A stretch of 56,431 bases of DNA. Source: a virus. This document shows positions 1 to 56,431 of this stretch, in pieces. Location: positions 1-56,431 of the IMG/VR virus record IMGVR_UViG_3300030102_003788; one strand, given 5' to 3'. Positions within the stretch are counted from its first letter, which is position 1. Every line of letters begins with the position of its first letter. The notes under the pieces are model-generated. The model saw only the letters and a program-made list of their open reading frames with translations, was not told the origin of the DNA and did no database searches. The translations under genes and the position numbers were made by a program.

Positions 1-3000
1 GTAGAAGCTATGATGAGTTTAGGCTTGACTATGCGATTACAGAACAAGTAGATGCTATAACTAGAGAATACAATGTTAAAAATGAAAGAGACAGAAAGCG
101 ACAAGTTGCTATAGAAAATATTATAGACAAAGGAAATAATGTCGCAGAAGCGCAAGGCGCTAGTGTATTTGATTTTGACGAAACTGTTGGTATTAGTGAC
201 AATGTTGTTATAGCAACTAAAGACGGTGTTACTAAAGAAATATCATCTGCTGAGTGGCCAAACATAGGCGAGCAACTAGTAAACGATGGTTGGACAATGG
301 ACTTTTCTGACTTTAACAAAGTAACAGATGGTAAACCTGGTCCATTATTACCAAAACTTAAAAAACAAGTAGAAAGATATGGCGTTGATAATGTTTATAT
401 ACTAACAGCAAGAGCAAAAGAAAGTGCGCCAGCAATACAAGCTTGGTTAAAATCTGAAGGCATTGATTTACCTATAGAAAACATTGTAGGTTTAGGTAAT
501 AGTACTGGTGAGGCAAAAGCTGATTGGATAGAAGAAAATCTTATATGGACTGGTTTTAATGATATATTTTTTGTTGATGATGCTTTTTCAAACGTAGACG
601 CTGTTGACAAAATGTTTATGAAGTATCCTACAGGTTTAATTGCTGACGGAGGTAAATCTGTTTTAGTTAGACCAGAACATAGAGAAACACATGTTAAGTT
701 TAGTGGTAAGACTAACAACGAAACAATGAATATTTTTATTGAACAAACCTCTGGTGTTGATAGAAATAAAAGATACTCTGGAGCAAGAGCTAAACTAGAA
801 AATATTGGTAAAAGCTCTTTTAGATTTAATAACGTTATACCTTATTCGGCTGAAGATTTTAAAGGTTTATTATATCAATTTTTAGGTAAAGGTGATATTG
901 GTGAATACCAAATGGCTTGGTTTAAAGAAAAACTTATTGATCCATACTCTCGTGGAGAAATAAAAGTAAATGAAAAAAAGGTAGAAATAACTGAAAAATA
1001 TAACAAGCTAAAAAAAGAACTACCTAAAATAGGAAGATCTTTGAGAGAAAAAATACAAAGACCAGACGGAACTGAAACCATGTATACTATTGACCACGCC
1101 GTAAGAGTTTATCTTTGGGATAAAAATGGTATTGAAATACCTGGTATAAGCAAAAGAGATAGAGAGCTGTTAGTAAACCAAGTTGCTTCTAGCCAAGAGT
1201 TAATTACTTTTGCTAACCAACTAGGTGCTTTAACCGGGATGAAAGACGGTTATGTTAATGCTGGTAAATATTGGACTGTTGAAAATATAGCTAGTGATAT
1301 TACACAAGCAATAAACGAAAGCGGTAGATCTGAAGCTATGGCTGAGTTTGTAAAGAATAAAAACGAAATATTTTCTGAAGAAAACTTAAATAAAATAGAA
1401 GCTGTACATGGTTCTAAGTTTAGAGAGGCTTTAGAAAATATGTTAGATCGTATGGAAACTGGTAGATCACAAGGTAAAACTTTTGCTAAAGTTGATAGAG
1501 TTACGGACATGTACAATAAATGGACAAATAACTCTGTTGGTGCTATTATGTTTTTAAATGGTAGATCTGCTATATTGCAAACTATATCTAGTTTTAACTA
1601 TATTAAAATGACTGGTCCAAATAATATTATTAATGCTACCAAAGCTTTTGCTAATCAACCTCAGTTTTGGAAAGACTTTGCAATGTTATGGAACTCTAAA
1701 TACTTAGTTTCAAGAAGAAAAGGTCAGCAACGTGGTATTAATGAAGCTGAGTTAATGGCAGCTGTAGAAAAAGCAGATAACAAAGCAAAAGCAGCTGTAG
1801 CTTGGTTATTAGAAAAAGGGTTTTTACCTACACAAATTGCTGATAGTTTTGCTATTGCATCAGGTGGTGCTAGTTATGTTAGAAACTACGGTGATGCTAT
1901 TTACGAAATGCTTTATGACTACAAAGAATCTATAGATTATGAAACCGCTATGTCTACGCCAGAAGGTTTAGATGTTTTAGTAAGTGAAGCACAGTATAAA
2001 GATTTAGTAACTAGTACAGAGCTTAATCGTATATTAGGTGGTAGAAATCTAGCGGATTTAACTAAAGAAGAAATAAGAAAAATTGCTGATCAAATAGCAA
2101 TGGAAAAATTTGTATTAGAAACAGAAACAGGTCAGCAGTCATCTAGACAAGACATGTTATCACAACAGCAGACTGGTGGTTTAGGTAGGTTAATACTCGC
2201 GTTTAAAAACACGCCAATGCAGTATACTAGAAAAATACTTAGAGCAGCACAAGACCTTAAAAACAACAGGGGTAATCCAGCTGAACATATAGGACAAATT
2301 GCTTATTATGGTGTTGTACAAAACTTAATGTTTACAGGTTTACAACAAGCGCTGTATGCTAAACTTGGCGAAGAAGATGAAGAGTGGGATAAGTCTACAG
2401 ATAGAGTTATAAATAGCATGGTTGATAGTATACTTAATGGTATGGGATTATCTGGTACTGTTGTTGCTACTGTTAAAAACGGAGTACTTGAATTTCAAGA
2501 ACAAGATAAAAGAGGTTGGAACGCTGATCATACTTATACCGTTTTAGAGTTTGCTAACTTCTCACCTACTATTGGTAGTAAACTTAGAAAAATATATAGC
2601 TCAATAAAAGGACAGCAATTAAATGAAGGTGCTATAGCTGAAATGGATTTATGGGATCCACAAAACCCAGCTTGGTCATCTGTTGCTAATTTAGTTTCTG
2701 CTTTAACAAACATACCTTTAGATAGGGCTGTTAATAAAATAAACAACTTATTAGCTATATCTGCTGATGAAAATGAATGGTGGCAAAACTTATCTTTAGC
2801 TTTAGGTTGGAATACTTGGGATGTTGGTGTTGAAACCAAAGCAAAAAAAATTAATGTAGAAGTTAAAGAAAGAAAAAAAGAAGAAAAGAAACAAGAAAAA
2901 ATTGATGTTGCTCAAGATAAAGTTGATGTTGTAGTTGAAGAAGAGATTAAAAAAGAAAAAGAAGGTGAGGGTAAAGATGTTAATACTTGTGCGGCTGTAA

Positions 3001-3197
3001 AATCAAACGGACAAAGATGTACTGTTCCTGTTGATAAAGCTGGTGACAAATGTCAATATCATGCTAGTGATGAAGAAAAAGCTAAAATGAAAAAGTGTAG
3101 CTTTATAAAGAAAAACGGAAAACGATGTGGTAATTTTGCTGTTACTGACGCTGGAACATGTAACGTACCACAACATCAACCTGGATATAAAAAGTAA
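1..3197 (+). CDS. Large polyvalent phage protein, 5' truncated (HAD domain, LPD38-like region, tandem zinc knuckles)
   Basis: The reading frame is open from base 3, so the protein enters from outside the window; the ATG at 297 is internal. Near the visible N-terminus is a HAD phosphatase domain: motif I DFDET at 171-185, a LTAR segment as motif II, and FVDDAFSN as motif IV. The middle is long and helical. Around 2110-2330 a segment with TGQQSSRQD, GRLILAFKNTPMQY and RAAQDLKN resembles the LPD38-type region of phage polyvalent proteins. The C-terminus has two Cys-rich units ending CQYH and CNVPQH, like DUF5763-type zinc knuckles, after a Lys/Glu-rich linker. Proteins of this class are thought to enter the cell with the DNA. 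The domain reading is fairly firm; the role is inference. Confidence 0.75.
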   Translation, partial: RSYDEFRLDYAITEQVDAITREYNVKNERDRKRQVAIENIIDKGNNVAEAQGASVFDFDETVGISDNVVIATKDGVTKEISSAEWPNIGEQLVNDGWTMDFSDFNKVTDGKPGPLLPKLKKQVERYGVDNVYILTARAKESAPAIQAWLKSEGIDLPIENIVGLGNSTGEAKADWIEENLIWTGFNDIFFVDDAFSNVDAVDKMFMKYPTGLIADGGKSVLVRPEHRETHVKFSGKTNNETMNIFIEQTSGVDRNKRYSGARAKLENIGKSSFRFNNVIPYSAEDFKGLLYQFLGKGDIGEYQMAWFKEKLIDPYSRGEIKVNEKKVEITEKYNKLKKELPKIGRSLREKIQRPDGTETMYTIDHAVRVYLWDKNGIEIPGISKRDRELLVNQVASSQELITFANQLGALTGMKDGYVNAGKYWTVENIASDITQAINESGRSEAMAEFVKNKNEIFSEENLNKIEAVHGSKFREALENMLDRMETGRSQGKTFAKVDRVTDMYNKWTNNSVGAIMFLNGRSAILQTISSFNYIKMTGPNNIINATKAFANQPQFWKDFAMLWNSKYLVSRRKGQQRGINEAELMAAVEKADNKAKAAVAWLLEKGFLPTQIADSFAIASGGASYVRNYGDAIYEMLYDYKESIDYETAMSTPEGLDVLVSEAQYKDLVTSTELNRILGGRNLADLTKEEIRKIADQIAMEKFVLETETGQQSSRQDMLSQQQTGGLGRLILAFKNTPMQYTRKILRAAQDLKNNRGNPAEHIGQIAYYGVVQNLMFTGLQQALYAKLGEEDEEWDKSTDRVINSMVDSILNGMGLSGTVVATVKNGVLEFQEQDKRGWNADHTYTVLEFANFSPTIGSKLRKIYSSIKGQQLNEGAIAEMDLWDPQNPAWSSVANLVSALTNIPLDRAVNKINNLLAISADENEWWQNLSLALGWNTWDVGVETKAKKINVEVKERKKEEKKQEKIDVAQDKVDVVVEEEIKKEKEGEGKDVNTCAAVKSNGQRCTVPVDKAGDKCQYHASDEEKAKMKKCSFIKKNGKRCGNFAVTDAGTCNVPQHQPGYKK

Positions 3198-3227
3198 AGA
3201 TTTAAAAAAATAAGTGACTATATAACA

Positions 3228-4307
3228 ATGATGAAAAGACTAATAATATTGCTACTACTTGTATCAAACATAGTAACAGCGCAAACTCTTGATAGTGAAG
3301 AACTTAGAAAGCTTTTAAAGTTTTCTACTTTTTATGCTGCCGTAAATGGTGGAACATCATTGTCTGATGTTGATGTTTTTTCTGTAGATAACGGTTTATC
3401 TACTCAAACAATATCAACTCCTTATGATTATAACTTGACCATAGGTTTACGTAAAATAGCTAGATTTGGATATGAGAATAAAGCTCAGACTTTTTATGAT
3501 GGAACGGAATCTAATTACAGTGATGCGGCCACTGTTGGTAAAGTTAAAGGAGTTGAATATTTATTTGAAGTAGATTACAAAAGGCAAGAGGGTAAAAACT
3601 ACATGGACCAACATCACTTTATTAGGTTTAGTTCTGATGAGGGTTGCCCTGATGAGTTGTGTGTAAACTTTTTTGCTTTAAAACTAGAGTATCTTGAAGA
3701 CGGTTTTGCTGATGTAAAATACTTTGAGATGTCAGAAAGATATAGACATAGAGATGGTAGACATTTGTCTTGGAACGTAGGCTTAGTACATCGTCTTGCA
3801 GAACCATATGGTTACAATGCTTTAGATGAGTGGATGTTAAGTAATGGTAATATACATTATACTTATTTAGCTTTACAAGAAGGTTACAACGTCGATGTGG
3901 CTAATTCAATATATACAGATCCAAGTGGTAATGTAGTAGCTACTAGCGCTGAAGTATGGGAAGCTGTAGTAATACCACAAGTTTTATCTGATTATACACA
4001 AAAGAAAAGAAATGAACTAAAGAAAACAATACAACACTCTTTTGTTGTAGGTTTTGATTATTATAAATACAACAAAAATACTTGGTTACACGCTTGGGGT
4101 AGCTTGATGCCTTACCATTATGATGATGGTAGTGAATTTAGTTATCATAATTATGTTGATGGTCAGTGGTATGATTACTCAGGTGGTTTAATATATGGCG
4201 TAAAAGTAAACAAGCAGTTAGGTTATTTTGTAGAAGGTAAATATAACAAGTACTGGAATCGTGAGTGGTACGATTTTAAACTAGGAATGAATTACACAAT
4301 TTTTTAA
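3228..4307 (+). CDS. Exported protein, possible outer-membrane beta-barrel
   Basis: The 359-residue product begins with a clear signal peptide (MMKRLIILLLLVSNIVTAQ, cleavage after TAQ). The rest is rich in alternating aromatic and polar residues, and the last ~90 residues read as successive beta-strands ending in NYTIF, a terminal aromatic typical of outer-membrane barrels. I do not recognise a named family. It starts 31 bases after the polyvalent protein and sits in a group of exported or membrane proteins. It could alter the host surface during infection or be a virion component; nothing in the sequence decides between these. Confidence 0.6.
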   Translation: MMKRLIILLLLVSNIVTAQTLDSEELRKLLKFSTFYAAVNGGTSLSDVDVFSVDNGLSTQTISTPYDYNLTIGLRKIARFGYENKAQTFYDGTESNYSDAATVGKVKGVEYLFEVDYKRQEGKNYMDQHHFIRFSSDEGCPDELCVNFFALKLEYLEDGFADVKYFEMSERYRHRDGRHLSWNVGLVHRLAEPYGYNALDEWMLSNGNIHYTYLALQEGYNVDVANSIYTDPSGNVVATSAEVWEAVVIPQVLSDYTQKKRNELKKTIQHSFVVGFDYYKYNKNTWLHAWGSLMPYHYDDGSEFSYHNYVDGQWYDYSGGLIYGVKVNKQLGYFVEGKYNKYWNREWYDFKLGMNYTIF

Positions 4308-4308
4308 A

Positions 4309-4599
4309 ATGACAAAAGAATTAAATGAAGACACGTCTTTTAAATTAAGTATAAAGACAATAATAGCTTTAGGCTTTGGTATTGCTACTATAGTTGGTAT
4401 GTGGTTTGCTTTACAAGCAGATATAGCAGAAGCAAAAGAACTACCTGTTATACCTCCACCACCGGACCCAGAAGTTACGCGTATGGAGTTTGATATGAAA
4501 GATCAAATGATACGTAATACTATTATGACTACACAGAAAGATGTAGAAGAAATAAAACAAACTTTAGAAAAAATAGAAGATAAGCTTTATGACAGATAA
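4309..4599 (+). CDS. Small membrane protein with one TM helix and a coiled coil
   Basis: The protein has 96 residues. Residues ~15-37 form a single hydrophobic helix (TIIALGFGIATIVGMWFALQ). A short Pro-rich linker (PPPPDPE) follows, then a charged heptad-like helix to the C-terminus. The layout resembles inner-membrane spanins and some holins, but no family signature is visible. It starts 1 base after the upstream stop, and its 3' end overlaps the next gene by 11 bases, so it belongs to the late operon. Lysis is a guess; the M15 endolysin lies about 5 kb downstream. Confidence 0.6.
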   Translation: MTKELNEDTSFKLSIKTIIALGFGIATIVGMWFALQADIAEAKELPVIPPPPDPEVTRMEFDMKDQMIRNTIMTTQKDVEEIKQTLEKIEDKLYDR

Positions 4600-4948
4600 C
4601 ATTAACTGGCAAACACGAACCATGTACATGTTAATAGTTATTTTAATGTTGTTATGTAGTGTTTGTTTTAGCCAAATAAAAGTAGTACAGTTTAACGCTG
4701 GTTGGAACAAAGCCAATGATGTGCCATGGGTACAAAGTTTAAAAGACTGTAAAACTATAGGTTATACAGATGTTGGTAAAGATACCAAAGCGCAAGCAAA
4801 ATATAAAATAGCGTCTGTGCCTACGATTATAATATTTAAAGACGGAGAAGAAGTTGCTAGGTTTCAAGCTGATCTTAGCTTTACATTAACAGCAACAAAA
4901 GAAGAAGTACAAGAAAAAATAGACGAAGTAATAATGAGTGATTTTTAA
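4589..4948 (+). CDS. Exported thioredoxin-fold protein lacking the CxxC active site
   Basis: The 119-residue product has a signal or anchor helix (about residues 12-30, ending CFSQ) and then a thioredoxin-like core. The cis-proline region is recognisable in SVPTIIIFKDGEEVARF. Where thioredoxin has WCGPC, this protein has GWNKAND with no cysteine, so it cannot be a dithiol oxidoreductase of the usual kind. In-frame Met codons at 4622 and 4628 would give a tighter signal peptide and are possible real starts. A non-catalytic chaperone or processivity role, as for thioredoxin in T7 replication, is conceivable, but export argues against it. Confidence 0.6.
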   Translation: MTDNINWQTRTMYMLIVILMLLCSVCFSQIKVVQFNAGWNKANDVPWVQSLKDCKTIGYTDVGKDTKAQAKYKIASVPTIIIFKDGEEVARFQADLSFTLTATKEEVQEKIDEVIMSDF

Positions 4949-4950
4949 TT

Positions 4951-5295
4951 ATGCCATTTAAACAACTTAATAATCCTTTTTTAAGGAAAATAGACATAGA
5001 CGCAGAGTCACCTTTAGAAAAACGTAAACGTAAACGTAAAAAATCTAGTGAACCTAGAAAAACAACTAAAGGTAAAGGGCGTAATTTTAGAACTGTAAAG
5101 GAAGGAGCTGGAATGACAGCTAAAGGTGTAAAAGAATATAGACGTAAAAACCCAGGTAGTAAATTAAAAACAGCTGTTACTGGTAAAGTAAAACCAGGTA
5201 GTAAAGCGGCAAAAAGAAGAAAATCGTTCTGCGCTAGATCAAAAGGTTGGACCGGTGAAAGAGGTAAAGCCGCTAGACGTAGATGGAAATGTTAA
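4951..5295 (+). CDS. Small very basic Cys-containing protein (DUF6321-like)
   Basis: The protein has 114 residues and is extremely rich in Lys and Arg. The core, with GMTAKGVKEYRRKNPGSKL, then RRKSFCARS and a C-terminal RRRWKC, matches my recollection of a small protein family common in phages and giant viruses (DUF6321-like). Its two conserved cysteines are in RKSFCARS and at the extreme C-terminus. The charge suggests nucleic-acid binding in the virion. It starts MPFK, near the MAFK starts seen elsewhere in this genome. Function is not established. Confidence 0.65.
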   Translation: MPFKQLNNPFLRKIDIDAESPLEKRKRKRKKSSEPRKTTKGKGRNFRTVKEGAGMTAKGVKEYRRKNPGSKLKTAVTGKVKPGSKAAKRRKSFCARSKGWTGERGKAARRRWKC

Positions 5296-5306
5296 AAATA
5301 TAAGAT

Positions 5307-5648
5307 ATGGCATTTAAACTAAAAAACAACAAATTAAAAAAAATAGTAAAAGAACTTAAAAAAGCATCTAAGATGCACGCTTCACAAGCTGATAGAATAC
5401 AAGCTATGGCTATGGAGTCTGGTTCGTGTGGTAAACCACCAGGAGAGTGTGAGTGTGAAACAAATACGCTACCTGGTATATCACCATTTGCTAAAAAGAA
5501 AAAGAAAGGTAAAAAAGACGCTTGTTATCACAAGGTAAAATCAAGAGTTAAAGTTTGGCCTAGTGCTTATGCTTCTGGTCAGTTAGTTCAATGTAGAAAA
5601 AGAGGTGCTGCTAATTGGGGTACTGGTGGTAAAAAGAAAAAGTCATAA
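5307..5648 (+). CDS. Small basic Cys protein with WPSAYASG motif (DUF5872-like)
   Basis: The product has 113 residues and begins MAFKLK, one of the recurrent N-termini in this window. A Cys cluster (CGKPPGECEC) is followed by a Lys run and then the diagnostic stretch DACYHKVKSR, VWPSAYASGQLVQCRKRGA and ANWG. That stretch is shared by a family found in phages and large DNA viruses (DUF5872-like, from memory). The tail is GGKKKKS. It lies between two other basic Cys proteins and its stop overlaps the next start by one base. Possibly a DNA-associated virion protein; function unknown. Confidence 0.65.
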   Translation: MAFKLKNNKLKKIVKELKKASKMHASQADRIQAMAMESGSCGKPPGECECETNTLPGISPFAKKKKKGKKDACYHKVKSRVKVWPSAYASGQLVQCRKRGAANWGTGGKKKKS

Positions 5649-6028
5649 TGCCTTACGATATTAAATCTAAGTTTGAAGAAAATAGTCCGCTACCTTGTTG
5701 GACAAAAGCTGGTTATGTAAGAAAACCTGGAACTAAAAAAGGAGAGCCTGGTAGTTGTTATAAACCAAAACCAGCTCTTAAAAAACAAAAAGGCGGTGGT
5801 ACTAAAAAAGTTTGTTTACCAGCTGACAAAGTACGTTCAATGTCTAAGTCTGAAAGAAAAGCTTTGGCAAGTGCTAAAAGTAAAGCTGGTAAAAAAGGTA
5901 AATATAGAAGATCATCTAAAACAAATGTAAAAGGCGCTCGTAAAAAAGGCGCTACACTAAGAGACTGGTTTAAAAAAGAAAACTGGGTACAAGTTGGAAA
6001 CCCAAAGAAAAAATGTGGAGAAGATTAA
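5648..6028 (+). CDS. Small basic Cys protein with a KGATLRDWF motif
   Basis: This is the third of three adjacent basic proteins: 126 residues, with cysteines in LPCWTKAG, GSCYKPK, KVCLPADK and KKKCGED. The second half (KVCLPADKVRSMSK, SKTNVKGARKKGATLRDWF, KKENWVQV) looks conserved and recalls small phage or giant-virus proteins of unknown function. The N-terminus contains ENSPLPC, an SPL motif like those in the MAFKMK group. The ATG overlaps the upstream TAA by one base, suggesting coupled translation. Four-Cys spacing would allow a metal site. Confidence 0.6.
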   Translation: MPYDIKSKFEENSPLPCWTKAGYVRKPGTKKGEPGSCYKPKPALKKQKGGGTKKVCLPADKVRSMSKSERKALASAKSKAGKKGKYRRSSKTNVKGARKKGATLRDWFKKENWVQVGNPKKKCGED

Positions 6029-6029
6029 A

Positions 6030-8339
6030 ATGAAAAAAATACTATTATTAATACTGTTACCAATATTTAGTTTTGCACAAAACTGTGCGCCAATATTAAC
6101 TGCTACTGACACTTGTATGTATGGTTATGCTAGAACATGGGTTGAGTGGAACTCATTAGATAGTGGTTGTGCTGTAGCTAATATACACAGAGGCACACCT
6201 TACAACACGTTTAGTTGGGCTTGGTATGATCAGTTAGATACAAATTATTTGTTTGCTAATAACTATAGTCCAGGTGATCCTTTTGCTAGTTCAGAAGGTT
6301 TTTGGATGGTTTTAGAAATGGCTGATGGTACTTTTACAGATACAATATATGCAAACGAATTTACATGTATTGAAGGTTGTATGGACCCTTCATATGACAA
6401 TTATAATCCACTAGCTAATATACCTGATGTTTGCTTAGCAATACCGCCGCCACAAGATGATTGTGAAGATACTACAAAAACATCTATAACAATTGAGTTT
6501 ATACCTGACACATACGCTGGTGAAACATCTATGAGTATTGTAAACCAAGATGATAGTATTTTGTATAGTGTACCACAAGGTTATTTTTACAATACAGGTA
6601 CTGGTAACATATATACTGAAACATTGTGCGTACCAATAGGTGATACAATTAGATTTATGATATATGATTCGTATGGTGATGGTATATGTGGTAGTTGCTT
6701 TGGCGGAGTTGATGGTTATGCTTTAATCACAGATGAGTGTGGTGATACTATATATAGTTTAACGCCAGGTGATAATTTAAACTTTGGTCATGGTGATACG
6801 TCTGATGTTTTTGTAATGAAAGACTGTAGCTGGATACCTGTTGTTGGTTGTCCTAATCCAGCTTATTTAGAGTTTAATCCAGCTGCTGACATAGATAATC
6901 CAGCGTTATGTGTTACACCTAGGGTAATAGGTTGTATGGATAGTACTATGTTTGATTTTAACCCTATGGCTAACACACCACTTATGGAAGATACTTGTGG
7001 CTATGTACTAGAGCTTACTGATGGAGGAGGTGATGGTTGGTTAGGTGCTTACGTTGTAGTAAATCAATTAGGTAACTCATATGGTCCTTACACTAACATA
7101 AGTTCTTTTGTTGAAACTATAAATCTAGAGTTAAAATCAAACCACCCAGTTACAATTAGAGCTTACTCACAAACAAGTTCTGACGCTACAATAGATCAAA
7201 TAGGTTTTAGATTAATAAACCCAGAAGGTGTTGTTATAGCTTCTGGTGGCACAAATCCTTGGAGTGACAGAATAATGTTATTTCCAGATAAGTATATAAC
7301 TTTACCAAATTGTCCTACTATATGTACACCTTATGTTTATGGCTGTATGGATGTTACAGCTTATAACTATGATAACACAGCAAATACTAGCGATGGTAGT
7401 TGTTATTATGAACCTGGCTGTACAGATCCACAGTTTTTAGAATATTACACTCAAGGTTACATAGCTGACTATAATAACGGTGATTGCCAAACAGAGGCAA
7501 TATGGGGTTGTACTGATAGTACTGCATTTAATTATGATAGTTTAGCTAATTTAGATAATGGTGGTTGTGTGCCTGTAATATTAGGTTGTATGCAGCCTTT
7601 AGCTTTTAATTATAACTCTAGCGCAAATGTTGATGATGGAAGTTGCGTGCCATTTATATATGGTTGTACTGACGCTACAATGTTTAACTTTGATGCAAAC
7701 GCAAACACTGATGATGGTAGTTGCTTACCTTATGTTTTTGGCTGTACTGATTCAACAATGTTTAATTATAACCCTTTAGCAAATAGTGACAATAATTCTT
7801 GTATACCTTACATATATGGCTGCACGGATCCTTCTATGCTTAATTACGACCCACAAGCAAACACGGAGGACTTTAGTTGTATTGCTTTTATTTATGGGTG
7901 TATGGATAGTTTGGCCTTTAATTACGATCCACTTGCTAACACGGATAACGGTTCGTGTATCGAAGTGGTTATGGGTTGCATGGATCCAAACGCGTATAAC
8001 TACGAACCAATTGCTAATGTTAACGATACTTTATCTTGTCTATACGATGCTGGTTGTATTACTGGTGCGGGCTTTCCTTACTGGCTCAATGATGAGTGTT
8101 ACGCTTGGGTTATAGAAGTAGATCCTTATTGCTGTGAAAACGAGTGGGATACTATATGTCAAGCAACATATGACTATTGTACAGGTACTTGGTCTGGCCC
8201 TGTACAAAATAGATACGAACAAAAGAAACTAGTAGCTGTTACAGATTTACTAGGCAGACCAACAAAAATAATAAAAAATAAAGTACTACTATATATTTAT
8301 AGTGATGGTACTGTAAAAAGAAAATTAATAACACAATAA
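6030..8339 (+). CDS. Secreted Cys-rich repeat protein with T9SS-type C-terminal sorting domain
   Basis: I place the start at 6030, one base after the upstream stop, because it gives a textbook signal peptide (MKKILLLILLPIFSFAQN); the frame is also open to an ATG at 5994. The mature ~750 residues carry a CUB-like segment with YDSYGDGICGSC and about nine ~24-residue units of the form GCTDxxxxNYxxxANxDDGSC. Next come a Cys block with DPYCCENEWDTIC and a C-terminus with VTDLLGRPTK and YIYSDGTVKRKLI. Such repeats and that C-terminus are characteristic of marine flavobacterial proteins exported by the type IX secretion system and attached to the cell surface. The protein therefore looks host-derived and surface-exposed. 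Surface masking or adhesion is inferred. Confidence 0.8.
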   Translation: MKKILLLILLPIFSFAQNCAPILTATDTCMYGYARTWVEWNSLDSGCAVANIHRGTPYNTFSWAWYDQLDTNYLFANNYSPGDPFASSEGFWMVLEMADGTFTDTIYANEFTCIEGCMDPSYDNYNPLANIPDVCLAIPPPQDDCEDTTKTSITIEFIPDTYAGETSMSIVNQDDSILYSVPQGYFYNTGTGNIYTETLCVPIGDTIRFMIYDSYGDGICGSCFGGVDGYALITDECGDTIYSLTPGDNLNFGHGDTSDVFVMKDCSWIPVVGCPNPAYLEFNPAADIDNPALCVTPRVIGCMDSTMFDFNPMANTPLMEDTCGYVLELTDGGGDGWLGAYVVVNQLGNSYGPYTNISSFVETINLELKSNHPVTIRAYSQTSSDATIDQIGFRLINPEGVVIASGGTNPWSDRIMLFPDKYITLPNCPTICTPYVYGCMDVTAYNYDNTANTSDGSCYYEPGCTDPQFLEYYTQGYIADYNNGDCQTEAIWGCTDSTAFNYDSLANLDNGGCVPVILGCMQPLAFNYNSSANVDDGSCVPFIYGCTDATMFNFDANANTDDGSCLPYVFGCTDSTMFNYNPLANSDNNSCIPYIYGCTDPSMLNYDPQANTEDFSCIAFIYGCMDSLAFNYDPLANTDNGSCIEVVMGCMDPNAYNYEPIANVNDTLSCLYDAGCITGAGFPYWLNDECYAWVIEVDPYCCENEWDTICQATYDYCTGTWSGPVQNRYEQKKLVAVTDLLGRPTKIIKNKVLLYIYSDGTVKRKLITQ
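7332..8058 (+). repeat. Tandem ~24-codon GCTD...DDGSC repeats inside the secreted protein gene
   Basis: Units of about 70-75 bp each encode YGCTDxxxFNYxxxANxDDGSCxP. The DNA copies differ at many synonymous sites while Gly-Cys, the central Asn-Tyr and the final Cys are kept, so selection acts on the protein. An isolated related unit occurs near 6376 (GCMDPSYDNYNPLAN). Confidence 0.8.
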
Positions 8340-8351
8340 AACAAAAAAATT

Positions 8352-8795
8352 ATGGCAACAATTACATCAACGTTGACAATAACATCTAACTCATCAACAG
8401 CTACTGCAAGTCCTGGTCCGTTGAGTATGGCTTTGTCTTTGTCTCAATCATTTTCACCAACAATAGTTACTGTTAAATCAGCAAACCAAACAATATCGGA
8501 TTCAGCAGCAAGTCTTTTTACAGACGCTTTGCAAGCTGAAGGTGATACAGCTGGTACGCACGGCGCTTTAATATATATGAAAAACACTAGTTCAGCTGAC
8601 TATGATATTTATATAGGTTTTGAAGCTTCTGGATCATCAGCAGCTGAAATGCAAGGAGCTGGTGCAGCAACAAGACTTGGTACTTTAAAACAAGGAGAGT
8701 TTATGTTTTTTCCTTATGATTTTGCTGGTGATATTACTATTGACGCTGAAAATGCAAGTGCTACTTTAGAGTACTTCTTCTTTTCTAGAACATAG
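8352..8795 (+). CDS. Small virion-type protein
   Basis: The product has 147 residues, no signal peptide, and is rich in Ser, Thr and Ala with alternating hydrophobics, as expected for a beta-structured phage decoration or fibre-associated protein. The segment GALIYMKNTSSADYDIYIGFE followed by LGTLKQGEFMFFPYDFAG resembles small head or fibre proteins found next to fibre genes in marine phages. It starts 13 bases after the secreted protein and is followed after 3 bases by another protein of the same kind. I assign no name. Confidence 0.55.
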   Translation: MATITSTLTITSNSSTATASPGPLSMALSLSQSFSPTIVTVKSANQTISDSAASLFTDALQAEGDTAGTHGALIYMKNTSSADYDIYIGFEASGSSAAEMQGAGAATRLGTLKQGEFMFFPYDFAGDITIDAENASATLEYFFFSRT

Positions 8796-8798
8796 TAA

Positions 8799-9143
8799 AT
8801 GTCGGCTTTTAAGTATTTTAATATAGATACAACTAATGTTGAGACGTTAGCCGCTATAGAAACTCCAGATGGTAATAATGCTGCTCAAATAATTAGTAGT
8901 TCACCAAAATGTATTACTATTTGTAATTTTGATGCTAATGGCGATAGTTGTACTATAGATTTATTTCTTGTGCCGTCTAGTGGTACAGACGTTTATTTGC
9001 TACATGATGTTGTAATACCTGGTGGTGTTACTTTAGTTTTAAACGAAGATGAACTACAGTATGATACCACTATATACGCGCTTAAATTTAAATTAAGCAG
9101 CGTTAGCGCAAGTCAAAAAGTAGATATTAAAATAACTTACTAA
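8799..9143 (+). CDS. Small virion-type protein
   Basis: The product is 114 residues of predicted beta structure (CITICNFDANGDSCTIDLFLV, VVIPGGVTLVLNEDEL). It has the small-jellyroll look of phage accessory head or fibre proteins, although no family can be named. The stop overlaps the fibre gene start by one base, which ties it to the fibre module. A loosely similar small protein occurs at 53327-53683. Confidence 0.5.
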   Translation: MSAFKYFNIDTTNVETLAAIETPDGNNAAQIISSSPKCITICNFDANGDSCTIDLFLVPSSGTDVYLLHDVVIPGGVTLVLNEDELQYDTTIYALKFKLSSVSASQKVDIKITY

Positions 9144-9805
9144 TGAAATTTATAGGCCAACATATATTTAACCTAATATCTAGGTTTCGTAGTGATGTAT
9201 ACTTAGAAAATTTATCTGAAACTACACAAAGTCATATTGTTAGTGTAGACGCTAATGGTAAATTATTTAAACAAGACTCTGCTAATATTATACAAAATTA
9301 TTCTTTAGTAAGCGCATCTGGAACTACAACTACTAGTGCTACTGATGGTGAGGCTCACGCTGTTGTAATACCTTATGACACTGAGCAGTTAACTTCTTCT
9401 AGTAATAGTATAGTTTTAACTGGCGCAAGTGGTATAACAGGTGTTTCAAATAGTACTTACTCTTGGTACTCAGCAACTCAAGGTGATTATGAGTATCAGT
9501 GGAACGTTTTAAGTAATACAAACGTGGCTAACAATAGGATATTAAGTGGTGTAAAACTTCAAAGAGGTACACACAACGGTAGCACGATGACTTGGTCTGA
9601 TTACAACCCTTCTGTTTCTTTTATATATGATAGGGGTAATGGTAACATAAGAAAAGGATCAACAACTAATCAAACTTTAGTAGAGCAAGGAGCAACGCAG
9701 TACTATTGGAGACTTGTAGTTTGGAAAGAAGAAAGTTCTGACGCTAGCACAACAGCTATAACAGTTGTTACAGGCGTTAGTTTAATAGTAAAACAAATAT
9801 CATGA
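9143..9805 (+). CDS. Tail fibre-like protein
   Basis: The 220-residue product begins MKFIGQHIFNLISRFRSDVY followed by LENLSETTQSHIVSVD and NGKLFKQDS. This N-terminal pattern recurs in putative tail-fibre or spike proteins of marine phages (from memory). The rest is Ser/Thr-rich and beta-like, ending in VVTGVSLIVKQIS. It overlaps the endolysin start by 4 bases (ATGA). It is short for a fibre and may be one component of a composite structure. Confidence 0.6.
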   Translation: MKFIGQHIFNLISRFRSDVYLENLSETTQSHIVSVDANGKLFKQDSANIIQNYSLVSASGTTTTSATDGEAHAVVIPYDTEQLTSSSNSIVLTGASGITGVSNSTYSWYSATQGDYEYQWNVLSNTNVANNRILSGVKLQRGTHNGSTMTWSDYNPSVSFIYDRGNGNIRKGSTTNQTLVEQGATQYYWRLVVWKEESSDASTTAITVVTGVSLIVKQIS

Positions 9806-10257
9806 TAAGTAAGCACATAAGTTATAAAGAAGCTGTACATAGTAATACAGCATTAAGAAGAGGAATAGATAACACTCCTGGAGATGATCAACTTCATTTT
9901 ATGGAAATAATAGCAGAAAAAGTGTTTGAACCTCTTAGAAAATGGGTTGGTGGACCAATAAAAATAAATAGTTTTTATAGATCACCAGAGTTAAACACAG
10001 CAATAGGAGGCTCTAGAACGTCACAACATTGTAAAGGCCAAGCTATGGATATAGACGACACGTTTGGTCACGCTAGCAATGCAGAAATGTATCACTGGAT
10101 TAAAGATAATTTAGATTTTGATCAAATGATATGGGAGTTTGGTGATGATGATAATCCTAACTGGGTGCATGTTAGTTATGTGTCACCTGAGAAAAATAGA
10201 AATAGATGCTTAAAAGCATATAAAGAAGACGGTAAAACTAAATATAAAATAATATGA
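9802..10257 (+). CDS. M15-family peptidase, probable endolysin
   Basis: The product has 151 residues. The zinc-site motifs of the M15A/VanY-type peptidases are present: a His in SQHCKGQAMDID with the downstream Asp, and the C-terminal WVHVSY supplying another His. Upstream, INSFYRSPELN matches the conserved substrate-side segment. Family members cleave peptide cross-links in peptidoglycan, and many phages use them for lysis. There is no signal peptide, so release would need a holin; candidates are at 10456-10545 and 31964-32350. The ATG overlaps the upstream stop. Confidence 0.88.
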   Translation: MISKHISYKEAVHSNTALRRGIDNTPGDDQLHFMEIIAEKVFEPLRKWVGGPIKINSFYRSPELNTAIGGSRTSQHCKGQAMDIDDTFGHASNAEMYHWIKDNLDFDQMIWEFGDDDNPNWVHVSYVSPEKNRNRCLKAYKEDGKTKYKII

Positions 10258-10451
10258 CAAATTTTAGTAAAAAATTCTGTGCTAAATCACCTTTTAAGAA
10301 AAAAGGTATTGTACCTACTTGGTTACAAAGCTTAATAAGAATATCTCCAAAAAGCTCAACAAAAAACGTTACTAGGGGAGGTAAAGGTGGTAAGAAAAAC
10401 GATCAACCTTATAATAGCGATGGTACTCCAAATCCTGACTACGTTTCTTAA
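10254..10451 (+). CDS. Small basic protein with KSPFKKKG motif
   Basis: The product has 65 residues and overlaps the endolysin stop by 4 bases. It begins MTNFSKKFCAKSPFKKKG, a Lys-rich start with an SPF motif like the one in the MAFKMK group, and continues with a Gly/Lys-rich linker (GGKGGKKND) to PDYVS. There is no recognisable domain. Its place at the end of the late operon beside the endolysin could imply a lysis or virion role, but nothing in the sequence shows which. Confidence 0.55.
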   Translation: MTNFSKKFCAKSPFKKKGIVPTWLQSLIRISPKSSTKNVTRGGKGGKKNDQPYNSDGTPNPDYVS

Positions 10452-10455
10452 TTAT

Positions 10456-10545
10456 ATGTGTTTTATATGTTTATTTAAGCTTTTAGCTTCAGCAATAGTT
10501 CCATTACTTGTTTATATTGGTATAAAAAAAAAGGGGAGTAATTAA
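10456..10545 (+). CDS. 29-residue membrane peptide next to the endolysin
   Basis: The ATG at 10456 opens a 29-codon frame: an amphipathic start MCFICLFKLL, a hydrophobic stretch ASAIVPLLVYIGI, and a basic end KKKGSN. It lies 4 bases after the previous gene, in the last stretch before the convergent terminator, and its stop codon is inside the hairpin. One TM helix with a cationic tail fits a tiny holin or pinholin-like peptide. It is too short for homology to help. Confidence 0.4.
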   Translation: MCFICLFKLLASAIVPLLVYIGIKKKGSN

Positions 10546-10554
10546 CTCCCCTTT
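10530..10554. terminator. Bidirectional intrinsic terminator between convergent operons
   Basis: A perfect 10-bp inverted repeat (AAAGGGGAGT, loop AATTA, ACTCCCCTTT) is flanked by A-runs on the left and T/A on the right, so it can work on both strands. It separates the rightward late operon from the leftward replication operon, whose last gene ends at 10561. Confidence 0.9.
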
Positions 10555-10560
10555 ATTAAT

Positions 10561-10755
10561 TTAGAACTGTCTGTTCTTTTGATCTTGAACTTCAATCCTA
10601 ACTTCTTGAGCTAGAGCTTTTATAGCTTGCATAGCTTTTCTAACTCGCGTTCCTGCAGAGTTATTTCCATCGATAAATTTTGTAACATCAGTTTGACAAT
10701 CGTTAACCGTGTCTTGTAATTCATCAAAGAGTGAATTTAATTTATTAAAACTCAT
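10561..10755 (-). CDS. Histone H1-like (Hc1-type) DNA-binding protein
   Basis: The product has 64 residues. The core AGTRVRKAMQAIKALAQEVR, preceded by an acidic/hydrophobic helix (LFDELQDTVNDCQTDVTKF), is the signature of the short Hc1-like histone family found across Bacteroidetes. Host proteins of this kind are abundant nucleoid components. Here the gene is the last of the leftward operon. Roles could be compacting phage DNA before packaging or altering host chromosome structure. The family assignment is strong; the role is inferred. Confidence 0.82.
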   Translation of the reverse strand: MSFNKLNSLFDELQDTVNDCQTDVTKFIDGNNSAGTRVRKAMQAIKALAQEVRIEVQDQKNRQF

Positions 10756-10766
10756 ATTTAATTTAT

Positions 10767-11165
10767 TTAAAATTTATAAGATATTCCTAGTTTAAACTTA
10801 CCTTCTGAATCTTCTTTTGTAGACATCATATAGTTTGGGTCAATACATAGGTTTTTGTAAACCATAAAAGAATAACCAACACCAAACATCATATTATCCA
10901 TTGATTCTTCAGTTGGAGCTTGTATAGCTGCGTAGCAGTTGCTAAAGTAGTATCTACCCCACATATCGTACTCTTCTCCGTTTTTAACAAGGCCTAGTAT
11001 TATGTTATCTTTTAACATATAACCAATACCTATGTTATCAGTAAGGTTTGACATTTCCCATTCTGCATCATCTTCTGGCATGTTAATAGTTGTTACAGCT
11101 ACAAACTGCGCAGAACATAAGTTTACGGCAAAAATAAGACTTGCCATTAAAAATAGTTTTTTCAT
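10767..11165 (-). CDS. Exported protein, possible small outer-membrane barrel
   Basis: The 132-residue product has a signal peptide (MKKLFLMASLIFAVNLCSAQ). The mature part alternates short beta-like stretches and ends KLGISYKF with a terminal Phe, as in outer-membrane barrel proteins. It is the second exported barrel-like protein in the window (compare 3228-4307) but sits in the leftward, presumably early, operon. A role at the host surface such as superinfection exclusion is plausible but unproven. Confidence 0.6.
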   Translation of the reverse strand: MKKLFLMASLIFAVNLCSAQFVAVTTINMPEDDAEWEMSNLTDNIGIGYMLKDNIILGLVKNGEEYDMWGRYYFSNCYAAIQAPTEESMDNMMFGVGYSFMVYKNLCIDPNYMMSTKEDSEGKFKLGISYKF

Positions 11166-11179
11166 AATAATTGTTTTAG

Positions 11180-13003
11180 TTATAAGCTTGTTATTTCACA
11201 AGATCCACCGGCACAAGCTAATTCACCTGATAGATCTGTTTCGTCAGTCATTTCTACAACATTAGACAAGTTAATGTAGTTTAAACTCTTGACTCTTTTA
11301 TCAAACTCTTTTTTAGTTATATCTTCAAAAGGAGCTTGAGTGTACGTACCACCATCATATGGTAGTACTGAAAGACCATTATAACAGTCTCTATTTTCCC
11401 ACATCCATTCACCTGCTTTTTTCCAGTCTTCTTGTTTTAAACTTATAGTTGCAGATACATTATGTGTGTTACTACCAGTTCTATGACCTGGTTTAACCCA
11501 CTCTGTTGCAACTTTTTTTACACGTTTTAACAAATCAAAAGCAGACTCAGTTCTTAGTATTGAGCCTTTTGGTGCTGATTGTGGTATTTCTATAACCGCT
11601 GTATCGTGTGGCCTAAAATACTCATCAGCCACTAAATCAGGATTATGTATTTTTAAATATTTATATATAGATTCGTTTTTACCTACACGTAATCTACGTA
11701 TATAATAATCATTATGCCACGCGTGTATACCAGATGATGTTCCAAGTACAAGAGATGTTGTTCCTGCTGGTTTTATACAAGTTGTTCTAGCTGCTTGATT
11801 TATTCCTATTAACTTTGCTACTCTTGTATTTTCTCTTTTTACTATACTTGCAGCGGCCTTCATATCCAGCTGGAGCACAGCGGCACTCCCGATTCCTGTC
11901 ATTGACACACCTATAAGTGCGTCTTTCTCTGTTGTTTCTTGCCATATTTCTCTTAGATAGTGGAATTCCGTATAACCTGCTTGAAGCGTGCCAATAAATG
12001 CTGCGGCTTCGCACAAGTTACAGAACTGATATGGCCTTAACGCAATCTCACAACAAGGATTAGTACCCCAATCTTTATCATGGTTAAAATATATACCAGG
12101 CTCACCAGCTCCGGATAATTCAATACGTTTCCACAAATCTAAGAAAAATTCCTTTGTTATTTTATGTCTTATTAAGACAGCAGAGTTGTTTGCTCTACCA
12201 CGCTGTGGGTTTGTTTCCCACCAATTACCTGATTTACATGAAATCATTTCATCATCATACGCGCTAAATAACGATATAAGCGCTGCTCTTCTGATTCCTC
12301 CAGCAAGAACAGCATCTGCAATATGGCAGACAATATCGTGGACCTCAAGCGTCGTAAGTTTTGTACCATCTTCTTTTGCATCTAATATTCCTTTAATTTT
12401 TACTAAACATTCTTTTAATGGTTGTGGTCCCGGCGCTTTACCACCAGAGGTCACGAGCCTAGCTCCCTTTGGTCTAATATCAGAATAATCAAATTTTATC
12501 TTAGATGATCTCTTAGAGCCTAAATAAGACTTGATTAAAACTTTAATTGAGTCAGACCAACCTTCAATACTATCTCCAATAACAAACCTACGTGTTCTAC
12601 CTTTAAATGGTTTTGTTATGCAAGGGAGTAGGTTGATATGGTGTTTTTGAACTGAATAACCCACTCCACAACCAGAGAGAAGAAGAAACATGCACTCACT
12701 AAAGCTATCGACATGATCAATAGGTAAGTAACTACAATTATATAATCTATTTGGGCTAATTTCGATCGGCTTACCGCTGAACTGAAGCGAGCGCATAGAT
12801 GGTAAAACTTTTTTTTCATATACATATTTATAAGCTAGTTGTATTTGATCTGTTAACTGTGGGTATCTTTTTTGATGCATTTCTTTATTACGAGTAACAA
12901 GCTCTTCCCATGTTTCACGCCTGTTTAACTCTGGTATATATTTTGCATACTTCATGTGCACAGTTAGGTCAGATAATATTTTTTTATTTAAATCTTCTTT
13001 CAT
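11180..13003 (-). CDS. nrdJ: Adenosylcobalamin-dependent (class II) ribonucleotide reductase
   Basis: The product has 607 residues and resembles the monomeric RTPR-type class II enzymes, which reduce ribonucleoside triphosphates using vitamin B12. Visible residues are Cys90 in RLYNCSYLP, the active-site NPCCEI at about 315-320 (thiyl Cys and Glu), GGIRRAALIS in the barrel, and the C-terminal redox pair C597/C602 in LACAGGSCEITSL. It is shorter than the ~740-residue Lactobacillus enzyme. Being oxygen-independent and a single chain, it is a common choice for marine phages, and it would depend on host or environmental cobalamin. The start overlaps the upstream nuclease gene by 20 bases. Confidence 0.92.
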   Translation of the reverse strand: MKEDLNKKILSDLTVHMKYAKYIPELNRRETWEELVTRNKEMHQKRYPQLTDQIQLAYKYVYEKKVLPSMRSLQFSGKPIEISPNRLYNCSYLPIDHVDSFSECMFLLLSGCGVGYSVQKHHINLLPCITKPFKGRTRRFVIGDSIEGWSDSIKVLIKSYLGSKRSSKIKFDYSDIRPKGARLVTSGGKAPGPQPLKECLVKIKGILDAKEDGTKLTTLEVHDIVCHIADAVLAGGIRRAALISLFSAYDDEMISCKSGNWWETNPQRGRANNSAVLIRHKITKEFFLDLWKRIELSGAGEPGIYFNHDKDWGTNPCCEIALRPYQFCNLCEAAAFIGTLQAGYTEFHYLREIWQETTEKDALIGVSMTGIGSAAVLQLDMKAAASIVKRENTRVAKLIGINQAARTTCIKPAGTTSLVLGTSSGIHAWHNDYYIRRLRVGKNESIYKYLKIHNPDLVADEYFRPHDTAVIEIPQSAPKGSILRTESAFDLLKRVKKVATEWVKPGHRTGSNTHNVSATISLKQEDWKKAGEWMWENRDCYNGLSVLPYDGGTYTQAPFEDITKKEFDKRVKSLNYINLSNVVEMTDETDLSGELACAGGSCEITSL

Positions 13004-13460
13004 TATTTTTCTTAATTAATTCTATTACTTTATCGCATTCTTTTTGGTTCTGAGGTTTATATAAAGTTACATATGGCATCTCATTTTTAACAAACTTTTT
13101 AAACATTTTCCATCGTATTGGAAAACTTTCATTTGCTCTACCTTTGCATTCGATTATAAATGAAGGACTTATAAAATCTGGAGTATATTTAATACTTTGT
13201 ATTTTTTTTTGACCTCTATTTACCATTTCACCTTTACCGTTTGCTTGGCGCTCATATGAGTTAACGTCAAACTCAAAAGCTTCTTGTAGTTCAAAAGTCA
13301 TACCTTCGTACTCTGCATATATTTTTTCTTTCTTCAAGACTTGATACATGTAACGTTCTAAACCTGATGCAAATGTAATCCCGTCAAAAGTAACCTTTTT
13401 ACTTCTGACAGGACCACGCTTACGTTTAAATTTCTTCTTCATCGTACTTGATTTTATCAA
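12984..13460 (-). CDS. T7 endonuclease I-like Holliday junction resolvase
   Basis: The product has 158 residues. The order of motifs is that of phage endonuclease I: a Glu in FASGLERYMYQVL, then YTPDF supplying the catalytic Asp, then FIIECKGR with Glu and Lys. This is a PD-(D/E)XK active site. The basic N-terminus (MKKKFKRKRG, an alternative start at 13442) fits DNA binding. In T7 this enzyme resolves branched DNA before packaging and degrades host DNA. It lies between the nucleotide-metabolism genes and overlaps the genes on both sides. Confidence 0.72.
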   Translation of the reverse strand: MIKSSTMKKKFKRKRGPVRSKKVTFDGITFASGLERYMYQVLKKEKIYAEYEGMTFELQEAFEFDVNSYERQANGKGEMVNRGQKKIQSIKYTPDFISPSFIIECKGRANESFPIRWKMFKKFVKNEMPYVTLYKPQNQKECDKVIELIKKNNERRFK

Positions 13461-13737
13461 TCAAAGCTTCTTCAGACAAATCACGAAGCTCTTCACGGGC
13501 TGTTTGTATGTACAGTATTGCATCCATAAGCTCTTCTTGTATATCGTTTAGATAACCTTGTAAATTTTTCATTTTAAATCTACGTTCATCGTCTAATGTA
13601 TTGTTGTACTTTTCATAACCTACGTCTGACCGTTTAACAAATTTGTCAACTACGTTTTTAACTACAGGATCACGAAAGCCATAAGACTGTCTACACATGA
13701 TACCGTTTTTGCCGTCCATTATTTCTCTATCACTCAT
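13426..13737 (-). CDS. MazG-like all-alpha NTP pyrophosphatase-type protein
   Basis: The product is 103 residues, all helical. VDKFVKRSDVGYEKYNNTL followed by IQEELMDAILYIQTAREEL matches a short phage family with a MazG-like metal-binding EELxDA helix, often annotated as nucleotide pyrophosphohydrolase-like. The substrate cannot be told from sequence. Its position beside the GIY-YIG/MazG fusion, ribonucleotide reductase and thymidylate synthase supports a nucleotide-pool function. Confidence 0.6.
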   Translation of the reverse strand: MSDREIMDGKNGIMCRQSYGFRDPVVKNVVDKFVKRSDVGYEKYNNTLDDERRFKMKNLQGYLNDIQEELMDAILYIQTAREELRDLSEEALIDKIKYDEEEI

Positions 13738-13738
13738 A

Positions 13739-14536
13739 TTAATCTTTTTTAAATGTTCCGTTACTCATTTTACCTGTTCTGTTTTTAATTTCTTCATAAG
13801 CTCTGTCAATACACTTTTCTATTGAATAACCAGTTAGCTCAGCTAGATTTGTTAGTACAACTACACAATCACCAATACCGTCAATCGTTTCTGGTAAATT
13901 TTCTTTTAATATAGCTCTACAAGTTTCACCAACTTCTTCAACTAATTTTAGTGCCTGGGTTTTAGGATCACCTTTATCATATAAACCTCTTTCATTAGCC
14001 CATAATCTAATTTTATCAAACCTACACATTGTTTCACAGGTTTTTCTACTGTCACTCATAATACCTCCAACTCTAGTTTTATGAGCATTGTTATTATCAA
14101 ACCATCTAGCAAAAGCTCTGTTGTATACATAACATCTTTCATTGCTATATTTAGATGATGATATGTTATTCATTATCCACTCTATAGATTTTTCTGTTAT
14201 TATACAAGGACCAAAAGCGGTCTCCCATGACATGCCTACGTTATCTAGTAGTCTGCCTTTTAATTTATTGACTGGACAAGGGAATGTCGTAGTCATTTCT
14301 GTTACGTTTATTTTCATTTGATTACATTTTAATTTACTATAAAGTTCTTCGTCAACGTTATAACCATATTGTCTTTGTAGTTCGAGTTCTTTTTTGGATA
14401 TATAGTTTATATCTTCTGACATTTCAATTATTTCATACTCGTCTTCATAATAACCTTGTTGTTGTTCAACACGGTACTTAACGTTGTTTGTTACACCTAT
14501 TTTTACACCAGGTATATGGTATATACAATATGTCAT
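13739..14536 (-). CDS. Fusion of a GIY-YIG-like nuclease domain and a MazG pyrophosphohydrolase domain
   Basis: The product has 265 residues. Residues 1-70 resemble a GIY-YIG core: YCIYHIPGVKIGVTNNVKYR followed by a conserved Glu in SKKELELQRQYGY. Residues ~75-165 are an unassigned linker domain (FPCPVNKL, WETAFGPC, RAFARWFDNNN). The last ~75 residues are MazG-like, with LVEEVGETCRAIL and TIDGIGDCVVVLTNLAE carrying the EExxE and DxxxD-type metal ligands. MazG enzymes hydrolyse dNTPs or (p)ppGpp-like nucleotides. It overlaps thymidylate synthase by 4 bases. I know of no common protein with this combination. Confidence 0.65.
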   Translation of the reverse strand: MTYCIYHIPGVKIGVTNNVKYRVEQQQGYYEDEYEIIEMSEDINYISKKELELQRQYGYNVDEELYSKLKCNQMKINVTEMTTTFPCPVNKLKGRLLDNVGMSWETAFGPCIITEKSIEWIMNNISSSKYSNERCYVYNRAFARWFDNNNAHKTRVGGIMSDSRKTCETMCRFDKIRLWANERGLYDKGDPKTQALKLVEEVGETCRAILKENLPETIDGIGDCVVVLTNLAELTGYSIEKCIDRAYEEIKNRTGKMSNGTFKKD

Positions 14537-15201
14537 ATCTTATCATTATATAGATGCATATTATGTGCGAAATGATAATATACACCAGGTTCAACATTTA
14601 ATTCATGCGCAACTAAGCCTTGTAACATAGAGAAACAATATTGATCATTACAAAAACCATACCAAAGATCGTTGCTACGCATTGTAACACACATGTCAAG
14701 TCTACCATGTAATATTGTAAACTGAATAGCATAAGTACAAGGTGTATCTGTTTTGTATTTAGGATGCTCTTTGCAATCATATATAGATATTGCTGCTTGT
14801 CTAGTATCTTTATTGTTTTTAAGTTTATCAAGAACATAATCTAGTTGACTGATATTATTCCAACAAGTTCTTTGCCATTGGTAACCGTAATTAGAATTAA
14901 CATAACCGTGTTCATCAGCCATGCGTTTCCATATTTCAGGTACTTTACCGTATAATCTACCAAGTTCTTCTATATTGTTATTGCCAGATAAGTACCACTG
15001 CCACTCGGCTATTGCGTAATCCTCTTTCCAGTTACGTTCTCTATTTATTATTTTATTGTCTAATGGGTTTGTTATATAAAAACCTACGTTAAACAATGCT
15101 TTAGTACCTGCAAAGTCTACGCCATTTTGTATTATTTGATCGTGCATATATTCATATGCCTCGTTTGCATTTCGAAATTTTTTGTTATTTATTGTATTCA
15201 T
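14533..15201 (-). CDS. thyA: Thymidylate synthase
   Basis: The product has 222 residues, somewhat short for the family. The catalytic Cys155 is in TDTPCTYAIQF, the phosphate-binding Arg in MRSNDLWYG, and the pyrimidine-specificity Asn185 in GFCNDQYCF; HNMHLYN supplies the C-terminal dUMP contact. Asn at this position indicates dUMP methylation; dCMP hydroxymethylases have Asp there. It makes dTMP from dUMP with methylene-tetrahydrofolate. A copy of the AAATACGA-N8-GGATAAT motif lies only ~6 bases upstream of the ATG. Confidence 0.87.
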   Translation of the reverse strand: MNTINNKKFRNANEAYEYMHDQIIQNGVDFAGTKALFNVGFYITNPLDNKIINRERNWKEDYAIAEWQWYLSGNNNIEELGRLYGKVPEIWKRMADEHGYVNSNYGYQWQRTCWNNISQLDYVLDKLKNNKDTRQAAISIYDCKEHPKYKTDTPCTYAIQFTILHGRLDMCVTMRSNDLWYGFCNDQYCFSMLQGLVAHELNVEPGVYYHFAHNMHLYNDKI

Positions 15202-15207
15202 ATTATT

Positions 15208-15239
15208 ATTATCCGTTATCGTTCGTATTTGGTTTGTAA
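15208..15239 (-). promoter_or_regulatory. Promoter-like motif copy 1, upstream of thyA
   Basis: On the minus strand it reads TTACAAACC, AAATACGA, 8 nt, GGATAAT. It overlaps the 3' end of the 15209-15490 gene and ends 6 bases before the thyA ATG. If GGATAAT acts as a -10 box, the transcript would be nearly leaderless. Confidence 0.65.
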
Positions 15240-15490
15240 TAGTATTTGTAATATTCTAATACTTTATCATTTATTTGATCGTCACTATACTTATTAGGAT
15301 CTGTATGTATTTTATTGTTTATACTTATATCTATTAACCAATTACTTACATTGTTTTTCCAGTCTGGTATTACGCTAACTTTTATATTTCTAGCCATACA
15401 CCAACCAATAATTTTTAACTCTTCTCGTGACCAAGATTTTTGCGGAGGTTTTCTACCTGTTGATTTTTTAAACTTCCACATTATTCCCAA
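15209..15490 (-). CDS. Conserved small protein of unknown function
   Basis: The product has 93 residues. The basic start KFKKSTGRKPPQKSWSREEL precedes a globular part with NWLIDISINNKIHTDPNKY and a Tyr-rich end (YYKYYYKP). I recall similar small proteins next to phage replication genes but no known function. The last seven codons (PNTNDNG) coincide with the regulatory motif, so its C-terminus is partly dictated by that signal. It overlaps the primase-helicase stop by 10 bases. Confidence 0.6.
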   Translation of the reverse strand: MGIMWKFKKSTGRKPPQKSWSREELKIIGWCMARNIKVSVIPDWKNNVSNWLIDISINNKIHTDPNKYSDDQINDKVLEYYKYYYKPNTNDNG

Positions 15491-17193
15491 GGCATTACCT
15501 CAGTTTCAACTTCATCAGTTATATGAGGTACAAAACTACCAGATCTTGGTTCCCAAGTAAAATGACTTTCAGCACCATTTTCACCTAAGTTTTGAAACTT
15601 AACTTTTAATACTTTTACTTTAGTTGTTTTAGCGTCATAATCTCTATGTACTAACAAGCCATGATAACTAGCATCGTACCATTCACCACCACCTTTAATA
15701 TTATACATTGTAGGTTCTTCCATTTTACCATCAGAACCTTTGTACATTTTAGTTGGGTGAGCTACAATAAAAGTTAGTACATCATACTTTTTACAAAAAG
15801 CTTCAATTTTAGCTAAGTAATCCATTGTATAACGGTTTACATCATCTGATACAGCATCTACATCTCTAATTTTATTAAATGGATCTAATACTAAGCATTT
15901 AATACCTTTGCGCTTAACTAGCTCAGCGCCTTTACGTAATACAGCTTCTAAACTATATTTATCCATATCAATAAAAAAGTAGTTATCATTAACATGATCA
16001 GTTACTTGTTGCCATTTGTCATTACCAATATCATCTACGCGTGGCATATCTTGCCAATGTTTACGCATTAGCTTGTGAGCATGAAGATATACCGGTTGAT
16101 TTTCTGGCGAAGCGTATGCAGTTTTCCAGCCATAGTTATTATTATAACCGACAACCATTTGATCAACAAAGTCAGACTTACCGCTACTAGGCACACCAGT
16201 AACAGTAATGAACTGACCAGTGTAAGTAGAAAAAATTTGATCAAAGTTTTTAAGTCCAATTTGATAGCCGGGTTTAAAACCGTTTTTAACAAAGTCTCTA
16301 AGTTCATCTTCTACATCTTTTAAGGTTGATACATTTTCAAGTGGCACAGGCCGCGAGTTATGTATAGCATTACGCAAGGCTTCAGCACCGTGTTCTAACA
16401 AAAAGTCGTTAGCATCTTTGTTACCGTTAAAATCTATTAAGTAACATACCTCTGCTCCAAGACGTCTAACAAGCTCTCGCTGTAACATTTGACCAGGTTC
16501 ATCAGCATCAACAGCCAATATAATTCTAGTCTTATCATCAAAATAATCAATACAATTATCTAAATAATCTAAGTTATTATTGTTTAACGTAGCTCCATTA
16601 GGAACTGAAATAGCATTTTTAATACCAGCCTCGTGTAGCGCTAATACATCCATCTCGCCTTCAACAATAACACAAGTATCATAACCTACAATACTGTTGA
16701 TATTATAAAATACTTTTTCAGCGCCTTTATAAAGCTTAAAGTTTTTTCTACCGTCACGATACTTAACATTAATAAGCTGATCACCCATAAAGTAATTAAA
16801 CTGTATTGTGTTTTCTTGCTTACCAGTTTGAGGCATAAACTCAGGACCTTCAGTAACCTGAAGATCTCTAAGTGTTTGCTTTGATATACCTCTTGTTCCA
16901 AACCACGTTTCAACGTTTGTGCTTACTTCATCAAACTGTTTTGGTGTATCAGGTCTAACATAAACTCTTTCGCTAGATCCTTTACGTTGATAAGTATGTA
17001 ATTGAAATGTAGTGTTACAGTTGTGACATGTACCGAGACCACGTTCCCAATCATAACTAGCACATTGTGCTTTTTGATTTTTAGGTTTCCTAGTATGCGA
17101 ACACAAGGGACAAGTCCCCTGTGTTGCATTTTCTTTTAGGCCATGCTGATTGAATTTATCAATCACAAATCCATTGATCTCTTCTGTACTCAT
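15481..17193 (-). CDS. Bifunctional DNA primase-helicase (T7 gp4-like)
   Basis: The product has 570 residues. The N-terminal zinc finger uses C28, C31, C56 and C59 (TCPLCSH and TCHNC). The TOPRIM primase core follows, with VIVEGEMD at ~175-181 and AVDADEPG at ~227-234. The RecA-like helicase domain has Walker A GVPSSGKSD at ~332-340 and a Walker B-like CLVLDPFNK. The layout and size are those of T7 gp4 and Twinkle. It would unwind the fork and prime lagging-strand synthesis together with the SSB encoded directly upstream. The replicative polymerase partner is not in this window. Confidence 0.93.
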   Translation of the reverse strand: MSTEEINGFVIDKFNQHGLKENATQGTCPLCSHTRKPKNQKAQCASYDWERGLGTCHNCNTTFQLHTYQRKGSSERVYVRPDTPKQFDEVSTNVETWFGTRGISKQTLRDLQVTEGPEFMPQTGKQENTIQFNYFMGDQLINVKYRDGRKNFKLYKGAEKVFYNINSIVGYDTCVIVEGEMDVLALHEAGIKNAISVPNGATLNNNNLDYLDNCIDYFDDKTRIILAVDADEPGQMLQRELVRRLGAEVCYLIDFNGNKDANDFLLEHGAEALRNAIHNSRPVPLENVSTLKDVEDELRDFVKNGFKPGYQIGLKNFDQIFSTYTGQFITVTGVPSSGKSDFVDQMVVGYNNNYGWKTAYASPENQPVYLHAHKLMRKHWQDMPRVDDIGNDKWQQVTDHVNDNYFFIDMDKYSLEAVLRKGAELVKRKGIKCLVLDPFNKIRDVDAVSDDVNRYTMDYLAKIEAFCKKYDVLTFIVAHPTKMYKGSDGKMEEPTMYNIKGGGEWYDASYHGLLVHRDYDAKTTKVKVLKVKFQNLGENGAESHFTWEPRSGSFVPHITDEVETEVMPWE

Positions 17194-17501
17194 TAAAACG
17201 GCAGATCTTCTTCAGCCGCAGCAGGAGCAGATGCTGGAGCTGAGTTCATATCTCTTGGAGCTGTGTCAACATTTTGACCATTAGTCCAAACCACTTTTAC
17301 ATTACCAAGGTAAGTCTTAGGTGCTTTAGCATCTCTTTCTTCCTTAGTTTGTTCTACAACTACAGGACCTTGATTACCGAACTGATCTAGCTCATCATTC
17401 AAAGTAATTGTAATTGGTAAGTACTTGCCTTTTTTACCTGCATATATTTTATCTTTAGGTATATTGTTAAGGTTAATACTCGTTTTAATAATACTTGCCA
17501 T
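17193..17501 (-). CDS. ssb: Single-stranded DNA-binding protein
   Basis: The product has 102 residues with a compact N-terminal beta-rich domain (IKTSINLNNIPKDKI, LPITITLND, TYLGNVKVVWTNG). A low-complexity Ala/Pro linker ends in the acidic tip EEDLPF, which mimics the DDDIPF tip of bacterial SSB that recruits replication proteins. The N-terminal domain diverges from E. coli SSB but is consistent with a phage OB fold. Its stop overlaps the primase-helicase start by one base, so the two are probably co-translated. Confidence 0.82.
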   Translation of the reverse strand: MASIIKTSINLNNIPKDKIYAGKKGKYLPITITLNDELDQFGNQGPVVVEQTKEERDAKAPKTYLGNVKVVWTNGQNVDTAPRDMNSAPASAPAAAEEDLPF

Positions 17502-17503
17502 AA

Positions 17504-17671
17504 TTAATAATTATTTATTTGGTTAAACATTCTCATAATTTGTTCTTTAGTAGCGCCGCTATTTCTTCTTAAATTATCTACAGCTTTTACATGATTTTGG
17601 TTTTTGTAAAAATTGTTTTCAGAAGTTTTAATACCGCTTACGCTACATACTCTTGATTTAGTTCTTGGCAT
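17504..17671 (-). CDS. Small hypothetical protein
   Basis: The frame encodes 55 residues (MPRTKSRVCSVSG..., ending MFNQINNY). A single early Cys, a basic first half and a helix-forming end (SGATKEQIMRMFNQ) are all that can be said. It fills the gap between ssb and the exonuclease on the same strand, 2 bases upstream of the ssb ATG, so it probably belongs to the operon. Confidence 0.5.
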   Translation of the reverse strand: MPRTKSRVCSVSGIKTSENNFYKNQNHVKAVDNLRRNSGATKEQIMRMFNQINNY

Positions 17672-17682
17672 AATAAAATGGT

Positions 17683-18480
17683 TTATAAGGTTTTGCTTAT
17701 GAAAAACTGTTTAGGATCAAAATCCTTGGTCTTATAAAACAAGTCATAAGCTTCACTTGCTTTACTCACCTTATATTCACCACGCTTGTAAAACTCAGGT
17801 GAACAATCAAATATGCCTATTGTATGCGTGGTTTTATCAATAACTATGAATAGCATCTCATATCCAAATAACTTACTATAGATATAAGCCTGAGAATCAT
17901 AATTAAATTTAGACGCTGACCATTGAAACTTATCAATGTCTGCAGTTGTTTTTAAGTCAATAACTAGTTTTTCGTCATGATTAACGATATCAGCTTTACC
18001 TTTCCACATGTTGCCAAATAACTCACCAACCATAGGTACTTCATAATCTACATTACCTAGTGTGATTAGATCTTTACATATATCGTTAGACATAAGTTTA
18101 TCTCTCATTAACTCAATTTCGTCTACTTCTTTTTGCAGTAGACATAGCTCACCACCACTAACATCTTTATACTCTTTTGTGTTTCTAGTACTAGACTTAA
18201 CAACTTTGTATTTGTTAATTTTGTCTGGTTCTAATATACACGTGTGAAAATAACCACCAATTAAAAATACTGGTGATGGCTTGCTAGGTGTAAACACATT
18301 TAAAGGATCTTTTAATAACTTATTTATATGAGAGTTAGATAAAAATTGATTACCAAACTCACCATAATAATCTTCGTCATTTTCAAGTCTTTTTAGTATT
18401 TGTTCTTTGTCCATTTGTTTTTTGTTTTCAACACATCCTACAAATAAAACTGTAGAAAATATTATTAATAATTTTTTCAT
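17683..18480 (-). CDS. PD-(D/E)XK exonuclease, RecE/DUF3799-like, with a lipoprotein-like N-terminus
   Basis: The product has 265 residues. The nuclease core shows FHTCILEPDK, then GKADIVNHDEKLVIDLKTT (the D...DxK part of the PD-(D/E)XK site) and a QAYIYSKL helix, as in RecE-like and lambda-type 5'-3' exonucleases. It pairs with the ERF annealase immediately upstream, a typical phage recombination module. The first 22 residues (MKKLLIIFSTVLFVGCVENK) look like a lipoprotein signal, which makes no sense for this enzyme. An internal ATG at 18414 (MDKEQILKRL) would give a normal start. The 18480 ATG overlaps the ERF stop in an ATGA, which favours its use. Confidence 0.8.
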   Translation of the reverse strand: MKKLLIIFSTVLFVGCVENKKQMDKEQILKRLENDEDYYGEFGNQFLSNSHINKLLKDPLNVFTPSKPSPVFLIGGYFHTCILEPDKINKYKVVKSSTRNTKEYKDVSGGELCLLQKEVDEIELMRDKLMSNDICKDLITLGNVDYEVPMVGELFGNMWKGKADIVNHDEKLVIDLKTTADIDKFQWSASKFNYDSQAYIYSKLFGYEMLFIVIDKTTHTIGIFDCSPEFYKRGEYKVSKASEAYDLFYKTKDFDPKQFFISKTL

Positions 18481-19040
18481 TTAGCAGTTGACATTAATTC
18501 TTTTTTGTTTTCCGCTGTTAATTTATATTTAGCTTCAATAGCATCAATACTACCTCCAGCTACTAAATAATCTTTAGCTTGAGCTAATTGTTGTTTTGTA
18601 ATAGATGGTTTTGCAGCTTGTTTTATTTTGCTTACAGCATTAGACTTACCGTGGTCATTAGTAGCATCGCTGTCCGCTGTGTCGTCAATTAAGAATAAAT
18701 TACCTAACGCATACTTCTTACCATAAGATGATGCAGCACCAAATTGTTGTGCTGTTTGCATACCTTTTTGATTTAAGTCTACACCGACTACGGCAGTAGC
18801 ATTTATACTGTCTTTACCATCTGATATTGTTGCTGTTGATTTGATTGTTGGAACAGGGTCAGTCATTATTAGTTCTTCATTAATTGTAACTGTAACGCCA
18901 TGTTTCAATAAGAAAGGCTTTGTTGCCTCTAAAATGTCTTCGGCTTTTCTAAAATGATATTTACCGAATGAGTTGTAACTCGATTTTTTAGCTTTTAATT
19001 CAGTCTGAATTGTAGCTAGCTTTTGGTTTAATTCTTTCAT
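18477..19040 (-). CDS. erf: ERF-family single-strand annealing protein
   Basis: The product has 187 residues. The N-terminal helices (LATIQTELKA, YNSFGKYHFRKAEDILEA) and the conserved block QFGAASSYGKKYALGNLFLIDD place it in the ERF superfamily, which anneals complementary single strands during phage recombination and genome circularisation. The C-terminus is a flexible linker plus a small helical domain (QQLAQAKDYL). It partners the exonuclease encoded directly downstream with a 4-base overlap. The ~60 bases before it contain no gene. Confidence 0.87.
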   Translation of the reverse strand: MKELNQKLATIQTELKAKKSSYNSFGKYHFRKAEDILEATKPFLLKHGVTVTINEELIMTDPVPTIKSTATISDGKDSINATAVVGVDLNQKGMQTAQQFGAASSYGKKYALGNLFLIDDTADSDATNDHGKSNAVSKIKQAAKPSITKQQLAQAKDYLVAGGSIDAIEAKYKLTAENKKELMSTAK

Positions 19041-19101
19041 ATTTTGGTGTTTTGGTGTATATATATTATTACACGTTTTTTATTTAATTTACATTAGTAA
19101 C

Positions 19102-19860
19102 TTACAGAAAGTCAAGCACTTGCGAGTGATCTACGTTTTCTATTAATTTGTCTACAGCTTGCTTTTTTAGCTGTGAAACACGTACATAAGCACTGCTGCC
19201 TTCTATACCTAAATGCTTAGCTATTTTAGCAGCTGATTGTTTATCACAATCAAGACCATAACTCATTCTTAATACTTCATATTCTTTCATCGTTAAATGT
19301 TGTTTTAGCAAAGATGTTAAATATGCATTCATCATCTCTATGTTGTATGGTTCTGTTTCGTCAGGTATTTCATAAACAGAGTTATCATCTTGATTTAAAT
19401 CAGAATCAATACTTAAAAATATACTGTTAAAAAACATAGCAACAGTCTTTTTATCTTTGCCAAAGCTTTTTCTTATTTCGTTAAGTTTATGTTCTGGTAT
19501 TCTTATGCTACCTCTATTTATATCTATACCTCTGCGTATAGCACCTTTAATACGTTTTGAAAAGAAAGACTTTAATGTTTTTTCTTGATCATCAGACTCT
19601 AATAATCTTTCCATATCTAATCTTTGCACAGCTTTTACTAAGCCAAAGCTACCTTCTTGTATTAAGTCTAATATACTCATAACGCCACTAGCCTGTTGTG
19701 ATGTTGCAAACTTTCTAGCTATGTTTTCTACTAAAGGTAAAAATTTTATTTCTAATTCTTTTTTTGTATATTCATGCCATTGTTTTTTAGGCAGTCGTTT
19801 AACTGATTTTTCTACATCATTTTTGTATCTAATATAGTTTTGTATATTATAATATTTCAT
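19102..19860 (-). CDS. Phage-encoded sigma-70 family factor
   Basis: The product has 252 residues. Region 2 is visible: LVENIARKFA, then ILDLIQEGSFGLVKAVQRLD (the core-binding 2.2 helix), then SFFSKRIKGAIRRGIDINRG. Region 3 begins SIRIPEHKLNEIRK. Region 4 has LTMKEYEVLRMSYGLD and an HTH with SAAKIAKHLGIEGSSAYVRVSQLKKQA. It resembles a primary-type sigma without region 1. A phage sigma would redirect host RNA polymerase; the nine-copy motif in this window is its most obvious candidate target. It overlaps the HTH gene by 4 bases. Confidence 0.88.
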   Translation of the reverse strand: MKYYNIQNYIRYKNDVEKSVKRLPKKQWHEYTKKELEIKFLPLVENIARKFATSQQASGVMSILDLIQEGSFGLVKAVQRLDMERLLESDDQEKTLKSFFSKRIKGAIRRGIDINRGSIRIPEHKLNEIRKSFGKDKKTVAMFFNSIFLSIDSDLNQDDNSVYEIPDETEPYNIEMMNAYLTSLLKQHLTMKEYEVLRMSYGLDCDKQSAAKIAKHLGIEGSSAYVRVSQLKKQAVDKLIENVDHSQVLDFL

Positions 19861-20477
19861 AGTTGTTTATTTAATAATTCTTTTTCTCTTTTTAGTTGTT
19901 CACACATATTTCTATGTATAGTTCTGCTTGCACATTTTAATAGTTTAGCTAATTTTGCTATAGTAATTTTTTCATTGTTGTTATTTATTTCTAGCATACA
20001 ACTATAAATGTCATCTTCAGTAATACGTTTACTTCTACCTATTAGTTCACCTACAATACGTAATTTTTCTTCTTTACTAATTAATGTGTTAGGTTTAAAT
20101 ATAACTTTACGTAATTTATTTTTAGGTGGTTCATCTAAATCTAACATGCTAACTTCATATACTATTTTACGTAATAACTCATCATGTATAGCAAAGCTAA
20201 TAAAATTATTTGACTTATTACATATAATTTCAGCTAATTTTATAAACATGTCTTGATCAAGTTTAGGATTTAAATACCACAAAACTAATAAATGCCATTT
20301 TAATGATTTATATGTAGTTATTTTTGCTTTACTTCTAAATAATTCATAACACTCATGTGTACCATTTAAATAAAACATATACACTTCATTATCTATATCT
20401 GGTATATCATTTATTGGGTGTCTACGGTAAACGATGCGATTATCATTTAAGTATTTTAAGTTTCTGTTTTGTGACAT
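19857..20477 (-). CDS. Putative DNA-binding regulator with C-terminal helix-turn-helix
   Basis: The product has 206 residues. The first ~130 are not recognised (MSQNRNLKYL, then YMFYLNGTHECYELFRSK and SLKWHLLVLWYL). The end looks like a helix-turn-helix: ITIAKLAKLLKCASRTIHRNM preceded by ITEDDIYSCML and a second helical element RIVGELIGRSKRIT. It overlaps the sigma factor by 4 bases, so the two are probably co-expressed. Its start codon lies inside one arm of the GTGACA inverted repeat, which suggests autoregulation. The call is based on the HTH pattern and context. Confidence 0.6.
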   Translation of the reverse strand: MSQNRNLKYLNDNRIVYRRHPINDIPDIDNEVYMFYLNGTHECYELFRSKAKITTYKSLKWHLLVLWYLNPKLDQDMFIKLAEIICNKSNNFISFAIHDELLRKIVYEVSMLDLDEPPKNKLRKVIFKPNTLISKEEKLRIVGELIGRSKRITEDDIYSCMLEINNNNEKITIAKLAKLLKCASRTIHRNMCEQLKREKELLNKQL

Positions 20478-20514
20478 TAGCCTATTACTCTTTATATTTA
20501 GGGGCTGTTGTCAC
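20471..20514. promoter_or_regulatory. Inverted repeat GTGACA-N3-GCC ... GGC-N3-TGTCAC over the HTH gene start (site A)
   Basis: The left arm is GTGACATTAGCC (20471-20482), the right arm GGCTGTTGTCAC (20503-20514), the spacer 20 bases. The HTH gene ATG is inside the left arm. It could be a DNA operator spanning about three helical turns, or an RNA hairpin sequestering the start codon. A second copy is at 26002-26047. Confidence 0.6.
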
Positions 20515-20628
20515 AGTCCCCTCTGGTTTTAATGTTTTTAAAATAATTATTGTTCTATCAGTATAATCAATGTTACCATATTTTTTATCATTCCATTGTT
20601 TTATTCTATTTATTAGGTCTTTGCTCAT
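20485..20628 (-). CDS. Small hypothetical protein
   Basis: The frame encodes 47 residues (MSKDLINRIKQWNDKKYG..., IIILKTLKPEG, ending APKYKE). It overlaps the 3' end of the 20606-21091 gene by 23 bases and stops 7 bases before the HTH gene. The last part of the frame carries one arm of inverted repeat A. There is no recognisable domain; the compact operon packing is the main support. Confidence 0.5.
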   Translation of the reverse strand: MSKDLINRIKQWNDKKYGNIDYTDRTIIILKTLKPEGTVTTAPKYKE

Positions 20629-21091
20629 ATATTTTTTCGGTTTTAGGGTTTGCTACTATGTGTTTTTCGCCTATATAATAATTCCAATAAGCTTGTATAC
20701 TACATTCATCTTTATATTTATCTGGCATAGCTTGTGGTGGTTGACACCAATCATCACCTTGAATATGTCTAGGTGGTATAGCTAAAAAGTCTTTACATTT
20801 AGTTATGCTTAAATGTGTTTTACCATATCGTTTTGTATACTCATTACCTAAAGCCATCATATGATTGTATAACCACATGTATGTAGACTTTGAACGTCTA
20901 GTCCATACTGTTGACGGATGGTTTAAATGAGCTTGTTTGTACGGTACATTTTCTACTTGATATTTATCACCATAACAATGATGAGCTGTACATAACATCT
21001 GAGCTGACTCCAGTATCATTTTAACTACATGTTTATTGTATTGTACTTGTGCTGCTTTTACAGGGCATTTATCTAAATAAAATATATTCAT
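20606..21091 (-). CDS. Conserved phage protein (MNIFYLD...KHVVKMILESAQ family), function unknown
   Basis: The product has 161 residues. The start MNIFYLDKCPVKAAQ and the motif NKHVVKMILESAQMLCTAHH are strongly conserved in proteins from many marine phages, as are HLNHPSTVWTR and YMWLYNHMMALGNEY. Repeated His and Trp residues hint at a metal or nucleic-acid site. I know no established function. The ATG overlaps the upstream small gene in an ATGA. Confidence 0.65.
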   Translation of the reverse strand: MNIFYLDKCPVKAAQVQYNKHVVKMILESAQMLCTAHHCYGDKYQVENVPYKQAHLNHPSTVWTRRSKSTYMWLYNHMMALGNEYTKRYGKTHLSITKCKDFLAIPPRHIQGDDWCQPPQAMPDKYKDECSIQAYWNYYIGEKHIVANPKTEKIYEQRPNK

Positions 21092-21192
21092 AATTGTTGT
21101 TTAGCCATTTTTTCTAATATCTTTACTAGTTTAGTTAAAGCTTTAGTTAAGTCGCTAATGTCCTTATACATTTGTTGTTGATTTCTATTCAT
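21088..21192 (-). CDS. 34-residue coiled-coil peptide
   Basis: The short frame (MNRNQQQMYKD followed by ISDLTKALTKLVKILEKMAK) reads as one amphipathic helix with a heptad pattern. It overlaps the ligase 3' end by 8 bases and its TGA overlaps the next ATG, so both junctions look like coupled translation. No homology can be argued at this length. Confidence 0.45.
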   Translation of the reverse strand: MNRNQQQMYKDISDLTKALTKLVKILEKMAKQQL

Positions 21193-22021
21193 AATCTCTA
21201 ATACATTTAAATAATGGGTGTCTGTAGCTATTTGCTTTTGTACGTTCGAAGTATGTAAACGTAGCTATTTTACCTACATAACCTTGCATTTTTTTGAAGT
21301 TGTCTTGTAAATACTTGAACTTATTCATAACAGGCATGCCGAATAAATTACCATCTTCATCTTGTGCCATAAACTTACCGATAGTACCTTTACGCTTACC
21401 AACGCCTTCAACCCAGCCAACAATAAGAGCTTCGGCATCACTGAAGTCTTTGAACTTACGTAAGTTATGCGAACGTTTACAAGCGTATGTATCATTAGTA
21501 CGTAATATAGAGCCTTCGTAGCCGTTATCTAAGTTTCTTCTGTGATATACTTTAGCATCATCATCTCTAAATATTAGATTAGTTGGCACGTGTTTAATAC
21601 AGTGATTACGTGGTACAGCCTGCTCAATAAAAGCATTACGTTCTTCAAACGTTTTAGTTTCATCAATTATATCATAACAATGAAATTGTACCATATCGGC
21701 TGATTCTAGCATGTCTATATCATCTGGTTTTTGTTTTCTGACTAAAGATATTATCTTTTCAAAATTGTCTTTTAAATCGTGATTATACAGTTCGCCGTCA
21801 AGTATAACATCAGGATTAAGAGCAAACCAAGGTTTAAGATTAAATAGTATATGGTCAATATTTTTCCACTCTTTACCTGTGCGTGAGTATGCGGTTACCT
21901 TGCTATTGTCATATTGTATAAGGCATCTAACACCATCAAGTTTTGGCTGCATAAATACTTTATCATCATAATTAATTGGTTTGTCGCTTACTGGATAAGC
22001 TAGCATTGGTTTTTTTCTCAT
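21185..22021 (-). CDS. ATP-dependent DNA ligase
   Basis: The product has 278 residues, a minimal ligase without extra domains. The adenylation motif QPKLDGVRC at about residues 26-34 has the nucleophilic Lys. Other nucleotidyltransferase motifs are DGELYNHDL (III), YEGSILRTND (IV) and LRKFKDF (V). A C-terminal OB-like domain follows (FGMPVMNKFKYL, VGKIATFTYFE). It seals nicks during replication and recombination. It overlaps the genes on both sides. Confidence 0.92.
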   Translation of the reverse strand: MRKKPMLAYPVSDKPINYDDKVFMQPKLDGVRCLIQYDNSKVTAYSRTGKEWKNIDHILFNLKPWFALNPDVILDGELYNHDLKDNFEKIISLVRKQKPDDIDMLESADMVQFHCYDIIDETKTFEERNAFIEQAVPRNHCIKHVPTNLIFRDDDAKVYHRRNLDNGYEGSILRTNDTYACKRSHNLRKFKDFSDAEALIVGWVEGVGKRKGTIGKFMAQDEDGNLFGMPVMNKFKYLQDNFKKMQGYVGKIATFTYFERTKANSYRHPLFKCIRDYE

Positions 22022-22362
22022 TTGTTATGTTTTTTTAGTATTTTATTTATTATGTCCATTCGTTGTTTTATAATAGCACATTTTTCATATGACTCATCTT
22101 CTTTAAATAAGTTCATAAGTGTCATAAGCTTTGCAGCTTCACCTAAAGCTTCTTCTTCTTCGGTTAGCTCAAGATCTTCATAAGCCGTGGACCAAGCTAT
22201 GTCAGACTTGGCCACGTGGTGAAACCAGTCTTCCATAGACTTAAGTTTTACCATACGACTTACGATCTTGATTGCCAATGTGTTAAGACCTTCTTCACCA
22301 ACTTTAAGGTCATTTATTTTGTCTAATATTTGTTTGTTTGTTACACGTTTATTATCCGTCAT
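22018..22362 (-). CDS. Helical hypothetical protein with a UVR-like motif
   Basis: The product is 114 residues, nearly all helical and acidic in the middle (LELTEEEEALGEAAKL). The end (DESYEKCAIIKQRMDIINKI) resembles the UVR motif of UvrB/UvrC and related proteins, a two-helix protein-interaction element. The start codon lies inside a copy of the AAATACGA-N8-GGATAAT motif (MTDNK is encoded by its right half). Transcripts from that motif would therefore start inside this gene and serve the ligase instead. Confidence 0.55.
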   Translation of the reverse strand: MTDNKRVTNKQILDKINDLKVGEEGLNTLAIKIVSRMVKLKSMEDWFHHVAKSDIAWSTAYEDLELTEEEEALGEAAKLMTLMNLFKEDESYEKCAIIKQRMDIINKILKKHNK

Positions 22363-22381
22363 TGTTCGTATTTTGTTTGTA
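22351..22381 (-). promoter_or_regulatory. Promoter-like motif copy 2
   Basis: On the minus strand it reads ATACAAACA, AAATACGA, 8 nt, GGATAAT. It overlaps the end of the 22352-22723 gene (NTNNDG codons) and the first codons of the next one. Confidence 0.6.
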
Positions 22382-22723
22382 TTTTTTAATAAGTTGTTGT
22401 GGTGTACCTACAAAGATACATTTATCTGATTTAGTTAAGTCTTCATTATATGTTTCATGAAATATACTAATCCACGTATCTTTCATTGGGTGTTGCCAAA
22501 CGTAGTATACGTACTCTAAATCGCTGTGTTTAGCTGTTAATGTTTCTATTTCCCAACCGTTTATTTTTTTGTATTTAGTAAGTGAATTAGCTATATCTAT
22601 ACCTAGTCCTTCTGGATAACCATCCCAGTGGCAATAAAACTGTGCGTTTATTACTCTTGGGTGGTCATTAAATGATACACCAGCTTCTCTTGTTGCAAAT
22701 CTAATCTGTGCTCTTGTAGCCAT
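22352..22723 (-). CDS. Conserved hypothetical protein (ATRAQIRF...HWDGYPEGLG family)
   Basis: The product has 123 residues. MATRAQIRFATREAG and FYCHWDGYPEGLGIDIANSL define a small family seen in phages and bacteria whose role I do not know. VYYVWQHPMKDTWISIFHE continues the aromatic-rich core. The C-terminus QNTNNDG is encoded by the regulatory motif and nearly repeats the end of the 15209-15490 gene, though the proteins are unrelated. It overlaps the upstream gene by 23 bases. Confidence 0.6.
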   Translation of the reverse strand: MATRAQIRFATREAGVSFNDHPRVINAQFYCHWDGYPEGLGIDIANSLTKYKKINGWEIETLTAKHSDLEYVYYVWQHPMKDTWISIFHETYNEDLTKSDKCIFVGTPQQLIKKYKQNTNNDG

Positions 22724-22991
22724 AATATTTTGATTTTAATTGTTCAATAATTGCTCTACCTGTTCTTGTATGAAAACCATAGCTATGTGTAAACATACCT
22801 TTAATTGGGTCGTTAAAGAATAACAACCTCATATAGTCTAATGGTTCAGCTGCTTTTGCAAAGTCAGTATCAGCATACTCACTTGCCATGTCATTACACG
22901 CAGCAGCGATAGCCTTAGGACAATGTATAAAGTCGTCTGACGTTCTATAAGACATATAGTCTCGTACTTTTTTACTCGTTAGTTTTTTCAT
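22701..22991 (-). CDS. Hypothetical protein
   Basis: The product has 96 residues: MKKLTSKKVRDYMSYRTSDD, then IHCPKAIAAACNDMASEYAD, and RLLFFNDPIKGMFTHSYGFH. It is a mixed alpha protein with two cysteines and no recognised motif. It overlaps both neighbours by about 20 bases, in the run of small leftward genes that share motif-type promoters. Confidence 0.5.
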   Translation of the reverse strand: MKKLTSKKVRDYMSYRTSDDFIHCPKAIAAACNDMASEYADTDFAKAAEPLDYMRLLFFNDPIKGMFTHSYGFHTRTGRAIIEQLKSKYYGYKSTD

Positions 22992-23316
22992 CTTGTATTA
23001 TTTTAAATTGTTTTGCAATATTCATTGTTATAGCTTCTGATATATCATAAGAATCAGTAAAAGTTAACTCGCTGAGTTCTAACTTGTTATCGTAGTCAAT
23101 ATTAAATTCATAATCAAACATACCACAGTCAAACTGATAATCTTCTAACGCTGAGTTTACCGCTTGGTCAATTACTTCTAATGTAGTGTTAGATATAACT
23201 GGTTTGTTAACATCTTCTAGCTCTCGTTGTTTGTCTTTTAGTTCCATATTAAGACTACTTATTTTATCTTGCAAGCCTTTTACTGTAGCTTCTAACAGTT
23301 CTTTTGTTTCTGACAT
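22972..23316 (-). CDS. Hypothetical protein with N-terminal coiled coil
   Basis: The product has 114 residues. Residues 1-40 form a strong heptad coil (ELLEATVKGLQDKISSLNME, KDKQRELED). The rest is acidic with FDCGMFDYEFNIDYDNKLEL, possibly a small beta domain. A promoter-like motif copy ends 23 bases upstream of its ATG. Function unknown. Confidence 0.5.
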   Translation of the reverse strand: MSETKELLEATVKGLQDKISSLNMELKDKQRELEDVNKPVISNTTLEVIDQAVNSALEDYQFDCGMFDYEFNIDYDNKLELSELTFTDSYDISEAITMNIAKQFKIIQDEKTNE

Positions 23317-23447
23317 TTTATTTTATTTTTGTTATTATTATTATCCGACTTTATTCGTATTTGTTTTGTAATTTGTTTTTGTTCGTATAACTCTATGTTT
23401 CTTAATAGTTTTTCGTCTTGTCCTAATCTTCTTTTAAATAATCTCAT
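23292..23447 (-). CDS. Possible small basic protein reading through a promoter-like motif
   Basis: The frame encodes 51 residues (MRLFKRRLGQDEKLLRN followed by IELYEQKQIT, then a Lys/Asn-rich tail). Its ATG overlaps the stop of the 23444-23794 gene in an ATGA, which supports translation. Its second half lies over motif copy 3 and runs 25 bases into the next gene, so the low-complexity C-terminus is likely not constrained as protein. It may be a short real gene or a chance frame. Confidence 0.35.
   Translation of the reverse strand: MRLFKRRLGQDEKLLRNIELYEQKQITKQIRIKSDNNNNKNKIKCQKQKNC
23340..23371 (-). promoter_or_regulatory. Promoter-like motif copy 3
   Basis: On the minus strand it reads TTACAAAAC, AAATACGA, 8 nt, GGATAATAAT, 23 bases before the 23316 start. 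Confidence 0.65.
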
Positions 23448-23794
23448 TGTAATTCATTTGCTTGTTTAATATAATAGTTTTTAAGACAATAGCGTATTAA
23501 ATATTCTAATCTGTCTTGTTCTCTTGGTATTAGTATACGCTCTTTAGTATCAAACTCATGTACTTTACCATTTCCATATTGATAATAGCGTTTACTCATT
23601 TTAGTTTTGTTTAGTTGATAATTACTGTAGCCACAATTATTATTTCTAACATAACCTGACTTGAATGAAGCAACTTCGATAAACTTACCCCACCTTTTGA
23701 TTGGTAATTTCCAAGTGACTGTACCATTTTTCTTTTGTCTTGGCGTTGTAACATCTTGAATACCAAGTAGTTGTATTGTTTCTTTTATATTCAT
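23444..23794 (-). CDS. Hypothetical protein
   Basis: The product has 116 residues and is basic: WKLPIKRWGKFIEVASFKSG, then NNNCGYSNYQLNKTKMSKRY and a C-terminal helix (REQDRLEYLIRYCLKNYY). No family is recognised. It lies between two small genes of the leftward accessory run, 1 base downstream of the 23796-23960 stop. Confidence 0.5.
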   Translation of the reverse strand: MNIKETIQLLGIQDVTTPRQKKNGTVTWKLPIKRWGKFIEVASFKSGYVRNNNCGYSNYQLNKTKMSKRYYQYGNGKVHEFDTKERILIPREQDRLEYLIRYCLKNYYIKQANELQ

Positions 23795-23795
23795 A

Positions 23796-23960
23796 TTATT
23801 CTGTTATTATTTCATTATTATCATGTATCATCCACTCGCAGTTTGATAGTCTGTGACCTTCTTCTGTTAAATACTTTTCGTAGTCAGTATCTGAAAAGTC
23901 CCACACTTTATATTGGTAAACTCTACCTGTTTCAAAATTTAGCACTGTTATATATTTCAT
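23796..23960 (-). CDS. Small hypothetical protein
   Basis: The frame encodes 54 residues (MKYITVLNFETGRVYQYKVW, then CEWMIHDNNEIITE). The beta-like first half and the helical DTDYEKYLTEEGHR read as a real compact fold. Motif copy 4 ends 6 bases before its ATG, as at thyA. There is no known family. Confidence 0.5.
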   Translation of the reverse strand: MKYITVLNFETGRVYQYKVWDFSDTDYEKYLTEEGHRLSNCEWMIHDNNEIITE

Positions 23961-23966
23961 ATTGTT

Positions 23967-23997
23967 ATTATCTATTAGTGTTCGTATTTATTTTGTT
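23967..23997 (-). promoter_or_regulatory. Promoter-like motif copy 4 (weaker)
   Basis: On the minus strand it reads TAACAAAAT, AAATACGA, 8 nt, AGATAAT, the only copy with A in place of the first G. It lies directly 3' of the tRNA-like element. Confidence 0.55.
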
Positions 23998-23998
23998 A

Positions 23999-24056
23999 TG
24001 GTGTATAAGTGCCGTTCGAAGCGGGCGCCTTACAGCTCTTACTAGTACACTTATAC
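23999..24056 (-). ncRNA. tRNA-like element with CCA end but no room for an anticodon arm
   Basis: A perfect 9-bp stem (GTATAAGTG at the 5' end, CACTTATAC at the 3' end on the minus strand) is followed by A-CCA, exactly as in a tRNA acceptor stem. Inside are a D-arm-like AGTAAGAGC and a T-loop-like CTTCGAA. The whole element is 58 nt, about 18 short of a tRNA, and I cannot find an anticodon stem. It may be a degraded tRNA, a truncated tRNA mimic or a chance hairpin. It starts on the last base of the upstream gene's stop codon. Confidence 0.4.
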
Positions 24057-24268
24057 TAACCTAACATTGTACCATAACCTCTACGCTGAGTCAATTTAGC
24101 GATACGCGCAGCGTCACTGCTTGACATAATCTGTATGGAATTACCGGTTTTGTGGTTGATTAGTGGTGCGCAACCGTATGCTTCGGTCGTGGAGCAGTTT
24201 ACGCACACTTTGTAACCTAAATCGACTCTGCCTTGAGGTATTATATTATTGCATTTTACACACTTCAT
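24056..24268 (-). CDS. Small zinc-finger protein (CxxC...CxxC)
   Basis: The product has 70 residues. CVKCNNIIPQGR and YKVCVNCSTTEAYGC form a four-Cys zinc site similar to TraR/DksA-like fingers in spacing. AYGCAPLINHKTGNSIQIMS followed by RRGYGTML looks strongly conserved, and I recall similar small phage proteins. The role is not established. Its stop codon abuts the tRNA-like element. Confidence 0.65.
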   Translation of the reverse strand: MKCVKCNNIIPQGRVDLGYKVCVNCSTTEAYGCAPLINHKTGNSIQIMSSSDAARIAKLTQRRGYGTMLG

Positions 24269-24269
24269 A

Positions 24270-24446
24270 TTATTCAGCTATATAAGTTAGACCTTTATAG
24301 TTAAACCAGCTAGTAACTTCATCTGTGCCAAATTTAGTATCAGCAAGAGAGCAAATGGTATATGGTTTGTAGGTAATACCATTTAGTTGGATTTTTTGTA
24401 AGCCAGTAGTTATGTTTGGTTTTAAGAATTTAATTGTGTTTTGCAT
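24270..24446 (-). CDS. Small hypothetical protein
   Basis: The frame encodes 58 residues (MQNTIKFLKPNITTG, then LNGITYKPYTICSLADTKFG and VTSWFNYKGLTYIAE). Its residue mix is that of a folded small protein. It follows motif copy 5 with a 30-base leader and ends one base before the zinc-finger gene. Confidence 0.5.
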   Translation of the reverse strand: MQNTIKFLKPNITTGLQKIQLNGITYKPYTICSLADTKFGTDEVTSWFNYKGLTYIAE

Positions 24447-24476
24447 AGTATATAATTTTATTTGTTTAACATTTAT

Positions 24477-24508
24477 ATTATCCGACTCGCGTCGTATTTA
24501 GTTTGTAA
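24477..24508 (-). promoter_or_regulatory. Promoter-like motif copy 5
   Basis: On the minus strand it reads TTACAAACT, AAATACGA, 8 nt, GGATAATAT. The 8-nt spacer creates a CGAC-N4-GTCG palindrome. It sits directly after the stop of the 24509-24775 gene. Confidence 0.65.
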
Positions 24509-24775
24509 TTAGTCTATCTCGTCACAGTTCTCGCACCAAGAATCTATTGGTTGAGGTAACATACTTAACAATAAATTTACATAGTAATTACCTTTATTGT
24601 GAGTTATGTAGCCATAGTACATATCATATTGTATGTCTTCTATTAAGTTTAGTATTTGAAACTTTAACTCAGCTCTTTCTCTTTTGTCTACTGATACTTT
24701 TGTAGTATCACCTGTGTTTGCATAAGTTGTACACGCTAGTAGCATAGTAGCTACACATAATTTAATTTTCTTCAT
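24509..24775 (-). CDS. Small exported protein
   Basis: The 88-residue product has a signal peptide (MKKIKLCVATMLLACTTYAN). The mature ~68 residues are helical (LKFQILNLIEDIQYDMYYGY) and end in a CENCDE motif whose CxxC may form a disulphide in the periplasm. It is another exported protein in the early arm. No family is recognised. Confidence 0.55.
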   Translation of the reverse strand: MKKIKLCVATMLLACTTYANTGDTTKVSVDKRERAELKFQILNLIEDIQYDMYYGYITHNKGNYYVNLLLSMLPQPIDSWCENCDEID

Positions 24776-24792
24776 ATTATTTTATTTAATTA

Positions 24793-25041
24793 TTAATCTA
24801 AACTTGGTTCTATACCATTTTCTTTGTCTATTTCTATACAGTTAGCAATAGCGTCAGCTAGTAAATCTTGTGATTTTTGACTATTAAACCAGTCTTCTTT
24901 TTCCCACACATAGTAAATCCAGTCATTTGCTTTGTCTGCTGTTTCAAAGTAATTATCATACTCATTGCCATAACTATCAGTTACTTTTGCGTGGTATAAC
25001 TCACCTTGTCTTCTTGTTATGCTAAAATTTCTTTTTGTCAT
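24793..25041 (-). CDS. Hypothetical protein
   Basis: The product has 82 residues. FSITRRQGELYHAKVTDSYG begins a beta-hairpin-like domain, and DKANDWIYYVWEKEDWF a Trp-rich helix. It lies 22 bases downstream of motif copy 6. Nothing indicates function. Confidence 0.5.
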   Translation of the reverse strand: MTKRNFSITRRQGELYHAKVTDSYGNEYDNYFETADKANDWIYYVWEKEDWFNSQKSQDLLADAIANCIEIDKENGIEPSLD

Positions 25042-25063
25042 ATTATATATTATTTACATTATT

Positions 25064-25094
25064 ATTATCCGACTATTGTCGTATTTACATTGTA
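25064..25094 (-). promoter_or_regulatory. Promoter-like motif copy 6
   Basis: On the minus strand it reads TACAATGT, AAATACGA, 8 nt, GGATAATAAT, with a CGAC-N4-GTCG palindrome. Confidence 0.65.
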
Positions 25095-25100
25095 TTTGTG

Positions 25101-25208
25101 GTAGTGTGGGACTTGAACCCACTCGATTATTCGGCCGCCTTTCTACCGTACTTGTTCGCATTTTTTATAAGTCGCTAAACAACGTGGAACTACGACTCTG
25201 CCCACTAC
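25101..25208 (-). ncRNA. tRNA-like structured region with a canonical T-arm
   Basis: On the minus strand a perfect 5-bp T-stem with the classic loop (GTGGG TTCAAGT CCCAC, 25106-25122) is followed by ACTAC. A GTAGTG at 25203-25208 can pair with CACTAC at 25101-25106. The enclosed ~100 nt are too long for a normal tRNA, and I could not place a D-arm or an anticodon arm with confidence. It may be a decayed or intron-bearing tRNA or another structured RNA. There is no protein gene from 25042 to 25252. Confidence 0.4.
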
Positions 25209-25252
25209 ACGCTAATCTGTACTTCACGTGTAGTTACTACTGACATGTTTTA

Positions 25253-25498
25253 CTACTCAGTAATTGTTTGTAAATTTCTACAGAAACTTGGTACACAATT
25301 TGAGTTAGTGTATGACTTGTACTTCTGAAAACAGTTCATACTTTCAAATCTTTCTTTGTGAGTATTATATACTTCATCATGATTATATGATACATTTTCT
25401 TGTTTTTTGTTTACAAAAGTTATTATTGTATTTTTACCGATTAATGATTTTCTGATTACAAATCTTTTAGTTGTTAGTGTGTTAGTTAAGTTTGACAT
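25253..25498 (-). CDS. Hypothetical protein
   Basis: The product is 81 residues and basic: MSNLTNTLTTKRFVIRKSL, IGKNTIITFVNKKQENVSYN, and a C-terminal part with three cysteines (NCFQKYKSYTNSNCVPSFC). No family is recognised. Motif copy 7 precedes the gene with a 36-base leader. Confidence 0.5.
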   Translation of the reverse strand: MSNLTNTLTTKRFVIRKSLIGKNTIITFVNKKQENVSYNHDEVYNTHKERFESMNCFQKYKSYTNSNCVPSFCRNLQTITE

Positions 25499-25534
25499 AG
25501 TTTATTTATTTATTTAATTATTATTTACATTTAT

Positions 25535-25566
25535 ATTATCCAGTTGACTTCGTATTTACATTGTAA
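25535..25566 (-). promoter_or_regulatory. Promoter-like motif copy 7
   Basis: On the minus strand it reads TTACAATGT, AAATACGA, 8 nt, GGATAATAT. Confidence 0.65.
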
Positions 25567-25621
25567 AAGTATATTGTTTGTTTATTATATAATTTACTAT
25601 TGTATGTACTGCGCTGCGTTT

Positions 25622-25750
25622 CTATATGTGCGAATTATAAAATTCATTATTTTCTTTTTTAGTTTTGAATTTAAATACTTTTACTATATTACTTTTAGTA
25701 GTTATTATAGTAGTATAGTCAGTTTGCTTAATTGATTTTATTATTGACAT
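25622..25750 (-). CDS. Small hypothetical protein
   Basis: The frame encodes 42 residues (MSIIKSIKQTDYTTIITTKS, then VKVFKFKTKKENNEF). It alternates hydrophobic and basic residues and could be one small beta-hairpin domain. It is the leftward gene closest to the strand switch, 28 bases after motif copy 8, which makes it a likely first-expressed gene. The motif placement is the main support. Confidence 0.45.
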   Translation of the reverse strand: MSIIKSIKQTDYTTIITTKSNIVKVFKFKTKKENNEFYNSHI

Positions 25751-25778
25751 AGTTATTTATTTTATTTATTACATATAT

Positions 25779-25809
25779 ATTATCCAAATGCGTTCGTATT
25801 TACTATGTA
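25779..25809 (-). promoter_or_regulatory. Promoter-like motif copy 8, leftward half of a divergent pair
   Basis: On the minus strand it reads TACATAGT, AAATACGA, 8 nt, GGATAATAT. It faces away from motif copy 9, 50 bases to the right. Confidence 0.7.
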
Positions 25810-25859
25810 GAAAAAAGCTAAAATGTTTTGAGTAAGTGCAATTTGTAATTACAACGAAA

Positions 25860-25890
25860 TACAAAGTAAAAACGAATAAAAATGGATAAT
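25860..25890 (+). promoter_or_regulatory. Promoter-like motif copy 9, the only rightward copy
   Basis: On the plus strand it reads TACAAAGT, AAAAACGA, 8 nt, GGATAATAAT, with the same spacing as the eight leftward copies. It would start transcription toward the 26.1-kb gene cluster. Confidence 0.7.
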
Positions 25891-25894
25891 AATT

Positions 25895-25936
25895 ATGAAA
25901 AACGATGGCGAGCTGGCGTTTACAAGTGCGTTTTAA
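25895..25936 (+). CDS. Possible 13-codon leader peptide
   Basis: The ATG lies 4 bases after motif copy 9 and encodes MKNDGELAFTSAF before a TAA. It is followed directly by the GC-rich block. It may be a leader peptide or a chance frame. Confidence 0.15.
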   Translation: MKNDGELAFTSAF

Positions 25937-25939
25937 GCT

Positions 25940-25967
25940 TAGGGGGGCCGGCCTAGGGGTAGGGGGC
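25940..25967. other. GC-rich block in an AT-rich strand-switch region
   Basis: A G6 run, the palindrome GGCCGGCC, an overlapping CCTAGG, a G4 run and a G5 run occur within about 28 bases. Surrounding DNA is strongly AT-rich. It lies between divergent promoter-like motifs and inverted repeat B. An origin, a structured RNA or a protein site are all possible. Confidence 0.45.
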
Positions 25968-26001
25968 AACACCACGCTCCAATATTTATAATGTTTTTTT
26001 T

Positions 26002-26047
26002 GTGACATAAGCCTATTAATAAACCCTTAGTAACAGGCAAGTGTCAC
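26002..26047. promoter_or_regulatory. Inverted repeat GTGACA-N3-GCC ... GGC-N3-TGTCAC at the strand switch (site B)
   Basis: The left arm is GTGACATAAGCC (26002-26013), the right arm GGCAAGTGTCAC (26036-26047), the spacer 22 bases. The 21 bases at 25998-26018 match 20467-20487 with one mismatch. The site lies 67 bases before the first rightward gene. Confidence 0.6.
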
Positions 26048-26113
26048 ACTTTACTTAAATAAGTATTTATACGTGTGATAATACTGATAAGTAAGTAATT
26101 AAAAAAAACAATT

Positions 26114-26380
26114 ATGGCGTTCAAAATGAAGGGCTGGAGCCCATTTGATAAAAAACACGAAGATAAAGATACTATTGTAGAGCGAACAAAGGATAGAAAG
26201 TTTATGGATAAAGTTTACAAAGCGTTAGACGAAAGCGGTAAACTTCAAGACACTGGAGGTTATTCAGCAAGAGAATTGGCTGCAATGACTGAAAAAGAAA
26301 GAGCAGGTAATATAAATGATTATGAACCGGATTCTTTCAATAAGATGGTACAAGAAATGAAAGAAAAACTTAGTAAATAA
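26114..26380 (+). CDS. MAFKMK-family small protein
   Basis: The product has 88 residues and starts MAFKMKGWSPFDKKHE. The N-terminal MAFK(M/L)K...P signature is shared with at least five other proteins in this window that are otherwise unalike. The remainder is charged and helical (FMDKVYKALDESGKLQDTGG, ARELAAMTEKERAG, MVQEMKEKL). It is the first gene of the rightward arm, behind site B and motif copy 9. The role is unknown; delivery into virions or cells via the N-terminal tag is a hypothesis. Confidence 0.6.
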   Translation: MAFKMKGWSPFDKKHEDKDTIVERTKDRKFMDKVYKALDESGKLQDTGGYSARELAAMTEKERAGNINDYEPDSFNKMVQEMKEKLSK

Positions 26381-26383
26381 ATT

Positions 26384-26677
26384 ATGGCATTTAAACTAAA
26401 AGGTCCGACACTTTATAAAAATAAATATACTGAAGATGGTCTTGTTGACAAAGACATTCCAGAACTTAATCTTTCAGAAAGAGAGGATCCATATGTAACA
26501 TCAAGGATAGAAGCTCAAAAAAAGTTAGACTCAATTAATAAAATGAAGAGCAGCCCACTTGACAAATATGCATCGGCAGCTCAACGTAGAGCAGTTTGGG
26601 CTAATAAAGCTGATGGTGGTGCTGGTCACCCTGATAAGAAAAAGAAGAAGAGGAAAAAGAAAAGTAAAAAGAAATAA
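26384..26677 (+). CDS. MAFKMK-family small basic protein
   Basis: The product has 97 residues: MAFKLKGPTLYKNKYTEDGL at the start, an SSPLDKYASAAQRRAVWANK segment carrying an SPL motif, then a Lys/Arg tail of about 15 basic residues. KYASAAQRRAVWANKADGG resembles a short domain seen in many marine phage small proteins. It starts 3 bases after the upstream stop and is followed after 2 bases by another family member. Confidence 0.6.
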   Translation: MAFKLKGPTLYKNKYTEDGLVDKDIPELNLSEREDPYVTSRIEAQKKLDSINKMKSSPLDKYASAAQRRAVWANKADGGAGHPDKKKKKRKKKSKKK

Positions 26678-26679
26678 AT

Positions 26680-26862
26680 ATGGCGTTTAAAATGAAAACA
26701 CCTTTCTTGCAACAATATTTAACTGAGTTCGAAGAGCAGAAGGCTAAAGATGACGCAGAACGTAAAAAGAAAATAGCAGAAAGAAACAAAATGTTAAACG
26801 AGCTAGGAATAGTACTACCAGAACCAAAATGTGGTGTAAACTTTTTTGGTATGAACAGATAA
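26680..26862 (+). CDS. MAFKMK-family small protein
   Basis: The product has 60 residues: MAFKMKTPFLQQYLTEFEEQ, a charged helix (KAKDDAERKKKIAERNKML), and a short end with VLPEPKCGVNFFGMNR. After the shared N-terminus there is no similarity to its neighbours, so the N-terminal segment behaves like a portable tag. Confidence 0.55.
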   Translation: MAFKMKTPFLQQYLTEFEEQKAKDDAERKKKIAERNKMLNELGIVLPEPKCGVNFFGMNR

Positions 26863-26886
26863 TTAATAAACATAAAAAATATAAAA

Positions 26887-27399
26887 ATGGCATTTAAAAT
26901 GAAAGGACCTATGTTTTTTGGGTCAGCAATAAAAAAATACGGTAAAAAATCAGAACCAGTTGCAAAAATGAAAGGTGATTTAAACAAAGATGGTAAAATG
27001 TCTGATTACGAAAAAAATAGACAAGACGCTATAGACGAAAACATGGAGAAAGAAGGATCTGGTATGAATTACGGATCTCCTGTAAAAAATAGAGTAACAG
27101 AAGGTGGAAAATTAGTAAATCATACACATAAAGATGGATCAACGCACACTTATGCTGCACCAAAAACAAGACCTGATGGAACAGTAGCGCCTGGTGGTAC
27201 TGATGAAAAAGGAACAATAACACCAGCAACTAAAATGGCTCACGGTAGTAAAGATAAAAAAGGTGGCCCAAAGATGAAATATGGTAAAAAAGATCCTGCG
27301 CCTAAAATGGTTCACAGTGGTAAAAAGAAAAAAGGTGGTCCAAAGATGAAAGATAAGAATCCAGCGCCTAAAATGAATTACGAAAAAAAGAAAAAATAG
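26887..27399 (+). CDS. MAFKMK-family protein with internal Lys/Gly repeats
   Basis: The product has 170 residues: MAFKMKGPMFFGSAIKKYG, then KGDLNKDGKMSDYEKNRQDA with an EF-hand-like DLNKDGKMSDYE loop (a dockerin-style Ca2+ pattern), and GMNYGSPVKN, an SP motif shared with the 54828 protein. The C-terminal half has degenerate KKKGGPKMK and APKMxY repeats. The DxNxDG loop could bind calcium outside the cell. There is a 24-base gap before it. Confidence 0.6.
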   Translation: MAFKMKGPMFFGSAIKKYGKKSEPVAKMKGDLNKDGKMSDYEKNRQDAIDENMEKEGSGMNYGSPVKNRVTEGGKLVNHTHKDGSTHTYAAPKTRPDGTVAPGGTDEKGTITPATKMAHGSKDKKGGPKMKYGKKDPAPKMVHSGKKKKGGPKMKDKNPAPKMNYEKKKK

Positions 27400-27411
27400 G
27401 GAAAGTCCCTA
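27397..27411 (+). terminator. Short hairpin after the MAFKMK cluster
   Basis: TAGGGA, loop AAG, TCCCTA overlaps the stop of the preceding gene. No T-run follows, so it may be an attenuator or RNA-stability element rather than a full terminator. Confidence 0.3.
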
Positions 27412-27445
27412 AACCAAGTCAATATTAACCAAAAATAAAACCAAA

Positions 27446-27736
27446 ATGACTTATTTATACTACAAGACTAGTACGTATACTAGCAATACTAAACCGAACG
27501 AAAAAACTATTAACCAGTGGAAGCATTTAGCTGACAAAAGTAATTGGAGAATAACACAATTACCTAACGGTTTTTATCAAACTGAGGTAAATGACCCAGA
27601 AAATGATAAAAATTGGCACGATGTTACACGTAGAGAGACCATAGAAGGTGCTGAAGCAGCAATTGATGGCAGCATCGACCATTTCTCTAAAAAATTAGAG
27701 GCTACAAAAGGCCCAAAAGTAGTAAAAACGTTCTAA
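27446..27736 (+). CDS. Hypothetical protein upstream of the chaperonin genes
   Basis: The product has 96 residues: YYKTSTYTSNTKPNEKTINQ, HLADKSNWRITQLPNGFYQT and an acidic helical end (ETIEGAEAAIDGSIDHFSKK). It looks like a small alpha/beta fold with no recognised family. It sits between the MAFKMK cluster and groEL, 32 bases before groEL, and may be co-transcribed with it. Confidence 0.5.
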   Translation: MTYLYYKTSTYTSNTKPNEKTINQWKHLADKSNWRITQLPNGFYQTEVNDPENDKNWHDVTRRETIEGAEAAIDGSIDHFSKKLEATKGPKVVKTF

Positions 27737-27768
27737 TAGAACAATAATTTAATTAAATTTAATCAAAT

Positions 27769-29334
27769 ATGGAATACAATCAACCTAGTGAGATTGTCAA
27801 AGACGTGAATTTTGGCGATTTTGCAAAAAACAAGGTAATTACGGGCGTTGAAAAGCTCGCAAAAGCAGTAAAATCAACCTTAGGTGCTTCTGGTAAGTGT
27901 GTTATTTACGAAGACGCACGCGGAAACCCGGTCATAACAAAAGATGGTGTAACCGTAGCTGAATCGGTAGTCTTATTTGACCCGGTTGAAAATATGGGTG
28001 CTACCCTTATTAAAGAAGCTGCTAGAAATACAGTGAAAGAAGCAGGTGACGGTACTACTACAGCTACTGTACTTGCTGAATCACTATTAAAAGAAGTAAA
28101 TAATAGTGAAGAAACTATTAGAGATATAAAAAACGGAATAAACTCCGGTTTAAAAAAGGTAAACGATTACCTAAATAAGATTTCTGTAAAGATCGAGGGC
28201 GATATGCTGGAATCTGTTAGTTCAATTAGTTGTAATAATGATGCAGAACTAGGAGAGATTATAGCGGAAGCTTATACTAAAGTAGGTAAAGATGGTGTGG
28301 TGTTAATGGAAGAGTCTCCAACAGAAGAAACGTATGTTGAAGTCGTAGATGGTGTACAAATAGACTCAGGACTCACATCTCCACATTTTATTACTGATAA
28401 AGACAAGCAAGTATGTGAGCTTGATAATCCTTTAGTATTAATCGTAACTTCAGAAATACCAAACATAAGAAAAATACAAAAAATACTAGAGTACGTTATA
28501 AAGAATAAAAGATCACTTTTGATAGTTGCTCCAGTAGAACAGCAGGTTAAAGCTGCACTTCTTATGAATAAAGTAAAAGGTAATATAAAAGTTAATATAG
28601 TTGACTTACCAGGCTTTGGTCCTACTAAAAACGATACATGTGAAGATTTAGCATTTTTAGTTGGAGCCAAGGTTATAAACGAACAATTAGGTGATGATCT
28701 TGATTTAATAGATATTGATTGCTTAGGTGAGGCGTATACAGCTATAACAGATGATAAAAACACTGTATTAACTATTGATACTCCACGCGAGCAAATGAAA
28801 GAACGGATAAAGAGTATTAAGAAAACTATAGATAAGTGGCATAAAAACCCATATATACAGAAAAAACATAGACAAAGACTAGCTATGTTAAACGGTAGTG
28901 TTGGTATTGTAAAAGTTGGTGCTAATTCTAAAGTTGAGATGAAAGAGAAAAAAGATAGAGTAGAAGACGCAATATATGCTACAAAAGCTGCTCTGAAAGA
29001 AGGTATTGTACCAGGTGGTGGTACTGCTCTTTTAAATGCTTCACAAAGCCTAACGAGTGATAACGAAGGTGAAAAAATACTTTTTAAAGCAATACAAGCT
29101 CCATTTCACACTATACTTGATAACGCTGGTTTAACACAAACAGCACCCCGCCCTGACAAAGGTCTAGGCGTTAATGTTGTAACAGGTGAAGCTGTTGATA
29201 TGATATCATCTGGTATTATTGATCCAGTGCTTGTTACAAAGTCAGCGCTTAAAAATGCGGTAAGTGTTGTTTCTACTATTATATCTGCAGATTGTGTAAT
29301 TTCAAATATGAGAACAAATGAAAGCGATAAATAG
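27769..29334 (+). CDS. groEL: Phage chaperonin GroEL
   Basis: The product has 521 residues against ~548 in E. coli. The nucleotide-binding signature GDGTTTATVLAESLLKE is intact, as are ITKDGVTVAESV in the equatorial domain, VEDAIYATKAALKEG with the ATPase Asp, and PGGGTALLNAS. The apical domain is shortened and divergent, and the usual C-terminal GGM tail is missing (ends NESDK). Phage GroELs are thought to fold capsid proteins. It precedes GroES with a 17-base overlap, the reverse of the bacterial groES-groEL order. Confidence 0.95.
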   Translation: MEYNQPSEIVKDVNFGDFAKNKVITGVEKLAKAVKSTLGASGKCVIYEDARGNPVITKDGVTVAESVVLFDPVENMGATLIKEAARNTVKEAGDGTTTATVLAESLLKEVNNSEETIRDIKNGINSGLKKVNDYLNKISVKIEGDMLESVSSISCNNDAELGEIIAEAYTKVGKDGVVLMEESPTEETYVEVVDGVQIDSGLTSPHFITDKDKQVCELDNPLVLIVTSEIPNIRKIQKILEYVIKNKRSLLIVAPVEQQVKAALLMNKVKGNIKVNIVDLPGFGPTKNDTCEDLAFLVGAKVINEQLGDDLDLIDIDCLGEAYTAITDDKNTVLTIDTPREQMKERIKSIKKTIDKWHKNPYIQKKHRQRLAMLNGSVGIVKVGANSKVEMKEKKDRVEDAIYATKAALKEGIVPGGGTALLNASQSLTSDNEGEKILFKAIQAPFHTILDNAGLTQTAPRPDKGLGVNVVTGEAVDMISSGIIDPVLVTKSALKNAVSVVSTIISADCVISNMRTNESDK

Positions 29335-29575
29335 ATATATAGTAATAAAAAATATAAAAACAGAGCCTAAAAAGGTTGCTGGCCTAATAATGACAGATGA
29401 TACTGACGTTGACAATAGGTATTTAAAAGCAAAAATAATATCGTGTGGTAATTTAGTTGAAGGATTACAAAATGGTGACACGATATATTACGATAAACAT
29501 GCTGGACACGACATATCATGGAAAGATACTCTTTATAGAGTTATTCGTGATAGTGATGTTGTTTTAGTAGATTAA
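29318..29575 (+). CDS. groES: Phage co-chaperonin GroES
   Basis: The product has 85 residues with the GroES barrel pattern: INRYIVIKNI, a shortened mobile-loop region (TEPKKVAGLIMTDDTD, with GLIM in place of the hydrophobic IVL), then GDTIYYDKHAGHDISW and VIRDSDVVLVD. It starts inside the 3' end of groEL. The altered mobile loop may match the divergent GroEL apical domain, so the pair may be self-sufficient. A second, two-barrel GroES-like protein may be encoded at 34010-34600. Confidence 0.82.
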   Translation: MKAINRYIVIKNIKTEPKKVAGLIMTDDTDVDNRYLKAKIISCGNLVEGLQNGDTIYYDKHAGHDISWKDTLYRVIRDSDVVLVD

Positions 29576-29646
29576 GCCTAAACCACAAACCTAAACCCTA
29601 GAACCTAAAAACAAAAACAAATTATTAATTAAAAAAAAACAAAATT

Positions 29647-30015
29647 ATGAAATTATTTAAAATTCCAGGTGTTGCTTCTGACGCACTAGATGGACAAAAC
29701 ATGTTTGTTGACATAACTACATTACAAGATGTAGATATAACTGACGATGACTGTATTATTGCTGGTAATGGTTGGACTGTTACTTTTACTTTTGACGGTA
29801 CTGATGCTGCTGAAAAATTATTAAATGCTCAAAAAATGGCAGACTATTTAGTAGACAAAATGCTTCCTTATTTAGGTAATGATATGAACAGAAAAGAGTT
29901 CAATACTGTTTTCAAACTTTGGGACGGTCTAACTATAGCTGAGATTCACACAGAAACTGGTATAGTAAGAACTAGTGCTCCTAACACAGCATTAATATCT
30001 GTTGCACTATCTTAA
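29647..30015 (+). CDS. Hypothetical protein, possibly structural
   Basis: The product is 122 residues, acidic with no basic tail: MKLFKIPGVASDALDGQNMF, WTVTFTFDGTDAAEKLL, and a C-terminal TGIVRTSAPNTALISVALS. It reads like an abundant soluble or capsid-associated protein. The 71-base leader (29576-29646) is almost free of G and repeats CCTAAACC-type words, then runs of A; its function is unknown. Confidence 0.5.
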   Translation: MKLFKIPGVASDALDGQNMFVDITTLQDVDITDDDCIIAGNGWTVTFTFDGTDAAEKLLNAQKMADYLVDKMLPYLGNDMNRKEFNTVFKLWDGLTIAEIHTETGIVRTSAPNTALISVALS

Positions 30016-30021
30016 TATTAA

Positions 30022-30462
30022 TTGAGATTAACTGCGCAGGATCTGCGTGAAATGAATATCCTTAAGTATTACAGGCTCACTAGAAAGTGGGTCTGTAAAA
30101 CTTACGGGTTAAAAGATGCAGATTTAGAATTATTAATTTATTTAGATTGTAAAGAAAGATTTACACGACAAGAGTTTATAGATGGTACTTATACGTACTC
30201 ATGGGACAAAGCAAGGTGGGACAGATTAAGAAGTGAAGGTTGGATAGATGTTTGGAGACATAGAAATAGAACAACTATAAAATATTCTATATTTAAAACT
30301 TCATGGAAATGCTCACAGATGATAAGTAGAATTTATAGAATACTTTTAGGTGATGAAGACTTACCTATATCAGAAAGAAGTATTTTTTATAAAAATAAAT
30401 CATATACAGATAAAGTTTACAATAAAGCTATAGATGATATGATAAAAGATAAAAATAGATAA
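30022..30462 (+). CDS. Winged-helix-like DNA-binding protein (tentative)
   Basis: The frame opens with TTG at 30022 (RLTAQDLREMNILKYYRL); an ATG at 30052 (MNILKYYRLTRKW) is the alternative start. Helices around LKDADLELLIYLDCKERFTR and SWDKARWDRLRSEGW, followed by a wing-like VWRHRNRTTIKYSIF, resemble a winged HTH of MarR type. I recall similar proteins in marine phages near packaging genes. It could regulate late genes. Both the start and the fold are uncertain. Confidence 0.55.
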   Translation: MRLTAQDLREMNILKYYRLTRKWVCKTYGLKDADLELLIYLDCKERFTRQEFIDGTYTYSWDKARWDRLRSEGWIDVWRHRNRTTIKYSIFKTSWKCSQMISRIYRILLGDEDLPISERSIFYKNKSYTDKVYNKAIDDMIKDKNR

Positions 30463-30463
30463 T

Positions 30464-30886
30464 ATGCCAAGAAAGTGTAAGGGTAGTTTTAAGATGAAAT
30501 ACAATAATGCAAGTTTTCCATTTAAAGGAGAAAACCATGACTTTTTACACGAAGGCTATAAAATAGTACGTAAGGATTTAGATGACGGTATACAAGGTGA
30601 GGCTGAAAATGGTAAAATTATCAATATAGATGTAAGTATACCTAAAGGTAGTAAAAAAGAAAAAGAAGTTATTGTACACGAGGTGCATCATCAAAAAGAG
30701 ATGGATAGTGGTAAATTATCTTACGATGATGACAGTGTAGAAGATAAAATAGCAAATAAAACATATACAAGAGAAGACGGTAATTTAATAGATGATAAAA
30801 CCGGAGAAGTTTTTGAAGAAGGAGATAAACGATTACCGCATGAAAAAAGAGCATACGCAAAAAGTGATAAAATAAAAAACGCATAA
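30464..30886 (+). CDS. Putative zinc metallopeptidase (HExxH) with an FKMK-type N-terminus
   Basis: The product has 140 residues. VIVHEVHHQKEMDSGKLSYD contains HEVHH, a match to the zincin HExxH motif, and a downstream LPHEKRAYA supplies a Glu in the PxExxAY context used as third ligand by related phage proteins. The N-terminus (KCKGSFKMKYNNASFPFKGE) repeats the FKMK and SFPFK words of the MAFKMK group. It could process virion proteins or act on the host envelope. There is no signal peptide. One base separates it from the upstream gene. Confidence 0.6.
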   Translation: MPRKCKGSFKMKYNNASFPFKGENHDFLHEGYKIVRKDLDDGIQGEAENGKIINIDVSIPKGSKKEKEVIVHEVHHQKEMDSGKLSYDDDSVEDKIANKTYTREDGNLIDDKTGEVFEEGDKRLPHEKRAYAKSDKIKNA

Positions 30887-30887
30887 T

Positions 30888-31475
30888 ATGGCATTTAAAA
30901 TGAATAGACCTTTAAAATTAAAAGGTCCAAAAAAATCAGTACTAAATTTAGGAAGAGCAAGAAATAAACCAAGTATATACTACAATAGCAAAATGGGTCC
31001 TATGTTATACACTTCGCCATCAGCGCTTAAACAAGCTGAAGAAGGTATGGGCGATATGGGTGGTATGGAAGCTATGATGGGCATGATGGGTGGAGGAGAA
31101 GCTCCTGTTGCCCCACAACCAACAGAATCAAAAGAAGAAAAAACAGGAGGTAAAGTAGAAAGCGCTTGGCAGTTTGATGCAATGGACTTAGAAAGTGGTG
31201 CTATGGGTAAGGTGCAAAAAGACGAAGCTACAGGTATGCTTTATGTTATTGTAGAAAATGACGATGAACTAATAGAAGGCATAGGTAAAGATGCAAAAGT
31301 ATTTTTACCACCAAATATAGTAAAAGATGCAGGTGCTAAAATTGGAGAGTTGCTTCCTGACAACGATTATCAAGTTCAGTTAAATACTGAAACTAATGAG
31401 TACGAAGTACAAGTTGTTAACCCATCTGGTGCAGGTCAAGAAGATTTTGAACCAGAATTTGAAGGAGGAGACTAA
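30888..31475 (+). CDS. MAFKMN-start protein with Met/Gly-rich linker
   Basis: The product has 195 residues: MAFKMNRPLKLKGPKKSVLN, then MGPMLYTSPSALKQAEEG and a Met/Gly-rich stretch (MGDMGGMEAMMGMMGGG). An acidic globular domain follows (MLYVIVENDDELIEGIGKDA, VFLPPNIVKDAG) and ends EFEGGD. It combines the portable N-terminal tag, an SP motif and a distinct C-terminal domain. Its place near holin and packaging genes suggests a virion protein, perhaps internal. Confidence 0.6.
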   Translation: MAFKMNRPLKLKGPKKSVLNLGRARNKPSIYYNSKMGPMLYTSPSALKQAEEGMGDMGGMEAMMGMMGGGEAPVAPQPTESKEEKTGGKVESAWQFDAMDLESGAMGKVQKDEATGMLYVIVENDDELIEGIGKDAKVFLPPNIVKDAGAKIGELLPDNDYQVQLNTETNEYEVQVVNPSGAGQEDFEPEFEGGD

Positions 31476-31477
31476 TA

Positions 31478-31678
31478 ATGGAAATACAAGGAGGTGTTGG
31501 AACACCATTTAATCAAACAGAAAAACCAGTTTTTGACGAAAGCAAAGGTTGGAAAAAAGGAGAAGCTTACACTACTAAAAGTGGTAAAAAAGGCCATTAT
31601 GTTTTCGATCCTAATGGTAAAAAATATTTTATGACTAGTGATGGCAAGCTGCACACAGGACAAATAGACGATTTATAA
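31478..31678 (+). CDS. Small hypothetical protein
   Basis: The product has 66 residues: GGVGTPFNQTEKPVFDESKG, YTTKSGKKGHYVFDPNGKKY and MTSDGKLHTGQ. The repeated Gly-Lys turns suggest a beta-hairpin domain. It sits 2 bases after the upstream stop with GGAGGA nearby, one of few Shine-Dalgarno-like leaders in the window. Confidence 0.5.
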   Translation: MEIQGGVGTPFNQTEKPVFDESKGWKKGEAYTTKSGKKGHYVFDPNGKKYFMTSDGKLHTGQIDDL

Positions 31679-31679
31679 T

Positions 31680-31961
31680 ATGGGATTATTTAAAACTATA
31701 GGAGGTGTTACTTCACCAGTATTACAAGTTACTGTGCCAAATTATTGGTACAAAGTAAACGGTAAAAAAGTAACCTACGAAGAATATAAAAAGGCTCACA
31801 AATACGGTGTTGACGGTAGAAGACCTAATTTACAAACTAATGACCCTGATCCTTTTGGTATAAAAGCTAAACACAAAGCAGATAGAGAAAAACTTAGAAA
31901 ACCTACTGTTTTAACTGAAGAGCAGACAAAAGTAAAGGAAGAACAAGAAAAGAAAAAATAA
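31680..31961 (+). CDS. Small hypothetical protein
   Basis: The product has 93 residues: MGLFKTIGGVTSPVLQVTVP, YWYKVNGKKVTYEEYKKAHK, and a charged C-terminal helix ending QEKKK. TSPVLQ is another SP word near the N-terminus, as in the MAFKMK group. It ends 2 bases before the holin gene. Confidence 0.5.
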   Translation: MGLFKTIGGVTSPVLQVTVPNYWYKVNGKKVTYEEYKKAHKYGVDGRRPNLQTNDPDPFGIKAKHKADREKLRKPTVLTEEQTKVKEEQEKKK

Positions 31962-31963
31962 AT

Positions 31964-32350
31964 ATGTTAGATAAATTATTTAGTGGCGGTGCCGCTGATT
32001 TAGTAAAAAACGTAGGTGGAGTTATAGATAACTTGCATACGTCAAAAGAAGAAAAGTTAGAAGCTGAAAAGCAAATAAAAGATATGATAATGGGTTATGA
32101 AGCTGAAATGCAAAAGCAAGTTACAGCAAGATGGCAGTTAGATATGAACTCAGATTCATGGCTTAGTAAAAACATAAGACCTTTGGTTTTAGTGTTTTTA
32201 GTAGTTAGCACGGTGTTATTAATATTTATTGACGCTGGTGTTATAGATTTTAAAGTAGAAGACAAATGGACTGACTTACTACAGTTAGTATTAATAACAG
32301 TGATTGGTGCCTACTTTGGTGGTAGATCACTAGAAAAAGTAAAAAAATAA
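31964..32350 (+). CDS. Holin of the 3TM/gene-transfer-agent type
   Basis: The product has 128 residues. The first half is a charged helix (LHTSKEEKLEAEKQIKDMIM). The conserved SWLSKNIRPLVLVFLVVST begins two hydrophobic segments (to IDAG, and LLQLVLITVIGAYFGGRSLE). The SWLxxxIRP and FGGRSxEK motifs match the holin family named for three TM helices and GTA release (PF11351). It would permeabilise the inner membrane for the M15 peptidase encoded at 9802-10257, more than 20 kb away on this map. Confidence 0.8.
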   Translation: MLDKLFSGGAADLVKNVGGVIDNLHTSKEEKLEAEKQIKDMIMGYEAEMQKQVTARWQLDMNSDSWLSKNIRPLVLVFLVVSTVLLIFIDAGVIDFKVEDKWTDLLQLVLITVIGAYFGGRSLEKVKK

Positions 32351-32354
32351 AAAT

Positions 32355-33134
32355 ATGGCAATAAGTAATTTTACAGTAAGAATAGAACCAGATATAATCG
32401 ATGGAGATGTATCAAAAGTAATAGGTGCTCAAACACCATCAGCAACAGACGCACCATTTCAATCTGGAGATATTCTTTTTGACTGGCAACCAATACAGGT
32501 TCCAAAAGGAACTAACAAATTAGTTAGTATATCAGGTTATATTATGGGGCAAGACGGTGGCGTTCAGGTAAATTCTGATATAGAGTTTGTGTTTGCTAAA
32601 ACAGTTAGTGGCGTAGCACCAACAACCCTTGGTGAAGAAAATGAACCTCAAACATTATGTTTTGAACTACCTAAACATCTTATTGGTTTTGCAAAAGTAG
32701 AAGGAACATCTTCAGCTACCGTAGGTGGAGAGTTTGGAGATTATTTTACTTCTAATTATGGAGGCGCAAACGGCGGTACACTTCCGCTTATACTGCAGGG
32801 TGAAACCACTGGTGTTAGTGTTGGTTTTGATACTATATACGTAGCAGCGTTTTGTGGTGGTGCAGTTGATTTTTCAACTGGAGTTAAACCAACCGCACAG
32901 GCGACTACATCCACAGATACAATAGCTGTTGATGGTGTTGATCCTAGAAAATGTTTTCAAATAGGCGACACAATTTACACAAACACAGATGATACTCCTT
33001 TAGGTACTGTTAAATCAATGAGTGCAAGTGAAATAGTGTTAAATGCAAATTTAGGTGCTCAAGTAGAAGATAATGAAGAAATAGTAAACGCAAACCCAAT
33101 AAGAGTAATTTTTGGTTTTGAAAAAAGTAGATAA
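32355..33134 (+). CDS. Hypothetical structural protein
   Basis: The product has 259 residues and is beta-rich: FTVRIEPDIIDGDVSKVIGA, LVSISGYIMGQDGGVQVNSD, and a C-terminal domain (DRKCFQIGD-like segment, LGTVKSMSASEIVLN). It lacks basic tails and signal sequences and has the composition of phage head or tail decoration proteins. No specific family is recognised. It follows the holin by 4 bases. Confidence 0.5.
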   Translation: MAISNFTVRIEPDIIDGDVSKVIGAQTPSATDAPFQSGDILFDWQPIQVPKGTNKLVSISGYIMGQDGGVQVNSDIEFVFAKTVSGVAPTTLGEENEPQTLCFELPKHLIGFAKVEGTSSATVGGEFGDYFTSNYGGANGGTLPLILQGETTGVSVGFDTIYVAAFCGGAVDFSTGVKPTAQATTSTDTIAVDGVDPRKCFQIGDTIYTNTDDTPLGTVKSMSASEIVLNANLGAQVEDNEEIVNANPIRVIFGFEKSR

Positions 33135-33165
33135 AATTAAATTAAATTAACTTAAATTAAATAAA

Positions 33166-33438
33166 ATGGCAAAAAAAGAAAAAGTCGTAGACTTAAAACC
33201 TACGCAAGTAAGTGAAAAACACTTAAAAGAAATACAAACAACTGTTAGCGAAATAAACAAAACTTATATGGAGCTTGGTAGATTACTAACAACTCAACAT
33301 AGTTTTTTACACAATTTAGCTAATAAACAAGAAATATTAACTTCTCTTCAAAAAGATCTTAAAAAAGAATATGGTACTGATAATATCAATATTGAAGATG
33401 GTACTATAAACTATTCAGAAGATGACAAAGTTAATTAG
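33166..33438 (+). CDS. Small coiled-coil protein
   Basis: The product has 90 residues, starting MAKKEKVVDLKP. Residues ~15-70 form a long helix with heptad spacing (QTTVSEINKTYMELGRL, LANKQEILTSLQKDL). Small helical proteins of this kind are common upstream of packaging genes in marine phages, and I know no assigned role. It overlaps the next gene by 17 bases. Confidence 0.5.
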   Translation: MAKKEKVVDLKPTQVSEKHLKEIQTTVSEINKTYMELGRLLTTQHSFLHNLANKQEILTSLQKDLKKEYGTDNINIEDGTINYSEDDKVN

Positions 33439-33643
33439 AAAAATAAGCGTTGGTAAAGATTATAAGAACGATGCAATGCATTATTCTGTCGGTCAAGAGG
33501 TTTATGGTGGTCATACTATTTGTGATATATTAGAAGAAAAAGATAAGTATTCTATTTATATTAAAAAAAATAAAAACGTACTACCTTGGAAGGACTTTAA
33601 CAAAAATATGGCCGTATCTGTAGAATATAATCTAGAATACTAA
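33422..33643 (+). CDS. Small hypothetical protein
   Basis: The product has 73 residues: ISVGKDYKNDAMHYSVGQEV, GGHTICDILEEKDKYSIYIK and VLPWKDFNKNMAVSVEYNLE. It reads as a small beta-barrel-like domain. It overlaps the preceding gene by 17 bases and the SET-domain gene by one base. Confidence 0.5.
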   Translation: MTKLIRKISVGKDYKNDAMHYSVGQEVYGGHTICDILEEKDKYSIYIKKNKNVLPWKDFNKNMAVSVEYNLEY

Positions 33644-34026
33644 TGCATGGCTTTGTTGAGATGTTAAAAGATCTCAATATTACCAAACAACAATTAAATA
33701 CTATAACACGCTCTGGAATAACAATAGAGTTTGAAAGTGATTTTTATTATAAAGATAAATCAAATATACACGGTGTTGGTGTTTTTGCTTTGAAAAACAT
33801 AAACAAAGGAGAAGTTGTAGGTATTGGTAGTATTGATAATAAATATAAAACAACACTAGGAAGATTTACAAACCATAGTGATAATAATAACTGTATGTTT
33901 TATTACTTAAAAAACAATGATGTTGTTATGGTTGCTACTAAAAATATAAGTAAAAACAAAGAAATACTTATAAACTATAGAGACCACGTATTAAATAAAA
34001 TTTACTTAAATGAAAAGTGTTTATAA
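33643..34026 (+). CDS. SET-domain protein, putative lysine methyltransferase
   Basis: The product has 127 residues. IHGVGVFALKNINKGEVVGI is the classic N-terminal SET segment, LGRFTNHSDNNNC the NHS cofactor motif, and NISKNKEILINYRD the C-terminal GEELxxxY-like motif with the catalytic Tyr. It is a minimal SET domain without pre- or post-SET cysteines. It would transfer methyl groups from S-adenosylmethionine to lysines. Candidate substrates encoded here are the chaperonin, the Lys-rich proteins and the Hc1 histone. It overlaps genes on both sides. Confidence 0.8.
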   Translation: MHGFVEMLKDLNITKQQLNTITRSGITIEFESDFYYKDKSNIHGVGVFALKNINKGEVVGIGSIDNKYKTTLGRFTNHSDNNNCMFYYLKNNDVVMVATKNISKNKEILINYRDHVLNKIYLNEKCL

Positions 34027-34600
34027 TTTTGTTGTTAAGCCTAAGGGCCAAAGATATAATAATAAAAAAAAGATTGGTGATTCAGAACTAATACTTAATA
34101 CTGAAATATTTAATCATCAATATGTTAATAGAGAGGCTATAGTTGTATCAACACCAATAATAAGTAATACAAATATAATACCAGGTGATACAGTTATAGT
34201 ACATCATAATGTTTTTAGACGTTGGCACAATGTAAAAGGTATTGAAAAAAATAGTAAAGCTTATTTTGATGAAAATAATTATTTAATAAATAGCGATCAA
34301 ATATTTTTATACAAAAGAAAAAACAAGTGGATAGCACCAAAAGGTTATTGTTTTGTAAAACCTTTAAAAGCTGTTGATAAGTTTAACATTAAATCTGAAA
34401 GACCACTGCAAGGTATTGTTAAATACTCTGATGGTACTGTAAATATTGGAGATTTAATAGGTTTTAGACCTAATAGTGAATATGAATTTATAGTTGATGG
34501 TGAAAGACTATATAGAGTTTTATCTAATTTTATTACAATTAAATATGAATATCAAGGAAACGAAGAAACTTATAATCCAAGCTGGGCACAGAGCAGTTGA
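34010..34600 (+). CDS. Putative double-barrel GroES-like protein
   Basis: The product has 196 residues that appear to contain two copies of one pattern. The first has YNFVVKPKGQRYNN, IVVSTPIISNTNIIPGDTVI and a DQIFLYKR end. The second has YCFVKPLKAVDKFN, GIVKYSDGTVNIGDLIGFRP and LYRVLSNFITIKYE. VxxKPL..., a loop, GIV, GD.V.F and a final IxxK are the order in GroES barrels. It could be a second co-chaperonin or a chaperone-related scaffold factor. This is a pattern argument only. Confidence 0.45.
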   Translation: MKSVYNFVVKPKGQRYNNKKKIGDSELILNTEIFNHQYVNREAIVVSTPIISNTNIIPGDTVIVHHNVFRRWHNVKGIEKNSKAYFDENNYLINSDQIFLYKRKNKWIAPKGYCFVKPLKAVDKFNIKSERPLQGIVKYSDGTVNIGDLIGFRPNSEYEFIVDGERLYRVLSNFITIKYEYQGNEETYNPSWAQSS

Positions 34601-34823
34601 AGAATTAATAAACGTTGCAAGAGAAAAAATAATAACTAACACTGAAGATGATGTTAGTGCTGATAGACTAAAAAACGCAGCAGCTACTAAAAAGCTAGCT
34701 ATATTTGACGCGTTTGAAATACTTAACAGAATTCAAGAAGAAGAAAACCTACTAGAAGGTAAAGCACCTGAAGAAAAAAAGGAAAAAGTTTTTAAAGGAT
34801 TCGCAGAGGGCAGATCTAAGTGA
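34545..34823 (+). CDS. Small helical protein upstream of terminase, possible small terminase subunit
   Basis: The frame opens at 34494, but MNIKETKKLIIQAGHRAV from the ATG at 34545 is a more natural start, giving 92 residues. It is all helical: ELINVAREKIITN, ADRLKNAAATKKLAIFDAFE, and an acidic-basic tail ending EGRSK. Position is the main argument for a TerS-like role: it overlaps the large terminase start in an ATGA. The size is small for TerS, and no HTH is obvious. Confidence 0.5.
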   Translation: MNIKETKKLIIQAGHRAVEELINVAREKIITNTEDDVSADRLKNAAATKKLAIFDAFEILNRIQEEENLLEGKAPEEKKEKVFKGFAEGRSK

Positions 34824-37036
34824 TGTACGAGCAAAGTTTAGTTAAAATAATAGAACCTATTAAACGCACGACTATCAGTCGGCTTAACAAATTAAAAAAA
34901 TGGAAATATGGATACAATAAAGAACATGATGTCGTGGTTATCTCTAAAACTGGTAAAATTGGGGAAATACTTGAGATCCAAAACTTGCGCATTGCTTTGC
35001 CGATGCTGCCAGTGCACGTGCATGCCAACAAAGTAAATAAATGGCAAAAATTAGAATACCCAAAACAGTTAAGTAAATTAAAAAATATATTTGACTGGAG
35101 AGCATACCCAGAAGAACAAAAAGACCAGTGGTACGAATATATAGATGAAGAGTTTAAACGTAGAGATGAAGGTTTTTGGTTTATAAATAATAACAAACCA
35201 ATATACATAACAGGCACACATTATATGTATTTACAATGGAGCAAAATAGATGTAGGAGCTCCAGATTTTAGAGAAGCCAATAGATTATTTTACATATTTT
35301 GGGAGGCTTGTAAAGCTGACAAAAGATGTTACGGTATGTGCTACCTTAAAAATCGTCGTTCTGGCTTTTCTTTCATGTCGTCAGCCGAAACAGTTAATTT
35401 AGCTACAATATCAAGTGATAGTAGATATGGTATACTATCAAAAACAGGAGCAGATGCAAAAAAAATGTTTACAGACAAAGTTGTACCTATTAGTATTAAT
35501 TATCCTTTTTTCTTTAAGCCCATTCAAGATGGTATGGATCGTCCTAAATCTGAACTTGCTTACAGAGTTCCCGCAAGTAAGTTTACAAGAAAAAAAATAA
35601 CAGCTAACGAACAGTTAGAAGATATACAAGGATTAGATACTACTATTGATTGGAAAAATACAGGTGATAATAGTTATGATGGTGAAAAGTTAAACTTGCT
35701 AGTACACGATGAAAGCGGTAAGTGGGAAAGGCCTGATAATATTTTAAACAACTGGAGAGTTACAAAAACATGTTTACGATTGGGTAGTAGAATAGTTGGT
35801 AAATGTATGATGGGTTCAACATCAAACGCTTTAGACAAAGGTGGAGACAATTTTAAAAAATTATATTATGCATCAGATGTCACTAAAAGAAATAGAAATG
35901 GCCAGACAAAATCTGGTTTATATTCTTTGTTTATCCCAATGGAATGGAACTACGAAGGATTTATTGATGAGTATGGAGTTCCAGTATTCACTACTCCTAA
36001 CGCAGACGTGTTTGCCCCAGATGGTGAACTAATAGATGTAGGTGTAATAGATAGTTGGCAAAACGAGGTTGATGGATTAAAAGATGATCAAGACGCGTTA
36101 AATGAGTTTTACCGTCAGTTTCCAAGAACTGAAGAACATGCGTTTAGGGATGAAACAAAAAATAGTATATTTAACTTAGTAAAAATATACGAACAAATAG
36201 ATTACAACGAAGGTATAGGTAATGACGCTGTTATATCAAAAGGTAATTTTCAATGGGTTAACGGCGTGAAAGACACACAGGTTATATTTTATCCAGATCC
36301 AAAAGGTAGGTTTAATATAAGCTGGGTACCACCAGTTCACCTGCAAAACAAAATAGTATCAAAAAACGGTATTAAATATCCTGGTAATGAGCATGTAGGC
36401 GCTTTTGGTTGTGATAGTTACGATATATCAGGAACAGTAGATGGTAGAGGTTCTAACGGTGCTTTACATGGTTTAACTAAGTTTTCAATGGAGGAAGCAC
36501 CTTCTAGTTCTTTTTTCTTAGAGTATATAGCTAGACCACAAACAGCTGAGATATTTTTTGAAGATGTGTTAATGGCACTAGTTTTTTATGGTATGCCTTT
36601 GCTTGCTGAAAATAATAAACCTAGATTATTATATTACTTAAGACGTAGAGGTTACAGAGGTTATAGCATGAATAGACCAGATAAAGTTTGGAATAAACTT
36701 TCTGCAACAGAAAAAGAAATAGGTGGTATACCAAACTCTAGTGAGGATATAAAACAAGCTCATGCAGCAGCTATTGAAATGTATATACAAGACAAAGTAG
36801 GTTTACAAACAAATGGTAACTACGGCAAAATGTATTTTAATAGAACTTTAAACGATTGGGCTAGGTTTGATATAAATAAAAGAACAAAGTTTGATGCTGC
36901 AATTAGCTCAGGTTTAGCTATAATGGCTTGCAATAGACATTTATACGCGCCAAATGCTAAAATTGAAAAACAAAAAGTAAACATAAACATATTCAAGTAT
37001 GAAAATAAAGGGAATATGTCTAAAATAATTAAATAA
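34820..37036 (+). CDS. terL: Terminase large subunit
   Basis: The product has 738 residues. The ATPase domain has an atypical Walker A, YLKNRRSGFSFMSS at ~175-188, and Walker B LNLLVHDESGKW with acidic residues at ~297-298, followed by a coupling segment GSTSNALDKGG. The C-terminal RNase H-like nuclease begins around VGAFGCDSYDISG, with later acidic residues. This architecture and gene position (before portal) define the packaging motor. The frame starts ATGATG; either Met may be used. An adapted KxRRxGxS loop in place of GxxxxGKT is known in terminases of some phage groups. Confidence 0.93.
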   Translation: MMYEQSLVKIIEPIKRTTISRLNKLKKWKYGYNKEHDVVVISKTGKIGEILEIQNLRIALPMLPVHVHANKVNKWQKLEYPKQLSKLKNIFDWRAYPEEQKDQWYEYIDEEFKRRDEGFWFINNNKPIYITGTHYMYLQWSKIDVGAPDFREANRLFYIFWEACKADKRCYGMCYLKNRRSGFSFMSSAETVNLATISSDSRYGILSKTGADAKKMFTDKVVPISINYPFFFKPIQDGMDRPKSELAYRVPASKFTRKKITANEQLEDIQGLDTTIDWKNTGDNSYDGEKLNLLVHDESGKWERPDNILNNWRVTKTCLRLGSRIVGKCMMGSTSNALDKGGDNFKKLYYASDVTKRNRNGQTKSGLYSLFIPMEWNYEGFIDEYGVPVFTTPNADVFAPDGELIDVGVIDSWQNEVDGLKDDQDALNEFYRQFPRTEEHAFRDETKNSIFNLVKIYEQIDYNEGIGNDAVISKGNFQWVNGVKDTQVIFYPDPKGRFNISWVPPVHLQNKIVSKNGIKYPGNEHVGAFGCDSYDISGTVDGRGSNGALHGLTKFSMEEAPSSSFFLEYIARPQTAEIFFEDVLMALVFYGMPLLAENNKPRLLYYLRRRGYRGYSMNRPDKVWNKLSATEKEIGGIPNSSEDIKQAHAAAIEMYIQDKVGLQTNGNYGKMYFNRTLNDWARFDINKRTKFDAAISSGLAIMACNRHLYAPNAKIEKQKVNINIFKYENKGNMSKIIK

Positions 37037-37041
37037 CAAAT

Positions 37042-39462
37042 ATGTTAAAAAAAGGTTATCAAGGTAGTTTTCCAAGTCAAGTTGTAAGTGACATAGAAAA
37101 AATGTCTGCGGAGTATGGGTTGCAGGTTGGTAAAGCTATAGCTAGTGAGTGGTTTGCTAATGGTACATATAACAATAGGTATTTAGATACTTCTAATAAT
37201 TTCCATAACCTTAGACTTTACGCTAGAGGAGAACAATCAATACAAAAATATAAAGATGAATTATCTATAAACGGTGACTTAAGCTACTTAAACCTAGACT
37301 GGAAACCAGTGCCTATTATACCTAAGTTTGTAGATATAGTTGTAAATGGTATAGCTGAAAGAATGTATGATGTAAAAGCTTACTCGCAAGACCCACACGG
37401 CGTAAGTAAAAGAACAGAATACATGGAGTCTTTACTAGGAGATTTTCAAACAAAAGATTTAAACGCTTTAGTTGAAGAAACTTTAGGTATAACTCTTAAT
37501 AAAAACGATAAGTCAATAATACCTGCTTCAGAGCAAGAATTAAATCTTCATATGCAGCTTACATACAAACAAGCTGTAGAGTTAGCAGAAGAACAAGCTA
37601 TAAACACATTGTTAGACGGTAATAGGTATGAATTAATAAAGAAACAGTTTTATTATGATTTAACAGTGTTGGGTATTGGTGCTGTTAAAACTTGTTTTAA
37701 TACTTCTGAAGGCGTTACAATAGATTATGTTGACCCAGCACACCTTGTTTATTCTTATACTGAATCTCCTTATTTTGAAGATATATATTATGTTGGTGAA
37801 CTAAAGGAAATACCAATAAACGAGCTAGTAAAGCAATTTCCAGAATTAACACATGAAAATCTAGAAGAAATATTAAATGACGCTGGTAACAAAGATATGT
37901 ACAGGTACGGTGGTGAATACGGGGATAAAGATGTTAACAAAGTTCCAGTATTATATTTTAATTATAAAACTCATATGAATGAGGTTTATAAAGTAAAACA
38001 AACTAGAACAGGTGCGGATAAAGCTATAGAGAAAGATGATCAATTTAATCCACCTGAAAGTAAAGATGGAGACTACAGCGCTTTAAAAAGGTGTATAGAA
38101 GTTTTATTTGAAGGCGCTATGATATTAGGAAGTAGTAAACTTCTTAAATGGGAAATGGCTCAAAACATGATGAGACCTAAAAGTGATTTTACTAAGGTAA
38201 AAATGAATTATGCTATTACAGCTCCAAGAATGTATAATGGTAAAATAGAAAGTTTAGTTAGTAGAGTTACTGGTTTTGCTGATATGATACAGCTTACACA
38301 TTTAAAGTTACAACAGGTAATGTCGCGTATGGTTCCTGATGGTGTTTATTTAGATGCAGATGGTTTGGCTGAAATAGACTTAGGCAACGGTACCAACTAT
38401 AACCCACAAGAAGCATTAAATATGTTTTTCCAAACAGGTTCTGTTATAGGTAGATCAATGACCGCAGATGGAGACATGAACCCTGCTAAAATGCCAATAC
38501 AAGAAATAAACACTAACAACGGTGGCGGAAAAATGCAAAGTTTAATACAGACTTATAATTATTATTTACAAATGATTAGGGATGTGACTGGTTTAAATGA
38601 AGCTAGAGATGCTGCAACTCCAGAAAAATACTCTTTAGTAGGCGTGCAAAAACTAGCAGCTGCAAATAGTAACACTGCAACTAGACATATATTACAGTCA
38701 GGATTGTTTTTAACACAAGAAGTTTGTGAAGCTTTATCACTTAGAATATCTGATATACTAGAATATTCACCTACTAAAAATGCTTTTATTCAGCAAATAG
38801 GCGCGCATAACGTAGCTACATTAAAAGAAATGTCTGAGTTACATTTGTATGACTTTGGTATATTTATAGAATTAATGCCAGATGAAGAAGAAAAACAGTT
38901 ATTAGAAAACAATATACAAGTTGCTTTGTCTCAACAAACAATAGATATAGAAGATGCTATTGATCTTAGAGAAATAAAAAATGTAAAGCTAGCAAATCAA
39001 CTATTAAAAGTACGTAGAAAGAAAAAGCTAGAAAGAGATCAAAAAATACAACAAGAAAATATAATGGCTCAATCACAGGCTAATATACAAACTCAACAAG
39101 CTTCTGCTCAAATGGAAATGCAAAAGAAACAGTCTGAGTCTAAGTCTATGCAAGAGTTAGAAAGTATAAAGGCTAAATTTGAAGCAGAAAGAATGATGCA
39201 AGAAACAGAGCTTAAAAAACAGTTAATGGACCATGAGTTCCAGATACAAATTAGATTAGCTAAATTACAAGCTGATGCTATGAAAGCAAAAGAAGACGGT
39301 AAAGAAGATAGAAAAGATGAAAGAACAAAAATACAAGCTACACAACAGTCAGAATTAATTGATCAAAGAAAAAATGACAAACCACCTAAAAACTTTCAAT
39401 CTGAAGCAGGTGGAGGTAGTGCAGCAATGCCACCGTTACCTGGTGGTATGATGGGTATGTAA
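37042..39462 (+). CDS. Portal protein
   Basis: The product has 806 residues, directly after terL. LNLDWKPVPIIPKFVDIVVN and GAVKTCFNTSEGVTIDYVDP fit the wing and stem-side segments; FADMIQLTHLKLQQVMSRMV and YLQMIRDVTGLNEARDAAT fit the clip/stem helices of portals from crAss-like and related phages. The C-terminal ~130 residues are a Gln/Lys/Glu-rich coiled coil ending in a Gly/Met-rich tip (PLPGGMMGM), probably the internal barrel. It forms the DNA entry vertex and docks the terminase. Confidence 0.87.
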   Translation: MLKKGYQGSFPSQVVSDIEKMSAEYGLQVGKAIASEWFANGTYNNRYLDTSNNFHNLRLYARGEQSIQKYKDELSINGDLSYLNLDWKPVPIIPKFVDIVVNGIAERMYDVKAYSQDPHGVSKRTEYMESLLGDFQTKDLNALVEETLGITLNKNDKSIIPASEQELNLHMQLTYKQAVELAEEQAINTLLDGNRYELIKKQFYYDLTVLGIGAVKTCFNTSEGVTIDYVDPAHLVYSYTESPYFEDIYYVGELKEIPINELVKQFPELTHENLEEILNDAGNKDMYRYGGEYGDKDVNKVPVLYFNYKTHMNEVYKVKQTRTGADKAIEKDDQFNPPESKDGDYSALKRCIEVLFEGAMILGSSKLLKWEMAQNMMRPKSDFTKVKMNYAITAPRMYNGKIESLVSRVTGFADMIQLTHLKLQQVMSRMVPDGVYLDADGLAEIDLGNGTNYNPQEALNMFFQTGSVIGRSMTADGDMNPAKMPIQEINTNNGGGKMQSLIQTYNYYLQMIRDVTGLNEARDAATPEKYSLVGVQKLAAANSNTATRHILQSGLFLTQEVCEALSLRISDILEYSPTKNAFIQQIGAHNVATLKEMSELHLYDFGIFIELMPDEEEKQLLENNIQVALSQQTIDIEDAIDLREIKNVKLANQLLKVRRKKKLERDQKIQQENIMAQSQANIQTQQASAQMEMQKKQSESKSMQELESIKAKFEAERMMQETELKKQLMDHEFQIQIRLAKLQADAMKAKEDGKEDRKDERTKIQATQQSELIDQRKNDKPPKNFQSEAGGGSAAMPPLPGGMMGM

Positions 39463-39489
39463 AATTATTAATTATTATTATATTATATT

Positions 39490-40626
39490 ATGGAAGAAAA
39501 CAAAGAAAACGTGGCCGAAAAGCCTAAAGTAGACGACAAAGTTGAAAAAATAAAAATAAAGAAAAAACCTAAAAAATTTGAAAAAACACCAAATGTCATT
39601 AAGGTTGACATGAGTAAACCAAAAGAAAATGAAACTAAAGAAGATAACACTAACAACGACGGAGTGGTTACAGAGCTTAAAAATGCCGAGCCCGTACAAA
39701 AACAAGAAGAAGTACAACCGGAAACAAAAACACAAGAAGCTCCAGTATTAGAAGAAATAACAAACGAGCCACTATCACCGCCAAAACCAGAATTACCTAA
39801 ACAACCAGATTTACCAGAAAATATACAAAAGGTTGTTGACTTTATGAAAGACACAGGTGGTGATCTAAATGACTATATGAATTTAAATAGAAATTTTGAT
39901 GATTATGGTGATGATGATTTACTTAGGTCTTATTACAAAGATACAAAACCACATCTTGATGATGATGAAATAAACTTTTTAGTACAAGAAAGTTTTGATT
40001 GGGACGAAAAAATAGATGACGAAAAAGATGTGAAAAGAAAAAAACTAGCGTTAAAAGAGCAAGTTGCCAGCGCTAAAGCCTACTTGGACGGGCTAAAGTC
40101 TAAATACTATGAAGATATTAAAATGGGGTCTAAGCTTACTAACGAACAGCAAGACGCTATTAAATACTTCAATGAGTCGCAAGAAAGATTAAAGATTCAA
40201 GAACAAGCTCAGTCTACATTTTTACAAAAAACTGATCAAGTCTTTAATAATGAATTCAAAGGATTTGAATACAATATTGGAGACAAAAGGTTTAGGTATA
40301 ATGTAAGTGATACTGAAAAAGTAAAAACAAACCAGAGTGACATTAATAATTTCATAAGAAAGTTTCTTAATGAAAGTGGTCAAATGGAAAATGCTAGTGG
40401 TTATCACAAAGGACTGTTTACAGCTATGAATCCTGACGCTATTGCAAATCATTTTTATGAGCAAGGTAAAGCAGATGCTTTGAGAGAAAGTATATCTAAA
40501 TCCAAAAATGTTAATATGGATCCTAGACAATCTTTTACAGCACCTAAAACAGGGTTTAAAGCAAGAATTGTTGGAGATAATAATAATCATAAAACAGCGA
40601 CATTTAAAATTAAAAAACGAAAATAA
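39490..40626 (+). CDS. Scaffold-like protein
   Basis: The product has 378 residues between portal and major capsid. The N-terminal ~110 residues are low-complexity Lys/Glu/Pro. The middle is acidic and helical (DDDEINFLVQESFDWDEKID, then KLALKEQVASAKAYLDG), and the C-terminus is basic (TGFKARIVGDNNN, FKIKKRK). Position, charge pattern and helical content are those of capsid scaffolds. No protease is evident next to it, so scaffold removal would be by exit or by an unidentified protease, perhaps the HExxH protein. Confidence 0.68.
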   Translation: MEENKENVAEKPKVDDKVEKIKIKKKPKKFEKTPNVIKVDMSKPKENETKEDNTNNDGVVTELKNAEPVQKQEEVQPETKTQEAPVLEEITNEPLSPPKPELPKQPDLPENIQKVVDFMKDTGGDLNDYMNLNRNFDDYGDDDLLRSYYKDTKPHLDDDEINFLVQESFDWDEKIDDEKDVKRKKLALKEQVASAKAYLDGLKSKYYEDIKMGSKLTNEQQDAIKYFNESQERLKIQEQAQSTFLQKTDQVFNNEFKGFEYNIGDKRFRYNVSDTEKVKTNQSDINNFIRKFLNESGQMENASGYHKGLFTAMNPDAIANHFYEQGKADALRESISKSKNVNMDPRQSFTAPKTGFKARIVGDNNNHKTATFKIKKRK

Positions 40627-40650
40627 CTAAAAATTTAAAATTACAAAATT

Positions 40651-42150
40651 ATGGCAATTACAGGTGCAACGAATACAGTGCCAGCTCCAATACAGCAAAC
40701 ACTGTCTTCGAATTATATTGATTTTGCTACGCTTGGATCTTCGGACGGATGGGCGCAGCAATACCTGCCTGACTTAATGGAAGCAGAAGCTGAGGTGTTT
40801 GGTAACAGAACTATCTCTGGTTTTCTTTCACAAGTTGGTGCAGAAGAGGCTATGACTGCTGATCAAGTAGTATGGTCTGAACAAGGAAGATTACATTTAT
40901 CTTATACTGGTCACGTTGAAAACACTACACAGTGTGATGATGGTGCTACTGCTGGTGGTCAGATTACTCTTGATAAAACTATTGATGGAGTACAATTAAC
41001 TGCTACAGCTAGAGATAATGGTGTTAGAGTAAATGACATTTTATTAGTAGCTACAGCTACTGCTACTCACAGATTATTAGTTCAAAACGTAGCGCTTAAC
41101 GTAGTTAGTGTTGTTCCTTACGACGCTGGAAACACAAATGGTCAAATAGGTAACTTAACTGGATTAACTGCTACAGGTGCTGATGATGATGGATCTTTAA
41201 CGGTACTAGTTATTGGTTCTGAGTATTCAAAAGGTACTAACGGAAGAGTAGGTACTAATACTCCAGGTTTCAAATCATTTACTAACAAGCCAATTATATT
41301 AAAAGACAAGTATGATATCTCTGGATCTGATGCTTCTCAAATTGGTTGGGTTGAAATATCAGGTGAAGACGGACAAAATGGCTACTACTGGTATTTAAAA
41401 GCTGAAGGAGACACTAGAGCTCGTTTTGCTGATTACTTAGAAATGGCAATGATTGAATCTGTTGTTGGTGACAACGCAAACACTGCAGCTGATGGTTCTG
41501 TTTTAGGAGCAAGTCATACTACTTTTGGTACTGAAGGTTTATTCTCAGCTATTGAAACTAGAGGTAATATAGCTACAGGTATTGAAGGTGTTGATGCTGG
41601 TACTGATTTAGCTGAGTTTGACGCTATTTTAGCTGAGCTTGATTCTCAAGGTGCTATTGAAGAAAACATGCTGTTCTTGAACAGATCTACTAGTTTAGCT
41701 ATAGATGATATGTTAGCTTCAATGAACTCTCATGGTACAGGTGGTACTTCTTACGGTGTATTTGACAACGAAGAAGACATGGCACTTAATTTAGGTTTCT
41801 CTGGTTTCAGAAGAGGTTCTTATGACTTCTATAAGTCTGACTGGAAATACTTAAATGACGCTTCTACAAGAGGTGCTATTAATGCTAAAGATACTGTCAA
41901 TGCTATAAGAGGTTGTATGATACCTGCAGGAGTTTCTTCTGTGTATGATCAAACTTTAGGTAAGAATTTAAAACGTCCATTCTTACACGTTAGATATAGA
42001 GCTTCACAAACTGATGACCGAAGAATGAAAACTTGGGTTACTGGTTCTGTTGGTGCTACTACATCTGAACTAGATGCAATGGAGGTACATTACTTATCTG
42101 AAAGATGTTTAATTGTACAAGGTGCTAACAACTTCTTCTTATTGAAGTAA
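40651..42150 (+). CDS. Major capsid protein
   Basis: The product has 499 residues and is the best candidate by position (after scaffold) and composition: acidic, Gly/Ala/Thr-rich, few Lys. Blocks such as WAQQYLPDLMEAEAEVFGNR near the N-terminus, LEMAMIESVVGDNANTA in the middle and RPFLHVRYRASQTDDRRMKT near the C-terminus fit an HK97-fold protein with a spine helix and P-domain. A strong hairpin terminator follows immediately, as expected for a highly expressed gene. Confidence 0.85.
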   Translation: MAITGATNTVPAPIQQTLSSNYIDFATLGSSDGWAQQYLPDLMEAEAEVFGNRTISGFLSQVGAEEAMTADQVVWSEQGRLHLSYTGHVENTTQCDDGATAGGQITLDKTIDGVQLTATARDNGVRVNDILLVATATATHRLLVQNVALNVVSVVPYDAGNTNGQIGNLTGLTATGADDDGSLTVLVIGSEYSKGTNGRVGTNTPGFKSFTNKPIILKDKYDISGSDASQIGWVEISGEDGQNGYYWYLKAEGDTRARFADYLEMAMIESVVGDNANTAADGSVLGASHTTFGTEGLFSAIETRGNIATGIEGVDAGTDLAEFDAILAELDSQGAIEENMLFLNRSTSLAIDDMLASMNSHGTGGTSYGVFDNEEDMALNLGFSGFRRGSYDFYKSDWKYLNDASTRGAINAKDTVNAIRGCMIPAGVSSVYDQTLGKNLKRPFLHVRYRASQTDDRRMKTWVTGSVGATTSELDAMEVHYLSERCLIVQGANNFFLLK

Positions 42151-42161
42151 GCATTTATATA

Positions 42162-42187
42162 AAAGTCGAGGCTTCGGCCTCGGCTTT
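42162..42187 (+). terminator. Strong terminator with UUCG tetraloop after the capsid gene
   Basis: AAAGTCGAGGC, loop TTCG, GCCTCGGCTTT: an 11-bp stem with one G-T pair and an exceptionally stable cUUCGg loop, followed by TATTTTATT. Partial termination here would raise capsid mRNA over downstream tail mRNA. Confidence 0.88.
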
Positions 42188-42216
42188 ATTTTATTAATTT
42201 TATTATATATTATATT

Positions 42217-43035
42217 ATGGCAAAAAAAGAAAAAACAGAAAAGGTAGAGGTACCTGTTGTTGAAACACCAGTTGTTGAAACACCAAAACCTAAAAAAGTT
42301 GAACCTAAAAAACCTGAATGGGAAATAAAAGACAGAGTTTATTATTTAATAGGTAATAAAAAACCATTATCTTACATGATAAGATCTACTAATATCTATT
42401 ATTTTGACGAAGAAAAAGGTTTTGAAAGAGAATTAAAATATTGTGAAAATCAAAGAACTCCTTTTGTTGACGAAATGAAAGGTGATCAAAGATTATCTCA
42501 CATTGTGTTTAGAAACGGGGTACTACACGTTCCTAGAGAAAAAACAACTTTACAAAAATTTTTAAGTTTATATCACCCACACAAGGATAAACTTTATTAT
42601 GAGTGGAAACCAGTTCAGCAAGCAGAAAAACAATTAGACTGGTTAGAATTTGAAGTTGCTGCTTTACAAGCGGCTAATGATTTAGAAGTTGATATGATGG
42701 AGGCTGTTATGAGAGTAGAAAACGGTTCTAGGGTATCTAGCATGTCATATAAGGAATTAAAGCGTGATTTACTTATATTTGCTAAGAGAAATCCTCAACT
42801 GTTCTTAGAATTAGTTACAGACGATAATATACAACTTAGAAACTTTGGTATAAAAGCTACAGAAGCTGGTATATTATCTTTAACTTCAGATCAAAGAACT
42901 TTTAATTGGGGTTCAACTGGTAGAAAAATAATGACTGTACCTTTTGATGAGCACCCGTATTCAGCTTTAGCCGCTTGGTTTAAAACTGATGAAGGTATGG
43001 AGGTGTACAAGAATATAGAAAAACGAATGAAGTAA
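42217..43035 (+). CDS. Conserved virion-module protein of unknown function
   Basis: The product has 272 residues: a Lys/Pro/Val-rich low-complexity start (VEVPVVETPVVETPKPKK), then DRVYYLIGNKKPLSYMIRST, HIVFRNGVLHVPREKTTLQK, and a helical C-terminal part (YKELKRDLLIFAKRNPQLFL). I recall this family after the capsid gene in marine phages, without a function. An accessory head or head-tail connector role is likely from position. Confidence 0.55.
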   Translation: MAKKEKTEKVEVPVVETPVVETPKPKKVEPKKPEWEIKDRVYYLIGNKKPLSYMIRSTNIYYFDEEKGFERELKYCENQRTPFVDEMKGDQRLSHIVFRNGVLHVPREKTTLQKFLSLYHPHKDKLYYEWKPVQQAEKQLDWLEFEVAALQAANDLEVDMMEAVMRVENGSRVSSMSYKELKRDLLIFAKRNPQLFLELVTDDNIQLRNFGIKATEAGILSLTSDQRTFNWGSTGRKIMTVPFDEHPYSALAAWFKTDEGMEVYKNIEKRMK

Positions 43036-43046
43036 AACAAAGTAAA

Positions 43047-43070
43047 GCAACCATCTTAACGGGTGGTTGC
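43047..43070 (+). terminator. Hairpin between virion genes
   Basis: GCAACCA, loop of about 10, TGGTTGC is a 7-bp stem with weak extension. It is followed by A-rich DNA, not T-rich, so it is more likely an mRNA-stability or processing element than a terminator. Confidence 0.4.
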
Positions 43071-43090
43071 AATACTAAAAAAAACAATAA

Positions 43091-43828
43091 ATGGCAGTAA
43101 GTGTAGATACAGTATATCAAAGAGTACAAGCTATAGCTAACAAAGAACAAAGAGGTTATATAACACCTCAAGAGTTTAATTTATTAGCTAACCAAGCTCA
43201 ATTATTAATATTTGAACAGTATTGCTATGAACTAGGTAAAATGTATGATGAACACGGTAACGTTGGTGAATACAGTGATAAGCTTGATATTTTACATGAA
43301 AAAATAGCACCTTTTGAAAACTGGAAAGTTGCTTTTTCAAATTTAGTTGGTAACGAAGCTACTTTACCAGTAACGCCAATTGTGCATAAATTAGGTACTG
43401 TTTTTTATAATGCTGGCACATATGATTGTGAAGTTGAGAGAGTTGATAAAAACGATTTACACAATATGTTAAAAACAGCTTTAGCAACACCTACTGACAA
43501 CAACCCTGTATATGTTAGAAAAACAGACACAAAAATACTTTTATATCCAGTTTCACCCACAGTAGCGTATTCAATAGTTGGTGATAATCCAAATATATTT
43601 TGTAACTATATATCTAAACCAACTCAAGTTGTTTGGGGCTACAATGTCGTAAATTCATACGCGTTATTTGATGCTACACAAGCAACAGACTTTCAGTTAC
43701 ACGCTTCAGAAGAAACAGAGTTAGTATATAAAATATTAGAACTAGCAGGAGTAACGTTAAACAAACCAGGTTTAACTCAAATAGCAGCAAACGAAGATAA
43801 CGAATTAATGGCTAAAAAACAATACTAA
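43091..43828 (+). CDS. Head-tail connector-type structural protein (tentative)
   Basis: The product has 245 residues. VDTVYQRVQAIANKEQRGYI and PQEFNLLANQAQLLIFEQYC form an N-terminal helical region. The rest is mixed, with VYVRKTDTKILLYPVSPTVA and a C-terminal TELVYKILELAGVTLNKPGL. Proteins with this start (xxVYxxVxxIxNKxQxGYIxPxxFN) are common structural proteins after the capsid in marine podoviruses. Connector or adaptor is inferred from order. Confidence 0.6.
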   Translation: MAVSVDTVYQRVQAIANKEQRGYITPQEFNLLANQAQLLIFEQYCYELGKMYDEHGNVGEYSDKLDILHEKIAPFENWKVAFSNLVGNEATLPVTPIVHKLGTVFYNAGTYDCEVERVDKNDLHNMLKTALATPTDNNPVYVRKTDTKILLYPVSPTVAYSIVGDNPNIFCNYISKPTQVVWGYNVVNSYALFDATQATDFQLHASEETELVYKILELAGVTLNKPGLTQIAANEDNELMAKKQY

Positions 43829-44710
43829 ATGGGATTAATAACACAAACAGGACAACAATATTATAGTACGGCCTCACCAACTCCTTTTGGTGATTATCAA
43901 TTTACATCTTTAGAAACTATTATAAATCAATTTATTATCGCCTATGTAGGTGAAGATAAAATAATATCAAAGATAAGAAGAACAGACGTGTCTTTTCACG
44001 CTAAAAGAGCTTTACAAGAATTATCATTTGATACTTTTAAATCTGTAAAATCTCAAGAAATAGTCTTACCAAGTTCTTTAACAATGATATTACCACAAGA
44101 TTATGTTAATTACGTTAAATTTACTTGGAGCGATGGTTCTGGTATAGAACATGTTATATACCCAGCTTTAAAAACATCAAATCCAACAGATGTAACTCAA
44201 GACGCTAATGGAGATTACGCTTTTGATGGTAGTCAAAACTTAATAACAGATAACTCTTCTTCTACTTGGGAAAATTTTGAAGCTATAGAAGCTACACCAG
44301 ATAGTGACGATGATTATGATGATGAAATATATGAAGCGCTAGAAGGCAAGCGGTATGGTTTAGACCCTCAACACGCTAATATAAATGGTTCATTTTATAT
44401 AGACCCAAACACAGGTTTAATACACTTTAGTTCTAATTTAGCTGGAAAAACAATAATAATAAAATACATAAGCGATAGCTTAGGTACAGACGCAGAAATG
44501 AAAGTACATAAGTTTGCTGAAGAAGCTATGTATAAATATATAGCGTATGCTATATTATCCACTAGAGCTAACACGCAGGAATATTTAGTTCAAAGATTTA
44601 AAAAAGAAAGATTTGCTGAAATAAGAAAAGCAAAACTAAGACTGTCTAATATTAAATTAGAAGAAATTACTCAAATTTTAAGAGGTAAGTCTAAACATAT
44701 AAAACACTAA
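43829..44710 (+). CDS. Head-tail connector-type structural protein (tentative)
   Basis: The product has 293 residues and directly abuts its upstream neighbour. FIIAYVGEDKIISKIRRTDV, FHAKRALQELSFDTFKSVKS and MILPQDYVNYVKFTWSDGSG resemble adaptor-type neck proteins; the C-terminal FAEEAMYKYIAYAILSTRAN, then RLSNIKLEEITQILRG, is a conserved helical end. An acidic insertion (PDSDDDYDDEIYEALEGK) sits in the middle. Together with 43091-43828 it probably forms the neck. Confidence 0.6.
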   Translation: MGLITQTGQQYYSTASPTPFGDYQFTSLETIINQFIIAYVGEDKIISKIRRTDVSFHAKRALQELSFDTFKSVKSQEIVLPSSLTMILPQDYVNYVKFTWSDGSGIEHVIYPALKTSNPTDVTQDANGDYAFDGSQNLITDNSSSTWENFEAIEATPDSDDDYDDEIYEALEGKRYGLDPQHANINGSFYIDPNTGLIHFSSNLAGKTIIIKYISDSLGTDAEMKVHKFAEEAMYKYIAYAILSTRANTQEYLVQRFKKERFAEIRKAKLRLSNIKLEEITQILRGKSKHIKH

Positions 44711-44714
44711 TTAA

Positions 44715-47700
44715 ATGCCAGAGTTAAAACGTAACTTTACTCAAGGTCGAATGAATAAAGATCTTGACGAAAGACTAGTACCTAATGGTGAATATAGAGA
44801 TGCTTTAAACATAGAGGTTAACACTTCTGAGGGTTCTAATGCTGGAACTGTACAATCACTAAAAGGTAATACTTTATTAAACACAGATCAAATTGGTAGT
44901 ACAGATTTAGATTTTTTAACAGCTGACAGCCACTTGTTTTCAAAAGATGCGGTTTGTGTTGGTTCTATAGCTGATAAAGCTAAAAACAAAATATATTATT
45001 TTGTTACAGATCCACATAGAAACTATGATGCTAGCTGGGAAACTGGTGATTATGCTTTAAACAATACTTATGTTCACGCCAAACAAGATAGCTCTGGTAA
45101 CGTAGACGTAAAGCATAAAATATATTCTGATTACATAATAGAATATAACGAAAGTAGTGATAATGCTAAATACGTTTTTGTAGAACACGTAAAAGTTAAC
45201 ACTAAGCTTTCTAATGATCAGCATGCAAAAGGTGATCATTTACATGTAAGTAATTTAGGTTTGCCTGGTGATATAAGGCCTGTGGGTATACAAGTTGGTA
45301 TGGAAGTTTACATGCAAGGTATAAAAACTTCTGTAATAAAAATAGAAGAAGATACCGACTCTGGTTATAACGGTTGGAGAATATATACCGAGCACGATGC
45401 AAGTGACTTGGGATATAGCATTTTAGGAACAGCAAATGCTGGCACAAGCGTACAGTTTAAATTACCTCATGAAAAAAGAGCGTTAGCATTTAATCATTTT
45501 GCTTCTAAAAATCCGGGTGAAGTTATTACTGGAATAAATATAATAGATGATCTTTTATTTTGGACTGACAATTTAACAGAACCTAAAAAAATAAATATAA
45601 ACCGATGTAAGTACGGATCAACATATGGTCCTCATACTGATAATGATGATGATCTTGCAAATGCCGCGGCTCATTACCATAAAAACGGAACTAGAAAATA
45701 TCCTACGCTTTTAATAGTTAACGGTCAAATACCTGACAACGCAACAAACGCTAGATTAGCGTCCTTAGACGATTACGCGTCTGCAATAAACTATCCTTTC
45801 TTTTCTTACAAACATGCTACCGTAATAAAGAACACGCCTACGTCTTCTTTAGATATGATAATGTCTAACACTACAAAAGCTGATATACAGCCAAAAGACG
45901 GTAATATTGTAGTAGAACAAGATGTTCAACTTCCTTTTGACGATCCAAATGTTGCTTCTAGTAGTTTCTTTTTTGATGAAGCTGGTGGAAGATTAACAAA
46001 TGGAGAAACAACACCGTCTTTAACTTTTGCACAGTCTTTAGACTGGGAAGAAGGAGATGTAGTTGAATTTTATCCAGAAGATGATGAGGCTGGTTTTGAT
46101 GGAAGTTCTTTAGTTACTGCCCTTGTAGATTCTAAAACAGCAGGAAACACATTTACTTTTGAAATACAAGCGATGTCTACTAAAATAATAAAACCTCTTG
46201 TTAATTTTAGAGCTAGACTACAACAAAAAGATCCTTTGTTTGAATTTAAATTTCCAAGGTTTGCTTATAGATGGAAATATGAAGACGGTGAGTACTCTGC
46301 TTTTTCACCTTTTTCAGAGGTTGCGTTTATTCCAGATAGATTTGATTACCACCCAAGAAAAGGTCATAATTTAGGAATGACAAATAATTTAAGATATTTA
46401 TTACTTTATGGTTTTAAACCTATAACAACACCTTTAGATGTTGTTGAAATAGATATTTTATATAAAGAATCAAACTCTCCAAATATTTACACTGTAGAAA
46501 CAATTAAATCACCTAGTTCTAAAACAGTAGGTAATAGATTAAGAACTGTTGATTATAAAGGTGATGAAGGTTGGTTTGGTAAAGTAGTTAAAAGAGAGAC
46601 GCCTAATACTTTAGTTACTGACTTAACTATGGTTGGAACAACATCTTTTGCTGGAAATGTAATTATTGAAAATGGTGTTTATTATTATAATATAACAAAT
46701 ACTTTTGATAACGTTAATATTAGAGTTGGAGATCAAATTAACTTTACAGCTGGGCAAACAGGTATTTCTGGAACTATTTTAATTGATTCTTTTTTAATTA
46801 ATGAAACAGACAAAAGCTATTTATCTCTTACTGCTGACGGTACTGCTGTTACAAGTACGGCATCAACTTGGTTATACGATGGTAGTCCTTTTGAAATAAA
46901 AAGAACTATAGCTAGAAAGCCGGCGTTTAATGTAGATGATCCTGTAGGTTCTTTAGAAATAAAATCAGATCTAATACACGCCGCCGTACCTTCTAATCAA
47001 TTATTAAGACCTTATGATAATGTTCCTAGAAAAGCACTAGGCCAAGAAGTAACTGCTAATAGAATTGTTTATGCTAATTATATACATCAGTTTAATATAG
47101 TTGGTAAAAACGATAAAAACACTATAAAACAAAAATTTAAAACAGCTATACGTAAAAGAAAAAATATTAGAGATAATATACAATATGATGAAAACACAGC
47201 TTTAGTACATCCAACTACAGGTCAAATAATAAAATGGTACAACCCATTAAACGCTTTAAATACAGAAGCTAGGGAGCCAGAAAAATCTTTAAAATCGTTA
47301 AGAACTTATCAGGTAGGTATGGCTTACGTAGATGAGTTTGGTAGAACAACACCTGTTCAAACTCATGAATCAGGTGTTATTAAGGTTAAAAAAAGTAAAG
47401 CTGATGATTACAATGGTTTAACAGTAAGACTTGAAGAAACAGATGATTGGCCTGTTTGGGCTACTCATTTTAAAATTTATGTAAAAGAAACTTCTAATGA
47501 ATATTATAATTTAGCACTTGATAGGTTTTACGATGCTAAAGATGGTAATATTTGGCTTAGTTTTCCTTCTTCTGAGAGAAATAAAGTTGATGAAGACACG
47601 TATTTAATACTTAAAAAACAACATGATAACGATGAGTTTGTAGTTGAAAAAGCTAGATATAAAATTATAGCAATAGAAAATGAAGCACCTTTATTTGTAA

Positions 47701-50700
47701 AAACAAAATTTGATACTCTTGGTACAGTAACACCACCTTCTTTCCCAACAGATGGTGAGCCAAAAATAGATCAGTCACACTTTGATTTACCATCTAGTTT
47801 ATTTAAAGAAGGCTCTTCTTTTGAAGATGTAAATAATGCTACAGATAGATCTGTTAGGATTTCTAACGCTACCAATACTTCGGATTGGTATGATATATCC
47901 GCCATATCTGAGTATGGTGGTAATAGACGTGTTGTAGTTAAAAAACCTTTTGGATTAGATATGTCATGGACAACTGATGATGGTACTAATGATGGTACTT
48001 TAAAAAGTGGCTTGTCAATAGAAATAGCTAGTAAAAAAGTAAAAAACTTACCAGAGTTTAACGGTAGATTTTTTGTTAAAATACATAAAGACGCTGTTTT
48101 TTCAAAAAATATTTTATCTAAAGCAGACCAAAAAGTGTACATAGTAACAAATAGTACAAGTTTAGGTTATCAAAGAAATGTTCCAGATAATGACAATTAC
48201 TATAAAAACGCTTGGCTGATTGGTAACGACCCAGAGCCAAATGATGTACCAAGTCAAACGTATTTTGTAAGTAAAATAGATCATAGATCCGAGTGGTACC
48301 CACCTACAGGAGGTACTAGAGGTCTTAAAAGTTTTACAGATCAAAACTATAGCACTCTAGATATACAAATGCACTGGAGCAAAGCTGGTACAGGTTGGAT
48401 AAGAGCTAAAAAAGAGAGTAAAAGAGCAGAGTTTGGTATTACTAAATACGGTAATAATTTTACTGGTGGTGATTCTAAAAAACTAGCTATAGCAGAAAAA
48501 TTTAGAGGACCTGGAACTTTGTTTAGGTTTAAAGGTGACACCACTATATACAGGGTTAAAACATCAGGTTATGAGTGGATGGTTGAAAATTACGCTCGTT
48601 CTTCTGCTGATTGGTGGGGTAGCGAAGAAGGGTCTAGAGATAGATCAAATCATAGTGTAATGATAAGAATGGAATTTGAACCTAAATTAGGTACCACTGG
48701 TGTCGATGCTGTTGGTAGAGCAGGCACAGGTTACAATCCTTTTACTGACAACTGGGAGGGTGTTAACGGAGTAGAAGAAGGTGCATCATCAGGCGTTGCT
48801 TGGAGTGATCAGTTTAGACACCACTACGGAAATCCAGGTGATAATGCGGAAGCCTTAAGACATATTGAGTTTTTAGAAGAACTTCCTGTTGACAGTTCTT
48901 ATACAAGTGATAATCCAGCTATATTTGAAACAGAACCAAAAGAAGATATTGGTTTAGATATTTATCACGAAGCTAGTGATTGTTTAGCAATAGACCAAGA
49001 GTTTTCAACTTATAAAAATCGTTTTGAAAGCTCGCATTACTACACTAGTTATAATCCTTTACAATATTACAACTGTTTTTCTTTTGCTAACGGTGTTGAG
49101 TCAAATAGAATTAGAGATGACTTTAACGCTGTAACAATAGATAAAGGACCTAAGGTTTCCACTGTATTAGCAGAGCAATATAAAGAAGAGCGTAGAAAGT
49201 CAGGATTAATATATTCAGGTATATATAACAGTATTAGCGGTGTTAATAACTTAAATCAATTTATACAGGCAGAAAAAATAACTAAAGATTTAAACCCTAC
49301 TTACGGTAGTATACAAAAGCTTTGGTCAAAAGACACAAACTTAACAGCTTTATGTGAAGATAGAGTTATAAACATACTTGCTAATAAAGACGCTTTGTTT
49401 AATGCTGATGGTAATGCTAACGTAACATCAACAAATAGAGTTTTAGGTAATGCAAAACCTTATGGTGGTGACTATGGAATATCTACAGATCCTAGTTCTT
49501 TTGCTTATGATGAATATAGAGCTTACTTTACAGACAAAGCAAGAGGTGCTGTTTTAAGATTATCAGCGCAAGGTCTAGTGCCTATATCTGACATGGGTAT
49601 GAGAGATTATTTTAAAGATGCTTTTAGAGCAAAAGACATAACTCTTGTAGGTAGTTATGATGATAATAAAGGATTGTACAATTTAACTATAAGATCAAAA
49701 CACCTAGAAACTTTGTCAACAACTGATGACGAAGACGACACAGGACTTATTGTTATAAACACAGGTCCTATACCTACAGACGGCAATCCTCTTGGAAATT
49801 GGTTTAGATATGGTGGTGTAGTAGATCACTGGGCTGAGTGGATTGAAACCAATGGTGCTAGTAGTTCTCAACAACCCGCTAATATTATAGGTAATACTGG
49901 CACGACAACAAGAGGTTGGACTGGTATAAGAGCGGGAAGCGAGTCTCTTCCGACTAGTAATCCACACGGTGCATCAGGTGTTTATGGCGCTAATCCAACT
50001 TTAGAAAATCCAATAACACTTTGGTTTGACAAAATAACAACTGGGTATAGCTGGTTACCAGCTACAGATAGCACACCTAATTGGAACGCTTTAATAAATG
50101 CTCTTAACACGCATGGGCCTAATAATGTTTATTTATATCAAACTTTTTTGTATGCAAATACACCTATTTATAATCCAGCTCTTGGCGCTTCTGGGATTAA
50201 TGTTATACAAGCTTTTATAAATTGGCCTAACAACTGGGGCCATCAAAACCAACCAGAAACAGTTTACTCTATTGAAAGCATATTTTATGACACGGTAAAA
50301 GAAGCTTACGAAGTAAAAGTAAATTGGCTTGTTGGTTACAGTGGTTATCAAGATACACAGATGTTTAAATGGTCTTTGCAAGGGCCTTTTGAAGTCCAAG
50401 ACGATGATAATATTAATGATTTTGCATCAGATGGTTTAAACGATACTAATACTGGCTTAGTGAATATCACGGCTAGCTATAGTGAAAAAAGCAAAGGTTG
50501 GGTAACGTTTCAGTCTTGGTTAAAAGAATCTGGTTTAAGTCTTAATGATAAATATTATACTTTTAGAGGTGGTAATATATATGAACACCATAGCAGCGAA
50601 ACTAGAAATAATTTCTACGGAATACAACACGTGTCTAAGGTTTGTGTTCTTTTTAACGATATACCAAGTAGTGTAAAGCATTTTAGCTCGTTAAATTACG

Positions 50701-51032
50701 AAGGAACTCAGTCTAGAGTTTTAGCAAATATAACTGACGATGAATTTTACAATAATGCGCCTGTTGATGGTTGGTATTCTAGCTATATAGAAACAGATTT
50801 AGAAACAGGATATATACCTGAGTTCAAAAGAAAAGAAGGTAAATGGTTTAATTTTATAAGAAGTAATAAATCTAACAACATTACTAATTTTGATCCAAAA
50901 ACATTTTCAACACAAGGTATAGGTAAATTATCTGCTATTAGTAGCGTTGTTTCTTCTACAGATAATACAGCTACAGATACAGCTGTTGTAAGAAATAAAG
51001 TAACAATTAAAGATACTGGAGATACAGATTAA
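44715..51032 (+). CDS. Very large tail hub/stabilisation protein
   Basis: The product has 2105 residues and is the largest gene here. The N-terminus NFTQGRMNKDLDERLVPNGE followed by YRDALNIEV is a recognisable signature of large tail (stabilisation or hub) proteins in crAss-like and Cellulophaga-type short-tailed phages, from memory. The rest is a succession of beta-rich segments (for example FRARLQQKDPLFEFKFPRFA, TYQVGMAYVDEFGRTTPVQT and YKEERRKSGLIYSGIYNS) with no enzymatic motif that I can see. It likely forms the central tail assembly. Confidence 0.72.
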   Translation: MPELKRNFTQGRMNKDLDERLVPNGEYRDALNIEVNTSEGSNAGTVQSLKGNTLLNTDQIGSTDLDFLTADSHLFSKDAVCVGSIADKAKNKIYYFVTDPHRNYDASWETGDYALNNTYVHAKQDSSGNVDVKHKIYSDYIIEYNESSDNAKYVFVEHVKVNTKLSNDQHAKGDHLHVSNLGLPGDIRPVGIQVGMEVYMQGIKTSVIKIEEDTDSGYNGWRIYTEHDASDLGYSILGTANAGTSVQFKLPHEKRALAFNHFASKNPGEVITGINIIDDLLFWTDNLTEPKKININRCKYGSTYGPHTDNDDDLANAAAHYHKNGTRKYPTLLIVNGQIPDNATNARLASLDDYASAINYPFFSYKHATVIKNTPTSSLDMIMSNTTKADIQPKDGNIVVEQDVQLPFDDPNVASSSFFFDEAGGRLTNGETTPSLTFAQSLDWEEGDVVEFYPEDDEAGFDGSSLVTALVDSKTAGNTFTFEIQAMSTKIIKPLVNFRARLQQKDPLFEFKFPRFAYRWKYEDGEYSAFSPFSEVAFIPDRFDYHPRKGHNLGMTNNLRYLLLYGFKPITTPLDVVEIDILYKESNSPNIYTVETIKSPSSKTVGNRLRTVDYKGDEGWFGKVVKRETPNTLVTDLTMVGTTSFAGNVIIENGVYYYNITNTFDNVNIRVGDQINFTAGQTGISGTILIDSFLINETDKSYLSLTADGTAVTSTASTWLYDGSPFEIKRTIARKPAFNVDDPVGSLEIKSDLIHAAVPSNQLLRPYDNVPRKALGQEVTANRIVYANYIHQFNIVGKNDKNTIKQKFKTAIRKRKNIRDNIQYDENTALVHPTTGQIIKWYNPLNALNTEAREPEKSLKSLRTYQVGMAYVDEFGRTTPVQTHESGVIKVKKSKADDYNGLTVRLEETDDWPVWATHFKIYVKETSNEYYNLALDRFYDAKDGNIWLSFPSSERNKVDEDTYLILKKQHDNDEFVVEKARYKIIAIENEAPLFVKTKFDTLGTVTPPSFPTDGEPKIDQSHFDLPSSLFKEGSSFEDVNNATDRSVRISNATNTSDWYDISAISEYGGNRRVVVKKPFGLDMSWTTDDGTNDGTLKSGLSIEIASKKVKNLPEFNGRFFVKIHKDAVFSKNILSKADQKVYIVTNSTSLGYQRNVPDNDNYYKNAWLIGNDPEPNDVPSQTYFVSKIDHRSEWYPPTGGTRGLKSFTDQNYSTLDIQMHWSKAGTGWIRAKKESKRAEFGITKYGNNFTGGDSKKLAIAEKFRGPGTLFRFKGDTTIYRVKTSGYEWMVENYARSSADWWGSEEGSRDRSNHSVMIRMEFEPKLGTTGVDAVGRAGTGYNPFTDNWEGVNGVEEGASSGVAWSDQFRHHYGNPGDNAEALRHIEFLEELPVDSSYTSDNPAIFETEPKEDIGLDIYHEASDCLAIDQEFSTYKNRFESSHYYTSYNPLQYYNCFSFANGVESNRIRDDFNAVTIDKGPKVSTVLAEQYKEERRKSGLIYSGIYNSISGVNNLNQFIQAEKITKDLNPTYGSIQKLWSKDTNLTALCEDRVINILANKDALFNADGNANVTSTNRVLGNAKPYGGDYGISTDPSSFAYDEYRAYFTDKARGAVLRLSAQGLVPISDMGMRDYFKDAFRAKDITLVGSYDDNKGLYNLTIRSKHLETLSTTDDEDDTGLIVINTGPIPTDGNPLGNWFRYGGVVDHWAEWIETNGASSSQQPANIIGNTGTTTRGWTGIRAGSESLPTSNPHGASGVYGANPTLENPITLWFDKITTGYSWLPATDSTPNWNALINALNTHGPNNVYLYQTFLYANTPIYNPALGASGINVIQAFINWPNNWGHQNQPETVYSIESIFYDTVKEAYEVKVNWLVGYSGYQDTQMFKWSLQGPFEVQDDDNINDFASDGLNDTNTGLVNITASYSEKSKGWVTFQSWLKESGLSLNDKYYTFRGGNIYEHHSSETRNNFYGIQHVSKVCVLFNDIPSSVKHFSSLNYEGTQSRVLANITDDEFYNNAPVDGWYSSYIETDLETGYIPEFKRKEGKWFNFIRSNKSNNITNFDPKTFSTQGIGKLSAISSVVSSTDNTATDTAVVRNKVTIKDTGDTD

Positions 51033-51034
51033 TT

Positions 51035-53320
51035 ATGGCAAACAATTATACAACATCACAACCAACAACAGTAGAGTTTTCAGGAGATAGTGTAGCAGCC
51101 GGCACAATGCCTGGTACTTACGATATTATAATAACTGCTAACCCAGGTTATACAGTTCAAGCTTCTGACTTTACTATAGGTTCTACTTTACCAGTTGAAG
51201 TTGCTAGTGTTAACTTTTCTGACACCACAACAGCTTTAGATCCTTCTAATCAGGTTATAGCTAGAGTTAATTTAGTACAAACTTTTACAATGCCATCAAC
51301 AGCTGTTACTATAGAAGTTGATATAGACGGCACGGCACACTTACCAAAAAGAGCAGCTAATTGGAACATTGTTAACAACATTGTTTCTAACGCTGTAACT
51401 GGCTTTACTTTTAATTCTGATCTTGGCACTAGTAGTGTTAGTAATATTACCTCTGGATCTACTCGTACTAGAGCTTGCTCGTATACAAATGGTTTACCTA
51501 TAAACTCTGTTGTTAAACTAGGCTCCTTTGATTTTGCGGCTAGTGTTAATTACTATATGCCTTCAGAACCTTCTTTTAGAATATCTGGTGATAATGCTGA
51601 TAGATTTATAATATCTGAAAGACTAGATTTAAGAACAGAAGATACTAGTTCGGTTAGCAACTTAACATTGTTAACTAAAGTCTCTTATGATATATTTTAT
51701 GACACTGGAAAAGTTTTATTATCTGGTGAGAGGCTTAAACGAAACACTATATATGCTACGATGCCAAACGTGTTAGCGTATCCAACTATGAAAACATGTA
51801 TCTATAATGTTGTTGTTGAAGGACATAAAAATAATGATATTATACCCGCTGAAAGCAAAGACTACTACGTGTGTGTTTATGGCGTTCCTGGCGCTACCTA
51901 TGATTTGAAAGTTGAAGACAACAATAATCTTTCTTATGATTTTGAAAATGAAATTTTTACAAGAGAAGCAACAAAACTACAAGGCACTATAGTAGACCCT
52001 GGTTTATTAGCTAGATACGATAACAAAAACAAACACAAAGTTTTTATACAAGCCTTTTTTAAAGAAGCTAACTATGATAAAAGTTACAAGGTAACTTTAA
52101 CACCTACTGGAACAACAACATCTTCTACAAGTAGCTCTAGCCAAAACCCTTATATAATAAACTTGTTTCAACTTGGAGAGGTTGACTATATGTTAAACGT
52201 TGCGGCACACACTACTAATGGAGCTGTACCAGCATCAACAACTATATTAAATCCTTTAAATAAAATACCGCTTTCTAAACTCCAAAACGTTGTAACAAAT
52301 TCTTTTCCAACTAATGATTATTATGGAATAACACCTAGAACTGTTAACAATGGGTATTTTACTTATTCTCAAAGATTAGCTTATACGGTTAATGGAACTG
52401 TTTCATCACATACACACGCTAGTACTTCCGTTGTTTTAACAGCAACTTCAGCAGCTTTAAAATTACAAACCGGTGATGCTGTTACTGGAACAGGCGTTGA
52501 TACTGATACAACAATAACTGTTGATGGTAGTGCTACTATTGTTTTAAGCAAAACTTCTACAGAAACTATTTCTGGTACATTAGTATTTACTAGAACAGTT
52601 GGAATATCTAGACAACCATCGTTTCAAGACTTTAAACAAAATAGTGTTAATGCTAGATTAAATGACGGTTGTTATACTTATTATTATACAACTTCTCTCG
52701 CTAGTAATAGTAATATTGTGCAGCTAAGATCTTCACCGGTAAACTCGTATAAAATAAAAGTTGGTGATTTAATACAAGGTGATAACATAACTGGGTATCC
52801 AACTGTTTCTTCTATAAGTAACGCTGGTTTATTGGTGATGTCATCAAACCAAACTTTACCAGCTAATTCTTATTTAAGTTTTTCAGAAGCTGGTAGTTCT
52901 ATTTATATAACAAAAGTAGAGGTTACTGGAGCTGGAACAGCAACTGTAAATCTTAATGTAGACGGTTATGTAGATCAAGTTGGTAACACTGATGTTACAA
53001 CAACACTTTCTTTAGATGATTTTGTAACAGCTTATTCTGCACCAACAGCGGCGGCGTTTACTGGTGATGACGCTTTTACTTGTCCACTGGGCGGTAGTAT
53101 AATTATAGAACCTTTAGATTCTTGTACAACTCACACTGGTACCTTGACTGTAGCAACAATACCTAGTGGTGGTAGAAGTGGTACGGCTATAATAAGTGGT
53201 GATGGTAAATCTATAATATATAACGCTCCTTCTACTGGTAGCTCAGATACAGTTTCTTATACTGTTAGCGACGGTATAAACGCTAGTTCGTCTGCTAATA
53301 TAACAATAACATTAACATAA
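51035..53320 (+). CDS. Tail or appendage protein with C-terminal Ig/cadherin-like domain
   Basis: The product has 761 residues, 2 bases after the giant tail gene. It is beta-rich and Ser/Thr/Asn-rich, with repeated-looking segments such as YDIIITANPGYTVQASDFTI and AVTGTGVDTDTTITVDGSAT. The last ~85 residues (FTCPLGGSIIIEPLDSCTTH, then DTVSYTVSDGINASSSANI and TITLT) match the bacterial Ig/cadherin-like type often used for carbohydrate or surface binding. A host-recognition role is plausible. Confidence 0.65.
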   Translation: MANNYTTSQPTTVEFSGDSVAAGTMPGTYDIIITANPGYTVQASDFTIGSTLPVEVASVNFSDTTTALDPSNQVIARVNLVQTFTMPSTAVTIEVDIDGTAHLPKRAANWNIVNNIVSNAVTGFTFNSDLGTSSVSNITSGSTRTRACSYTNGLPINSVVKLGSFDFAASVNYYMPSEPSFRISGDNADRFIISERLDLRTEDTSSVSNLTLLTKVSYDIFYDTGKVLLSGERLKRNTIYATMPNVLAYPTMKTCIYNVVVEGHKNNDIIPAESKDYYVCVYGVPGATYDLKVEDNNNLSYDFENEIFTREATKLQGTIVDPGLLARYDNKNKHKVFIQAFFKEANYDKSYKVTLTPTGTTTSSTSSSSQNPYIINLFQLGEVDYMLNVAAHTTNGAVPASTTILNPLNKIPLSKLQNVVTNSFPTNDYYGITPRTVNNGYFTYSQRLAYTVNGTVSSHTHASTSVVLTATSAALKLQTGDAVTGTGVDTDTTITVDGSATIVLSKTSTETISGTLVFTRTVGISRQPSFQDFKQNSVNARLNDGCYTYYYTTSLASNSNIVQLRSSPVNSYKIKVGDLIQGDNITGYPTVSSISNAGLLVMSSNQTLPANSYLSFSEAGSSIYITKVEVTGAGTATVNLNVDGYVDQVGNTDVTTTLSLDDFVTAYSAPTAAAFTGDDAFTCPLGGSIIIEPLDSCTTHTGTLTVATIPSGGRSGTAIISGDGKSIIYNAPSTGSSDTVSYTVSDGINASSSANITITLT

Positions 53321-53326
53321 TAAAAT

Positions 53327-53683
53327 ATGCCATTAGCTTCATTAACATTTACAATACCTATACAAGTTTCTGTTCAAGCTGGAGACTTAATATTATATTG
53401 CCCTACAACTTTGACAGCTGGTTTTAACACAGCATCTACATCAGACGTTGTTGTTTTAGGCACGTGTGACTCTATAGCTACTGATAGATTAAGTATGGTT
53501 GTAGAGCACGATGCTAACACTGTTCTGCCATCAGCAACAGATTTTATATTATTTAGTAAAAATAAAAAAGCAAACAACAGCGGTTTAAAAGGTTATTATG
53601 CAGAAGTATGTTTTAGAAATAATTCTACTGAAGAAGCAGAGCTTTTTGGTATAAGTGCTGACATGTGGGAAAGTAGTAAATAA
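53327..53683 (+). CDS. Small virion-type protein
   Basis: The product has 118 residues, beta-rich, with no signal peptide: LTFTIPIQVSVQAGDLILYC, RLSMVVEHDANTVLPSATDF, YYAEVCFRNNSTEEAELFGI. FRNNSTEEAELF recalls small accessory fibre proteins; it is only loosely like the protein at 8799-9143. It lies between the Ig-domain tail protein and the cupin-like protein. Confidence 0.5.
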   Translation: MPLASLTFTIPIQVSVQAGDLILYCPTTLTAGFNTASTSDVVVLGTCDSIATDRLSMVVEHDANTVLPSATDFILFSKNKKANNSGLKGYYAEVCFRNNSTEEAELFGISADMWESSK

Positions 53684-53724
53684 TTAGCAAAAAGTGTGAC
53701 TATAGTACATATAAGTTAAATTTA

Positions 53725-54195
53725 ATGAAAGATATAGTAAAAAAAGAACAAAAATTACAAGTAAGAAGTAAAATATTAGAAGCAGAAAAAGCACTAATAC
53801 CTCTTGTAGATGGAAAAAATATCGTAAAAGGTGACACAAAAGTATTTCCACTAGAACATATGTTTGTTGATGGTGTTTATGTTAGGCAAATGTCAATGAA
53901 AAAAGACTCAGCGGTAATAGGAAAAATACATAAAAACGAACATGTCTGGTTTTTATTGTCTGGGCATTTATCTGTTGCTTCAGAAACAAACGTTAATGAT
54001 TACATGGCACCTTGCTATGTAAAAGCTGCAGCGGGTTCAAAAAGAGTTATATATGCTTATGAAGACTCTGTTTGGGTTAATGTTTATCCTAATCCTACTA
54101 ACACAGAAGATTTAAAGCAGTTAGAAAAAGAAATAATAGTAAAAGATTACGAAGAATTTGAAGAATATATTAATAATAAAAACAATATAATATGA
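53725..54195 (+). CDS. Cupin-fold phage protein
   Basis: The product has 156 residues. MFVDGVYVRQMSMKKDSAVI and GKIHKNEHVWFLLSGHLSVA form the first cupin motif (IHKxEHxxxLLSG); YVKAAAGSKRVIYAYEDSVW the second. This matches a cupin-like family frequent in phage tail modules, whose biochemical role is not established. The N-terminal helix (KEQKLQVRSKILEAEKAL) is additional. Within the 42-base leader, GTGTGACTATAG at 53694 may be a promoter element. It overlaps the next gene by 4 bases. Confidence 0.7.
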   Translation: MKDIVKKEQKLQVRSKILEAEKALIPLVDGKNIVKGDTKVFPLEHMFVDGVYVRQMSMKKDSAVIGKIHKNEHVWFLLSGHLSVASETNVNDYMAPCYVKAAAGSKRVIYAYEDSVWVNVYPNPTNTEDLKQLEKEIIVKDYEEFEEYINNKNNII

Positions 54196-54815
54196 GTTGG
54201 GTAATGGTTGGTGTTGCCGTTGTAGGTGGTGCCAGTAAAATGATAGCAGCAAATCAAGAGCGTAAAGCTAGACAAAGAGAGCAAGAGCGTGCAAACCGTG
54301 AAATGGCACAGCAAAAAAGAGCCTTACAAGGCTTAGAGCTCTCTAATCCTTATGCCGACATGGAAAACACTATGGAGGATTTAACAATCAACCAACAGCA
54401 GGTTGCTTACGAAACACAGCAAACAGCTGTTAATCAAGCTAACACTATGCAAGCTCTACAAGGGGCGGCTGGTGGATCTGGTATAGCTGGTCTAGCTCAA
54501 CAAATAATGAATCAAGGTCAACAAGCTGCACAAAAGACAGCCGCTGGTATTGCTCAACAAGAAAGAGCAAATCAAATGGCTCAAGCACAACAAGCGGCTC
54601 AATTGCAAAATCAAAGAGCACAAGGTGAGCAATACGTTTATAACAAACAACAAGAAAATATTACTGGTCAACTAAGAATGGCTGCTGCTGAAAAAGCTGC
54701 TGCAACAGAGGGTTTAATAAAAGCTAATACCGCAATGTGGTCTGGTGCTAATGAATTAGCTGGTGGAGTTGGTGGAGCAATAACTCAAATACAAGCAAAC
54801 AAAGCAGGTGCTTAA
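54192..54815 (+). CDS. Internal virion (ejection) protein
   Basis: The product has 207 residues: a short hydrophobic N-terminal segment (WVMVGVAVVGGASKMIAANQ) and a long Gln/Ala-rich helix (QERANQMAQAQQAAQLQNQR), ending GGVGGAITQIQANKAGA. This composition is that of podovirus internal or ejection proteins (T7 gp14-like), which form part of the DNA delivery channel. It precedes the 54828 gene and, beyond the window edge, perhaps the polyvalent protein. Confidence 0.65.
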   Translation: MSWVMVGVAVVGGASKMIAANQERKARQREQERANREMAQQKRALQGLELSNPYADMENTMEDLTINQQQVAYETQQTAVNQANTMQALQGAAGGSGIAGLAQQIMNQGQQAAQKTAAGIAQQERANQMAQAQQAAQLQNQRAQGEQYVYNKQQENITGQLRMAAAEKAAATEGLIKANTAMWSGANELAGGVGGAITQIQANKAGA

Positions 54816-54827
54816 TAAATTATAGAT

Positions 54828-56431
54828 ATGGCAAAAGAATTTGAAAAACATATGATGTATGACCCTGAAACAGGTAAGGGTTATGAGGCTAACACGCATG
54901 AAGATCATGTACGCATGGGTAAAATGGGTTATGTTCACGAAAAACCAAAAGGCCCTTTTAAAGTTAAACAACCTTACAACATAGCTACGGGTGGAACAAG
55001 TAAGTCAAACCCTTGGCTTACTTCATTAGAAGCTAAAGCTGGTGAAGGAGAATATTTAGGTGGTTTTCCTGAGTGGTCAAAAGTAAGTGATGCTAAAGAC
55101 ACTTTATCTAAAATAATGGAGCATCAAGAAAAATTTAGGAAAATTAAACAAAAAGGAAAAGAAAACAAAGAAAAAGAAAATCTTGATGATGATAACACTT
55201 TAGGTGGAGATACTATAAAAGATGATGGTGATCCTGATGACAACACTTTAGGTGGAGATGTTAGAAAAGATGACGGTGGTAATGTAGTTAATCCTAATGA
55301 TAAAACTCTAGGTGATATTAGAAAAGATGACGGTGATCCTGATGATAACACTCTAGGTGGTGATATTAGAAAAGATGACAGTGGTGGCGATACACTTACG
55401 CCTACTAGTAAAGAAAATACAGGAGATAATCTAGGAAGTCAACAATCTGTAACTGCAAACGATGCAAATCAAAACATAGGAGCAGGACAAAGTTATAACA
55501 GAAAACAAAGAAACCAAATAAATAATAGTTATCCTAAAAACAATGTTAATCCAAACGTAGCTGGTATTACATCTGGCAAAAACTCTGGAATATCAAACGC
55601 TTTAGGTGGTGGTGAGTTTAGAAAATTTACAAATAAAAGCGTGTTTAATAACGATGGTCAGGTATCTGGTTATGTCAGTAAAGGTAAAGATGCTATAGGA
55701 AAATCATGGAATTATAGCTTTGATATAAAAGAAGATGCTAACGGTTTACGCACAATATCTTTTAATAAAAACGTTTTTAAAGGTTCTAATGGAGCAATGA
55801 AACAAATTTTTAGAAACGCTGGTGTACCTGTAACAGGTGAGCTTTCTGCTGCTCAATGGAAAAAACTTAGAGGTTATTATACAACAAAACTACAAGAAGT
55901 TGAAAGTTCTTTAGCTGAGATACAACAAAAATACAGTGACTATAATGATGTTGATAAAAGTCAAAAAATTTACAGCGATTTTTTAGATAAATATCCTGTT
56001 GAAGGTGTGCAACTGTTAAAAATGAAGTCTAGAGGATTTTTTAACGGTGATCTTCAGTCTGATGCCCCTACACAATACAAAACACCTATACAGTTTAAAT
56101 CTCCATTTCCAAGGCGTGATTTAAGTATAAAAAGATATAGAGAAAACTGGATGCCTAGCGCGCCTATGAATTACGGAAGTCCACTGCGTCAGCAAGAGCA
56201 ACTAAACATAAATTCAGAATTTGGTACTATATGGGAAAAAATGAAAGCATATGGCCCAACAATGGATAAAAAAATTGATACTTTTATAAAACATACTAAA
56301 TACGACCCGACTACAGATAAACCTATAAACTCTTTTCAAAATAAAGAGTGGGTTAATATAATAACTAAGTGGTTGCAAGGTAAAAAAGCTGAAATGGTAA
56401 AAGCTACAAATGAAAAGAATAATGACGCTAT
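54828..56431 (+). CDS. Large virion-associated protein, 3' truncated by the window edge
   Basis: At least 534 residues are visible. EFEKHMMYDPETGKGYEANT followed by HEDHVRMGKMGYVHEKP begins a family common in marine phages, with the GEGEYLGGFP word soon after. Residues ~125-185 contain four degenerate acidic repeats (DDNTLGGDxRKDDG). Later, QFKSPFPRRDLS and APMNYGSPLRQQE carry SP motifs like those of the MAFKMK proteins. The frame is still open at 56431. A possible internal virion protein. Confidence 0.6.
   Translation, partial: MAKEFEKHMMYDPETGKGYEANTHEDHVRMGKMGYVHEKPKGPFKVKQPYNIATGGTSKSNPWLTSLEAKAGEGEYLGGFPEWSKVSDAKDTLSKIMEHQEKFRKIKQKGKENKEKENLDDDNTLGGDTIKDDGDPDDNTLGGDVRKDDGGNVVNPNDKTLGDIRKDDGDPDDNTLGGDIRKDDSGGDTLTPTSKENTGDNLGSQQSVTANDANQNIGAGQSYNRKQRNQINNSYPKNNVNPNVAGITSGKNSGISNALGGGEFRKFTNKSVFNNDGQVSGYVSKGKDAIGKSWNYSFDIKEDANGLRTISFNKNVFKGSNGAMKQIFRNAGVPVTGELSAAQWKKLRGYYTTKLQEVESSLAEIQQKYSDYNDVDKSQKIYSDFLDKYPVEGVQLLKMKSRGFFNGDLQSDAPTQYKTPIQFKSPFPRRDLSIKRYRENWMPSAPMNYGSPLRQQEQLNINSEFGTIWEKMKAYGPTMDKKIDTFIKHTKYDPTTDKPINSFQNKEWVNIITKWLQGKKAEMVKATNEKNNDA

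Follow-up and report, generated by a model that had tools for sequence, protein, structure and literature searches.

The viral DNA analyzed here (56,431 nt, hereafter the window) consists of two divergent arms, and it raises the question why one long inverted repeat stands at the start of a gene for a predicted helix-turn-helix (HTH) protein in the leftward arm and again, kilobases away, at the strand switch. The original prediction was that an autoregulated protein reads both repeats and also governs the rightward arm, and it allowed for an RNA element formed by the same arms. On sequence grounds we consider it likely that the palindromes are double-stranded DNA operators of a single phage transcription regulator, most likely the HTH protein, and that they constitute an early/late switch.

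Two matched palindromes and their gene surroundings

The pattern GTGACAN3GCC-N(10–30)-GGCN3TGTCAC occurs exactly twice in the window, at the two predicted positions (sites A and B; Table 1), while dinucleotide shuffles of the window contain no copy, and a chance origin was dropped for this reason. The spacer between the arms is 20 nt at site A and 22 nt at site B. As had been noticed before, both sites contain the 21-mer TTTTGTGACATNAGCCTATTA with one differing base. On the − strand, the core of site A reads TGACAACAGCC-N20-GGCTAATGTCA and lies over the ATG (ATGTCAC, position 20477) of the HTH gene, which in turn overlaps the sigma gene. Site B lies between the leftward and the rightward arm, 67 nt upstream of the first rightward ORF. 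These placements agree with what had been predicted. The additional claim that the downstream arm contains an ATG in both sites holds for site A, where this ATG is the start codon. The ATG of site B is found on the − strand only and no conserved ORF starts there, the frame varying from 6 to 105 aa among relatives; a small ORF starting at this ATG was dropped because it is not conserved.

Table 1. Positions of the two palindromes and of neighboring genes and elements in the window.
Feature	Position	Strand	Remarks
Phage sigma-70-like factor	19102..19860	−	4-nt overlap with HTH gene
HTH protein, 206 aa	19857..20477	−	C-terminal HTH (about 150–206) and N-terminal domain; presumed binder of both sites
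Site A, proximal operator (putative)	20471..20514	−	42-bp core 20472–20513; HTH start codon inside
47-aa ORF, unlisted	20485..20628	−	Final codons hold site A upstream arm; ends ...KPEGTVTTAPKYKE
Conserved AT-rich element, TTATAAATATTGG on − strand	25979..25991	−	Adjoins site B on the left; candidate leftward promoter
Site B, distal operator (putative)	26002..26047	+	44-bp core 26003–26046, at strand switch
Putative late-promoter element TGTGATAAT (consensus TGTRANTAT)	26074..26082	+	Starts 28 nt past last TGTCA base of site B
First rightward ORF, 88 aa	26114..26380	+	Downstream of site B

The leftward arm carries genes for replication and nucleotide metabolism (ribonucleotide reductase, primase/helicase, ligase, Erf) together with the HTH–sigma pair, and GroEL, terminase and portal are encoded by the rightward one. 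The phage GroEL (27769–29334) is about 40% identical to GroELs of other phages. Of 55 relatives, 49 have the sigma gene downstream of the HTH gene, and the stretches of the other six break off no more than about 1 kb from the HTH start.

A DNA-binding HTH in this protein family is indicated by both profile and structure. Of 24 family members, 19 are hit by the HTH_11 profile, the best at E 2.5e-6; the window protein alone gives E 0.02, which falls short of the curated cut-off. The structure model of the window protein (mean pLDDT 84.7) has C-terminal helices at residues 154–166, 173–180 and 184–190. The model has no significant fold match in the PDB, and PHROGs profiles gave no significant match to the window protein (best E 0.074) and scattered weak matches to other family members (best 9.6e-5, for one member). 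Homologs in isolated phages were not found by tblastn with three family members as queries. BFVD holds one relative at 32% identity, and the relatives in genome collections lie within metagenome bins, several of them Bacteroidota.

Conservation and coordinated change of the sites

The exact 21-mer was found in 31 viral contigs and in two contexts, namely at the HTH start and in a non-coding place. A loose palindrome search returned at least 119 stretches, and the palindrome is conserved in well over 100 viral contigs. After GC-rich chance matches had been set aside, the core length is almost always 42–44 bp (range 41–45), despite permitted spacers of 14–30 nt. The half-site consensus is TGTGACAWWAGCCNNTTA (about 20 bp). 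The two arms differ internally, as one of them has AGTAA before GGC, and at sites A and B this is the arm nearer the controlled gene.

We read 80 HTH starts that were chosen by protein rather than by site, 78 of which belong to the main clade. All 78 have the palindrome on the start or within about 30 nt upstream of it, and an operator-like site at the regulator's own gene is conserved in the sister clade as well, there with a changed motif. Relatives from genome bins agree with this, as all seven have the site or a degenerate version of it at the HTH start, one of them with the second (sister-clade) motif. In 57 of 65 distinct site A cases, the start codon is placed 6 nt inward from the end of the site, and in the other eight it comes 2–28 nt after the site. 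Since site A is kept where the ATG is displaced, its conservation does not stem from the coding constraint on the start codon; this explanation was dropped for that reason and because site B is intergenic.

We scanned 11 near-complete main-clade genomes with a profile. Site A is present in every one of them, and ten have another site at the strand switch, as does the window; the remaining genome, G081, has no site B at the threshold used. Shuffled genomes gave no palindrome over the lowest threshold in the same scan. Of the site-bearing contigs compared, the 16 that exceed 60 kb all have the HTH gene. Contigs of 20–55 kb that have sites and no HTH match resembled counter-examples; G064, the one checked, ends before the early region. 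Two genomes, G088 (L247, L248) and G092, have two HTH genes per contig with an own site A at each, and one locus (L163:2570–2716) has two tandem palindromes 103 bp apart.

In some relatives, a third palindrome (class C) follows the major-capsid gene, with a terminator-like hairpin on one side and the next gene on the other (L173:8605–8646 and most of L256–L314), its polarity being reversed relative to the downstream gene. Two 66-kb contigs have this third site together with site A and the HTH gene, and a flank-only search, in which only one TGTCA was fixed, recovered the full palindrome in most class C loci. The window has the major-capsid hairpin and no palindrome there. An Rfam search of the window gave no match at sites A and B; its only, weak and unrelated match (frnS, E 0.085) covers 42161–42257 and overlaps the hairpin after ORF 40651–42150, which is probably a terminator.

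The small number of sites per genome and the strand switch, which is often an origin position, would also fit a replication origin, partition or packaging element that is present in two or three copies by happenstance. We regard this as scarcely credible, because one copy stays with the HTH start codon from relative to relative and also at second HTH gene copies, and another class precedes a capsid-region gene directly after the terminator-like hairpin.

The strongest evidence that one protein of the operon reads both sites comes from a sister clade (L098/L099/L100), whose HTH protein is 39–40% identical to that of the main clade. The TGACAN3GCC motif is absent from this clade, and a different palindrome of similar size, GTGTAAANNTAGTAA...TTACTANNTTTACAC, is located 12–13 nt before the HTH ATG. 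In G105 (54.5 kb), the only sister-clade contig that spans both places, the half-site GTGTAAANNTAGTAA has four matches only, and these make up two palindromes, the first 13 bp upstream of the HTH start, the second at the strand switch. The same second motif is present in L385, a partial relative that was found independently in a genome bin. Both sites have changed along with the HTH–sigma operon. The site-to-site covariation expected for a shared reader is seen in this pair of new motifs, and arm symmetry accompanies the HTH gene at all 78 main-clade starts and in the sister clade.

Next, we turn to the form in which the sites are read. The arms are able to pair, and site B as well as the plus strand of site A fold with z-scores of about −3 to −4, which would be compatible with an RNA hairpin acting as translational operator or leader element. 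However, 14 of 520 arm pairs deviate in the 65 distinct site A sequences, and none of the 14 shows Watson–Crick compensation (seven mismatches, seven G-U). Pairing of the N3 triplets in sites A and B is likewise not above shuffled expectation. On the strand of the HTH mRNA, the best fold of site A leaves the arms unpaired, and on the rightward strand, site B has no ATG in its arm. Moreover, a promoter-like element downstream of site B would place the site outside that rightward transcript. We therefore rejected the RNA element on folding and missing compensation, and consider it very improbable. The missing compensation between arms, combined with the coordinated change in the sister clade, supports DNA operators that are read by a protein of the HTH–sigma operon, and the predicted autoregulated protein with control over the rightward arm gains sequence support from the 78 of 78 starts and both sister-clade sites.

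The co-variation does not by itself name the reader, as the sigma gene neighbors the HTH gene in practically every relative and operon co-variation cannot separate the two. The sites might thus be recognized by the sigma factor of the operon or by a protein of the host, and the outer TGTGA/TCACA, which resembles CRP-type half-sites, speaks in favor of such a reader. Yet a long dyad is not the kind of pattern that a sigma factor recognizes, the changed sister-clade motif would remain unexplained with a host factor as reader, and it is specifically the HTH start that site A occupies. Reading by the sigma factor or a host protein is accordingly improbable. As both genes co-vary, we infer the binder of sites A and B, which is most likely the HTH protein.

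Flanks of site B and the proposed switch

Downstream of site B, the element TGTRANTAT is present within 90 nt at 30 of 64 sites, compared with 0.6 in shuffles and with 1 of 68 A sites. It mostly starts 22–27 nt after site B and faces the structural genes. The consensus was read by eye from the very set in which it was counted and is thus a lead, not proof; single 6-mer counts in the site B flank do not exceed the shuffle maximum. If TGTRANTAT were a −10 element, the center of site B would lie near −62, an activator position. On the opposite side, an AT-rich TAAATATTGG-like element is enriched 6–20 nt from the site B edge in relatives, and if this element were a leftward promoter, site B would cover its −35.

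The surroundings of site B show further features. The window is AT-rich, and a GC-rich tract at 25940–25980 (GGGGGGCCGGCCTAGGGGTAGGGGG) adjoins site B; a CCCCCTA run recurs in relatives at a similar distance from the site. A 56-nt repeat family (TAAATACGA-N8-GGATAATA on the − strand) has eight copies between 15186 and 25812, before leftward genes. The repeats look like a set of early promoters distinct from TGTRANTAT.

In the mechanism that we propose, two half-sites of about 20 bp, inverted around the 42–44 bp core, would be occupied by a dimer or a higher oligomer of the HTH protein. Site A is located midway in the leftward early operon, and binding there would damp transcription of the regulator's own gene and of the downstream sigma gene, either by autorepression or as a road-block. 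At site B, the protein would stand beside the TGTRANTAT element, about 60 bp ahead of where rightward late transcription starts, and would cover the −35 region of the putative leftward promoter. Occupancy of site B would then activate the late arm and shut off the early side. Late activation is suggested by the location of site B about 25 bp upstream of the promoter-like element, and early shut-off by analogy to phi29 p4. The oligomeric state of the binder and the sign of regulation at each site are what we infer from this arrangement.

Site A lies over the start codon and cannot activate the HTH gene from there. Negative feedback is thus the simpler reading there, and sites A and B either act differently or both repress. 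In the latter case, the HTH protein would be purely a repressor at both sites and keep the late arm silent along with its own gene, and late genes would come on when it is titrated, e.g., by phage DNA replication. The overlap of site A with the start codon is indeed a repressor position, sites A and B share their polarity relative to the gene that each precedes, and the B sites of L163 are in tandem. Site B is usually located wholly upstream of the promoter-like element (22–27 nt offset), however, which is more typical of activators, and we hold pure repression to be rather unlikely.

Several observations speak against the HTH protein as a dual regulator at sites A and B. The core length varies by 1–3 bp, which is unusual for a rigid dimer, and the sigma factor, encoded in the same operon, would co-vary too. 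In addition, class C sites have the opposite polarity, and G081 is without a B site at the threshold used. More tentatively, the HTH protein might represent an undescribed family of switch proteins with exceptionally long dyad operators, which would road-block the early operon from its own start codon and turn the junction from early to late, the operator being replaceable wholesale while the two-site layout is kept.

Comparison with known systems

The kind of switch is already known, and the regulator family and its operator matched no characterized one. A literature search on regulation in these phages yielded nothing specific, and the early/late switch of this phage group is undescribed in the sources searched. 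With a candidate regulator and its sites named, the circuit becomes testable for widespread, uncultured Bacteroidota-type marine phages. The sister clade, in which both operators have changed, offers a natural experiment on the co-evolution of a regulator and its scattered operators, and it could serve to map HTH specificity residues.

The terminase relatives are flavobacterial podophages (45–64% identity). The related podophages Flavobacterium Elemovirus and Caudoviricetes sp. MW202828 share with the window a terminase in this identity range, divergent arms and GroEL. In contrast to the window, MW202828 and Elemovirus elemoA are without the TGACAN3GCC palindrome. A search for HTH homologs found none in the former phage, and its sole result in the latter was a match of 14 bits.

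Autoregulated phage repressors such as lambda Cro/CI are likewise HTH proteins with dyad operators at their own gene and at a divergent control region. Their operators measure about 17 bp, whereas those of the window measure 42–44 bp, and the window protein has no Cro/CI-type HTH match. P2 Ogr and P4 Delta are zinc-finger late activators that bind TGT-N12-ACA sites. They resemble the proposed regulator as phage activators whose dyad lies about 55 bp before late promoters, but the window protein showed no sequence relation to them in profile searches.

The phi29 protein p4 is an early protein that binds inverted repeats between early and late promoters, represses A2b/A2c and activates the late promoter A3, and its sites, which are located upstream of the late promoter, overlap the early −35 elements (PMC3100819). 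p4 has an N-hook fold, binds CTTTTT-15-AAAATG, uses p6 and has its four sites in one region, whereas the window protein contains an HTH and one of its putative sites lies on the regulator's own start codon, kilobases away from the other. p4 is not among the PDB sequence or fold matches of the HTH protein, which gave no sign of a p4-type fold. Both systems nevertheless share the placement of a site between early and late promoters at a strand switch, as found, with putative promoters, in 10 of 11 main-clade genomes, in G105 and in the window.
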